Part shown: in pieces, positions 1-64,000 of the stretch | How positions within the stretch are numbered: the stretch's first letter is position 1 | How the letters are laid out: every line of letters starts with the position of its first letter | Assembly: GCF_032854445.1 (NCBI RefSeq) | Contig: NC_088303.1 | Span: forward strand, 33,239,501 to 33,303,500 | Source of the DNA: Liolophura sinensis | Taxonomy: Eukaryota; Mollusca; Polyplacophora; Chitonida; Chitonidae | DNA length: 64,000 nucleotides | Direction of reading: 5' to 3' | Position numbers and translations under genes: made by a program | The notes under the pieces: generated by a model | Seen by the model: the letters and a program-made list of their open reading frames with translations, nothing else | What the model was told of the DNA's origin: nothing | The model's database searches: none

Positions 1-486
1 GTGCCCCTTGGCTGCAGGTGTGCTATGGTGTCCAGAACCAAGGAGAAGCAAGCTGTGCCCCTTGGCTGCAGGTGTGCTATGGTGTCCAGAACCAAGGGGA
101 AGCAAGCAGTGCCCCTTGGCTGCAGGTGTGTTATGGTGTCCAGAACCAAGAAGAAGCAAGCAGTGCCCCTTGGCTGCAGGTGTGCTATGGTGTCCAGAAC
201 CAAGGAGAAGCAAGCTGTGCCCCTTGGCTGCAGGTGTGCTATGGTGTCCAGAACCAAGGGGAAGCAAGCAGTGCCCCTTGGCTGCAGGTGTGTTATGGTG
301 TCCAGAACCAAGAAGAAGCAAGCAGTGCCCCTTGGCTGCAGGTGTGCTATGGTGTCCAGAACCAAGGAGAAGCAAGCAGTGCCCCTTGGCTGCAGGTGTG
401 CTATGGTGTCCAGAACCAAGGAGAAGCAAGCAGTGCCCCTTGGCTGCAGGTGTGCTATGGTGTCCAGAACCAAGGGACACACCTTT
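1..486. repeat. 54-bp minisatellite, 9 units
   Basis: Nine near-identical 54-bp units start at 1, 55, 109, 163, 217, 271, 325, 379 and 433; each begins gtgccccttggctgcagg. Units 1-3 and 4-6 repeat as a triplet, so there is a 162-bp higher-order period. Because 54 is a multiple of 3 and the unit has no stop in the three plus frames, all three frames are open through the array, which argues against coding rather than for it. The array probably continues left of the window. Downstream flank up to about 574 is unremarkable. Confidence 0.95.
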
Positions 487-579
487 ATCATTAGGATTGC
501 TCCAGAAGCTCACAGCAGCACTTGATAGTAAGTGCCGTAAGTAAGAGAACATATCTATGTGGTCTAAACTTCATGTAGG

Positions 580-1010
580 TGCTAGCCGAAGCCCTTGGCT
601 CAGAGATTCCTGAGCCAGGTGACAGATCTAAGTCCTCCAAACTAGCAGTAATGTTGTGAACCACGAGAGATTTGTGTCATCAAAAAACCTCCTGGGGGAG
701 CCGTCCCTGTCTTTATCCGTCTTGGGTCAGGGCAGGTATGTGTCACCAAAGATCTTGTGGATGAGCCACATGTACATATAGTAGCAGACCTTGGTTCCTT
801 GGTTCTTGAGCAGAGGAACAGATCTGTGTCGTCAAACACTTCCTGGAAGAGCTACGGTAACAGCAGGCCTGGGCCCATTCTCTCTTGGGCCAGAGACTGG
901 TATTTGTCATCAAAAACCTTCTGGAGGAGAATCCCTTGGCTCTAAGTGTCCTGAGCCTGGGACAGGTCTGTATAGTTAAACATTCCCTGGAGGAGCCTGC
1001 ACTGTATGAG
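580..1010. repeat. Decayed tandem repeat, about 65-85 bp units
   Basis: Five diverged copies of a motif like 'tctgtgtcatcaaacacttc' followed by 'ctggaggagcc' begin near 669, 735, 821, 899 and 965. They are interleaved with 'cttggg..agagac'-type segments. Spacing is irregular, as expected for an old tandem array. The short ORFs crossing it on both strands look like no protein family I know. Confidence 0.6.
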
Positions 1011-1674
1011 CTGGTCAGGGTCACTGGGCATTGTGTACGCCCCAGAAGAACCAAGGTATACAAAGCTACAACTGTTAAGGATAATAGATGAATAAAGATC
1101 CAATACGTACCAATAATGACTCATCTCCGTCCATATCGTACACGGATATCTGTATCTATACAAACACCATTCCAAAACATCTACATGCAAACAAACCCTA
1201 ATCCATATGAACTGCTTATTCACACCCAAAAGCATGCCGCATGTATATGTACCATTGCACTCCCCCCAATCCAAACCACAGAATGAAGCATGGCCAAATC
1301 TGTATCATGTATATGTGAGTATCAATACTCAATACAGATCCGAACCTACACGAGCATCAAAGAATTACCGTCACATAAAAATCAGTGAGCTAGACTACCT
1401 GACCAATCAACAAACAAGCAAACATGAGCTTGTGAAACCTCTCAAAGTTTATCCCTGTACATACACAAATGGCATATACCTTGCACCCACTAAAGGAAAC
1501 AAAAAAAATAATAAAACCCACTGACTTAAGTATATTTTTTCCTCTCTCTGACAAGTCCTTGATTTGTTGCATAGTATGTATGTACAAGGTACATGTACAG
1601 TAAATGACCTAATGTGTTGCTTAAAAAAAAAAGGTAATTTTAATGTCCCAAACATTACTTTTAGTGCTGAAAAT
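1011..1674. other. Downstream flank of SMG8, no gene seen
   Basis: AT-rich sequence. Only short ORFs without recognisable protein character cross it. Part of it (about 1640 upward) may be SMG8 3' UTR if the ATTAAA at 1639-1644 is used. Confidence 0.4.
1639..1644 (-). other. Candidate SMG8 poly(A) signal (ATTAAA)
   Basis: The minus strand reads ATTAAA here, about 457 nt past the SMG8 stop codon. I found no AATAAA on the minus strand between it and the stop. Using it would place the antisense SINE at 1688-1950 inside the 3' UTR. This is weak evidence by itself. Confidence 0.25.
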
Positions 1675-1687
1675 TATATTTACCCAG

Positions 1688-1950
1688 GGGAGCCTCTGTG
1701 ACTCAGTTGGTTAGCACACTAGCGCAGCGTGATGACCCAGGAGCCTCTCACCAATGCAGTGGCTGTGAGTTCAAGTCCAGATCATGCTGGCTGCCTCTCT
1801 GGCTGTACGTTGGAAGCTCTGCCAGGAAACTGTGGATGGTTGTGGGTTTCCCCCAGGCTCTGCCCGGTTTCCTCCCACCATAATGCTGGCCGCCGTTGTG
1901 TAAGTGAATTATTCTTGAGTATGGCGTAAAACATCAATCAAATAAATAAA
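1688..1950 (+). mobile_element. SINE family A, full length, with 13-bp TSD
   Basis: It starts with a tRNA-like head: A box 'tgactcagttgg', B box 'gagttcaagtcc'. It continues through the family's conserved body ('gtttcctcccaccataatgc', 'attcttgagtatggcgtaaa') and ends in an (AATA)n tail. The duplication 'tatatttacccag' flanks it at 1675-1687 and 1951-1963. It lies just downstream of the SMG8 stop codon. Confidence 0.93.
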
Positions 1951-2100
1951 TATATTTACCCAGTAAGATATCATCCTACCTTCCAAGCAAACCTCAAAAC
2001 ACCTTTTTAAGATCAACAGAACTTTCAACAGAATCTGACAAAATATGCAACACAGGCGTGGGTGACAACTGCAGTGCACCTAGGTAGAAACAATTTGCTT

Positions 2101-5100
2101 TCAAGGATACGGAAGTCGTATAACCCAGATAGCCCCAGCGGTGAGCTCTATGGGACCTGTGCCCGGGTGGAAGACCGGGCAGGGAGGAGGGCATGGTCTG
2201 ACCTTGGGGTCTACACTGATAGAGAGAGGCCCCTCAGGGGTGACCACAAACACGCGCATCAGCTGAGCCATGAACCCCTTAGAGCTTCTACAACACACAG
2301 GCACAGACACAGATTGGTAGTTAATCAAGGCTGCATATAAAACAGTACAACATTATTTGAACATCAGAGTAAAGAAACCTATTAGAATCCTGATACCAGA
2401 CATCTGTAATATTTATAAAACACTATATGTATTATTAATGTTATTTAATAAATTTGTAGATTTCCTCGCTCTCACATCTTGTGGGGATTGGTGATGATAA
2501 TGGGTTGACGATGCCCATGCGGCCCTGTGCACGTTGAGGAAGACTGACATCACTTGTCTGACACCCCCAACATGGTGTATTTATGTGTACATCGCATGTG
2601 GTAAAGTTAGTCAGCGACTTCAGTCAGTAAACGTTGGTGATTCCTCTATCCATAAAACTGACAGCCATGTATCAGAGAAATATTCTTGGGTATAACATTA
2701 AACAGCAATCCACTAAATAAATTTCCTTCCAGTTTTCTTGAATTCATAGTCCACTATAGTTTTTCTCAAAAAAGACAGTAACCAAATGAATGACGGTCAA
2801 ATATAATCATATAAATAAATAAATATGGTGGAGCTACATTCTTAATAACTTTTAAAACGTTCAGTTTCATGTTTGTCTTTATTTACTCGACTGGAGATTA
2901 AAAACGTATTAAAAATGTTTCCCTTTAAATAGTGGCAATAAGGCTTTAATATAGACTGGGGAAACTGGGCAGAACCTGGAGGAAACCATTATCTTAAGCC
3001 AGGCACCTGACAAACCTTTTGAGACAAAGTTACAGCTGAACTAGCCGGAGCTTGAGTCAACAGACAACTTAGCCACAAAGGTACAACAAGGGCCACTGAA
3101 GGCCCCTATAATATCTTTAAATTCCTGACCCAAGATGATGGAAATGCTGAACAATACCATCACCCTTACCTGCATGGGGCCTCCGTGGCTCAGTCGGTTA
3201 GCGCACTAGCGCAGCGTAATGACCCAGAAGCCTCTCAACAATGCGGTCGCTGTGAGTTCAAGTCCAGCTCATGCTGGCTTCCTCTCCGGCCGTATGTGGG
3301 AAGGTCTGCCAGCAACCTGTGGATGGTCGTGGGTTTCCCCCGGGCTCTGCCCGGTTTCCTCCCACCATAATGCTGGCCCCCGTCATATAAGTGAAATATT
3401 CTTGAGTACGGCGTAAAACATCAATCAAATAAATAAATAAATAAATAACCCTTACCTGCAATGACAGGGGCAATACAGTGGCATGTCCATGCTCAGCAAC
3501 TTGTTAGCATTGTCCTGCGGTAACAGAATGCATAAGATTTTTCAGATATTGTAATTCTTCAACCCTTTTACATATTCGCACGGTGCCTATTGAAGCCTCT
3601 TCTGATGGCATTATTCTTTGCTGGCTGATAACATCATGCTTTTCGTCAATCCAACCAATTTAAGTTTGTCTCTAAAATCAAATTCAGAAGGTGCATAACT
3701 CGCACTGAATGCTACATTTTCATATCTGAAAAAGTTGAGGTTGGGCATTGAGCAATACCCACAGTAACTTCATGGAAGATTTGACCAGCCATAGTTCACG
3801 AAATCATGAAGTTATGTGTAATCACATAATAATGTCACATGATTTGTCACCAACTTAGTACAGCTGTGTGATTAGATGGTGAAACAAAGGGTACATGTGG
3901 ACAAAAATGCTAATGTCTACAATGTTTATCATTTAAGAAATATTAAGCTGTATGATTTTTCAGCATACCTTCACAGTACTTGTGTGGACACCTTCATGAT
4001 TTTCCATGGTCCACTACAGAAATATAATTCTGTATACCATACCTTCACAGTAATTGGGCTGGATACCGTATGATTTTCTCTGGTCCGCTACAGAAATATA
4101 ATTCTGTATACTATACCTTCACAGTACTTGTGCTGGATACCGTATGATTTTCTCTGGTCCGCTACAGGAATATAATTCTGTATACTATACCTTCACAGTA
4201 CTTGTGCTGGATACCGTATGATTTTCTCTGGTCCGCTACAGGAATATAATTCTGTATACTATACCTTCACAGTACTTGTGATGGATACCGTATGATTTTC
4301 TCTGGTCCACTACAGGAATATAATTCTGTATACCATACCTTCACAGTAATTGGGCTGGATACCGTATGATTTTCTCTGGTCCGCTACAGAAATATAATTC
4401 TGTATACTATACCTTCACAGTACTTGTGCTGGATACCGTATGATTTTCTCTGGTCCGCTACAGAAATATAATTCTGTATACTATACCTTCACAGTAATTG
4501 TGCTGGATACCGTATGATTTTCTCTGGTCCGCTACAGAAATATAATTCTGTATACCATACCTTCACAGTACTTGTGCTGGATACCGTATGATTTTCTCTG
4601 GTCCGCTACAGAAATATAATTCTGTATACCATACCTTCACAGTAATTGGGCTGGATACCGTATGATTTTCTCTGGTCCGCTACAGAAATATAATTCTGTA
4701 TACCATACCTTCACAGTAATTGTGCTGGATACCGTATGATTTTCTCTGGTCCACTACAGAAATATAATTCTGTATACCATACCTTCACAGTAATTGTGCT
4801 GGATACCGTATGATTTTCTCTGGTCCACTACAGGAATATAATTCTGTATACCATACCTTCACAGTAATTGGGCTGGATACCGTATGATTTTCTCTGGTCC
4901 GCTACAGAAATATAATTCTGTATACCATACCTTCACAGTAATTGGGCTGGATACCGTATGATTTTCTCTGGTCCACTACAGGAATATAATTCTGTATACT
5001 ATACCTTCACAGTAATTGTGCTGGATACCGTATGATTTTCTCTGGTCCACTACAGAAATATAATTCTGTATACTATACCTTCACAGTAATTGTGCTGGAT

Positions 5101-8100
5101 ACCGTATGATTTTCTCTGGTCCACTACAGGAATATAATTCTGTATACTATACCTTCACAGTACTTGTGATGGATACCGTATGATTTTCTCTGGTCCACTA
5201 CAGAAATATAATTCTGTATACCATACCTTCACAGTAATTGTGCTGGATACCGTATGATTTTCTCTGGCCCGCTACAGGAATATAATTCTGTATACTATAC
5301 CTTCACAGTAATTGGGCTGGATACCATATGATTTTCTCTGGTCCACTACAGAAATATAATTCTGTATACCATACCTTCACAGTAATTGTGCTGGATACCG
5401 TATGATTTTCTCTGGTCCACTACAGGAATATAATTCTGTATACCATACCTTCACAGTAATTGTGCTGGATACCGTATGATTTTCTCTGGTCCACTACAGA
5501 AATATAATTCTGTATACCATACCTTCACAGTAATTGTGCTGGATACCGTATGATTTTCTCTGGTCCACTACAGGAATATAATTCTGTATACCATACCTTC
5601 ACAGTAATTGTGCTGGATACCGTATGATTTTCTCTGGTCCACTACAGAAATATAATTCTGTATACCATACCTTCACAGTAATTGGGCTGGATACCATATG
5701 ATTTTCTCTGGTCCACTACAGGAATATAATTCTGTATACTATACCTTCACAGTAATTGTGCTGGATACCGTATGATTTTCTCTGGTCCACTACAGAAATA
5801 TAATTCTGTATACCATACCTTCACAGTAATTGTGCTGGATACCGTATGATTTTCTCTGGTCCACTACAGGAATATAATTCTGTATACTATACCTTCACAG
5901 TACTTGTGATGGATACCGTATGATTTTCTCTGGTCCACTACAGAAATATAATTCTGTATACCATACCTTCACAGTAATTGTGCTGGATACCGTATGATTT
6001 TCTCTGGCCCGCTACAGGAATATAATTCTGTATACTATACCTTCACAGTAATTGGGCTGGATACCGTATGATTTTCTCTGGTCCACTACAGAAATATAAT
6101 TCTGTATACCATACCTTCACAGTAATTGTGCTGGATACCGTATGATTTTCTCTGGTCCACTACAGGAATATAATTCTGTATACCATACCTTCACAGTAAT
6201 TGGGCTGGATACCATATGATTTTCTCTGGTCCACTACAGAAATATAATTCTGTATACCATACCTTCACAGTAATTGGGCTGGATACCATATGATTTTCTC
6301 TGGTCCACTACAGGAATATAATTCTGTATACTATACCTTCACAGTAATTGGGCTGGATACCATTTGATTTTTTCTGATCCACTACAGGAATATAATTTTT
6401 TATACTACGTGTGCTTGATACCGTATGATTTTCTCTGGTCTGCTACAGAAATATAATTCTGTAAAGTATACCTCCACAGTACTAGTGCTAGATACCGTAT
6501 GATTTTCTCTTATACACTATAGAAAAGTGATTTTTTATACTGTACATGTACCTTCACAGTACTTGTACTGGACACCTTGATGATTTTCTCTGGTCCGCTA
6601 CAGAAATATAATTCTGTATACTATACCTTCACAGTACTTGTGCTGGATACCAAATGATTTTCTCTTATCCACTATAGGAGAGTGATTTTTTATACCGTAA
6701 ATGTACCTTCACAGTACTTGTACTGGACACCTTGATAATTTTTTCTGGTCCGCTACAGAAGAACCTGTGACCTCTTGGACATTCATATTCCATCCCCAGG
6801 TAAGCCCTCAGAGTTGTCTCGCTGGCTTCTGGGAAAACAGTTAGCGGGTGTTGTTCTACATATATAAATATACATGTATGTATTTTCTTTTGTTGTTTAA
6901 GAAGAATTTTTGTCTTGCATACAATGGTGGTCAGCTTCACTGGGAAGCAGAGGGAAATAAGCCACTTGGGTCCAGTTTCATGAAGTGTACTTAGTGTTAA
7001 GTTGCCTTTAGCTAAGTGCACTTTATATTTCTACAACATACATTATTATGGTGCATAAGGACTTACTTAGCTAAGAGAGCGACATGAAACCAGCTCCAGC
7101 TTTCAGTTTTCAGCTAAGTTAATTAAAAATTTTTCCACATGTAATATGCAGATACATGTATGTACACGCTACTGGTGAAGAAAAAGGCCATCAATGTTAG
7201 TCTGAGCAATCCATCAATCATGCAACCTAGGTGGATCGCTTACTGTCTGGCCAAGGTCATCATATTGATTGATTTATTTATCTGATTGGTGTTTTATGCT
7301 GTACACAAGAATATTTCACTTATACGACAGCCAGCATTATGGTGGGAGGAAACCGGGCAGAGCCCAGGGAAAACCCATGGCAGACCTTCCCACATACGGC
7401 TGGAGAGGAAGCCAGCATGAGCTGGACTTGAACTCACAGCGACCGTATTGGTGAGAGACTCCTGGGTCATTACGCTGCGCTGGTGCGCTAACCAACTGAG
7501 CCACGGAGGCCCCAGTCATCGTATTGATGAAGAAATGAAACGCCGAAAGTGTCAGTGAAAAAGGGGCTTAATAAACCATTCATGTACATCTATTATGTTG
7601 AACTAATCAGTGGTCCTCGTGGATTCTATTACTTTGGAAGTTTATTACTTTTCACTCACAAACCCAAAAGAGTAGGGCATTAAAAACCCATCACTCAATC
7701 ATGGATGCTACCAATGATCTGACATTACCTTTCTGGGTGCGCCTCTGTTTGCCCTTCCTCATGACCCCTTCCCCGACCGTGGGCCACTTCTCCTTCTCCG
7801 CAGTGATCGGGATATCCCATGGCAGCAAGAAGTTACTCCCTGGAAGAAAGCCCTGCTGATCCAAGCCTACACACACAAATGAACAGAATAGATATAAAGT
7901 ACTCTTACTTTCTTTACTTGAGAAATAGTCAGCTCAGAAAGTCGTTGCATCATGTGACTAAACTGATCTTTAATCAAAAAAAAATAAGAAGCTGGGGTAA
8001 CTCAAAACTCTTGGGTAAGACAGGGGTTTATGGGAAATTAAAGTTGAACATTCCCTGAAAGGGGCATAACTGTCATTATAACGTTCACACATATAAACCT

Positions 8101-11100
8101 CTGACTTGGACAGGTAACCAAATTTATCAATATACATAGGATGTAGTTGTGTTCCGAAAACACAACGATAGCCCTGTGCTTCAGGTATAATTTGCCCAAG
8201 ACCTATAATTTGTTTGTTTAATTCCATCATACTTCTTTAAATCAGGCAGTGATACCAGCACATATGTACTTCATTGAAAGCAACGAGAGATTAAAAATCT
8301 TACAAACAATATTAACAAAATATTACCACAAAAAGAAAAAAAAAAAAATACCCAGAAAGAAACAAATTAGCCAAATAATAATGATGTGCACAGTGGCTAT
8401 TCTTTTGTTAGTAACATTATCAGGAGCTGATTACACACACAGCAGTAACATGCAGAAAATCTCTGCAAATATTCCTCTGCTTCCTTTGGGCAGGGGAGGA
8501 GAGCCACCAGGAATTATTTTTTCTTCCCACACCTAACTTTTCTGGAGCAACAGTTTCGATTCCGAATGTTAACCCACTCTGCCTGCTGTTCATTACCTTG
8601 TGTAGTGTTGTAGGCGGAGGCCTTGCCCAGACAGCACACTGACCAGGAGGGGAAGGTGGGCAGCAGACCGCTGGGACTACTCGTGTGAATCATACCAGGT
8701 AAGTATTCCACTGTCGAATGCTGGCGACTCAGAGGTTTGGAGGACTCTGGCAAACAGACAAATCATTAGCTGTGTGTACATATACTGTGTCTTCTTGTAG
8801 CAGAGCCAGTCGATGAAGCATCATGCCGAAAACACCAGACATAAAACCCCACCCAGTCACGTTATCCTGACACCGAACCAACCAGTCCCGTTTTCTTGCT
8901 CTAACCTTATTTAAAGTCTTTGGTGTGACCAGGCTTGAGTTTGATCCTGGGTCTCCAGGCTTCAAAGCAGACGGTCTAACCATCTGGCCGGTTTATACGG
9001 ATATTTAGTTATTTAATTATCTACACATAGCTATTTGTTGGTTACACCATACCATATGCTCTTGATATCTCTTATGGATGGAGGAAACTGGTGTGCCTGG
9101 GGATAAACCACTGACCCTTGGCAAGTTACTAACCAACTTTTCCACATGTGATGTACAGATATGCAGACCATATTGCTAGAAATCAAATGGCCTTCAACAA
9201 ACATTAATACTGCATGAACGGCCACATGAGCACCGTGTACTGCTTACTGTCACCAAGGCACCACAGTCAACAGGCAAAAATCTACCGCCTGCTGTCCTTA
9301 GGTTAGGTTTGAACTCACACCTCATGTGTGCTAGAGATTGAAAGGCAAGCACCTCTAATCACAAGATAAGACATAAGATATTTTGTATCCATGTACTTGG
9401 AGTTTAACGTCGTAGTCAACCATTTTCAACAGTCATTTGACGATGTTTCCATGTATTTTGTGTCCAAATCAAGCCCCAATCTTTTTAGTACTGCAACTTA
9501 AAATCAGCAAACTAGTTTCATTCACTATTAACTAATGCTATCTGAGATATTAAAGGTGAAAAATAAAGCAAAATAAATCATATTTCACCTATTTCATTTA
9601 ATATACTCCATATCTTCTCAACTTCCTACCTTGCAGTTGTCTGGAATTTGTACAAGCTTTAGAATGTGTGCAGGCTTTTTAGCACTTGTCAGTTGGCATC
9701 TCAAGAACCAATGCCAGTTTCCTCCTACCATAATGCTAGCCTCCGTCGTATAAGTGAAATATTCTTGCATACGGCGTAAAACACCAATCAAATAAATAAA
9801 TAAATAAACAAATCAAGGACCAATGAATTGCTTAACAGTTACGAGTGATTCATTCCATGACGTGTGAAATCCGATGTTGTTTTTAATCATTGGCCTGAAC
9901 TACCCACTGACCACTGGCCATTTATTCAACTTTCCACCATGGTTACAAACCTGTAGGACTTTGTAGGTTAAGAGTTGCTCCCCCTGTTTCTGCGTCTGTG
10001 TGCGTCTCAGCCACAGACCCCATGGACTGCCCTATATCAGTCTGATCTGGAATGTTCACAGAAACATTATCATTAACAATGACATTGAGCATTTTCAATG
10101 TTTCACTTTTAAACAGTGTACCCGGCGGTTCATTTTTTTCACAGAGCAGTGGGCATTTCATTATCAACTATCCAAGAAACCCTGAAGTTTAATCTACATG
10201 TATACAGCTTGTTAGTTTCTAGGCTTGGGATTATAACAAACATGCTGTCAACATGAATTTAGCCATATTACAATTGCGCTTACCTGTACCAGGCCACTTT
10301 CACTGTAGCTCTGTGGTTACGCATACTATTACAGCTCTGTCTTGTTCCATAAGCTTACCTGGAACATCACTGTACTTTCCGTATTGTCATCAATATCCTG
10401 TTGGTGTCAGCCACATAATCTGTCTGTCTATACTCACGTATGTGCCTGTCTGTACTCACGTACATGTATGTGTCTGTCTGTACTCACGTATGTGTCTGTC
10501 TGTACTCACATATACAAGGAATCATGTGTACAAATCAGGTATCACTGCCATTACAAGATATCTTTTGACACACCAGCTAATTTTTTATAATCAGTGTGTC
10601 CAGTAATGACCTCATGGAGATCCACAATCCACATTCCTCACTATAAAGACTTCTTTACAAAATAGGCTTACTGCTCATGTAAAGCTAGACCAGAAACTTG
10701 GTTATCTCCCTTGTATGCGCTGTGAGGTGTCTGCATTCAAACATGGCAGTTGGAGTTGTAATTTGTTCAGTTTCCACCAGTTTTATGCTTGTGTGGATTT
10801 ACTAGTGATGACACAAGGGAACACCTATCTGGAATTGATAGCTGAGAAGACTATGAGTATGGACAGACACATAATTTGGTGAACAGCATTAGTATACTGG
10901 GGTCAGATGTGTTCATAGTAAGCTTATGGAACAAGACCGTATACATAATCACAGCCTTGCAGAGCTACTCTCATTGCTAATATATTGACAGCTATCTTTG
11001 CTAAGAACAAAAAGCTATCCTAATTCATAAAACCTGCAGCGTCTCACCCAGACTCAGTGCTAGACTAAGACTGGCCATTCCTGAGGTGAGGAGATCTGTC

Positions 11101-14100
11101 TTCGGCAGACTGGACTGAGGCTCTGTAGTGGGGGTTTCACTGCTAGCAGGCTTGCCGGCCCGGATCTCAGACGTACTGGCATGGAACACAGGAAGTTCTA
11201 TGCGCTTCAATTCATGACAACACTGCTCTTCCAGCTGACAGTAAAAATCATAATTTGCAGCCTGAAAAAATACAATGACATGAGAGTCTGAAATTCAAAT
11301 CTATACATTTATTTATTTATTTGTTTAGATCATTGTCGAAATATTTAAACAGTTTTCACATGCACAATGGTGGTCAAATTGATGGGTGGAGGAAACAGGA
11401 GTGCCTGGGGTAAACCACTACACGTCAAACAGCATGTTTATTATGACCTTTATCAAAATTAAACTGTACAAACTGCAGAAGACCATAACTACTGTCAGTG
11501 AGTGAGTGTTCAGGGTTTAATGTCGTATTTAACAATTTTCCAGTCATATGACAACGAAGGAGTCATTGGTGTGCATGTAATATGCCTCCTTGCTGCAGGA
11601 CGGATGTCCCCCTCTCTTTTATCTAGTGTCGCTTAACTGAGACGATTTACTGAAGGCAAGTAAGCCACCCCGCCCGAGCCATTATACTAATAAGAGTCAA
11701 CCAGTCATTGCGCTATCTCCATAATGCAGAATGCCAAGCAAGGAAGGTACAACTTAATCTATTAAGGTCTTAGGTATGTGACCTAACCCAGGATTGACCC
11801 TGGATCTACCATACCCAAAGCGCACGCTCTCCATAACTACTGTCTAAGTTTAAGATGGGTGATTACCCATAATTCATGAAGCATAGAGAAAGTTATCCTT
11901 TCCATCCTTCATGGGAGCAATATTTATGCTATTCAACCTAGAATAGTCAATATTATAATTGGTATGTATTTTTTGACAATACAATGTGTATTTGAACAGT
12001 TTATGCACCATTTTTTAGCCATGAGCCCAAACTGAACTCAAAATGAAACATTACGAAACACAAGTTTCCAGGTGTAAATTCCAAAATTTAATAACAGGAG
12101 TGATTTTTAACTAAAATGTGAAATATCACAATTATCAACGAAGGAAATTTCCGATATTTCATCTTTATGTAAAACCAAAAAAACAATGTTTCTCAAGCAT
12201 AGCACTGACCTTGTGATCAAAGGGATCCTCCCTATCAGCCTGTGTCTGCCCACAATTACAGGAGGCTCTCGTCTTGAACTGACTACAATGGGGCATCTCC
12301 TCCAGGTCACCCTCAGTGCTCTCCCCTGGCGCACTATGTAACTATAGCAACGAGAAACAGAAACAGGCAGAATATTACCTCTTATTATACACCTTCAAAG
12401 TTTGCCTACCTGTTAACTTTGTGCCAATCGTCTCCCATTAGCAACTCTCATATTGCACGTTGCCATTAGCAACATGACGTCATTCAATGAACCGTATCTT
12501 TTAACTGTGTCCAATTGTCTCGCATGTACTTACCACTGCAGATAGCCATAAGCAACTCTCATATATTGCACATCGCCATTAGCAACTCTCATATTGCACA
12601 TCGCCATTAGCAACTCTCATATTGCACATCGCCATTAGCAACTCTCATATCGCACATCGCCATTAGCAACTCTCGTATTGCACATCGCCATTAGCAACTC
12701 TTATATTGCACATCGCCATTGCCAACTCTCATATTGCACATCACCATTAGCAACTCTCATATTGCACATCGCAATGCAACAATAGAACTCGTAGAACACA
12801 ATAAAGCAGATAACAGTCTAGATGAGCGGGTAACTGTAAGCGGGTTACCAATATAAGCAACTGATTAAGTGTGGAAAATCACCCTGTTTACAAACGGACC
12901 CTTTGATTTGTTTGTTGGGTTAACCCTTCGAAGTGTCCAGACAGTTTGTAGTTACTCACCCTGTTAACACAGTGGTTGCCAGTCAAGCTTATTGCCTCAC
13001 ACAACTGATGACCATTCTTCCACCATTTCTCACAGGCCTCCTCCAGCTGTACCAAGTACTTCTTGAAGCAAGGTCCCCGAGCATGCTGACAAAACACGCG
13101 CCTAGCCTGAGCCAGCTGTGAACACATCAGTATTTTTAGTGCTTAAACCACCTTAATGGAAAAGGGCAAAACTATTCACACAGGTCATTTTCAAGATGTG
13201 TGAAAACATAATGCTTTCATCTGTAACCCTTTCATATTGCATTCTTTCTTCATAGGTTGAGTAAAACAGAAAGTGTTACTCAGAGTGTAAAATAATCACA
13301 GCAGAGAAAACTTTTTTTTTTTTCCTTTTTGTTTTGTTTTAAATTTTAGATTGTTAGGTCAAGATTACAACAAGCAAGGAAGACTTTTCACAAAAAGTAC
13401 ACTCAATAGCTATTTATAATCTAAATGTTCACACCCACGTTCTTGAAACTGAGTATTTATGAAACTCTACCTGTGGAAAGAAAATTTGATACTTTAATAC
13501 CAGTGTCCATGGATACTTACAAATATAAAATTAGCTTGTAAAGGCAGCATGATCAATCCAAAAATTTTTTAAAATACACCCCTTGATTGTAGGGTGTCTG
13601 GCCATAGAAATTTCATCAATTAAAGAACAAATTACTCACCAAATAAATTATTGATTTGGTTGGTATTTCATGCCGTACTCAAAAATATTTCACTTATGCG
13701 ACAACAACCAGCATTACGGTGGACGTAAAATGGGCAGAGCCTGGGGAGAATCCGACGGCCCACCTCAGAGGTTTTCAAATAGAACACATCTTTAACCTCT
13801 TGCATTATGGAGGACATCTATGGTATGGTTTTAATTAAGCAGTACTGGTACCTTGCTCTGGTGATAAGACTCTGTGTAGTGTGGGGGAAGTCCATCCTGA
13901 TAGGTGCTCTCTGCCACAGGTAAAACTTTGCTACAACGACTACAATATCAAACACATCACAATCAGTACATCAGCCATCACAGCTTAATACATCAACAAC
14001 TTCCACTTTACAGAACAGTCCCACATATCATCCACAAGAAACCAGAGTAAAAATATTTATTACAGAATTATTCCAAAAAGAAGAAGTTAACATGATTAAA

Positions 14101-17100
14101 AACTATACCCTCTGATCTCGTAATGTATGAACTATTCATCAATGTATCTGACTGGAATCTAACACCATACTCAAGAACATTTCACATCTACCCTAATGGT
14201 TTTATGGGAGGAGGAAACCTTGACTGCCACTGATATAGAAATGACAAACTTTCCCACTGTGTAAAACTGGGCCTACCTTCACTACACATCATAATACTCT
14301 TGATTGGCTGGCCGAATTTCTGTAATTCTTCTCATAAATAACGTCATTTTATGGTACTATAACATAAGTCTTTTGCAAGCAAGGCTACCATATGGGAAAT
14401 ATGACTTAACAAAGTTTTGTGAAAGTGGCCTCTGATGCATAAGTTTTTGCTCTCGTTGCTAGCTCAGTGTGTGTGCGTGTGCATTTGCGGGTGTGTCATA
14501 CTGGTGAAAAATAAATAATGTTCAACAAACTTCGGGTAGGACCAGAGAGCGACAGGCAATGGGATTGAACCAAACCCTTACGTGGGCTTGACAGACAAGC
14601 ATCTAAACCACTTGGCTATAACCCCCCCCCCACCCCCACCCCCCCCCCGCCATAAAACCATGGAATGCAGAGACATTCTATGTTTTCTAATCTAAAATAA
14701 TAGTTATTGTACTGAGCTATTAGAAAATCATAACAAAAATTTGATTGGGTTTGCAGTGATCAAAATTTTGCCAAGAAAGAAAAAAAATGATGCCCCCAGA
14801 ATTAAACCTTAACCAGGTCTTGCACTGAAATGAATATAAGTAGATATCCAAAAGTTTATGTATTTATTTATTTATTTGATTGGTGTTTTATGGCGTACTC
14901 AGAAATATTTCACTTATACGTTGGCAGCCAGCATTGCGGCGGGTGGAAACCGAGCAGAGCCCGGAGGAAACCCACGACCATCCACGGTTGCTGGCAGACC
15001 TTCCCACTTATGGCCGGAGAGGAAGCCAGCATGAGCTGGACTTGAACTCACAGCGACTGCAATCGTGAGAGGCTTCTGGGCCATTATGCTGCGCTAGCAC
15101 GCTAACCAAATGAGCCACAGAGGCCCCCTAAAGTTTGTGCATTGGATTGGAGTTTAACGCCAAACTCCAAAGACTTAAAGATAAGACTTCCTCCACACTA
15201 TATGTATGTATACATGACTGCTAAAGCCTCCTTACTTCTCGGAGAACCTGACGTCTGTCTCTAAGAGAGACTTGAGAGTGTTGAAGTATCCCCTGAGGCG
15301 GGGGTCCAGGTCCAGACTGAACATCATCTGATACAGGCAAGTGGCCATAGTAAACCATACTTCACAAGTGCATAGCTGCAGCATGGAAAAAGTATGAAAA
15401 CACTAAGAAAGGAGAAAGGCTCTTCAATTTAAATACAAAATTAACACATTTTTTTTTCAAGCTGCTCATGGTACCGCACCATCCAGTTGTAACGTTTTGA
15501 TAAAAGAATGATATTCCTTTGCTTTGTCAGTTTTATGTTTCATGGGATTTTTTTAAACTTTTAAAGTGTTCAGGTATGTTGGGGGTATAATGTTGAGAAG
15601 CCAAAAATGAACTCTTGATCTCAGAAAGCATGTCAAAGGTCAACCACAATCTTATGCAGCCCAGTGGCACAGACATTCAATCCATGTTTAAAGTTTCTTT
15701 GAATTTGGAGGCAGCGTTAGAAATATGCCGTAAATGTACATATATGCAGCGGGTGCTTGCATTTATTTGATTGTGCATGTAGAAAATCTCTGGTGCATGT
15801 ACACTCTGCAAGTACCGGTATTTCAACTTAACTTGCACAGCCCAGAAATATCAATCCTGTTGGCAATATATATATTAACTTATCTCTGTACATTTAAAAC
15901 TATTCTTTATATGAATTAGGGTGTAAATAAAATTAGTCCATGTAAATTATGTTTTGTGTTCCTGCTTTGTATATCTGCGTGCACCTTGTGCATGTAACAT
16001 TCATTCTAAACTTCATGGTATAATGTTGGCAACTCAATTACAGGTAAACAAATCCACCAAAATGAATAACCATTTATAAATTCACAAAACTTTTCTGACA
16101 ACAGGCAGACAGCTGTACATCAATACATTTTGACCAAAGGGGAAAAAGATAGACAATAAGTGTCTGTAATTTTTAAAATTCAGAAGACTAAGAAACATTC
16201 AGCTATACAACAGTAGAAACAATAGTTAATGTCTTTTTCTCACCTCAAACAAGGCAGGTATAGGATGTCTGCCCACATTATCATCAAAGCCTTTGGTAAG
16301 AGCCTGGACAATATGCTGTTCTAGAAACTCTTTAAACCTCCGTTCACCATGACCATTCTGCATAGTAGTCACAGCGGAGTTGTCTCCCATGCCCACTTTC
16401 TGGTTGCCATGGCGATTCATTTGGTAACCACGGCTACGTGGGGATTCTGAAACAGAGTAAGGAAGCAAAACATTATATCTCCAAAAAAGCTCTAGTATTG
16501 TGTCCTAGGTTAAGGTGTTGGGGAGTGATTGGGGAGCCTTATTTTAATTAAAGCTAAAATTTGGAATCTGAAACTTTACAAAACAGGTGTAATATCACAG
16601 GGTTTATCTCATTGAGACACAGTTTTAATTTCCGTTTTCACTGATTTAGCATTTTTGGAGCACTTCTGTCTGAAAGCTTGGTGTATTACATATCAGACTT
16701 AACTATGGCTTGATATGACAGACAACCACCAAAATCTATGCATACAGAATTCACAGCTATGATTGCCAACACACATTTAACCCCAAGCCTCTAATTTTCA
16801 AATACATCATATTTCAGTAGCTGATATTTTGGGAGTAGTTCTTTCCAAGCATACTGCAGCCTTACCTGTCTCATTCCTGATTGGACAGTTACTTTTCATC
16901 TGAGAGAGATAGGTCATGAGTGGATCAGCCAGTTCGTTATCTTTGGTGTGGATGTAAACAAACTCCTGATTGGCTGGCACAGCAAAGAGAGAGTTGTTGC
17001 TGCACAAAATAAACGCATATTTATGCACAACAATCTCTGGTTCAAAAACAAAAAATTATTCCGATATACTGACCATCTCAAATTAAGCACATCTTCTAAA

Positions 17101-20100
17101 CTTTCTATTGACATGTCTCAAAAGTCAAGATGTATACAAGCAAGTATTTCACACTGTTTTGACTTCAAATTTCCCAGTGCATGAACAAAAGATGAACATG
17201 AATTCTTACATCAAACTCAAAGACGAGGAGGCCGACGGGGAACTACCTATCTCATCAGCATTTCACTTATATCATACGACTGAAATAAGTGACCTACAAG
17301 CAGGGGGCATCACTGAACAAGGTCCCTTGGTTTTCAGCCACAGCCATGGGTTTGTCAATGACTGCTAAGCTGGTTGCTTGTTCCCAGTAGGTTCATTCAC
17401 GAGGTTATTCCCAAAAATTTTGGAATACTGACACAAAATATACATAAAACAGACAATTTTGTGAGAGACATAAAATATGTCTCAAAAAAGGAACATTTTT
17501 GGTGGTTCAATGACAATCTTTGTTTTATGAGTTACTTTATTCTTTAAGTTACTAAGCAAAATAACTTTTATTCTATTCATCTAGTAACACATAAAACCAG
17601 CACGTACCTAATATTGGTAATGGTTCTAGCCTTTCTGAGTAGACTGTAGATCTGGTCTTCGATAGCATGCTGATGACGTCGTACTGAGGGCCCTCTCTAT
17701 AGTATAATAATACAGCCATGTGTTGATACATATGTTCAAAACTTTTATTTTCTTTAAAAAACAAAATATTTAGCACAACGAACAATCATAAAAACAACTA
17801 AACACATGATTATTTATATATTTTCACACATAACATGCAAAGCGTTCCTGGTAAAACTTTTTTTTTGAAAGCTGTACACCCTTACTAACTATAGATTCTG
17901 TTGCATTCACTTCAGAATGGTTGGTAGGGCGTCAATCCTGGGTGGAGTCACACCTAAGACCTTAAAAGAGGAAGTTGTAACTTCCTCGCTAGGCGTTCAG
18001 CATAAAGGGGATAGGGCAATGACTGGTTGACCTGTATCAGTATAATGGCTCGGGCAGGACGGCTTACTTGCCGTCTCAGTGAAGCAGCACTAGATAACAG
18101 AGCTGTGGAAATCCGTCCTACATGCACTTTAAGGATTCATTCGTGGTCATATGACTGATAAATTGTTGAGTACGATGCTAAACCCCAAGCACTCACTCAT
18201 CCACTTCAGAGTGGACCTGTCCAAAAAAAAAAGAAGTCTAAAGTATCTTCTACCTGCCCCTGGGGCTTCCCTGGGTCACTCTCCAGTACACAGTCACTGA
18301 ACACGAACAGTACCCTCGGGGAGCAAGGGCGCCCAGCTGACACCCAGTCCTTGGGCAGAGCAAACTCACTCAGCACTTCTGACACAAAGGGCTGCCATTT
18401 CAGCCTAAAATCAGAATGTTTTCATGCGGCACAATACATGTACATGGTGAAACACCATTCAAGCAACAGTAAACTGTTCAAATCAGGACAATATCAGCAC
18501 AAAATTACCTAACGTGGGATAGCAGTAGATTTCTGAGTGTAAGTTTGAATAGCAAATGTGAAAATTTCATATCTTGCGAAGCTGAAGCTTCGGTATTCTA
18601 AACATTAAACTGGAACGTGAACAAATCAGCTCTAGATTATATTCAATATCATTCATCCAGGAAGACAAAATAATGTGTTAGGAAGAGCAGACACAGTATG
18701 ACATATAAACTCATTTATTTATTCATTTGACTGGTGTTTTACATCACATTCAAGAATATTTCTCACGATGGTGATCAGCATTATGGTGAGAGGAAACTGG
18801 GTAGAGCCCGACTGATACAAAGTATTAGAAACTAGCTTATGTATAAACCAAAGGTCACAAAGAGCCACCAGCTTTATATGTATGAGAAACCTGTCATCAA
18901 TCCAAAATGGCTTTTATTTATTTATTTATTTATTTGATTGGTGTTTTATGTCGTACTCAAGAATATTTCACTTATACAACGGCAGCCAGCATTATGATGG
19001 GAGGAAACCGGGCAGAGCCCAGGGAAAACCTACGACCATCCGCACGTTGCTGACAGACCTTCCCACGTAGGGCTAGAGAGGAAGACAGCATGAGCTGGAC
19101 TTGAACTCACAGCAACGGCATAAAGTGGCTTTTAAACACAGCGTTAAATGTGGTAAAATGGTCAGAAACATTGTATTTATTTGAGCAGCTCGGTTAACAC
19201 ACTGATTTACAGTTAAGCATCAGCAGTCCCCTGCAATGAAGCCATTCTTAAAACATTCTCTGTGGGGCGTAACCAAACCCTGTCACAAAAAACAGGGTCT
19301 GTTGGAGTGGAACATTCTTTTTTTTTCAATCCTGACTAATGAAAAAGATAGGAATTTTAAACAAATTAACATGGCAATTTTTTTAAAAAATGGTTTATTG
19401 ATATTCCAGTAAAAACTTTAGGGTAGAGCTCTTGTTTGGAGGGTCAGGGGGGTTTTGCCCAAAAAACATATTTGTAAGAAATGCCTGATGCATAATAATC
19501 TGCTCTGCCTGAAAGAGCACACACACATGTACCCAGATTTGCTTCCCACAAACTTAGAGCACATACCTGATGGTGTTGATAGAGTTAAACAGGTGTATAT
19601 AGGACACATCAAAGGTGGTACCTGGGTGGTTCAGCTGTTGGGGGTGAAAAGTAACAATCGTTATTTCTCCAGGATTACTTTTCAAGATCTAGACTTTTGT
19701 CCATGACTATATGAATTGTTAAGCCTGACTCTGAGAGTTCTATTGATTGGTGTTTTGAGGTTTGTTTGGAAGGTGAGATGATATCCTATTAGTACAGAAA
19801 GAACATACACACCTTTCAAAATTAGAAACCTTCACATGCTTATCAAATTGTCATTTGTGTAAACTCTCCAGTCAGTTCATATATACATCTAAGACAAATA
19901 AGAAAATCCACTCACCAACACTAAATGTGACACAGAAAACAGGAAGAGTAGAGTCTTGGCATGCTGAAGATCTTCTGTCAACAGGTTACTGTGGATATCC
20001 TGAGAATATAAGCAATTCAGTTGTTACTGTAATAGTACGTTTACAAATTCCAGAATGCTTAGAGAAAGATTTGTTTCCCCTGTTCACCATTGCTTGTCAC

Positions 20101-23100
20101 TACGTTCAATGGAGATGACTGAAGCTCAATCAACGCCATCTAAATTTCATCCAACCACAACATCTGAATGCTTGGAAATGCAGCAATTCATCTTCAACAT
20201 CATTTCTCCACATATTAACAGTGGAGACAGAATCCCTGTTCCCTAATTGCTCAACCTTTTCGCAAATGAAAGAGCAACATTCAGCGCAATTTATGCACAT
20301 TTTAAATTTGATTTTGGAAATAAAACTACATTGGTTGGATTGGCCAGTTCAGGGCTTCATAGAAAGTATTCTATTGTTCCTTCAAGAAAAATTCCTTCAA
20401 GATAAGCCTGAATAAATACTTTTGTGAAAAGTTTGAAGAATTACAGTAAATGTAATACGTTCAGATATGTTAGATCTTCTTTTAAAATGAAACTATTTTG
20501 ATTTGGAAATGTGTGTGTTGGGTGGCGGGGGGGGGGGGGGGGGGGGGGGGGCGCTGTCTGGAGACTACAGAGCTACAAATAAACAGAACAGCAAACAAAC
20601 AGTAAATTGCACTTGGCACTGCAGTGCACTCAACACATGGCAATAATGTGGATAGAAATAACAGAGGTTGATCTAGCTGAATAGTTCGATCTGCCTTTTC
20701 CAAAACTGTCAGTTTCACCAGATTTTATACACAAATAATGCAAAAACAATGGGATTGGGATCCACACTTCTCACCCCAGAATCCTTTTCCCAAGGGTATG
20801 AAAATGCCATGGGTTAGACCATAACGTCAATGACTGCACTGACGACAATAACGTGCCTAGTAGATAGTGTGATGACTGCACTGACCACAATAACTGGCAT
20901 TCTTAACTAAACAGTTCTGAGATTTCATGGATATACAATCAGCATGATGATACTGAGTAAGTGAGTGCATGGGGTTTAAAGTCGTACTTAACAACAACAA
21001 TCATATGACGACGAAGGAATCCTTAGAGTACATGTAATGTACCTCCTTGTTGCTGGACGGGTTTCCACTGCTCTTTTATCCTTTTATCCAGTGATGCTTC
21101 ACTGGGATGGCTTACCAAAGGCAAGTAAACTGTCCCACCTGAGCCATTATGCTGATACGGGTCAACCAGTCATTGCCCCTTCATGCTGAACGCCAATCGA
21201 GGAAGTTACAACTTCCTCTTTTAAGGTCTTAGGTGTGACTCGACCCAGGATTGACCCTAGATCTACTGCCTCCCAAAGTGGACACTCTACCAACTGGGCT
21301 ATCTGGGCCAATGATGATGATATTGAAGATATAATGTATTGCCGATTTAAAAGATTTGTGATGTCTTCATTACCAAATATGCCTACACAGTTTTTTCAGA
21401 CTTGACAATCCACTTCCACAGCAATACACCAGTCAAGTATGAAGTAGATCGGATGAAAACTAACAGAGAAAATCAAACAACAGAGAGACAGAGATTTCTC
21501 ACATACTGTCAAGACAATAAACCTTTTTCAGCGGCCTACACAGCAGCTGATTTATTGCTTATACACTGACCTGATCTTGTGAGATGTTCTGGCATATCTT
21601 GATCAATCTGGCTGTATCAAAGCTAGACCAGTGATGTAGGTATACAACCCTGCTGTCCGTATCATGGAAGTATTCCAAGTGCTGAAAAACAAAAACAGCC
21701 ACCATAAATGTACATCCATGAAAAAAAAAAAAGACACATCAGAATTGAGGTAAATGCCACCTGAGGGACCATTAGGAGCTGTATTTGAATATACTTTCAT
21801 CATGTTTTTCAAATATTTTTTTCACTTAATTACAGTTTTTGATTGTAAGATGCAGTGACAGCCTACATTATCAGTATGGTCCATTAAGCCCACCTTTCAA
21901 TCCATACATTTTATTGGAATGATTTCAGTAAAATAAAAATTTGAAAAAAATTAAAAAAAAAACTGATGGTATTTTTAGACACAGTTTTTAATGGTCTTTC
22001 TACTGCTTTTTACTTCATTTTAATAATGTGTTTTCCCCTTAAAGTCACATTTTAAAGTATGCGTATGACAGCGTCCTGTTTTAATGTGGTAGGAGATCTG
22101 ATATTGCAATGTACTCAAATGGGAATTTTACAACAAAAATACTTTACTGTACATATGCATTACAACTTCACATCTTAATCTTAACTTTTGATTGTTACAT
22201 CTCACATAACTGTACACTGACATTCCTCGAAAGTCAATGTTGGCAAAGTATGAACATTGCATACGCCCTCATAATTTTAATAATCAACATCTAGAAAAAA
22301 TTTTGTATTTTTTGTAAAAATTTCTTTGTGTAAAACTTAGACACATTTTTCGAAGCTTCATCAGTTTCGTATAGTTGGAGAGTTAACAATTAAATGGTAA
22401 ACCATCTGATTATTTTGGCCCTCGTGTCTTTTTTTTATCCCACCATGAATACCTGTTGAAATCAACTAAAATGCAACGGGCATAGATGAATTCCAATTCC
22501 AAAGAAGGAGACCTTTATACAGAAATCACAAAGCAGAGTGTCCTGGGATATGAGTGGATATTAAACTTACCCTGTTGCTATCTTTACAGCTTGGGTATCC
22601 CTGGAAACAAGTACAGAATCTAGTGCTGGTAAAAGTAGTATGAATAAATGATTATGGCTCAACATATTACATTTCAGCCATATCGTGGCGATTAAAATAA
22701 TATACATATGTGCAATATTCACAACATAACAAAGATTACACCATAAGAAGAAAATGCTATGTTGTGGTAAAAATGGAATGAAGCAGAGTTTAATATGCTA
22801 CAGGGTTATGTTGTTCCATTAACCATGGATCTTTAACTGATACCAGGTAATGTCAGCATTATCATTTACAATACACCAGTATTTTGAGTGAGTGAGAGCT
22901 TAGGGTTTCACGTCGTACTTGACAATTTTTCAGTCATGTGACGACGAAGGAGTCCTTAGAGTGCATGTCATGTGCCTGCTTGTTGCAGGATGGATTTCCA
23001 CCGCTCTTTTAGCTAATGCTGCTTTGTGGAGACGATTTATCGAATGCAAGTAAGCAAACCAGGCAAATTTCCATATATCAGGCATATTTTGCCCATTCAT

Positions 23101-26100
23101 ATGTTGTTTTACAATGTTTATAAACTGAATCTAATACATTCCACACCTTTGTAAACATAATGGATGACTTCAATTTTTGCAAAGATCATCACTTTGAAGA
23201 GCTCTAAACATTAAAGTTTCTGACCCCTGATAGATGCTGTTTGTTAGTAATTGATATCTCAAGATGGTATAGGTTAAAAACTTAACAGCTTTAATAATGA
23301 TAATATCAAATGTGGCTGTATTAGTGAATGAAACCCTGAAGCTTAGGTAATTGATAGGACATAAACATCAGTATTAACACTACCTGGAAAACATCTCTAT
23401 CCAGAATGTGGTTGATTATGGATGCCTTAGAGTTGTGGCCATTGTGAGCTGACTTGCCAAGGATGGATACCACACAAACCTTCTCATCTTTACCAGGGAA
23501 ATACCTGCCGACACAGAGAACATGCTCAAACATGAAATCCTGTTCTTCCTTACATACCCTGGCCAAATATTTATTTATTTGATTGGTGTTTTACGCCGTA
23601 CTCAAGAATATTTCACTTATGCGACGGCGGCCAACATTATTGTGGGAGGAAACCGGGCAGAGCCCGAAGGAAACCCACAACCATCTGCAGGTTGCTGTCA
23701 GACCTTCCCTGACCAAATAAATGACCATAAATTTTGTCCATGACTAACTTGCCCATTTTGTCCAATTCTGAGAGTTCTACTGAATTTAGAAAGATGTTTT
23801 GAGGTTTGCTTGGAACATGGGTGGTATTTTACTGGAAAATTGCAAGCTTTAGCACCAAAAACAATATTTTATGATATTTACTTGCTTCTAAAAATGCACC
23901 TTTATGGAGGAAATTTTAAATCATTTAGGGTACTTATCATGCTTAAAACGACAAGCTTATGGTTTATTGATGCATGCTTATAATATCTGACTCATGAGAC
24001 GTTTAGTATGGTAAGTGTTAAATGGTGACAGTTATTTTTCATTTTCGGTCAGAACTCAGGAAACAAAGAAAATCAATTATCAAAATGCAGTGAAAATTTT
24101 TATTTACAGTCAAAGTTTGTGAATAAAAGACAAACTCTGCCCTGATCTTGAATTAAGACAGAAACAGCTACAATGATCACTTTCCTTGTCATGGTAAGCA
24201 ACAAGTAATGGCAGGTACAACATGGAAGTAGTCCAAGATTTGACTGTTTCAAAAACATCTGCTTCAAACACTTGGCTTCACTCCAGCAACAAATTTATGG
24301 TGGTTTGGGTGATACCCTGGGCACATGCTGTTGTTGTTGATATATAGGCATTTTCCACCATCCATAAAAACATGAAGATATGATTCTTTGTCAATTAAGA
24401 ACTGTAAAAAGTCACATTGTATGGGACTACACTCTTGGTGTTTTTTTATTTTCATTACTGCACAAACATGCCTCCTTTAAGCCCCGCTGGTGCACTCAGC
24501 ATACCATGGCACGTTACTTTTTCTGTTTCTCTTAAAATAAGACAACCATTCACGTATATCCAGGCATTTCATTCCCACGTGGTAGCGGCAAGCAGACAAC
24601 GAAGTGAAATATAACACGGGGAGGTATAGGAAAATGAACAACAACAGACGATATTATGAGAACTACAGCTGATAACCGGAAATTACAGTACCTTAGACAA
24701 CAGGACAGTTTGCTCAGCACATGCAAATTGTAAATGTCACCAAAATCTGGTTTTAGACTTCTGTCTTCACCGCTATGTGTGAGTACAATGGCAAATGCCT
24801 GGATATCTGCAGTCTTGAATCAGAGGAATAAGCCAAACCAGCATTTCAGGAGACCCGCAAGCTAAAGGGGACAAGGAGAGGTGTTAGCTCTCACAAACTA
24901 ACTCGGGTAGAAGGCTAGATTTCATGGTAGTTGCTATATGTGTTGCATATGCCACATTTACTGTATCTTCACACCTGCATTAAAACTTCCATAGTGTTAA
25001 TCCATATCAACCAAGTGGTCCCCATAATCAACTAAACCGTTCCAAGTTTCGCCAAACCAAAAACGATCCATGACAACTGCACAAATTCACCAAATAAATA
25101 CATTTTCAAATGCTACACCCACTGTGGCCTTAAGTTGTCTGTCACCATTTTGAACACTTACATGAAAGAATAAGGCAGAAGTGATTAGCACTATCTGATG
25201 ACAGGGGGAATGAACCAGTCAAATGGGTAACTTGGCTTGCTTGTTGTTACTGTGATTGCCACGGGCATTTTCACCCTATAACGACCGTATTTTTGTCTGT
25301 GCTCACATCAATCAGGTGACTTGCATGTACCACTATCAGAACTAGATGGTGGCCACATTGGGTGTATTGTCTGAAAATGTATTTATTTTCTGAATTTGTG
25401 CAGTTGTCTGGGATCATTTTTGGTTTGGCGAGACTCAGAACAGGTTATTACAGGGACCACGCGATTTACACTAGGGAGGAATTAATGCGCATGTGAAGAC
25501 GCAGTAAATGTGGCTTACCATCGAGCCTACACATTAGATGTAGTTATTCCTCGTTTACTCTACCAACACATTGCGCTGGTCATTACATTCCTCAACTACT
25601 ACATTGAATATACAGCTTGCATAGTCGGGTCAGCCCTATTGTGCATTCAGCAGCTGATTAACTGTTTTGTTTTCAAGATCGCCACATCGTCTTGTTCAAA
25701 CCTAGGTGATCTCCACAGACTCCTGAAATGTTGGCTCTGCTTATTGCAAATAAATGTGTAAAGCGTGATGCATCTGTTTGTTGTTGACCTGCTTCAATGT
25801 AAACAGCAGATTCACCTCTGTATCCCACGTGAAAGCACCAAATAATTTTCATCTTCCGTTATTAGAATTAAAAATCTGTGCTCGTAGCTTGTGTGGAAAG
25901 GTAACAGACCTCAATGAGTAGAGCCCGTATCAGGATGTTATGTTGTTGTTGTTCCAATTTCTGTCCTAAAACGATGCGCTTATTGAATGTAAGTTTACAT
26001 TAGCATGTGGAAAATAAAGATACGCAGGTTATATCTTCTCTAAATTATCAAAATTTAACATGTTTAGGAGACGAGGGAACCGTAAATGACCGTACTTTGA

Positions 26101-26145
26101 ATCTAATTTCGGTGGGAACACAAATTCATCTGACGTTGCCGCCAT
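2101..26145 (-). CDS. SMG8: SMG8, nonsense-mediated mRNA decay factor (20 exons)
   Basis: SMG8 forms SMG1C with the kinase SMG1 and the G-like protein SMG9. In known systems SMG8 restrains SMG1 phosphorylation of UPF1 in nonsense-mediated decay. CDS exons, 5' to 3' on the minus strand: 26096-26145, 23384-23504, 22571-22600, 21571-21681, 19916-19999, 19567-19634, 18254-18404, 17608-17696, 16866-16999, 16244-16446, 15236-15375, 13852-13939, 12960-13115, 12210-12341, 11048-11261, 8597-8746, 7729-7866, 6707-6828, 3456-3514, 2101-2287. They total 2427 nt (808 codons plus stop), every junction is GT-AG and phases match. Family matches in order: KDEKVCVVSILGKSA, LLFLFSVSHLVL, LFAVPANQEFVYI, KGFDDNVGRHP, QHARGPCFKKYL, NGHQLCEAISLTGNHCVN, STVEYLPGMIH, GLDQQGFLPGSNFLLPWDI, FFCSGPEK, MDMPLY, PCPPPCPVFHPG. 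Human SMG8 is 991 residues; this model lacks low-complexity loops and roughly the last 35 residues. Least certain parts: exon 1 (chosen because only it supplies an ATG, the right phase and a GT), the 3' end of exon 18, and the C-terminus. Confidence 0.94.
3162..3174 (-). other. Duplicate copy of the SMG8 exon 19 splice donor (SINE TSD)
   Basis: The 13 bases match 3448-3460 exactly, and 3448-3460 spans the 5' splice site of exon 19 (minus strand TGCAG|GTAAGGGT). The copy lies inside intron 19, 286 nt downstream of the genuine donor on the transcript. Use of it would add most of an antisense SINE to exon 19. Confidence 0.88.
3175..3447 (+). mobile_element. SINE family A inserted at an SMG8 splice donor
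   Basis: This is a full-length copy. A box 'tggctcagtcgg', B box 'gagttcaagtcc', conserved body and (AATA)n tail are all present. The 13-bp duplication 'acccttacctgca' lies at 3162-3174 and 3448-3460. It is antisense to SMG8. The genuine donor of exon 19 is retained in the right-hand duplication. Confidence 0.95.
3549..3745. mobile_element. MITE family M, diverged copy
   Basis: The left end 'gtaattcttcaacccttttacat' (first 20 bases shared with the family) matches the copies near 20244, 47023, 48058 and 49011. The right end near 3719-3742 ('catatctgaaaaagttgagg') is roughly its reverse complement. The interior is diverged. It lies in SMG8 intron 18. Confidence 0.5.
3953..6766. repeat. 74-bp satellite derived from the SMG8 exon 18/intron 18 junction, about 38 copies
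   Basis: The plus-strand unit runs 'accttcacagtacttgtgct' ... 'tctggtccgctacag' ... 'ataattctgtatactat' and is 74 bp long. On the minus strand the part reading TTCTGTAGCGGACCAGA...AGTACTGTGAAGGTA matches the 3' end of SMG8 exon 18 and its donor (6703-6759, coding FCSGPEK...), followed by about 17 nt resembling adjacent intron. Most units carry a 1-base deletion relative to the exon, and 74 is not a multiple of 3, so the array has no long reading frame. Units next to the exon (6360-6700) and at the far end are the most diverged; the middle is homogeneous. A 740-bp (10-unit) higher-order period is visible: 'tacttgtgatgg' at 5161 and 5901, 'tctctggcccgc' at 5261 and 6001. Confidence 0.95.
7270..7514 (-). 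mobile_element. SINE family A with TSD
   Basis: Reverse-oriented copy: the T-rich (TATT)n end is at the left, and the tRNA-like head ('ctgagccacggaggcccc' in plus sense) is at the right. The target duplication 'gtcatcatattgat' / 'gtcatcgtattgat' lies at 7256-7269 and 7515-7528. It lies in SMG8 intron 17. Confidence 0.93.
8815..8990 (-). mobile_element. SINE family B, head fragment
   Basis: The minus strand reads a tRNA-like head ('gatggttagaccgtctgctt') followed by 'aggatcaaactc' and 'ggtcacaccaaag', as in the fuller copies near 20957-21312 and 46594-46860. It lies in SMG8 intron 15, upstream of exon 16. Confidence 0.6.
9714..9811 (+). mobile_element. SINE family A, 5'-truncated, with TSD
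   Basis: Only the 3' part of the element is present, from 'ccagtttcctcctaccataa' to the (AATA)n tail. The duplication 'atctcaagaaccaatg' / 'atcaaggaccaatg' flanks it at 9698-9713 and 9812-9825. This shows it inserted already truncated. Confidence 0.88.
10418..10512. repeat. Short tandem repeat of 'tgtctgtctgtactcacgta'
   Basis: Four imperfect copies, about 24-28 bp each, in SMG8 intron 15. The ORFs across it (repeated Y-S-R / T-Y-V peptides) are products of the repeat. Confidence 0.75.
11497..11830 (-). mobile_element. SINE family B, full length, with 14-bp TSD
   Basis: The duplication 'ccataactactgtc' lies at 11483-11496 and 11831-11844. Read on the minus strand, a tRNA-like head (containing 'ccagggtcaatcctggg') leads into the family body and ends at a tail containing 'cactcactcac'. 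This copy defines the family ends in this window. It lies in SMG8 intron 14. Confidence 0.85.
12544..12776. repeat. 28-bp tandem repeat, about 8 copies
   Basis: The unit is about 'cgccattagcaactctcata' plus 'ttgcacat', nearly perfect across 8 copies. Two outlying copies at 12436-12475 are separated by a unique stretch. It lies in SMG8 intron 13, 184 nt downstream of exon 13 on the transcript. Confidence 0.92.
13641..13766 (-). mobile_element. SINE family A fragment
   Basis: Reverse-oriented 3' portion ('ttgatttggttggtatttca', 'atatttcacttatgcgac', 'gggcagagcctggggag'). It is more diverged than the other copies and no target duplication was seen. It lies just downstream of SMG8 exon 12. Confidence 0.75.
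14622..14649. repeat. C-rich homopolymer tract
   Basis: Nearly 28 consecutive C with two interrupting A residues, in SMG8 intron 11. Length may be unreliable in an assembly. Confidence 0.9.
14861..15129 (-). mobile_element. SINE family A, full length, with TSD
   Basis: Reverse orientation, complete from the (TATT)n end to the tRNA-like head ('gagccacagaggccccc'). The duplication 'aaagtttatg' / 'aaagtttgtg' lies at 14851-14860 and 15130-15139. It ends about 106 nt from the low end (donor side) of SMG8 exon 11. Confidence 0.92.
17921..18200 (+). mobile_element. SINE family B with TSD
   Basis: Opposite orientation to the copy at 11497-11830. It starts at a truncated head 'ttggtagggcgtcaatcctg' and ends with 'aagcactcactcat'. 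The duplication 'attcacttcagaatgg' / 'ccacttcagagtgg' lies at 17905-17920 and 18201-18214. It sits 54 nt from SMG8 exon 7. Confidence 0.85.
18713..18812 (-). mobile_element. SINE family A, truncated
   Basis: Reverse-oriented 3' portion, from 'ttatttattcatttgactgg' to 'gggtagagcccga'. No target duplication recognised. Confidence 0.75.
18917..19121 (-). mobile_element. SINE family A, head-truncated, with TSD
   Basis: Reverse orientation; it lacks most of the tRNA-like head. The duplication 'aaaatggctttta' / 'aaagtggctttta' lies at 18904-18916 and 19122-19134. It lies in SMG8 intron 6. Confidence 0.9.
20240..20448. mobile_element. MITE family M copy
   Basis: Left end 'taattgctcaaccttttcgc', right end 'tttgaagaattacagta'. 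The ends are mutual reverse complements in outline and match the copies near 34305, 47023-47181, 48058-48275 and 49011-49201. It has no coding capacity. It lies in SMG8 intron 4. Confidence 0.72.
20527..20551. repeat. Poly(dG) tract, 25 G
   Basis: An uninterrupted run of 25 G on the plus strand in SMG8 intron 4; the transcript would read poly(C). Such tracts can form G-quadruplex or triplex DNA and are often mis-sized in assemblies. Confidence 0.95.
20957..21312 (-). mobile_element. SINE family B, full length, with probable TSD
   Basis: Minus strand: head 'gatagcccagttggtagagt' (A box), then 'gggtcaatcctgggtcgag' (B box), body and tail. Flanks 'atgatgatactga' (about 20944-20956) and 'atgatgatattga' (about 21314-21326) look like a target duplication. 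This copy shows the tRNA-like head most clearly. Confidence 0.85.
22885..23060 (-). mobile_element. SINE family B, tail fragment
   Basis: Matches the tail half of the family ('cagtcatgtgacgacgaagg', 'ggatttccaccgctctttta') and stops before the tRNA-like head. It lies in SMG8 intron 2. Confidence 0.75.
23570..23706 (-). mobile_element. SINE family A, truncated, with TSD
   Basis: Reverse-oriented 3' portion. The duplication 'ccctggccaaat' / 'ccctgaccaaat' lies at 23558-23569 and 23707-23718. It begins 66 nt from SMG8 exon 2, on the acceptor side. Confidence 0.88.
24949..25515. mobile_element. Fold-back element with arms of about 170 bp
   Basis: 24949-25132 and the reverse complement of 25345-25515 align along their lengths. 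Shared stretches include 'gccacatttactg', 'ttcgccaaaccaaaaa' / 'ctcgccaaaccaaaaa', 'gacaactgcacaaattca', 'aaataaatacattttca' and 'gtggcc'. The outermost 35 bases match at roughly 85 %. The spacer is about 210 bp with no coding capacity. This is the architecture of a Foldback or MITE-type DNA element. No clear target duplication found. It lies in SMG8 intron 1. Confidence 0.85.
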
Positions 26146-26350
26146 GATAGCTTAGCGCCACTAAAAAACCCAACATAGCAATATGGACCAACATAACCAA
26201 ATATAACGGACATGGACTCAAACATTGCTTCCATAAAAGTCAACCGATTACATTGTTTTTTACACTGAATGTAAATTTCTGAGATTCTCATGATTCAAGC
26301 GGGACATTTCATAGCAATTGGACACTAGTCCAATAGTGAGTAAATGTATA
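26146..26350 (-). promoter_or_regulatory. Probable SMG8 promoter region with inverted CCAAT motifs
   Basis: This is the sequence immediately upstream of the SMG8 start codon. An 18-base inverted repeat 'attggacactagtccaat' (26317-26334) puts CCAAT on both strands about 180 nt upstream. The start context is 'atcATGGCGGC', YY1-like, which is common near TSSs of housekeeping genes. No TATA box is evident. Assignment is by position and motif only. Confidence 0.35.
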
Positions 26351-27895
26351 TCTGCAGGATGACTGATTCCTTCAGCGTTTGCCTCAAAGGGTGGCAAATC
26401 GTAACACATTTTTAGCTAGCTGAAGTACTTTTATGCAAGTTAAATAGACTGATCTTGTTCATACCAGTGTCTCATATTATAGAGTATACACACATAAACT
26501 ATTATATGATTGACTGGAAAACATGAGTGTGTATGATCCTGGAACTTGTTCCTTAACAATGAATCCGTTGCAACGATCTATTCTCTCGCTAAGCAGGCTA
26601 TTATATGGGGTTTTTCACAGTATTTATACGCGTCCGGAGAAATTTATAGCCACTTTTAATAAATTCATCAGCATTGTTGAAAGGATGGCAGGGTTGAATT
26701 TCTGCAAAAATATTGTTTTACAAAAATTATGTCTGATGTAGGCGTTTAAAACTTTGAACTTTGTCACAGACTGGTTAAATAAGCTAGCTCCATGTCCAGT
26801 TTTGTCGTCTCAGAACCAGTTTAAACTGGTGTACGTACCGTAATGAAAAGCAGTTTAAATAAAAGCAGTTTAGAGAGATATACTTTATCTCCAAGATAAA
26901 GAAATCCAATGTTAAACCGGGTACCTTTTGTTTTCTATTCGATATTATTGGGTTAAATAGTAAAAACGAAACTGAATACATCAACAGTTTCTGAATTATA
27001 AAACATATATTAGGTTACGGAAGTTACTCTATAGTATAATTATAGACAGGTATAGGTTAGTACAATATGTCAGTTTTGGAACAATAATTTATGCAATTGT
27101 TTGATTGGTTCATTCATTGATTTAATTACAATATTACTGAGCTGAATGTTATATCTCTAAGAAATCCCTAAGAAATAACCCTTTAAACACAGCAATATCC
27201 CCATTGCTTTATCATAGTTCTGTTATATGCAAATACACAGATGGCATATCTTTAACTTTACTCAAACTATGATATATTTGTACAGGCTTCAAGTTTAGGC
27301 ATACTGTAGCTCTCAACAAATTGAAAGAATTCACGCTATTTGCACATATAATTTTGCAGTCGAACACCTAAATAAAGTATCGGTATGTATTATTTGAATT
27401 TCATGCAGTTCCTATCGTTTAGGACAATTCCATATAGACCTTTCGATCAATGAGGGTTCCAGTATTGGCAATAAGCGGTTTCCTTGCTTGAGATTTAATA
27501 TAGTCTTTAATGTTTCCTCCGGAGCTGCATGTAATTGAATGTAAAAGGTTCATTGTCTGTATTGATCATATTTATATCTATATTATAAATTCAAGGTCGA
27601 AACTTAGGGTGAAATAAGTGACAATTTCGAGGAAGTTATGTCTCATTTTCGACAAAGAAGTGTCAAAAAAAACAAAAATGGACAATGGACATTTTCGGGG
27701 CAAGGATTAAGGCTCTAGGCGAATGAATTCAATCATTATTGCGGTCCATGCTAGTTAATACAAGCTCTCGTTAATCAAAGTATGTACATGTATTTTAGTT
27801 GCGCTTTGACTGGAACTGTCCATGTGTATCCAACTGTAGTGTTGATCTTCTCAACACTTCTTTGTCCCGTGTTAAACCGAATTGCAATTATAAAT
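26351..27895. other. Intergenic region between divergent SMG8 and GNMT
   Basis: AT-rich. I see no exon-like ORF, SINE or inverted-repeat element. It should contain the distal regulatory sequence of both genes, but no specific site can be supported. Confidence 0.5.
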
Positions 27896-27907
27896 TGACT
27901 TGGTGAG

Positions 27908-28080
27908 AGGAATTGATTCAAACACCTGAGAAGACTCACGACAGAGGGACTTCATTTTAGCACATGGCAAGACTCTTGGCGAAAGGACTTGATTCAAACA
28001 CCTGGCAAGACTTTTGTAGAAACGACTTGATTAATTCAAACACCTGGCAAAGCTGTTGTCGGACGGATTTGATTAACAGA
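27908..28080. repeat. Diverged 38-bp tandem repeat upstream of GNMT, 4 copies
   Basis: Four copies of 'gacttgattcaaacacctgg' followed by 'caagactcttg..gaaagg', beginning near 27908, 27951, 27985 and 28023. It lies about 450-620 nt upstream of the proposed GNMT TATA box. Confidence 0.75.
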
Positions 28081-28530
28081 AGTGAATCGGTTTGACGACA
28101 ACTACACTCATGTACAGTAAACTGTACAGAAAAAAGTAAAAAAATATTTTTGCATAGGCCTATGTTTTAAAAATATAATCCATTATCGTAAAAATGTTTA
28201 ATGAGATTTCATTTCGTCAACGACCATAAATATGGGGGGAGAAAGCGGAAACGTGGTAAAATAAATGAAATCAAATGAATCCATATACCTGTTATAATTA
28301 TCCACGCATTTTGACTTCTGCACTCCGTGGCCTATGTTATACGGGTGACCTGTTATCCACCAATGAGTGGCAGTGAAATTCGTTCAGCAACCCAAAACTG
28401 CATATGGCCTGTGTTATATATATTAACACTGCAATGATGGGTGGACTTAACGGAACACGGGTATATACTGGTTTTTGTCAGAGTGATCAAAGCGGAATTT
28501 ACCGGATAAAATAATAGATATCGACTGGAT

Positions 28531-28538
28531 TATAAATA
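28531..28538 (+). promoter_or_regulatory. TATA box of GNMT (TATAAATA)
   Basis: A consensus TATAAATA lies 73 nt upstream of the GNMT ATG. A start about 30 nt downstream would give a 5' UTR of about 45 nt. A second AT-rich candidate (28414-28425) would give a longer leader. Confidence 0.5.
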
Positions 28539-28610
28539 CAACTGGATAGAAGGAAAACATAAACAGACGCCACGGCCATTTGTTTTATAGAGTTCAAGAA
28601 ACAAGGCATC

Positions 28611-31600
28611 ATGACCACCTCAGTGGACGACGGCAGCGATCTTCATTGCGTGTACGTCAGCGACGACCAATACGCCGATGGTAAAGCCGCCAAAATCTGG
28701 AACCTGTATATCGGATGTAAGCAACAGAGAACATCCCAGTACAAAGACTGGCTGTGCGGGGTGCTCAAAGACTACGACTGTAGGACAGTCCTAGACGTGG
28801 CATGTGGCACGGGGTAAGCGTTCGCCATCTTGCCAATTATCCATGATTAATGGCCATTCAAGTAAACTCTATTCTATTCTATTCTATTCTATTAAACGAC
28901 CAAAAAAATGGAACAGTATCTTGAGGAATGCCATAAAAAAAAAACATACACTGTTTCTAACAAGATGTTTACTTATATGTATATATTGTTTTTTGGTTTT
29001 TTATTTCCCACTGAATTAAATTCAGTCAAATGTTTGCATTGTATTTGTGGTGTTATCGGCCATGCTGCCACGGAAGTGCTCTGGTGCCAAATCACTTATC
29101 AATTATAAGTGCACCATATAACCAAACATTTGACTCTCTGTAAAACAAAATTTTAAGAAATAATACTAATAAATAAATAAATGACGCATAGGCCTGGTTT
29201 CATTTTTTTGTTAACTTTTTTACATTTAACAAATTTAATAATACTACCAGTGAAATTTTAATACAATGCTAAAAGGAAAGTATATGCTTCGTTACACTGT
29301 GAAGAGGGGTCGCACACTGCAGTCCAGTACCTGAGATGGATTTTGAGAGAAAGATTTGTTTATGTTAACACGTTTGTGTAAGTAGATGCAGAAGTTGCAA
29401 GGGTACCGCATTATACAAGGTGTCCCAGAAGTCGCGCACCATCCAGGTTGAGGTTGAATGCTTGAGTTACAGAACGGTGTGTTGCCCCATTTCTCCCAAA
29501 CATAAAAACCAATTCAACTGTTTCTTGTACTGTTAGCTTATTAACCATAATTAGCTCTGAAAGAGAGAAAAATTTAGAATCAGTATTAAATCTGAAACAC
29601 AGAAAAAAAAATGAAAATCAGGATGGTGCACCACTTCTGGGACACCCTGTATTTTGAAGTTGGAGCATAAATTCGAGTGTTTCAGTAATCGACTTTTGAT
29701 TTCAGTAATACTTTTGTCGCTATTGTTGATCACATACATATATTTACACGCGTATGTTTTAATTTTGTGACACGAGTATAATTTATATATGTATATATAT
29801 ATATTTATGTTTGCCTGTAGAGTTGACTCGATCATGCTGTTGGAGGAAGGATTCAACGTCACGAGCACAGACGGAAGTGACAAGATGCTCAAATATGCCC
29901 TTAGAGAACGCTGGGAGAGACGAAAGGAAACCATCTTTGACAGTTGGGGTGAGTTTTGGGTTTAACGGAGATGTATATTCCAGCTGATTTAAAAAGTCTT
30001 TAAGGAAGTGATAATGGTTGGAAACATATTTTTTCGATAATAATATTGCAATACAGGAAAGATGAATGATTTTATAATGCTGATATCATAGAGGTATAGC
30101 ATAGTATATATGGGCTTAGTGGCCAATTTACTGTGCAAGATTTTGCTATTGATACATAAATATAAACCTCGCATGTTATCTCTTCTAATTTTATTTGACT
30201 TAAAACATATAAAATAGAATTGGCGTATGTTGTAACTGTTTGTAACGCAGTGTAATGCTGCTAGCCACCGTTCAATGGCTATTATAGTGGATTGCTTGGA
30301 TTTCCATTTTTTTGTTTTGTTTTTTTTTGTTTACACCATGTGCAATTTTGCCTCAAATCTGTTAAAGGACAATTGTTTTTTTTTTCTTGTATGGAGTGGG
30401 GGGGGGGGTACATTACCTATTAAATTTGCGCGAGATGGCCCATCGGAATTGCCATTCCTTGAGGAAAAAAAGAATTTAATGATAAAGGTCCGGTTAAACT
30501 GTAACATATTTCGATACAACTCGGTAAAACCCGTATATGACAAAGGCATAACAAAGGATGTTTACTACATGAACATTTTTTTTATGAATAGCTGGAATCC
30601 ATGCGCGACGGGGTTACCTTTATTTGTATTTGACTTGAAATTACTCAGGGACTACGAGTTTGAATTATAAATTGGATTTCATAACTTACATGCAGGCGTC
30701 ACAGAAACATGATCACTGCTTCTGTCTTACGTGTTACCAGCTTTATTTATTGGAATTATCGATCTGGAACGTCCCTTCACGGTTTACGAGTGGTAGATGA
30801 ATATTGAACTTGTCGCTTAGACACGAATCTATGTATGTTATATGGTTGGAAAGTCATTCATAAACATACATTTAAAAAAAAAATGTAGGATTTATACTGA
30901 ATGTGACGGCAAATATGTCGAATTTTAGGTTATCTTCAAATGATAACCGAATTGTTAAAATCCCGCTGCAGACGATAAATAGTATTATGGTAAGAACCGG
31001 TTTAAACTGGCAAGTTATGGGACACTTCTGCACAATCGTCATATCAGGCATGGCTTCACCAACAGTCGTGATAAGAAACCGGATCAAACCGCAAATAGGG
31101 AATGTTCATCTTTATGTACCTGTACATTTGTTTATAGACACGTTCCGTGAAGTGAAGTGAAGGCATTACCATTGGGGTTCTTAATGAACTTGAGTATAAA
31201 ACCTAAAAAAGCCGCTGATGGGTACCACTCTTTAATAATACTTAGAAGTTGAAATCATCCCATTCTTTAGTTAGTCAATCTTAAATAATCCTGGCTGTAT
31301 GTATTGTTCTCAATACTGTGAATTACTGAGGTATAAAGTATTTTGCTTTCTTTTCCTTCAAAGTTTCTGATATAAAATATAGCAATCAGTAATTAACATA
31401 TTTACTTATTTATCTATTCGTTTGTTTATTTATTTATTTATTTATTTGGAACCTCGCAGAATCTCAGCGATATCCGATAGCACCTGCCTATTGCAAGGCC
31501 TGCACCATCAACTTTTGCGATATGTCGCAACTATAGCTGTAAGGAATTGAGATAATTGTTTTACTTTGTTTATGCTACTTCGAAACTTCTTCTTTATAAA

Positions 31601-33945
31601 GCTAATTCTAATTCCCATCGCAGAAATTGAAGAGGCTAACTGGCTAACCCTTGCTGACGACATAGAACATCTCAAACCGGAAGGAGGATTCGATGCTTTA
31701 ATCTGTCTCGGAAACTCATTCGCTCATCTCCCAGATGACAGCGGAGATCTCCGAAACCAAAAAATTGCACTAAGTCACTTCCGTTCAATGTTAAAACCTG
31801 GGGGAATTCTCATCATAGATCATCGTAACTACGACGCTATTCTGGACAAAGGCAGAGCGCCTGCTAAAAACATATACTACAACGTAAGTCTGTTGTATGA
31901 ATGAATGCCCCGAGATTAACGCCATATTGGCCGTATTTCGGTCATGTTGTATCGATTTACAGTTTAGAAAATTGCCCTTTTGTCTCAATTGCTTCCACTT
32001 CGAACGAGGACTTTTAAACTTTCAGAAATATTTTCAGAAATTTTAATACATGGCCCTATTACATACAGGACGGATCTAATTAATTTTACAATCAAAACGT
32101 TCTCATAGACAGTTGGACCAAAACATGTCTGATTAAGGTGAAAACAGTTTTATTTACTGGTTATGTACATATACTTTGTACTTCACAAATTATGTTTAAC
32201 CATACAGATACCAAACATTTATCACACTTTCATGCGTTCTCTGGTTTTAAACGCATGCATGCCATTCGTGTTCATACCAACAAAGCTTATCTGAATATAC
32301 CAATAAGCCCCCTTTGACGCACCACCATACGCAACGAATACGCATGAATAGGAATAACAAGGCTAGTCAATAGCTGGCGAAACACTTTAGCGGTTTCCGC
32401 ATATACTGGCAATACCAAGGGTCAATGGTAAACATGCACTTACTATCTACAATATAAATTGTATTCTAAAAGTACAGACATTACATTATTTTAAAATTGC
32501 ATTTCAACAGAGTGATCACATCTTGGGCATCGAGTGCTGCAACGTGTACGTCAATGGGAAAGCGACGTCAGTGACGTTGGATTACACGCTAGACGTGTCC
32601 AAAGCTTTTGAGAACCAGTCACTGGTGCGAAAACCTATGATGGATTTGGACAATGAGAAGTAAGTTGGTGTTCTGATACATTTCCACCGTACGTGGGAAG
32701 GTCTGCCAGCAACCTGCGGATGGTCGTGGGTTTCCCCTGGGCTCTTCCCTGTTTCCTCCCACCATAATGCTGGCCGCCGTCGTATAAGTAAAATATTCTT
32801 GAGTACGACCTAAAACACCAGTAAAATAAATAAATAAATAAATAAATAAATACATTTCCTATCTTACGAGTGTATGCAAACACCTGATTCTCAACATTTC
32901 ATGGTCAGATATACATGGCTGAGACATCCAATTTTGAGCAGGTACATCAGTTTATTTATTTATTTAGTTTTTTAAATTTAGTTTTAATTTTTATTTACTT
33001 GATTCGCACGTTTGGATACAAATTCTTGATGCATTCAGTTTGGACTAAATAGGTATATATATAATTTATTTATTTACCGGATTGAGATTTAAATTTATCA
33101 AGGTTTTATATAATTCATTGGCACAGTATGAGAGATATATGTAAATATGTTTCATACATGGGAGTTATTTCCATGGAAAGAATCTAGAAATATGGCAGGT
33201 GCGTATAAATACGGTTGCAACTGTCTCGCTGACATGTACCTTAAGCTTTATATCGGTGTTTGCATACAATGATCTTTTAGACACCAGTTGTATCATTTTA
33301 ATACATGACCACTTTTTTCCTCTGAAAATTAGTCCCAGTTAACATTCAGGTCTTATTAAGCGTAATATCAAATTTGAATTAGGCATCGGTGGAATCTGCG
33401 ACAGGCTGCGAGTCAACAGAAATATGTCTGTGCATGTTTAAAGACAAATAACACGTGCGAAAAATGTCATCAGACATGATGGCCACCAAGGTAGCATATA
33501 ATGATTCCTCCATCTGGTACCGGAAGTTAAAGATGCACATCGCTTAGTGGCCACAAATGCTTTATTTACTACGATTAAGCATTTACATAAGCAGAATAAA
33601 ACCCTGAGGTAAATTGACAGGAGGGTGCCTTTCACCGGTTATACATGTGACCATTTGCCAATTAGCAAACTGTCGTCGCTGTTCTTATTTTACTCTCTAT
33701 TCTGTAAATCTGTAGGTCTATAATAATTAGGCTATATCTGGAAAAATGAGCTATTCCTTATACATTACAGAATTAACCACAAGTTCCGTTTGTCCTACTA
33801 CCCTCATCGCTTGAACGATTTCTCAACCCTTCTCACCAAAGTCTTCTCCAACGACAGCGTGCACCATATTTACGCCGACTTCAAAACGCTGGAGGAGGAG
33901 GACCAGCCGGCGTATTACATTCACGTCGTGCAGAAGGCAGTTTGA
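28611..33945 (+). CDS. GNMT: Glycine N-methyltransferase (5 exons, complete)
   Basis: The enzyme transfers the methyl group of S-adenosylmethionine to glycine, giving sarcosine. It is cytosolic, a homotetramer in mammals, buffers SAM levels and binds folate. Exons: 28611-28813, 29821-29948, 31624-31883, 32511-32659, 33771-33945. All junctions are GT-AG with phases 2, 1, 0, 2, giving 915 nt and 304 residues (human 295). Family matches: [17 protein letters not shown] (residues 19-35), the class I SAM-binding loop [12 protein letters not shown] (60-71), [26 protein letters not shown] (138-148), LIIDHRNYD (173-181), [13 protein letters not shown] and YYIHVV near the C-terminus. Residues equivalent to rat Tyr21, Trp30, Tyr33, Arg40, Asp85, Asn138 and Arg175 fall at Y21, W30, Y33, R40, D85, N141 and R178, so it is probably active. 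The ATG aligns with the family N-terminus. Divergent to SMG8. Confidence 0.97.
28868..28893. repeat. (ATTCT)n microsatellite
   Basis: Five copies of a pentanucleotide 55 nt into GNMT intron 1. Confidence 0.9.
29414..29651. mobile_element. Mariner-type MITE in GNMT intron 1
   Basis: Terminal inverted repeats of 31 bp differ at three positions: left 'tacaaggtgtcccagaagt...', right ending '...acttctgggacaccctgta'. The ends are TA-flanked ('TAcaagg ... ccctgTA'). At 238 bp with no transposase it is a non-autonomous derivative. The end sequence fits the Tc1/mariner superfamily (family knowledge), not proven here. Confidence 0.88.
32686..32849 (+). mobile_element. SINE family A, 5'-truncated, with TSD, in GNMT intron 4
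   Basis: 3' portion from 'accgtacgtgggaaggtctg' through the (AAAT)n tail. The duplication 'atacatttcc' lies at 32676-32685 and 32850-32859. It begins 26 nt after the GNMT exon 4 donor (GTAAGT at 32660). Confidence 0.92.
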
Positions 33946-34092
33946 CGTTGACGTCACTGACGTTGGAACGACTGTGTGATTGTGTGTAATTGGAATGGAA
34001 ATGAGAATGTATGGTGTCGAAGAACATTGGTGAGAATAATCGAGATCCGGAAATATTTATCGTTGTACTCTGCGTTAATATTTTGTCTACCC

Positions 34093-34305
34093 ATGTTCTT
34101 CAAAACTTTTCAACCGCCTATGCAATCTATATTTTGAAAAATTCTGAAAGAACTGTGGGATGTAGAGTAATGGTTTGCACAGATTTGCGAAGCTTGCATC
34201 TTTAGTGACACAAACAAATCATTTTAGCATCATTTTGGTCAATGTAATTGCATGCATAAATTTCACGTAGAACGGTCTTTAGAGAAATTTTGAAGATTTA
34301 CAGTA
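34093..34305. mobile_element. MITE family M copy in the GNMT 3' UTR
   Basis: About 210 bp matching 49011-49201 along most of its length ('ttcaaccgcctatgcaat', 'tagtgacacaaacaaatcat', 'gaagatttacagta'). It lies after the GNMT stop (33945) and before the AATAAA at 34368. The left terminus is more degraded than the right. Confidence 0.75.
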
Positions 34306-34367
34306 GCTGCATTCGCTCTGTTGTGACTGTAGATAACCGTTTTCGATAAAAGCTACATTGTGGGAAC

Positions 34368-34373
34368 AATAAA
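34368..34373 (+). other. Poly(A) signal of GNMT (AATAAA)
   Basis: First AATAAA downstream of the GNMT stop codon, giving a 3' UTR of about 440-450 nt. A T/G-rich stretch ('tgttttaagagttttggtgc') follows at a normal distance. Confidence 0.7.
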
Positions 34374-35002
34374 ACATATTCTGTATATGTGCCAGACTTG
34401 TTTTAAGAGTTTTGGTGCTTCCTATGCATGGCTAGTAACCATACTGTGTATATATCGTCGACTTATACACGTATGCTGTCATACTGTAAATATGTCTCCG
34501 ACTTATACATGTAAACTGCCATACTGTGTATGGTCATGATGAATCCTGGGACCACGCAGCTAGGTTGTAGATTTACTGGTTTCCACGTATCTGTTATATA
34601 TTGAAACAATGTGCATTCATGTTACGCCTACATATTGACACACTCAGTATTCATATCCATGACAATTAAAATCATGTGTTTGGGAGGAATATATAAGCAC
34701 ATTGCAAAACGGAAGTCATTCTCTGATGGGAAATAAAGGTTTGTCGTGACATCGGCTGTAAAGGTGATAGAAATTTTGAGTGATGGCATTTTGGGCTTCA
34801 GCATGGTACCATAAAAGGTGTGATACGTATGGAGGGTTGAGGGATTGTGTAGTGCTAATATAATTGTGGCGTAGTCTCTATGTATGCTGTACAAGGTATA
34901 CTATATTAAGCTTAGATATTTAAGTGAGCTAAGCAACAATGCTTTTATCGTGTGCAATGTTAAATGTGTCGTACAACGGTATAGTCTGTGATAACGGAAT
35001 AT

Positions 35003-35240
35003 GATTTATTTATTTACCTTATTGGTGTTTTACGCAGTGCTCAAGAATAATTCACTTACCCGACGGCGACCAGCGTTATGGTAGGGGAAACTCATGACCA
35101 TCCACAGGTTGCTGTCAGATCTTCCCACGGCCGGAGAGGAAGCCAGCATGAGCTGGACTTGAACTCACAGTGGCTACATTTTTTAGAGGCCCGAGGGTCA
35201 TTACGCCGCGAAGCACGCTATTCAACTGAGCCACGGAGCC
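35003..35240 (-). mobile_element. SINE family A, internally deleted
   Basis: Reverse orientation, from 'gatttatttatttacctt' to the head 'gagccacggagcc'. It is shortened in the middle relative to the full copies. No clear target duplication. Confidence 0.85.
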
Positions 35241-35929
35241 ATGAACTTACATATCATATTTGAGCAACACATGTATTATAACACTCTTGAATGTTAGATT
35301 TTAATCTTGTACATAGGCACGCACTTATTGGTTTCTCACGAAAGATTTTTTTCTTACTTTCATGCATATGTATTATATACGAAAATCATTTTTCACCATA
35401 TAGGTCTTTGCCTGTATTATTCTTATGTATGGTATTACATTATAAATGCTCTTCAATGCAAACTTGTTCTCGTGTACATTTTGTGGTATATTGGCTTCAT
35501 ATTGTACAAGAATGTTTTCTGAATAATTGACTTCAAAATACCACCCACCTCAATCTCCGTGTGTATACCAAACGTTTCAGTTTAACGCGCTTGCATGAAG
35601 CACTCTTTTAGCTTTACCAGAGCGTATCCATACCAGAACAACCTGCGCCAGATGAACACGACCAGGAATATCTGTAAGCTCAACGGTTTATCCTATGTAT
35701 CAGCATCAAGGATTACTAGTTAAACAAACTGGAGCAGACCTAGTCTAGTGGTTGCCAATGGTTCAACCGCTTGGACAAAGGAGGTTCGTGTTCTGCAATT
35801 TTGATCTTGGGAATTTGTGGATTTCTCCACCTTAATATCTCCTTGGTGACAGCAAGTCGTCAACCATGCAAATGTTGCTCGCTATACACAGTACAATCTT
35901 ACTTTCCTTTAAGATCATTTGACATTCAA

Positions 35930-36090
35930 AAATATTATGTGTACATCTGTGCGTCACATGTGGGAAAGTTAACCAGTGACTCGCCAAAGGGTGATGGTCT
36001 ACTCCGGGCATTTCGGTTTCCTCCACCCTTGAAACTGACCGTCATTATTGGAAAGCCAAGTGGAAAATTCCTCTGATGGTGTTAAACAAA
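35930..36090 (+). repeat. Dispersed repeat family C
   Basis: Shares 'tgtgtacatctgtgcgtcac', 'gtgggaaagttaaccagtga' and 'tttcctccacccttgaaactg' with the sequences near 2560-2730 and 55540-55685. Probably an old SINE or MITE; ends were not defined. Confidence 0.55.
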
Positions 36091-36762
36091 AATGAAATAG
36101 AATATAATGATGCCGTTGTTCAAGTCGGTATTTCCGACAAGTTTATCTGTCGTGACCTTTTATTATACTGAATGGTGCCTTCGCGTCTTCTTTCTAGCCA
36201 TCAATAAATATGCAGGTTTTCTTTAACATATCTAAATGATTTTCAGTATACATACAGTGCATTTATAGCCCTTTTCACTGAGCGATTTTCAGCTTTACAA
36301 CTTTAACAGTGTTCAGTCACGTGACCTGCAAACATGCGCCATGCCAAATATGGAAATTGCGCTTTTTCGCACATTCGTCGCAATTAGCGCTAAAAGTATA
36401 AACTGCAGGAATGAAAAAAAAAAAAAATGTCGGGTAACATGTTGAAAGTGTTCAAATCCAATTTTTTTCACGACTTCACTTTCGCTGTGTCCTGCTAAAA
36501 CCTATAATTTGCTCACGTATTGCGTTCTTTTTCTTTCCAAACAGCCTCCAGGGAACGGTTGTTACGTGTGCTAAATTGGGCATGAGGTTCTGGAAAAAAA
36601 TGAACATACCCTAAGTCCTTTTCTTCACCATCAAGATATTCACGTATACATTTTATGTATGCCTACATCTGTCATGTTAAATGACTTTAATTTTCCTTGT
36701 GAACAGTCATTTCGTACGACCCACTACAGACATTATATATGTGTGTGCGACAGAAAACTACT

Positions 36763-37075
36763 GCTTTTAGACCTGTTTGTCCCGGTCTCCTCCACAAGGA
36801 AAAAAATCCTACTTTTACACCTATTTACCCCGCTTCTCCACATCAGAAAAATCCTACTTTTACACCTGTTTATCTCGCTTCTCCATATCAGAAAAATCCT
36901 ATTTTTACACCTATTTATCCCGGTCTCCTCCACAAGGAGAAAAATCCTACTTTTACACCTATTTATCCCGCTTCTCCACATCAGAAAAAATTCTACTTTT
37001 ACACCTATTTATCCCGCTTCTCTAGTCTGCATCAGAAAAATCCTACTTTCACACCTATTTATACCAGTCTTCTGA
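36763..37075. repeat. About 45-bp tandem repeat, 6-7 copies
   Basis: Units of 'aaatcctacttttacaccta' plus 'tttatcccgcttctccacatcag', two of them with a 'ggtctcctccacaagg' variant. Open frames on both strands across it are repeat products. Confidence 0.9.
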
Positions 37076-37214
37076 CTCCTACGTACATATATATACATTA
37101 CCTGGAATTTGGTTGTCATAAACCTCAGATCTGTGAACAACTTGCACGCCCCAAAAATGGTATACAGGGGAGACAAATCTTGTAGGCTTCATTCATGAAG
37201 TATTTACATGCACT

Positions 37215-37218
<4 letters not shown>

Positions 37219-37272
<54 letters not shown>
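37219..37272. repeat. (AT)n microsatellite
   Basis: About 27 uninterrupted AT dinucleotides. Confidence 0.97.
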
Positions 37273-37276
<4 letters not shown>

Positions 37277-37717
37277 TGTCTTCCGATTGGCCATAAGGTA
37301 GAGGTCAAGACACAGAACCAGAATCAATTGTTCGTACTACATCAAAATATTTTGAAGTAAGAAAAAATCTATCTCTGACTTATAGTTTTGAAAGTACACA
37401 TGTATATACCTGCCGGGTATAAGTATTAAATTACATGTTTACATCAAATATAGATTTAAAACAAATTCGCTTCGTCACATATCCACAGTTATATACAGAT
37501 AAGCAAATTAGGTGGAAATTTATCTCCACGTCCAAAAATAAATATATTTACATGTATGTTTTTTGCTCGTCTGTACTTTAGCTATTGTCATAGCTCAGCA
37601 TCGACGTTGGTATCGGCATCAAAAGCGAAACCATGTTAAGGTAGAAATGGTAAGCATTGCACCGGTATGTTATGGTGGCTGATAACGTCCATTTTGGTGC
37701 GGTTTTAGGAAAACCTA

Positions 37718-37830
37718 GATCCGCGCGGTCGCGTAACACGCGGAGGTCGCGGATGGCGCCGAACCGCGGCCTCTGTGCCTTCCACGCCCTCGGCGTGTTC
37801 CGGGGTCTCGGAACACTCAGAGGGCGCGCT
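37718..37830. other. GC-rich, CpG-dense hairpin island
   Basis: About 110 bp of strongly GC-rich sequence inside AT-rich intergenic DNA. It contains 'atccgcg...cgcggat' (37719-37725 / 37748-37754), 'gtgttcc...ggaacac' (37795-37801 / 37810-37816) and a short palindrome acgccctcggcgt. The minus ORF through it (37578-37886) matches no family I recognise. Function unknown. Confidence 0.6.
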
Positions 37831-38699
37831 TTTCTTAAATCAACTACAACTACAATATACGAGACACTTATTTCATGTTCCGTCATGAATACCCTGCATG
37901 TGATTTAATTATTTATTTGAGTTTTACGCTGTACTGGATGTTCTGAGTTTTATGCCGTACCTAATGCAGCATGTTTATATATTGATCTCTAGTTTTAAAC
38001 TCGAATAACACGTCTTCCATCATCTAGATGAGCTGTTTATATGTTAGGCCACTGTGTGTATTTTAGGCCTAATGAATGATTTCTCTTATCAGTTTGTGCT
38101 CGAATACTCTATATAAGTAGCCTACATGTACAACGGTTTTGGAGGCAGGTGTGGCTTTGTTTTTAACATCATGCTTCTTCGGCGCAAAACTGGGAGATAT
38201 TGCTAAAGTGTTGTTTTACAGTGTTCGACATGACGTAACAATTTAACTGGCTGTTTCAAATCCTCCCCCCCCCCCCCCGGTCATACATGTACATCTGGGA
38301 TTATCATTAACTGGTCAGGTAGATACAAAAAAAGAAAAAAATGCTGACCTGCCACTCCGGCTCCAAGACAAATGATACTTTGAATCAGAATTTCATCTGG
38401 CAAAATTTAATAAATTGATTTTCTCAGCAGGCATTAATATGACCCTGTTTTATTCACACTGTAGATTCTGCTTCGAGAGAGAAATAGAAGAGCTTGCTGG
38501 GTAGGGGCCTACTATGTGAGCGTGATGGCCAATATCTAAAGATGACCTTCAGCAAGACCACTCTTGAAACAAGCATCGAGCTCACAATAGTTAAGTAAAA
38601 CGCATTGTATCAGTTCGGGTTGTTTCGCGATAAGCACGTCGATTGTGTCTCACGACTGTCTAAAAACACACGTGGAGCAAAAGAGGTCAAGGGTCAACC

Positions 38700-38843
38700 A
38701 TGCGACCCGGAAGCTCGGTTTGACACTTCACATTGAAAGGAAGATGGCGTCGTATGAAAACAAGCGGAGACGTCGTGTGGAGTTGTGCATGTAGTTTCCA
38801 AGGATGGCTTGAGAGAATTGTGAGGTTATTAAAACTGAAAAAT
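38700..38843 (+). promoter_or_regulatory. Candidate TATA-less promoter and 5' UTR of the downstream gene
   Basis: Contains an ETS-type 'cccggaagc' (38706-38714) and a YY1-type 'aagatggcg' (38741-38749). The pair is typical of TATA-less housekeeping start sites. No TATA box is in place. Based on motifs and position only. Confidence 0.35.
38744..38794 (+). CDS. Upstream ORF, 16 codons
   Basis: It starts in a strong context (aagATGGCG) and ends at TAG, 57 nt before the main ATG at 38852. A second minimal uORF (ATG GCT TGA, 38804-38812) follows. If transcription starts upstream of 38744, both could reduce initiation at the main ATG. If the start lies at the YY1-like motif itself, the first uORF may not be used. 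Confidence 0.4.
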   Translation: MASYENKRRRRVELCM

Positions 38844-38851
38844 CAACAACC

Positions 38852-39136
38852 ATGTATCTCATGAAGGCAAAGAAGGATTTTGAGCGCTTAGATCAGCGAG
38901 AACTTCAAGAAAAACGAGATAAATATGTTGAACAGCGCGTGTACAGTTCTTCGGCCGAGACATCAAGAGCAGCCGACGCAAACTTGAGCCCTCAACTGAG
39001 GGGCTCTGATGGGGGATTCCGTCATAAACAAATGTCTGAGTTTAAACCCGAGGACTTACCTGATGGGGCATGTTATCGGCCGAAGTCTGTCACACACGGT
39101 GACAAAGATGCACAGACAGCTGTCAGAGTATCAGAG
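38852..39136 (+). CDS. First coding exon of an unrecognised gene
   Basis: The 95-codon reading frame begins at ATG (A at -3) and ends at a consensus donor (TCAGAG|GTAAGG) in phase 0. Base composition and codon use are gene-like, unlike the AT-rich flanks. The first 35 residues are highly charged and likely helical or coiled coil (FERLDQRELQEKRDKYVEQR). A Ser/Ala-rich, probably disordered linker follows, then FKPEDLPDGACYRPKS. No signal peptide or membrane segment. I do not recognise the family and propose no function. The next exon was not found with confidence; see 63938-64000. Confidence 0.72.
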
Positions 39137-40155
39137 GTAAGGTTAAATTTTTAATTTTCAATAATTTATTTAATTTGAAAAGTTTATGATTATTTGAAAT
39201 TAATGGAAAATATTTATTCTTCACAGTCACACTATACTCACCAGAATAACTTATTCAATAATTACACGTAGACACCTCTTGAAAGTTATACCATTAATTT
39301 GAAGTATATGTATATATATATATGCATATGTGAAATACAAAAGGTGAATACAGTACAGAATATACTGTATATGTTATTTGTAATATATATCATGGACAGA
39401 TGAGGAAAATGTTATAATTTCATCTAAATGACAACTTAATGCATTTATGAGTTACCAGTACATACAAGTATATTCAGGTGATTACATGGTTATATATTAA
39501 TTTTATGAATGTGTGCTGAAATATATGTAAAGGTCTAATGTGTCTCATTCTGTGCAACCTTTTTCACAATCTGTTAATCATGAATGTTAATTTGTATTTT
39601 TATTATTTTTTTTTCGTTTTTTATGGATCAAGGATAACTGTTTATGACATAAATTTTAGGTCATGTTTAACATCATATTGTTAACTTAGGCCAAATTCCA
39701 GACCTGTTCACTTAGTATGGATGGTTTCTATTGTAATATGATATGTGGTATTTCCTGGCATGGAAACTACATGTACCATTGTCTTACTCAGGCAGACTGA
39801 AGCAGCCCCTTGATGCTGTGTTTATTTTGAACTTGGTATCTAGGTCACAACGCTACATATAGGCCCAGTGTTTGACCTACTGAATCTTTGCCATGTTTCA
39901 CTGTGATAACTTTGGTTATAGCATACCATGATGGTACATGCCACTTAGTGAGATGAAAGGATGAAACTTTAAGTGCAATTTACAAGATAAGCTGCATATC
40001 CCACGACAGAAATAACTGTCAACTGAGAAATTGGCCAGAGCCAGTGGTTTTATGGCCTCCTGCTTTCCCATTTGTTCATTTGGAGCACTTTAAAGCCTGT
40101 TTTCCTTTGAAAATACAGTGTTCACTGAGTCAGGCATGAACAATACATTAATGTA

Positions 40156-40463
40156 TAGAAGGTCTGTCAACAATCTGCTGATGGTCATGGGTTTCCCCTG
40201 GGCTCTGCCCGGTTTCCTCTATTGTTAGTTACATATTCTTGAGTACGCCTTAAAACACCAATCATATGACCCAGGAGGCTCTCACCACTGTTATTGTGTG
40301 TGAGTTCAAGACCTCTCTGGTTATAAGCGGTATGGTCTGACAGCAACCTGAGGATGGTCATGTGTTTCTCACAGGCTCTTCCCAGTTTCCTCCCAGGATT
40401 GCTTGCCTTCATTGTATTTATAAGTGCAGTATTCTTGAGTATCGAGTAAAACACCAACCAAAT
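40156..40463 (+). mobile_element. Two truncated SINE family A copies in tandem
   Basis: First copy 40156-40262: 'gaaggtctgtcaacaatctg' to 'taaaacaccaatcat'. Second copy 40263-40463: begins within the head at 'gacccaggaggctctcacca' and runs to 'taaaacaccaaccaaat'. Both are diverged. This may be a nested or dimeric insertion. Confidence 0.8.
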
Positions 40464-42126
40464 CAAAGTCGGATTTTTAATTTACAATGTATTTCGGTTC
40501 ATTTGCCATTCAAGATGTATTCTTTAAGGATTTATTAATAATATATTCCTTTTATATTTTGTTAATAATACACTGTATGATTGTTTCATTATGGAGGAAA
40601 GTGCTTTGTATGTGGTAAACTGTCTAATAGGGCTGGGCATGTACATGTACATGCATGCCTTACTGTGCATGACTATGCAGTACTCATTGCACTTTTGTGC
40701 CAGGTGTGATAATGAGACATTCACATGCCTACCACACAAGACAGATATAGGCTGTTCGCTAGCTAGTATTTTGTCTGAGACCCTTTTAGTGTTAGCAGTC
40801 AAGATCAAAGTACCATGAGCTTACAGTACTGCATATCATCCCTTGACAAGGATATGAATACATTTGTGTAGGATAAATGATGTGATTTTCTATTTTAGGG
40901 TCTATGTGGTCATGCCTAATTGATGACCTTTAATCAGAAACAAAGCATTTTGTGTATGAATAATTGCATAGGTATATTTATTTGTGGCAACATACATGTG
41001 TGAGGTGATTTCATGTATGTATCATTTCTCATGCCTGCATCCATACCTCTAGTACCTACCATAATTATGGTGGGTAAATGTGTATTCACTAGTAGAGATG
41101 CTACTAGATTATAAATGCCTGTTAGTGTCCCTGTGATTGCATGCATGTACGTGTATACTGTAGATCTACGTGTACCTGCCCATTTCTTTAGGGTATTGGT
41201 TACACTTTATCCATTTTCATATGTATGCATTTATATAATATGATTATAATAAGTCAAACAAGTGAACTTAAACATGTTTCAGAATTATCATCATACTGAT
41301 TCAGAAGAAATTAATTTATTTTATACATACATACATGTACATAACATAACATCGTTTTATATTTTGAAGGCGTAAACTGCACATTGGCTACACACTAAAT
41401 TAAACTAACATTATAACTGTTACCCAAAGTCAACAACATACAGTACTCATAGCTAGTGCATAGTTTATGTCCATGCATGGTCAGTTTGTTCTTGTATTAA
41501 ATCGTATCTGAGAGGGTTATTTAAAGAGTTTAAGTAATTAGGGCATCAGGGGGATATGCTGTCTGAGGTCATGAGAACAGTATGCCCATTAGGCTTATCA
41601 AAACATTATTTTAATCACTGATGTCTCGGGGAAAATTGCGGCGTGTGCCAAAAGCCTGCATGACAGCTACATTCATAAATTTTCACACCACAATAAATTT
41701 AAGAAGAGAGTTATTTCTGGGGATACCATTGTACACACAACTGTGACACAAGTCGACATGTTGATTATTTTGTTCACCTACAGCAGGTTTGTTGTTGTGT
41801 ATGTTGTCTGGTTATCATGCATGTATGGGAATTTTGCAGTGTCGTATTGCAGGGATCATCGATGCAGATTTGCTTGTTTGATATTCACTTGGTGATAATG
41901 GATACCGGAGCAGGTTCATATTTCCTGGAGTAGCTTCAAGTTCATCATAGGGTATTAAGTGTACTGGTTTAACATATGCTGTGCACATTCTTCTAGTCTG
42001 GCCTTATCTGAACCTCCTAATTGATTATGTCATTAATTCTAATTACTCTCTTGTGACACTGATGGTATATATCTTAACCTGTCTGTGGCTTACATAACCT
42101 GCCTGTAAATTATGCCTTGAAGCCTT

Positions 42127-42152
42127 TTTTTTTTTGGGGGGGGGGGGGGGGG
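42127..42152. repeat. T9-G17 homopolymer junction
   Basis: Nine T followed by seventeen G on the plus strand; prone to length error. Confidence 0.9.
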
Positions 42153-42187
42153 TTAAAATGGACATACATGTGTTCAATGTACATGTA

Positions 42188-42419
42188 GTTGATTGATTTA
42201 TTTGATTGGTGTTATGAGCAATGGCAGCCACATTATGGTGGGAGGAAACAGGCCACAGCCAGAGAGAACCCGTGGCTGTCTGCAGGTTTGCTGGTAGGCC
42301 TTCCCAAGTATGACAGGGAGGAAGCCAGCACAAGCTCAACTTGAACTCAGAGCGACCGCATTGTTAATAAGAGGCTCTGAAGTCATTGTGGTGCACTAGT
42401 TGTAGTAGAGTTTGTTCAG
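42188..42419 (-). mobile_element. SINE family A, diverged
   Basis: Reverse orientation: 'tgatttatttgattggtgtt', 'cattatggtgggaggaaac', and the remnant head 'gaggctctgaagtcattgtgg'. It lost about 20 bp after the tail. Confidence 0.85.
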
Positions 42420-43059
42420 ATTTTTACTTTAATTCCATCCTAAGTATTTAATATTGTTTTGAAGAACTGAATTATTATGTATTGTAAGTATTATATGGAT
42501 GCACTAATTGCCCTAACTATCTCAAGTTCATGTATGCATTATAATTACCATGCAAACCTGTTCTTTTGTGGGGTATTAAGTACATTCTAAGCCTGTGTCG
42601 TACATATACAGTAATGACAAATGTAAACCTATGTGTTGCACTCTGTAAAAAGATACATATGTATCTGGTGCATTCATGATAATGATGTAGAACATAACTG
42701 GATAGGTACTTAATTTAGAATAGGTGATACATACGCAAGTGGCACTATTACATGCTGATTATTACGTGCCAGTAATGACAGCTATAACCATTCGATGAGT
42801 TAATACTGAATAGGGTTTAGCATGAGTATTGCAAAATAGTGATGAAAGTGGTTTTTATTCCACGTACACATGTATGTTTAAGTGTTTAAGGTACCAATAA
42901 TAGTATTATGACATAACAAGTAGAAATTTTCTTTGACTCTGAATATTTAGTTCGTGAGTCAAGGTCAAGTACTGTTGCATAGACATATGTTACTTTTATG
43001 CATGAACATGCACTTTTTATTTTAGAAATATACATATTTGTACGTGTATTTTTAGACTT

Positions 43060-43604
43060 CCATACTCAAGACTAATAATGTTCAGCTCTGTAGATCCAAG
43101 GTCTAACATTATCCCCAGGTCATGGACTGTATTAAAGACAACATGTTTAGCTCTAGAGCTGTGGGACAAGATCATGCTGTGGTGATGGCCTGTATTAAAG
43201 ACAACATAATGCTCAGCTGTACATCTGTGGGACAAGATTATGTTAAGCTTCTGGGTTGAGATATGACACCATGTTCAGCTCTGTGCCTGAGACGTTGTCA
43301 TGTTGGGCTCCAGGTCGGTGGGACAACTTGAACATACCATGCTCTGCTCAAGATCTGTGAAATATAATGTTTAGCTCCACATTAATCATATTCAGCTCCA
43401 GGTCTGTGTATGTTATGTTCAGCTCTGCCTACTGTAGGTCTGTACGCCATCAGCATGTTGAGCATTGTATAGGTCTGTATGACATCAGCATGTTGAATTC
43501 TGTAGGTCTGCAGGACATTGTTCAGCTCTAAGCCTGAGAGACACCATCATGTTCAGACAACGTCATGTTCAGCTCTTCCTGCTGTAGGTTTGTGAGAGAT
43601 TAGC

Positions 43605-43671
<67 letters not shown>

Positions 43672-43760
43672 CATATATTTATTTCTACATACTGTAGGTC
43701 TATGGGACAACATCTTGGTCAGCTTTAAGTCTGTGGGACTTCATATTCAGCTCCAGGCCT
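43060..43760. repeat. Decayed tandem repeat of 'gttcagctctaggtctgtgg'-type units
   Basis: At least a dozen imperfect copies of 'gttcagctc(t/c)...ctgtaggtctgtgggacaa', with variable spacing of about 40-70 bp. An (AT)n tract at 43604-43665 interrupts them. Confidence 0.7.
43604..43665. repeat. (AT)n microsatellite
   Basis: About 31 AT dinucleotides with one GT interruption. Confidence 0.95.
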
Positions 43761-44424
43761 GCGTGTTGACCAATCCATCATATTAAGACAACACAGTGGA
43801 CATGTGCTTGCCTTCTGCATCTTGTCTTCATGCTTCACAGTGTTTTATCCCAGATACATCTCTTGAGCTACACACGCATACATAGGCACACTCACACCAG
43901 GCTGAGATAGTTGTCACTGGCAGGCACCCAAACTCGAAATGTCCTTCCATGTTTGTACAGGGTCATTCAGGTTGTCAGAAGATACAGGGCCACAAGTTTA
44001 CTTCTTGTGACTTCTAACAGTAGGTCAGTCCCCCTTCAGAGCCCCTTTCATTTGTTTATCATGATCATCAGAAATAACTGCCCTTGTAGTAATATTAGAT
44101 GATTAAAGTTTGTTTGCAAATATCACATTCTAGGTGACAATGGGAACTCATCAAAGTTGGTAGAATATGTTTTTGTAAGCTATTTCTAATTGGGTCCCAC
44201 GGTGATGATTATACATTCAGACCACATTTCCCGCAAAAAGTCATGGTAATTTACACTACTGTCAGGTCTATCTGTTTTTAGTTAATAACACTTTCATTAC
44301 GAAAAATGTGAACACATGTAACGCCAAAGAACTGATCAGGCTGAAGCGTGAAAAATGAAACAGTGATTTGACCAAAAATGCATTTGTTGTTAAGAGGTAC
44401 ATGTACATGTGTAATCATGCAGCT

Positions 44425-45343
44425 GAATGTGAATGTAACAACATATAGTAACTGTTTGTACTGGCTATACTGGTATGTTAATGTGAATGTGACAACACAT
44501 AGTGCTGGCTATACTTGTATCTTAATGTGAATGTAACAACATATAGTAACTGTTCTTACTGGCTATACTTGTATCTTAATGTGAATGTAACAACATATAG
44601 TAACTGTTCTTACTGGCTATACTTGTATCTTAATGTGAATGTAACAACATATAGTAACTGTTCTTACTGGCTATGCTGATATGTTAATGTGAATGTAACA
44701 ACATATAGTAACTGTTCTTACTGGCTATACTTGTATCTTAATGTGAATGTAACAACATATAGTAACTGTTCTTACTGGCTATACTTGTATCTTAATGTGA
44801 ATGTAACAACATATAGTAACTGTTCTTACTGGCTATACTGATATGTTAATGTGAATGTGACAACACATAGTAAGTGTTCGTGCTGGCTATACTTGTATCT
44901 TAATGTGAATGTAACAACATATAGTAACAGTTCTTACTGGCTATACTTGTATCTTAATGTGAATGTAACAACATATAGTAACTGTTCTTACTGGCTATAC
45001 TTGTATCTTAATGTGAATGTAACAACATATAGTAACTGTTCTTACTGGCTATGCTGGTATCTTAATGTGAATGTAACAACATATAATAACTGTTCTTACT
45101 GGCTATACTGATATGTTAATGTGAATGTGACAACACATAGTAAGTGTTCGTGCTGGCTATACTTGTATCTTAATGTGAATGTAACAACATATAGTAACTG
45201 TTCTTACTGGCTATACTTGTATCTTAATGTGAATGTAACAACATATAGTAACTGTTCTTACTGGCTATACTTGTATCTTAATGTGAATGTAACAACATAT
45301 AGTAACTGTTCTTACTGGCTATACTTGTATCTTAATGTGAATG
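44425..45343. repeat. 54-bp minisatellite, about 17 units
   Basis: The unit starts 'agtaactgttcttactggct' and runs 54 bp; the second unit has an internal deletion. A variant unit with 'caacacatagtaagtgttcg' at 44861 and 45131 shows a 270-bp (5-unit) higher-order period. Open plus frames (repeated NVTTYSNCSYWLYLY) exist only because 54 is divisible by 3. Confidence 0.95.
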
Positions 45344-46564
45344 GGGGATGTTACCTCTGAATGTGTACATATTTTTAATATTGCCTTCCTCCACCCCTCC
45401 AGGGCCTCTTCTTGTATTTGTCACAAAGTATTAAAGTGTTGTAAATAACAGATCAGCTCAAGCAAATTCTTGGCATGTTTTGAATTTTGAAAAGCTAACA
45501 TCACTTCCCCTTTGAAGGAGGTTTACACATTCGGAAGTTGTCAGTTTTGTTTGTTACAAGATTCTGTACATCAGTTCATGGGTGTCATTTCAGCATTGAA
45601 TGTTGCGATACAACAGAATATTTTACAGACAATGTTGAACTACAGATATGGCCAGCTACATTGGTGCGTCTTGATATGCCTAGAGTATTTGAAATCATGC
45701 AGCCGATTATCCTAATTTTCCTCAAGTCAACAAAGTCACTGATATCAATTCCCCATTTGCAACTCAATCTTAATTATAAATGCAGTTCGTGGCCCTTTCC
45801 TAAAACCCCATTTTCTGTTAATTTGTTCCCATTATGAAATTAAAATATTTCCATGCTATTTGTAAATGAAAACTATATGCTGGCTTCCATCCACTGCACC
45901 ACTTTTAAATGTTGATTTGGCTGGAAATTCTGGAATGCATGACCTTTACATAACACTTTGGTGGATTTCCACAAGTACATTATGGTTGCATATGTACATG
46001 CACATGTTGAAGGGCGCAGGGCAGATAAATTGAAGTTGCAAACACCATGTGTTTATCACTTGTAAAAATTTGACTTATGATAATGCAATATGCTGCATGT
46101 GAGCACTGCTGTATTTGCGCTGTGTTCAATGCATATTTACTAGATCTCAGATACTGCTTTGTGATCCAGATGATAAAAATGAAATGCCAATAATTTTCTA
46201 TTTGCCTTAATTGAGTGTGTTTGCCCACGATGGCATGTGGAATGGCTCAGCATAACCCACACTAATGCCCCAGGTTTAAAATCCTCCACCCTCTTGAGAG
46301 TGTAATATCCGATGTGCGTTAATACAACACACAGTGAGTAACATGCTCAGTTTTTGCCAGATCTCTGCAAGGCAACCTACTCGTTCATGTCCTGCATCGA
46401 TTTCTGAATGATCATGGCTCCCAAGAGACTTTCACACATGTAAATGTCTATTAAGTTAACAACACTTGTCAGGATTTGATACCTTTCCATGCCAGGCTAA
46501 GTAATTAACGTGGAATAATTAGAGCAGAGAGATGTGCATGTTTGTAAACTTGCAGCTTACATAT

Positions 46565-46860
46565 TGTATCATTGTATGTATGTATGTATGTATGGGGTTT
46601 AATGTCATACTTAACAATTTTTCAGTCACACAATGAGGAAGAATTATTAAGAGTCTTTTTGTGGCAGGGCGATTCATGCCGAAGACACCAGACATGACAC
46701 CCCACCCAGTCACATTATATTGACACGGGGTCATGTTTCCTTTGCTCTAACCTCTCAGTGCTGAGTGCCAAGCGAGGCAGCAACAAGTACCATTTTTAAA
46801 GTCTTTGGTATGACCTGACCCAGGTTTGATCCTGGGGTCTCCTGACTTCTAAATCACTGT
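46565..46860 (-). mobile_element. SINE family B, diverged, next to a (TATG)n tract
   Basis: It begins near 46594 after a short (tatg)n run. It shares 'cttaacaatttttcagtcac' and 'gtatgacctgacccagg' with the family. The central part ('gccgaagacaccagacatga') matches the fragment at 8815-8990. Confidence 0.75.
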
Positions 46861-47022
46861 ATGAATTCATACATGTACCTATATATACATGTATATGCCT
46901 CTGTGTACATTCACATGTGTATATATGCATTTATATGTGAACACATTTGTACCGGCATTTTAACTGTCTGACCATTTTCCTCCAGCCATAGACAGGACTA
47001 CCATTTATACATGCAAGAAACC

Positions 47023-47181
47023 TAATTCCTCAACATTTTCGCATATGAAAAAGCAACTTTCAGTGCGATTTAAGCACATTTACAGTTTGATTGGATTGAC
47101 TAATTTCAGGGCTTCAGTATAAAAGTATAATTTTACCAATCGACACAGAATAATGCCTTCAGAGTATGAAGAGTTGCAGTA
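47023..47181. mobile_element. MITE family M copy
   Basis: Left end 'taattcctcaacattttcgc', right end 'gaagagttgcagta'. The interior ('ttaagcacatttacagtttg', 'gatt..ttcagggcttcag') matches the copy at 20240-20448. Confidence 0.7.
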
Positions 47182-48057
47182 AGTGAAATATTCTTGAGTG
47201 AAGTCATGAAGCTTATCACTTAGCTAACTTTCAACTCATGCACATAAAAGGGAAAGAAAAAGCCAGAAAACAAAAACAGAAAAAAACATCGGAACAAAAC
47301 ATAAACTGCTAGCCGCATGATTATGTGTCTGTTATACTGTTACAGGTACAGAATGCATTGTACATTCCTCTACTAACATTGATCTACATGCACATACTGT
47401 ATCCTCATCATTCTGAATTAAGCAATGTCAGATGTCCGTGTGGTTTGTAATATCACACGAGTAACCTGTACATTTACATGTGCATGAGTTGTACTGGTTA
47501 ATCAGATTGTCAGAAATGCGTGGCTTAGGTGTATAATTACCTGCGTGTATAGATGTCAATCTACATGTTGTGTCTTGAGTCTGACTTGTTATATGAACAT
47601 TGCATGTACCTGAAGGGATTAAGCTGTAATCTACATACTTCACTTCTACATGTGTATGTTACTGCATATCAGTGTACCAGTACAAAGTATATTACCACAA
47701 GATTTGTCTCTGTTTGTGTTAGCTGGACAAAAATTTATTTTTTTAAAGATGTATGTCAAATGAATTTGTCGTCATGTTGAAAGATTAGTGTATTTTGTGT
47801 TTATTAGGCAGTGGTAAGATTAGATGAAGATCTATTAGCTTGTGAAACTACAGGTGGTCTTCCAGATGCACACCTTACAACTCGTGAAGCATTTTTCCCT
47901 TTTTTTTTTTTTTTCTTCGATTGTGACAGAAATTAGTATTCCGTTGAGTCATAACAGTATAAAGACCCCTTTCTTCGTCTGGCCTCGAGGCTTTCTCCAC
48001 TTAAAATACCTGTCAACTGCCGTATTCAGATATACATATATGTATATACCTGTAAGC

Positions 48058-48275
48058 TACTGTAATTCTTCAACCTTTTTGCATGTTTGCAAGGTTTTTA
48101 TTCAGGCATATTCTGTAAGCATTCTGTGAAGAACATTACAATTTGTGTGAAGCCCTGAAAATTACCAATGCAATCAATATATATGTAGTTTTTATCCCAA
48201 ATTTAAATTAAATTACAAGTGTGCATATATTGCTCTGAAAGTTACTCTTTCATATGCAAAAAGGTTGAAGAATTA
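48058..48275. mobile_element. MITE family M, copy with best-preserved inverted ends
   Basis: 'taattcttcaacctttttgc' at about 48063 and its reverse complement 'gcaaaaaggttgaagaatta' ending at 48275 form a 20-bp perfect terminal inverted repeat. It has no coding capacity. Confidence 0.85.
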
Positions 48276-48701
48276 GGGGAGATGTTCTTGTGTATTTTTA
48301 CAATCTTTAAGATAAAGTGCCAGATGTACGTGTGTGTATGTCAGGTGTGGTGTATCTGGCATGTCTTTAATTCTTCTTACATACATATGTTGGTGAAAGT
48401 ATATCTTATTCTCTGTATATATGTATTCTCTGTTGTCACTAAGACGAACACAAATTCGCATTAGCTACGACATCCTGTTGAGTAAATGGCCTATGTTAAA
48501 ATATAGGAATTATGTGTAAAAAATTTGACCGACTGACTGACTGACATACCAGGTGACTTACAGACCTGCTTGTTGCATCTAATATGACAGTAAAAAGTGC
48601 CAAAGAATTACAAAGGTGAAATTCCTGTATTAGACAGGAAGAACTTTATGTATTACATCTGAACATAAAGTTAATGGTTTCAAAATTTTTAAAATTACTT
48701 G

Positions 48702-48974
48702 CGGGGCATCTGTGGCTCAGTTGGTTAGCACGCTAGTGCAGAGTAATTACCCAGGAGCCTCTCACCAATGCGGTCGCTGTGAGTTCAAATCCAGCTCATG
48801 CTGGCTTCCTCTCCAGCTGTAAGTGGGATGATCTTTTCAGCAACCTGCGGATGGTTGTGGGCTTTGCCCGGACTCTGCCAGGTTTGCTCCCACCATAATG
48901 CGGGCCGCCGTCGCATAAGTGAAATATTCTTGAGTATGGCGTAAAACACCAATCAAATAAATAAATACATAAAT
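48702..48974 (+). mobile_element. SINE family A, full length, with 11-bp TSD
   Basis: Complete head (A box 'tggctcagttgg', B box 'gagttcaaatcc'), body and (AATA)n tail. The duplication 'aaaattacttg' lies at 48691-48701 and 48975-48985. Confidence 0.95.
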
Positions 48975-49010
48975 AAAATTACTTGACAATAAAAGTGATT
49001 ACTCCAATTC

Positions 49011-49201
49011 TTCAACATTTTCAACCACCTGTGCAACCAATATTTTGAAACATTCTGATGGTGTATAAAGAAATAATTAGCTTCGTAAACAGTGTTGCAT
49101 TTTTAGTGACACAAACAAATCATTTTTGTGTCATTTTCATTATAATTATATGCATGAATTCCACCAAAAAAGTTCTTTAGAGGTTAAGAAGATTTACAGT
49201 A
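49011..49201. mobile_element. MITE family M copy
   Basis: Left end 'ccaattcttcaacattttca', right end 'gaagatttacagta'. Matches the GNMT 3' UTR copy (34093-34305) along its length. It lies 26 bp after the TSD of the SINE at 48702-48974. Confidence 0.75.
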
Positions 49202-49985
49202 TAGTTCTTGTGCTTCTTTCTGATATGCAGCTGGAGCTGTCTTATCATGCTAAAGTTCTGCTAGTGTGCTAACATGACCAAGGCATGCCTGCATGGCTGA
49301 AATTGATTGACTTAAGATTACCAGGTGTCAGTTCTCCCACTGTCTGTGCGTACATCTGTTGATGTTGAGTTCACATGTTGACCAGGTCAGGGAGCAGACT
49401 TTACATTGCATGTCCCTCTACCACTCTTTGATTAATCTGCCTGGGGGATGTCCTTGCCGTAGATATTCAATTAAAATATGCGTTTGTTAAAGTAGTACAT
49501 TCTGTAGTAATTAATTAAAATGGTGAAACATCAAGTGTTTGAAAGTTTCCCTTTTCTGGTAATAAAAGTAGCTTGATTTGCGTGTTCTACATAACATATA
49601 TGCATCTTTTGTATACCCTATGTATACATGTATTGTACATACAGGCTGTTCATATTAAATTTGAGCCTGACAGATTTTAAGAGAACCCGTGGCCATAAGA
49701 CATTGGCTCATCTGGCAGTGCATTATGACATGTCTATCTTTTTGATGAACAGCTGGCTGAAGGTAATTCACAATGGGCTGTATTTTGCCAGAGTCTGAAA
49801 TAAGGCTGCTCATATTAAGCTAATAATACATGCAGTTACATGTACATGCTATACCCTTACTAATTATGGCAGAGAAGAAATTTTTCAGTTACGACATGAC
49901 GGTCATGTGATAAAGAATTAAGATTCAATGTTTGCCTGCAAATTTCATATGCATGGTCATGTATGTATCAAAGTTAAGAATTTGC

Positions 49986-49989
<4 letters not shown>

Positions 49990-50039
<50 letters not shown>
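49990..50039. repeat. (AT)n microsatellite
   Basis: About 25 AT dinucleotides. Confidence 0.95.
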
Positions 50040-50045
<6 letters not shown>

Positions 50046-50754
50046 CCTGTGTTTATAATATTATAAAGTATTTTCTGCTTGTAAATGTAACTTGTAACAG
50101 TAAGTGTACAGTGTTGAGTGTTTGATACCCTCAGTCAGTGTGTAAATTTATGTTCTCTTTAATCCACTGGCCACTTAACACTTGACCATCTGTGACCACT
50201 GACTGGACACTCACTGGCCATATATAGGCTGCACAGATAAGCTGCTCTTAATAACAACACCTCTTAGTCTTGTCCAGAAAATCCCCTGAGAAACTAACCA
50301 TATTCCAGCCACCTCCCCCCCCCCTTCTGGTATCTAGGTTTGACCAGCATGTATTTTTGTCTTCCTTTGATCTTTATCCGCCCGGGTTGATAAGCATGAA
50401 ATGTACCTTGTGCGCAGGGGGAATGGAATCACTGTTTGGCTGACTCTCACAGCTTTTCTGAGACATTTACAGACTATAATGCATGTCTGTTCCTTATGTA
50501 AATGTCAGGGAGATTTGTTTTCAGGTAAAACAACATAATATTTGCAAGACCACTGAGTGTGATAATTGTCAGGAAAAAGTATGTGTACATGTAGACTGGA
50601 TGCTCTGCATTATTGATTGAAATTCTTTATACGTTGCATGATTCAGATATCCTTCCTCTCCTCTTTGTTGTGAGGATCAAGGAGCAGGAGAGCTAGTGGT
50701 TATATCTGTCGGTGATGTAACTAAATTTGTAAACTAATTGTAATGAGCCCTACA

Positions 50755-50902
50755 TGGGAAGGTCTGCCAGCAAAATGCAGATGGTCAGGAGTTTCCCCTC
50801 GGGCTCTGCCTGGTTTCCTCCCATCGTAATGTTGGCTACTATCATATTATAAGTGAAATATTCTTGAGTACTATATAAAACACCAACCAAATAAATAATT
50901 CT
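50755..50902 (+). mobile_element. SINE family A, 5'-truncated
   Basis: From 'tgggaaggtctgccagcaaa' to the tail 'caccaaccaaataaat'. Moderately diverged. Confidence 0.85.
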
Positions 50903-52528
50903 ATTGAGTACATACGTAGCTGGAAATTAGCTGCTTTCATCAGCTGGAAATCTACTGAAAGAGTACGTATTCAGCAGCAGTTTGGTAAGTTTGGTACATC
51001 TGCATGTAAAGAATTACTGAAATAAGCATGCATACAAGCAGCCTCAACATCCATTAATACATCTTGATTTCAGCCTGCAAATCTTTTTTTTGTGTGAAAT
51101 AAGTCCCTCACACCAGTACTGTACCGATCCCAACACTTACAATATTTGAATGTCTTGTCGTTGTCATACATAAAGTGTTTCCTTATATGTTAAAAGCTCT
51201 TGGAATAAGGGTCTATGTACAGTAGCCAGCCGCAAATACTCACAGTACCAGTATATTATACTGTATGAATTTGGATGAAACACTTCGGCGTATTTTGCAT
51301 GTTACTGCGTGGGAAAGAAAGTCCCGTTGCTGTTTAGTAGTTTAACTTGTTGCATGGATTGTTATATGTATTAACTTTTTCTTAGTGAAATATCACTTTA
51401 TTGAAAAGGTGAATTTGAACATTGACTTTCTCTTTTCATGTTGAATTGTAAACAGAAATAGATGGCTTGATTGAGTGATAAAAACCAGCATGTGTGAATA
51501 TCAGTTTGGCACAGGAGCTGGGAAATAAATACCTTGCTTTAAAACAACACATGCAGATCCTGAACATGTGGCCACTGTACCCTTTGAGTTTCCCATAGGG
51601 ACTATAGTTTCTCCAGAGTCCTTACCACTGCCGTGGTATGTAAAAGATGCTGGTGGAAAGTACCCTGAACAACTCGCTGAAGTGGTAGACTTTTCATCGG
51701 TACAGTAGGCATTCCATCATCTCTTCTGTATAGGTCTGTCTCAGACTCTTAGTCTCAGTACAGGAATAAAAGAGCTGCCCAAAGTACCTGCTGCTGTGTA
51801 CTGTCAGCACCCCACCCAGGCAGAATTCCTCTAGTAATGTAAGGTAAATTCTTCAGGAATAGTACAAGAATACATGCATATATATATATGCTCGTACTTG
51901 TGAATATTGACAAGGTTATTCCAAGAGCAATCAGTTAGTTAGCTTTCGGGCATGTACAACCTTCTGTAATCTTAATATAGCAATATTGAATAAATGAATC
52001 TGAATCCTTCGCAAAGCATATGTTTTTGTTTTTTTTAGCATTAGGATCAGTACAATGTGAGTTGTACCAGATGTTAAAGCTGCCAGTCCAGATTGTCCCA
52101 GCAAAAAATGTCTAAGCATGTATCTTTCCAAAATGATAGATTATATGAAACAATTAAGCCTCTTATTTCATGGCCCAACTTTATGGAATTCTCTGCCTTT
52201 TAATAGAGAAATATTAGAGTAAGGAATGTATGGTCATTTAAAACTATTAACTTGTGAATAATACTATGGTAAATGGCTCATTTAAAACACACCTGTAATG
52301 CATTGAACGCGTGGATGAACAGAATATGTATGCTTGGGGTTTCAGTGGATGAACAGGTATTCTTACATGTAAATGCCATACTGAGCAAGATACTTATTCT
52401 TTCAGTTTCAAAACTGTTGTATTTGTTCTTCTTAGTCTCCCTTTGTTTAGTCCCATTTCCGAACATCCTAGAAATATTCACATTGAAGGGTTAGCGCTAA
52501 CCTGTGACAGCTGTGATGTAGACATACT

Positions 52529-52564
52529 ATGAATATACAGTGTACCCATACACTGTATATTCAT
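52529..52564. other. Perfect 15-bp inverted repeat, 6-nt loop
   Basis: 'atgaatatacagtgt' 'acccat' 'acactgtatattcat'. It is not followed by a T run and lies far from any recognised gene. It may be a chance AT-rich hairpin or the relic of a small element. Confidence 0.85.
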
Positions 52565-55539
52565 GTACACTATTTGTGTTGGCCTGTATATTTCATGTCC
52601 TGTAGTGTGTGTATTCACTCTCCTAATGAAGAGCTTGAGACAATAGTAGCAAGGTCAAGCGTTTAGAAGGTTAACGAGCCCTAATGCACAGTGACTCGAC
52701 AGGTGAAAGCCACTTTGTTTTATGTTCTGCATGACCTGTGATGTTCCACATCTTCCCTTGTTCCCAGACGTGCAGACACACACATGTACATGTACTTGAG
52801 GCTATCTCAACCCAGACACGTGCAGCAAATTGCCCGCAGTGAAACTCTCTTGTCGCCACCCAGTCTCTGCTAAATTTGGGAGGCACCTTGTGTGTGCTGA
52901 GAACTCTCACAGAATACTTTACCATATTATATAGTTACGTGCTTTAATATGCAAAGGGCAAAGCTTTCAATCTCTCCACATCTTGTATATGTTTCTGACT
53001 CAAGTCCTGGGATTTTAATATGCATGTAGAATATTCACTTTGAGCTGAAGCGAAGCATGCTCTCATAATTGGTATTACTTCTGTTTGTCATATTGCAAAA
53101 AAGCAGTGACACTTAAAATAAACTAAAACTTTGCACATTTAATTTCACGTATCAAAATGTGTGATACTTATGTAAAGTACTTCAGAGTGATGACCTTGAC
53201 AAAATTCAAGGTGATCCAATATGATTTGAAAGTGTGAAATGTATCAAGTTCCATTTTTATCATTGCTAAGTTAACATAGAAGTGGATGAAATAAAATATT
53301 CAACAGACATTTTATGCCATAATTTTTATTTTGAGCTCTTAAAAGGGAGAGCGTGACCTAACATTTTGACCTCGGAATACCTGGAATATTTGAATACTTT
53401 GATAAACTTTTATCGGCAATTGTCATTGTCTGTAATCTGGAGACTTAAACAGACAACAGAAGATTGAGCAACGTCACATTAGTGGAAATGTTATTATGAA
53501 TAGCCAACCAGATAAGGCAAATGTTTAGATCATCAAGATTTTAGTACGTTAATTTGTATTCATGTAATTCATGTAATGTTAACGGTATGCCTCTAATAGT
53601 TTTTCTGAGTTACATGAAATACCACATTATAATTCAGTATCAGATGCATTATGCAGTTACCATTGAACAAGTTACAATGTTTTCTTTTCAGTTCTGAAAG
53701 GTTTAATTTAATTGTCATAATCAGAATCTGTGAATCTGTTGTGGAACGTATGTACATGCATGTGACTGGAGATCAGAAACTTGAAGGACCATGGTTTCTG
53801 GGAAGTTCAGTAAACAATTAATTGGAAGTACTTTAGTGCTGTTTTGAGATGTAATGCTACAATGCCCCAAAGTTCTGGGCATTAAGCAGTGTTAATTTCA
53901 TGGAGAATTAAGGGTAGTTCATGTATAATTGACACTGTGGTGCTTACATGTAACTGTAGCTTTAGGACAGCACTGAGCTTGACCATTGACTGACCGAGCA
54001 TGACCAGTCCATTAGTGGTCCGGATGTTAAACACTGCACTGAGTTCAAATCAGAACCAGGATCTCCAATGTCAGACGCTAATCTGCTGGTGAAATCGTGA
54101 AATCGGTGCAGAAAAAGAAGTGTGACAAGAGCACCCTGGGGTGGAGTTCATTTGACACGTAGGAACTGAGGTCATCCTCTAGGTTTAGGTTAGCCACTAA
54201 TTAGTAAGAACACAAGTACTTAGTGAGTGTGGGGTTTGCTGTATTTCACACAAAGTTCAGTATTTTTCAAGTGACACATTTTGCTTGATTCTGAATTATT
54301 TAACCACCTTATAAGGAAACTTGATTGTTTTTTTAGTGAAGTTTGATTACTTGTTAATCAGAATAAGTTGAATGGTGACTTCAAAAGTATTATAGTAAGG
54401 CCTTTATGTGTTTCTAAAAGCACGTTTTGAGAAACCAAACTTCAGGTGAAATGTACAGGGTTTGCACAGATCGGATAAAATCTAGAATATTAGGAAAAAC
54501 AGAACTGCCTATTCCAGACACTGGAATGTCAGGGAATATAAGATCATATAGTACTGGCTATTTTACGTGTGATTTGGGTTCTTTTTCATTTTCAAACTGG
54601 AATTTTCTCCTCCTATACGTGTTGTTGGCAGGCCTTTGAGTCAGAGGTTTACACCCTGAGGTACTCCAGTTTTCTCCACCCATAAAACTACTGATCATCT
54701 CATGTAAATAAATGTAAGGGATCATATGTCTATGTTATTATGACGAATAGTTAAGACTTATGAACCTTCTTGTTTCATGTCCTGAAAGGTCCGAAGATGA
54801 TAGCTAATATGTGGTTGTTATATTGATGATCTTTTGAATACATGTACATATACTTGTAGGATGACCCCCTGAAAGTACATGTATGAAAGACACCCAAAAT
54901 AAGTAATACATCAGAGGGCTGATTAATCAATGTGTTCAATACTCCTGTGGCATGTCCTTTGTTAACTTGACAATGTCGTGGTCTCGACGACAGTTTAATA
55001 ACTACATCTAGGCATGTACATGCAGGCCTATATGTTGATGTTCCCCGATAATCTAACACAAGGGATCCACATGTGTCTGAATGATCTGTTTCACAAGTTT
55101 CATCATGACTTTAGTCTTGCATGTAGATGTACATTTAAATGCCTGCATGTTCATCTGACAATTCATCACCGACTAGCCCAGTGGTTAGACGTGCTTATAT
55201 ATAGCCTTTCACATGCTATAACTATATGTAGGTGCAAGTGTAAGCCAAACCTTGGACCGAGAATATCTGGATGGTGATTGTGTGCACATGGATAGATCCG
55301 CCACATATGAGCCCCACCAACCCTTCTGGTGACAATATTGCGTTTCATTCCATTCCCGATGAAAGCCATGATGCCGCAGAACAACTGGACATTTGTAACC
55401 AATGTGAGGGACATCCGATTCACCTATGTGCATCAATGTTGATTATGATTGGTCAAATGTTCTTGATTGACAGTTTGGAAAGTCTGTTGTAATGTTTGTT
55501 ACAAATCGCTTAATTGTCTTCCACCAATATGATGTGTAC

Positions 55540-55685
55540 ATATGTGGGAAAGTTTGTCATTAACTTGCCAAAGGTCAGTGGTTTACCCAGGACTTTCTGG
55601 TTTTCTCTACCCATGAAAATGACTGCAGTAGTGTAAGTTACAAATTCTTCAGTACGTCATTAGCAGCAATCAATAAATCAAATAA
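55540..55685 (+). repeat. Dispersed repeat family C
   Basis: 'tgtgtacatatgtgggaaag', 'ttgccaaaggtcagtggttt', 'tctctacccatgaaaatgac' and a tail 'caataaatcaaat'. Related to 2560-2730 and 35930-36090. Confidence 0.6.
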
Positions 55686-57519
55686 TCATGTGACAGTTCG
55701 TCCATATATAATCTGTCTGACAGCTGGGCGGCAGATTATACCTTCTGGCAGCTGAATAGGGGATCATTTTGATATCTACGGATAGAACTTTGAGACCCTT
55801 CCATGGTTATCTGAACTGATCAAAATCTGATTCCATCTAAAAATTACATTTTTTTTAATACATCTTTATTGTTTGTCTTTAAACTTTCAATGAATTTTTT
55901 GAGCCTACATATTGATTACTAGATCCTACTGTCTTCCCATACTTCTACAGCCCAATTATTTTATGGGCTGTAAATCTACAGCAACTCAATCAGTTTGTCA
56001 GTTGATTAGCATATGATTCTAATTTTGGTCACACCAACTTACACCTCTTTTTGGTTCATTTAGCAGTTGATTACTTAGCACTCCAATTGATCCCTATTAA
56101 AATAACATTCAAGAAATGAAATAAATGTATCTGTTTATCTACTGTAGAAGTAACATAGATATGCATTGATTTTCAAAGTTGAAATTTCACGTTCAGGTTA
56201 TAATTATAGAGAGGATGCTTTTTGTAATGTTTCATGTACATGTAATCACTTGACATGGTGGTGTAAAGCTATTTGTCTTTCTGCACACATGTACATGAAC
56301 ACTGATTTTATAATTTATTTTTATAATTTTAATAACTTTTTGGTAATACATGTATATTATTCAGTCAGGTTGAAATAGTGATGCATGCATTTCACTGCAT
56401 GTGAGTTCATACTGGTTGATTTCCTAAATTCAGAAATATACATGATGTACAACCACACTGTGTCGGTCACAGCAATGGTCAGTGGGTCACTCGACAGCGT
56501 CCATAAAACGTCTTCTCTACTTCGATACGTTCGATTGACCATTGACCTGATCATTGTTCTGGCTGATCTATCGGTGGCTCACCCAGCCAAATGCTCGTTC
56601 ACCATTGTGCCAGATTCTGGGTCAGGCTTCTTGGAAATGCCAGATTTAGGCATCACCAGCGGTCTGCATTGATACCTTTTGGTTATATGGATATTTCTGT
56701 CTGCTGTTCAATACAGCAATGTGTACATTGCCCATGTCTGCGTTTGGTGTGGGTTATTTTTGTGGGCAGATTTGAGGCTAATTGGTATGGGCAAAACTGT
56801 TCAGATGAACACTGATGTGTGACACACACACATACACTGTATTTATTACATCTGTGTACATGCTCATGTACAGTACATTGTAGTACAGTTCATGAATGTT
56901 ACAGAGATTCCTGATAATTTATCTGTGGCTGTGGCTATTTTTACTTTGAGGTAAAGCATAAATACCAACTAGGTGAACATTGACAGAGCTCTACAGGCCC
57001 TTAATTCATTATATTAAAGTGGAGGTCTATCCAGGCAGAAGCCATGTATAGATGCTTGTAACTCATTTACATATAATCTCAGTCGCATACTTGCAGTATA
57101 CATTGTGTACAGTGCATATCTATGTAAAATATGTCCTGTTATATGTCAACCATGGGTTTTGATGGACATTACATTATGACAGTTTTATAAATATTGGGGC
57201 TCCCAAGGAAACCTCTTGCTGTGAATGTGTTGTAATGGTTAGAGAAATAAGAAGCACTTTTTACACCTGTATATTACATGTTTGTACATATAGCCCTTAG
57301 ATTGTGCGTGTCAATTCCTATTCACCCACACAGTCGATACACCAATCAATCATGTTCTGTAGCTACAATCTAGTGAGATACAGGCGGACAAGCTCTTGGT
57401 TTTCAGGAGGCAGGATTGCCGAATCACAGACAGCTGTATTGATCATGTGGGCCTTAAATACATGATATATGTCCAGACTCTGGCCACTACATGTACATGT
57501 ACATGTGCTATTACATGTA

Positions 57520-57736
57520 CCCTATGTCTTCTAAAATTTGGGACACCTGGTCTGCTCATTTTAGCCAGTATATATGTAATTCTAGCAGGAATATTGAGTT
57601 TCTTTTTTCTCACATGGTTACACCATCTAATGAACAACATACTCATATCTTTACTTTTCCAAAAGGCTTGTAAAGAAATGTAATATTCTACTTTTAACAT
57701 TACTAATATCTGTCCCAAATTTTAGAAGGATTAGGG
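57520..57736. mobile_element. Non-autonomous DNA element with about 26-bp inverted ends
   Basis: Left 'ccctatgtcttctaaaattt'+'gggaca' (57520-57545) and right 'tgtcccaaattttagaagga'+'ttaggg' (57711-57736) are reverse complements, perfect over 18 bases and differing at three positions further out. TA flanks both ends, suggesting a TA target. The 217-bp element has no coding capacity and differs from the MITE at 29414. Confidence 0.85.
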
Positions 57737-58233
57737 TAGCTATACATCAAGGCAAATTGATGCATGGCCACGTGGAATTATACCATGTTCCACCAGCGAA
57801 GACCTCAATCATGCTACAAGGTTGTGTCTATTTTTGGAGGTGTTTCTGTTTTGTAACATGTCTGCAAGGGCATTAATGGAGTGGTGCAATTTACAGGTGC
57901 AATAAATTGTAGACAGCGACTGATGCATGTGTGCTTGTAGACAGCAACAGTAACTGTACATGGGCCAGATATGTGTATCTCTTTGATGAATATATGTATA
58001 TATCAGTACATACATGTATGTAATGTTGTCCATCCTCTACCCAAGGCATTTTAGTCATAAAATACATACTAAATATATACCAGAAAGCAAACTACATGTA
58101 CATGTGCACAAACGTGTGTATGTAAATATGTAGCTAACGAGAATTAGCTCAGATGCCTTAGGTGGCACACATGCGTTTTATGCATTACACAACAAATTTT
58201 CAGTATTACAGGTATATACAGGTTGTCAGTAAA

Positions 58234-58394
58234 CTGAATAATATGAATTTGTCAGCTTTATAATATGAATGTGTCAGCTGAATAATATGAATTTGTCAAC
58301 TTTATAATATGAATGTGTCAGCTGAATAATATGAATTTGTCAGCTGAATAATATGAATGTGTCAACTGAATAATATGAATGTGTCAGCTGAATA
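58234..58394. repeat. 22-bp tandem repeat, 7 copies
   Basis: Units 'ataatatgaatgtgtcagct' plus two bases, with alternating 'atttg'/'atgtg' and 'cagctt'/'cagctg' variants. Confidence 0.93.
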
Positions 58395-61300
58395 ACAGTA
58401 TGAAAGGTGATGGTTCTAGATGCCATAGCCATTCAGAATTTCAGAGTAAAGTGTCTTTGCTGATGTGAGATGTACGTACATGCATGTACTATTTGACGTC
58501 ATTGCAAAAGTACACTGTAATTACCATGCCAAACCTGATCAATCATTGGCAGTGACTGAGTTTTTGTCTTTTTTTTTTTACTTAGTATTGTTAGAGTTAA
58601 ATTGTCATTATCCATATAGACAAACAGGTTTATTGTTACACTCTTCATTCATGTTGACAGAATGTCACAAAAAGCTGCATGAGCTATCAACTCAGGTGTT
58701 TGTTTTGTGAACAAAGAACAACAAGGATCATCGGAAAGTCATTCAAGAAATTTATGCCCACATCTATTCTATGAACCCATAAGTGGATTTATATTTTTGT
58801 CTTTTTCTGTGGAAAAAAGAACACCGCTCTGTGTGATCCTGGGTAATGACCAATTCATATGCGGCTAACAGTGTTTATGGGTTTGAAATGGAACAAAACC
58901 CTTTAATTTATGGATTTTGAGTCATGTGTAAACTGTTTTCTGTATGGAATAGACAATATAATTCACAGGTTTTATTCCTATTGTATTTTCTATTTTGTAT
59001 TATTGTTTATTTTAATTGGATTCACAAAAAGTGTTCATTTACTGGTACCTGCAATCTTTCAAATTCTGCCTCAGCAGTTCATGCAGGATTGCTCAGGAAT
59101 AGCTCAAGTTACACATGGGAGTAAAGTTGTGCAAGATATAAACACATTACAATTCAATTCTTAAACATTTTTTTTCTGATGAATCCTTCACTGTTTGAAT
59201 GTTACACTGACCCCTAGTTCATGTACCAAGTATTAATGGGCACACATTGCAGTCTTACCTGTACATGTTCACATGTACATTGTAGCCACATAGAGGAGGT
59301 ACTGCTAACTAAAGTGACACCAAATATGTGATGTCGGAGAAGGTGGAATGTGACAGAGGAGCTCTTGTTGTACAAGTGTTCTGTGAACGTGGGAACATGA
59401 AAGTTTCCCATACAAAACACACACCTAGCTGTTGGAGGGGCACATACTTTATTGCCAGCTAGCTGCCAGACTTACTTCGCTGGATGCATGCTGGTACCAT
59501 ATCCTACCCAAATATCTGTAGGTATATGTCAACATATTTGCCATATCTAATATTTCCATCATGAAGCAGGTGATATACATTTTTCATGTATGTATCTGTT
59601 GTCATTATACCTCAGTTCATCTAATTTTTAGGAGGATAATATTTGCTGAAAGCATAAAAATAAATTTCTATACTGTTTTTTCTTTTGGGAAGATATGTGT
59701 ATATGTTGCTCATTAGATGCACTAACCATGTAAGAAAAGAGGAACTCTGTATATTCTATGTGTGGGACATTTACAACAGCGAATGACTTCGTTACTCATC
59801 CAAAAATTACAAAAATTTGAAACCATTGCTCTTTGACAGTTTAGGTGCTTGTCAAACATCCCATCTTATAGCGGCTAGCTGTCAAAGCTGTGATAACTGG
59901 ATTTGAACCCACAACCTCATTGATCACAGACTTGACAGTCATTGTAAGCCAGCTGTTTGTGCCAGTGAGTGTTATGGTCATGTTATGACTATACATATGT
60001 ACATATACTATGTAGCTGTGATACGAGTTAAGTATATTGCTCCCCTTGTGGTGGTTCATGAACTAGTAGCTGTTCATAGCATTACCTAGAATACCCTATT
60101 TGGAATAATAATGTTGAACTGTAAGATTCTCAGGGAGATTAAATAGCTCACATAGTGTGATAAATCCCGGGAATTTTCATGCTACATGTACTGTTAATCT
60201 TGCCTTACATGTGCTAAGATTATAATCACTTCAGAATTATATGAAATTAAAAAAAAAAACAGGATTTTGACTGAATTAAAGTGTAGATTTTCTTGTAACC
60301 TGAAGGCCCCAGTCACTGACCCATCTTTTTGACACCTCGTGGTTTAGGGATGGTTGATTGATAATCGTGGATCATCTGATTTAACAATTAAGATTCAGAG
60401 TTTGATCTTGTCTCATTAAGGTCATGCTCAGGTGATCAAAGCCTTTACCTGTCCGTATACACACTCCTTTACCTTTGATTAGCTAACCCACATTTCTTCA
60501 ACGGTCGTTAAGGTGTGCTGATATTTTAATTGCTAATTGTTTTTCTAAGAGAGATGAAATGCAAATGAAACAATTCTTTCAGAGATAAACGACCGATTCA
60601 TGAAAAATGAACCGACCTGATGATTATAGGTCATGGTTGTGAGGCAGTAAGTTTGAACTGAAAGATCTCTGTAAAGATATCCCCAACAACCTGACATGAA
60701 ATATGATTTGTAGTTTATTAACTTTTAATTAGTAAACCATGTAATGACATTTCGTGATTTTGATGATTGGAGATAAATAACAGCTGTAGTGTTGATAAAG
60801 TCTTCAGCATGCACTTTAGTAGATCTAGGGACAGCGCACATGTATATGAAGGCCAAAAAAAAAAAAGAGAGAAAGACTTTCAGAATATATATTAAACGCG
60901 GTTAGCTTATTACATGTAAAGAAAAAGCATACTTTTTATATTTGATGGGGAGTGAGAGGGATAAAAAGCTGTTAGGCGTAAGAAATAAAAAAGCATTGTT
61001 CTTGTATAGTCTTATGTGTCATAACTTGATTTTGGGGGGATGGGGGGAGGAGGGCATCCTAATTTATCTCCCGATCTTTGTGTTGCACGGAGATAAAGAA
61101 GAGAGGGTGTCATCGTGGGGGAAGCAGGATGGGGACAGTGGATTCATGGTTATCCTGGATTTGATTTTTAATTTAGAGGCTTAGATTTACAAACGACAGA
61201 CACTGGCTCATAAACAGGCAATCTATAGATAAAAAGCTCTGCGAGTTTAAGATCAGCCTTTTGTCAGTATATTGGCATTGTTCACACTGAATCAGAGTTG

Positions 61301-63937
61301 TTGAAATTATGAATTGAGTGAGTGAAGGGACAATACTTTGTAGTCACATGGCATGTGTAAGATTGTGGGTTTGTTTTAATTAAGCCAGTATAATGCTAGT
61401 ACACCTGGCTGGGTTGTCTATACCCGTGAGGCACACTTTGAAGCTGGCACTAGATCAGACCTACTGCCCTATACCTGCGGTTACTAAAGACGTAAACGGA
61501 AATTGCCAGATAGTTACCTGCTCAGGTAAATATTGTATCACTGCGGTAATTGCCAGGTAGGGTAATTGTATGGCAGTGATATGGGGTTACCTGGGAAACA
61601 GGAACATACTGTCACTTAAGTATGGATCTACAGTTCATTCCCAAACCACATGTATGTTTACCATATTTACTCTAAAATTAAATTAATCTTTTGTATTTTG
61701 TGAGATGCAAAGATACATGTAAAGATAGGCAAGGTGCCAGTTAGAAGATCTATTCATTTATGAAAAAATTTAATTACCATTGATTAGTTCAGTGTATCAA
61801 AAAGCTTGTATCTAGTCATAGAGGATGAGGCATATGCCAGAGCCAAGTAAGTTAGGAATACGAGACCTAGAGTTACATAATATTGATACCATTGTACAGT
61901 GTACATGTATCTGTGATGAATGGCGCAGTATCATCAATCAAGCCAATTTCATGTGTGAAAAAGGAAAATCACATTTAGATGACTTGGTTTCAGATTGAAG
62001 ATTTTATCTTTTTTTTTAACTGATGAAGACACATTCTTTCCATATTTCACCATAAAAAGGATATTGTGCAGATGTGAGTGGATTACTGTCTTTTCCTTAT
62101 CAGAATTGAACAAAAAGAATCATGAAAAGATGTATCAATTAGTACCAAGGGAATGTTACTGGTGAAGTAGTAGTATAAACATCAATAATTTATTCTCAGA
62201 ATTGGGTCAGAATGATGGTAATAGCTTTTACCTGATTTAAATTCCGAACATGCTGAATGTAAATCCATTTGAGTGCAGTAATTTTCTGCGGGCACTTGTA
62301 CAATTAGATTCGGGTTCTACATGAGTACATCAGTGTCAGCTCCTGTAAGCTCATTGGATTTACCGTTTTCTAAGATCAGATTTGAATACTGTCACTCTGC
62401 ATGGTCTCCATGGAATATACACTTTGTGTACATGTAGTTGCATATCTAGGCTCTCTGTTGTATTGTTTCTAAATTATATAACTCCATGTTGCCCATGCTT
62501 GATGAAGGCAACTTCAATAAGTACTGTATTTCACCTATTTTTAGAGTTTTTCAGGTGACACATACTTTTTGGTTGATTCTGATATCCACTGTATAGGGCC
62601 ACATCAGTATTTTTCATGAACTTTGATTATTTTCTTGTCAGAAACACTTAAATGTCGGCATCAAAAGTATCATTGTAAGATCTTTCTGTCCTTTGAAAGT
62701 GAGAGTACGCCGTAACTTCGAGAATGCTTTAGCACATACCAAAATTGAGGTGAAATACACCGTACAGTAAGCTTCTATTGGCCAAGCTAATTCCATAATA
62801 TCTAATCAATGAGCTCACAGAATGGATTCCAGATATACACATATAATAGAGCTCAGAAGTGCATCATGAATTTAATTAATTATAATTCCCATTTCAGGAA
62901 ATCCTACATGTAGCTACTTTCTGTGCTATTAGCACAAGGCAAGCAGACTGTACATGTATACCTGGGGATCGATAAAGCAATCAGGTTGTCTCTTTGTCCA
63001 GAATTATTTCTTGTCAACGCATCCCTGCAAATATACCATTGTGCATATTTCATTGAATTTTGTTACTGTTATAGTTACATGTACACATGTAACTTTAAGT
63101 TTGTTGTTGTTTATCATGGCTGGCAGCCAAGATGGCTCTAGCCTTACATAGCTTGAGATATACATGTGCATGTGCTTTGCTCATGAATACCCTTCTCATT
63201 CTGGGTTTTCCCCCTTCCTGGTGCCCCAGTGCCCCAGTGGCCAGATGCAGATCCAGGACTCTAATCTTGCCAAGTAGACAAACTGTTTAGGATAGCAGTT
63301 TAAACACTGGGTAATGAGTAGAGGGTCATGTAGGGGTGTGGATGGCAGATCTGCTCCCTGCATATGGCCAGGCAAGCACTGCTGGTGGCGTAAGGCCAGG
63401 TCATGGCTGCTACACATACTTCCTGGTGGCCCATTTCTTCTTCCCATCTGGTTTGAACATTCTCTTTTCACATGTGTTTTCAGCTGGCCAGTGCATATCT
63501 GTCCTTTCTAGGTTTTGTAAAGTTACTGAGACTGAAGGGATACCTTGTGGTTGAAGTACATTTTGATATTTAAAAAAAAAAAAAAATACTTGTGCATGTG
63601 GTCTGTTCCATGTTACTTGTTCACTTATGCCAAGTTTTAAACTAAAGTGTTTATCAAATTTGAACAAGTACATATTTAAAAACCCCAAAATAAAAATACT
63701 TGTCCATACATGTGTGTGGTATGAAGTTGTTTGAAATGCTTACATGTGAATGGGACACATGCTGTACTTACAATGTACATATTCATCATGTTGAATAGCT
63801 CTGTATTTATAATTCTTCTCACCCTTAGTGCAGATCTTACAAATATCTACATGTATGTATAGTGATGTGCACTTACATGTAAACCTCAGACACAAGTATG
63901 GTGAAAACAGTTGATGTCAAACTTATTTCTTTGTTAG

Positions 63938-64000
63938 TCTCTGGGATTAAAATGAACATGGATAGAATCCCAGATAGACTAGACAGAAAGGTCACTTTTG
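63938..64000 (+). CDS. Candidate internal exon cut by the window end
   Basis: A pyrimidine-rich acceptor ('acttatttctttgttag') precedes a frame reading ...MNMDRIPDRLDRKVTF, charged and protein-like, open to the last base. Its phase (2 extra bases before the first full codon) does not join directly to the exon ending at 39136 (phase 0). At least one more exon, or a different acceptor, would be needed. It may also be chance. Confidence 0.3.

Follow-up and report, generated by a model that had tools for sequence, protein, structure and literature searches.

The window, a stretch of 64,000 nucleotides, comes from a chiton assembly published as Liolophura japonica, a species since renamed L. sinensis. 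It carries SMG8, a gene of RNA quality control, on its minus strand. The features that concern us are listed in window coordinates, with a slash marking splice junctions.

942..1065, minus strand: last SMG8 coding exon, FVYLGSS...AQDT followed by a stop (human alignment)
2111..2287, minus strand: SMG8 exon following the 59-nt exon, acceptor TTGTAG/AAGC, donor CC/GTATCCTT (Pfam match, splice context, human alignment)
3456..3514, minus strand: next SMG8 exon after the parent, 59 nt, DNANKLLSMDMPLYCPCHC, acceptor TTACCGCAG/GAC, donor TGCAG/GTAAGG (human alignment)
3515..6706, minus strand: array-holding SMG8 intron, 3192 nt, its two splice sites set from the reading frame and the alignment
3953..6706, minus strand: tandem array; the unit of exon end, donor and intron start is present in 37 copies, usually of 74 bp and alternating 81/74 beside the parent; low end approximate
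3952..4019, minus strand: far-end copy a37, exon-like AAGGTGTCC retained, otherwise diverged and on a long branch; low end approximate
6523..6605, minus strand: most parent-like copy a02 (u02), whose 54-nt exon part has two base differences from the parent, both synonymous, followed by the same GTACAT donor
6665..6667, minus strand: in-frame stop TAA, reached if exon 6828-6707 reads into the intron; it precedes the first of the decoys, whose exon-like end is at 6627
6707..6828, minus strand: SMG8 parent exon, 122 nt, acceptor TTTTCCCAG/AAGCC, donor AAG/GTACAT (PF10220 match, human SMG8 alignment, splice context)

The parent exon, 6828-6707, ends KIIKVSSTSTVK/GTACAT. A direct junction of AAG/GTACAT with the exon at 2287 disrupts the reading frame, which had prompted consideration of an alternative donor, ACG/GTATAA. 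This candidate was ruled out, because adding exon 3514-3456, which is not among the Pfam matches, restores the frame and yields a spliced protein that matches human SMG8 842-986 in one continuous alignment (E 2.9e-34). GTACAT is therefore accepted as the true donor; the preliminary description, which does not mention the 59-nt exon, had named it correctly. The donor at 2111 is U12-like, and the acceptor of the U12-like intron lies at 1065.

About 86% of the 3.2-kb intron that follows the parent exon (6706-3515) is occupied by the array. TRF reported a period of 74 at 3964-6405, with degenerate periods of 80/81 bp and 155 bp reaching to 6760. Exon-like starts number 38, that is, the parent and 37 copies, at spacings of 81, 74, 81, 74, 61 and then 74. 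The seed of the repeat is the final 52-54 nt of the parent exon; the parental module of 81 bp takes 52 bases from the exon end and 29 from the intron, and the usual unit is trimmed to 74. One copy, 61 nt long, lacks the donor, and the other 36 keep its GT, reading GTATGG (19), GTATAG (14), GTACAT (1), GTATAC (1) or GTATGC (1). The array of some 38 copies of a 74-bp unit, its place next to the parent exon, its exon-junction content and its GTATAG or GTATGG donors (33 of the 36) were thus found much as first described.

Variation among the units is patterned. The exon's AAGGTGTCC is kept in a02 near the parent and in a37 at the far end, and the inner copies have a common altered form. Units differ less at even lags from 2 to 12; of the 22 pairs ten units apart, six are identical, which argues for block duplication. 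Head-to-tail short units with concerted variation (37 copies, 74 bp, dimer and ten-unit sub-blocks) are what defines a minisatellite or local satellite. Folding of three units, as RNA or as DNA, was no better than that of shuffled sequences (z -0.60 and -0.82); two dispersed units gave z -1.46 against shuffles. The unit joint carries an 18-of-20 palindrome, and we offer as a thought that it may aid array growth.

The preliminary description had derived the array from the exon end and its donor. Alignment of the exon with the unit consensus over the last 54 exon bases scored 66, and the best of 5000 Markov shuffles reached 31, so the exon-like part stands far above chance. Polarity is given by the protein: human SMG8 has FMCSGPDKVMKV at the position of the exon's FFCSGPEKIIKV, and since the peptide is the same, the exon is the parent. 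The unit joins the end of this exon to the start of the adjacent intron within an 81-bp module, as a junction-spanning tandem duplication would, and the 81/74 pair recurs beside the exon. Together, alignment, human-peptide polarity and parental module support the proposed origin. The reverse direction, an exon end derived from a pre-existing satellite, could appeal to the existence of a second locus with the same unit. Its probability is nevertheless close to nil: the peptide is common to human SMG8, genome searches returned two loci only, and the unit is short of one exon base and therefore out of the SMG8 frame.

The second array, of eight units, lies at an unrelated site about 525 kb away (C9:32717700-32718311, equal to L001 4700-5311). 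Three DNA searches of the genome, which by their own warning skip common words and are not exhaustive, gave matches at the SMG8 locus and at this site only. No third locus appeared with a 23-base pattern allowing at most three mismatches, which added one isolated match against four in the backward control. What these searches found is two loci, not the many of a genome-wide satellite family. The second array has eight donors, and its start and end fall in one unit phase within 7 bases. Because, by our own arithmetic, such agreement has a chance of about 0.2 by accident, insertion of a circle is only suggested. A search for empty copies of the second site found no second full copy of either flank; short partial matches numbered nine for one flank and three for the other, with 72 bases at 88% on C8 as the best.

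The second array shares variants with the inside of the SMG8 array, for example CATCACAAG and CAGCCCAAT, and has variants of its own and different flanks. On a unit tree that includes seven of the eight dispersed units and has no starred branch, these units do not form one group, yet their clustering is matched in only 3 of 500 shuffles, and a single group is not rejected (p-AU 0.066). The order in which variants arose first and transfer came second is therefore not firm. The size of the SMG8 array, or the second array itself, could in principle be an assembly artefact. The assembly report gives a coverage of only 14x, but also a mean HiFi read length of 8,347 bp, greater than the array (PMC11068029). 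Moreover, neighboring full-length units are identical in only one pair of 31, and the second array differs in flanks and variants, making an artefact most unlikely.

Other arrays were surveyed (period at least 20, at least 2.9 copies) in the window and in the records L001 and L002. Two of the 14 rows belong to the SMG8 array; its unit and the end of the parent exon match with E 3.4e-13. Five of the other 12 (window 10421, 12537 and 27899; L001 7192; L002 4720) have a match elsewhere in their own record at E of at most 0.01; the remaining seven, including the dispersed copy at L001 4700-5311, match nothing. Since exons are not annotated in the surveyed records, these figures are no census of exon-born arrays. 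Separately, birth from the last SMG8 exon was considered for a 54-bp array that occupies 1-475 and extends into L002 4720-5000; this was ruled out, the score of 20 being reached by 305 of 2000 shuffles.

The dozens of decoy donors put forward at the outset are present as sequence in 36 copies. We scored them in silico, with position tables for donors and acceptors and by pairing with the U1 5' end. Nine SMG8 donors served for comparison, including a likely one at 18254 (table 0.6, U1 -8.0); the U12-like donor at 2111 was left out and a candidate at 11048 (score 3.4) was not counted. Among these nine, the true donor has the weakest predicted U1 pairing and the second lowest position-table score. 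In 33 of the 36 array donors predicted pairing reaches -7.6 or -7.9 kcal/mol, as against -5.6 for the true donor, an advantage of at least 2 kcal/mol; the remaining three equal or nearly equal the true donor. On the position table, 20 of the 36 lie above the true donor. The two measures disagree because fourteen GTATAG copies and one GTATAC copy rank below the true donor on the table, yet have equal or better U1 pairing.

The copies had also been said to lack acceptors. In every donor-bearing copy, an acceptor-like AG stands 45 or 46 nt upstream of the donor; the claim holds roughly, insofar as these sites are weak, scoring -3.3 to -5.2 on the position table as against 1.5 to 4.9 for seven placed SMG8 acceptors. 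Those seven leave out the likely acceptors at 16999 (3.5), 16446 (6.4), 13115 or 13106 (-0.8 or 2.0) and 18404 (-4.1), the last being at the level of the array, as well as that of the U12-like intron at 1065 (-1.5). One could therefore imagine a reservoir of small cassette exons, each with acceptor TGTAG, 45 nt, donor AAG/GT and 15 additional in-frame residues. A 45-nt stretch is indeed open in 35 of 36 copies, in frame with the phase-0 junction, and the likely real acceptor at 18404 scores no higher than those of the array. We nonetheless regard such exons as highly improbable, as the array acceptors fall short not only of the seven placed ones but also of the likely ones near 16999, 13115/13106 and 16446 (-0.8 to 6.4), and an inherited open stretch is one event with roughly one-in-six odds by our own arithmetic.

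Premature polyadenylation, likewise envisaged earlier, finds no support in signals, AATAAA and ATTAAA both being absent from the 2742 array bases scanned. The stop-codon step is sound on paper: TAA at 6667-6665 is reached ahead of any decoy, with more exon junctions to follow. The array might thus act as a brake on splicing, with decoys outbinding the weak donor for U1, lengthening the exon or holding the intron; NMD would destroy the products and SMG8 output would fall, perhaps in a feedback loop. The copied exonic context upstream of 36 decoys, the in silico U1 pairing, the 20 decoys with higher table scores and the placement of the stop all speak for such a brake. So do reports that NBAS depletion raised human SMG8 mRNA (PMC3783168) and that an extra donor is able to cause intron retention (PMC8706089). 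Against it, the true donor outranks fifteen copies on the position table, SMG8 is not named among the mRNAs raised where the former paper treats DHX34 depletion, and the latter paper describes decoy effects as dependent on context. Nor is the number of decoys a sign of selection, because the copies share ancestry. Splicing interference or NMD feedback from the array is possible, but we judge a brake of this kind unlikely. Still less probable is a tunable rheostat, in which 36 self-derived decoys would outbid the true donor for U1 and the length of a copy-number-variable array would set the share of SMG8 pre-mRNA that becomes an NMD substrate.

Our preferred account, which we consider likely as a whole, is that of a local minisatellite born from a junction duplication, with a dispersed daughter array, neutrally carried and possibly causing some mis-splicing. 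We infer a head-to-tail duplication of 81 bp at the junction of SMG8 exon and intron, 52 bases being exonic and 29 intronic, with the donor among them; in one copy, a net loss of six bases from the intron part and of one from the exon part gave the 74-bp unit. Slippage or unequal exchange would then have expanded this unit into the 37-copy minisatellite with its dimer and ten-unit sub-blocks, and a block of about eight units may have seeded the second, smaller array some 525 kb away. Neutrality of the SMG8 array is most likely, the true donor presumably still being used and the copies removed with the intron; decoy donors may cause some mis-splicing, whose products would hit the stop codon and become NMD substrates. 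A possible sign against neutrality is that GT is kept in 36 of 36 donor-bearing copies and the 45-nt stretch is open in 35 of 36; common descent explains both.

Donor-bearing copies reproduce exonic sequence as well as the donor itself, which makes this intron a natural experiment in competition among donors: a single weak true site faces 36 decoys, 33 of them with better in silico U1 pairing, in a gene whose own pathway would destroy the splicing errors. Poly(A) RNA-seq from five tissues of the species has been published (PMC11068029), which puts such competition within reach of a direct test.

Judging by abstract openings, our literature search found no array recognized as born from an exon-donor junction. 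Tandem donor-like sites in a gene of RNA metabolism recall the USSE of SNRNP48 (U11-48K) and RNPC3 (U11/U12-65K), described as recruiting U11 unspliced in a negative loop, for SNRNP48 through a poison exon and NMD (PMC5473595). Unlike the chiton's 36 U2-type candidate sites, the USSE is an experimentally tested U12-type tandem repeat. Another parallel is potato RdRp, where tandem genomic duplication across an exon-intron boundary serves as a model of intron gain (PMC4974935). There, as here, a junction-spanning duplication copies splice signals with their context, and AG/GT is found in every donor-bearing chiton copy; in contrast to that model, the chiton has 37 copies within one intron, and any new functional intron among them would be hypothetical. 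According to a review of satellites, any sequence can in theory seed satellite DNA, the seeds named being rDNA spacers and transposable elements (PMC5615363). The head-to-tail units, homogenized center, divergent ends, dimers and second locus resemble a minisatellite or proto-satellite from unique sequence as treated there, whereas in the chiton the end of a coding exon, donor included, served as seed and still lies beside the array, and two loci only were found. Here the array stands next to the coding exon that gave rise to it, and one can read the parental junction, the intermediates and a single dispersed daughter array.

Ten stretches matching PF10220 (Smg8_Smg9; Pfam) run along the minus strand of the window from 18409 down to 2107. 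The SMG8 features that frame the 74-bp array are as follows, the 59-nt exon having been located by reading the sequence for its DMPLY motif.

6828-6707, minus strand: SMG8 exon adjoining the array, its parent (PF10220 match, human SMG8 alignment, splice context)
6706-3515, minus strand: array-bearing SMG8 intron, about 86% array
3514-3456, minus strand: SMG8 exon of 59 nt, with the DMPLY motif common to human SMG8; absent from the Pfam matches
2287-2111, minus strand: next SMG8 exon
1065-942, minus strand: following and last coding SMG8 exon

When spliced, the four exons gave one continuous alignment to human SMG8 residues 842-986 (E 2.9e-34), in which KVSSTSTVKDNANKLLSMDMPLY stands opposite human KVMGSGPKESALKALNSDMPLY with a single one-residue gap in that part. 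Because the joined exons align as one stretch, the true donor of the parent exon is AAG|GTACAT at phase 0, the GTACAT already named in the preliminary description.

Several other features lie nearby. The last coding intron (2110-1066, minus strand) looks U12-type against motifs that we take to be diagnostic, its donor being CC|GTATCCTT, with ATCCTTAAC a short way ahead of acceptor TTGTAG|C. A tRNA-type SINE (class by eye; about 3177-3447, within 3164-3460) sits directly behind the donor of exon 3514-3456, and its flanking 13-bp duplication, ACCCTTACCTGCA, doubles that donor, TGCAG|GTAAGGGT. The end of the last exon, stop codon included, recurs as a degenerate repeat in the sequence after it (480-970, minus strand; self-BLAST match of 42 bases at 81%, E 1.9e-6). 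A 54-bp array directly downstream of SMG8 crosses the left window edge (1-475, plus 4720-5000 of L002, the adjoining stretch); considered as a derivative of the last exon, it was unrelated by the test used. Another SMG8 intron holds a 28-bp, 8.4-copy array (12537-12772), of which a partial copy also occurs at 12435-12473.

Cut at the exon-like start, the 74-bp array divides into 38 modules, of which one is the parent and 37 are copies; from the parent onward the spacing is 81, 74, 81, 74, 61 and then 74 bp throughout. The parent module has 52 exon and 29 intron bases (81 bp), the 74-bp unit 51 and 23. Over the last 54 exon bases, the alignment of exon and unit consensus scored 66, while 5000 Markov shuffles averaged 15.7 and reached at most 31. 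The peptide being shared with human SMG8, the exon end is taken as the parent of the exon-like part of the unit. The preliminary description, which had about 38 copies of a 74-bp unit, derived from this junction and filling the intron beside its parent exon, agrees with these results. Outside 3901-6850, nothing in the window matched the unit better than E = 1.

Compared with the 54 bases of the parent, copy 6605-6552 has two changes, both synonymous. Both this copy and the far-end one, which is otherwise diverged, keep AAGGTGTCC, while the inner copies mostly have ACGGTATCC or ATGGTATCC in common. The mean difference between 74-bp units was 2.4 to 2.9 at even lags 2 to 12 and 3.2 to 3.8 at odd lags 1 to 13; unlike these even lags, lag 14 was not lowered (3.4). 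Given the low even-lag differences and the identity of 6/22 pairs of units ten apart, dimers and a ten-unit block were evidently duplicated.

Searches with an inner unit, a dispersed unit and the parent exon, which were non-exhaustive, placed the unit at two loci only, SMG8 and the following site about 525 kb away.

C9:32717700-32718311 (4700-5311 of the neighbouring stretch L001), same strand as the SMG8 array: second array, eight donors

A similarly non-exhaustive search with a 23-base pattern (up to 3 mismatches) returned both loci and one further match on contig C1; its backward control gave four matches. The second array starts and ends with GGTATCC; for either flank there are short partial matches but no other complete copy. 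Its units carry variants also present within the SMG8 array. On a unit tree without starred branches, the seven of eight dispersed units included did not form one group; they were more clustered than under chance labels, a value as low arising in 3 of 500 shuffles, and a single group was not rejected (p-AU 0.066). We read the second array as a multi-unit block transferred from SMG8, for which an extrachromosomal circle would be one way. Three other tandem arrays, with units of 77, 49 and 69 bp (L001 6961-8014), are found within 3 kb of it.

The explanation with most support is that a junction-spanning duplication at the SMG8 exon-intron boundary would have started the array, that the unit would then have grown locally, that one dispersal event would have given the second locus, and that the array would be carried neutrally. 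The host genome has 609,464,459 bases in 632 contigs, C9 being 37,343,639 bases; an excerpt of PMC11068029 describes the assembly as Liolophura japonica (609.5 Mb, 632 scaffolds, N50 37,343,639), an animal renamed L. sinensis in a correction (PMC12441733). The mean HiFi read length given there is 8,347 bp, with 14x coverage, which would let single reads span the array.

Donors were scored with a position table, and paired with a U1 5' end, that we assume to be correct; eight other SMG8 donors served for comparison, the U12-like one left out and the one at 18254 likely rather than alignment-placed. The true donor scored 0.7 (others 0.6 to 8.0) and paired at -5.6 kcal/mol (others -6.6 to -11.7). 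Among the copies, the previously described GTATGG (19 copies) and GTATAG (14) scored 4.4 and 0.0, and GTATGC, GTACAT and GTATAC (one each) 4.0, 0.7 and -0.7. Pairing was -7.6 for GTATGG, -7.9 for GTATAG and -5.6 to -5.8 kcal/mol for the other three; therefore 33/36 decoys have a clearly stronger U1 pairing in silico than the true donor, table and pairing disagreeing for the 14 GTATAG copies. The intactness of the copies' donors is no evidence of selection, since the 17/74 positions variable among 32 full-length units vary, as we read it, mostly by shared descent.

Upstream of every decoy, at a distance of 45 or 46 nt, stands an acceptor-like AG, and 35/36 of the AG-to-donor stretches measure 45 nt and are open and in frame, as cassette exons would be. 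These AGs score -3.3 to -5.2 against 1.5 to 4.9 at seven placed SMG8 acceptors, and we consider cassette use very improbable, even though a likely SMG8 acceptor at 18404 scores -4.1, within the array's range, so that the array acceptors are not dismissible by score alone. The earlier statement that the decoys have no acceptors is roughly right: acceptor-like AGs are present, but they score below the seven placed acceptors. Neither AATAAA nor ATTAAA occurs in the 2742 array bases. A reading frame continued from exon 6828-6707 into the intron is stopped by TAA at 6667-6665, ahead of the first decoy; SMG8 exon junctions lie downstream. Exon junctions after a stop are the usual rule for NMD, which would therefore apply; array-containing transcripts would carry the stop codon foreseen for them.

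A regulatory reading, in which decoy donors would affect SMG8 via NMD, is coherent. According to passages of PMC3783168, human SMG8 mRNA rises on NBAS depletion; where they turn to DHX34 depletion, SMG8 goes unnamed. Excerpts of PMC5473595 describe tandem donor-like sites that regulate SNRNP48 through NMD and act on RNPC3 via an extended 3'UTR and nuclear retention, and part of PMC8706089 has intron retention following, depending on context, from an extra donor. None of these cases demonstrates regulation by the chiton array.

In the literature searched, we found no case in which the donor of a coding exon had seeded a large array that still lies beside its parent and has a dispersed daughter. 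The component parts nonetheless have known counterparts, since tandem duplications that span splice junctions and satellites that grow out of a seed sequence have both been described (PMC4974935 and PMC5615363, respectively).
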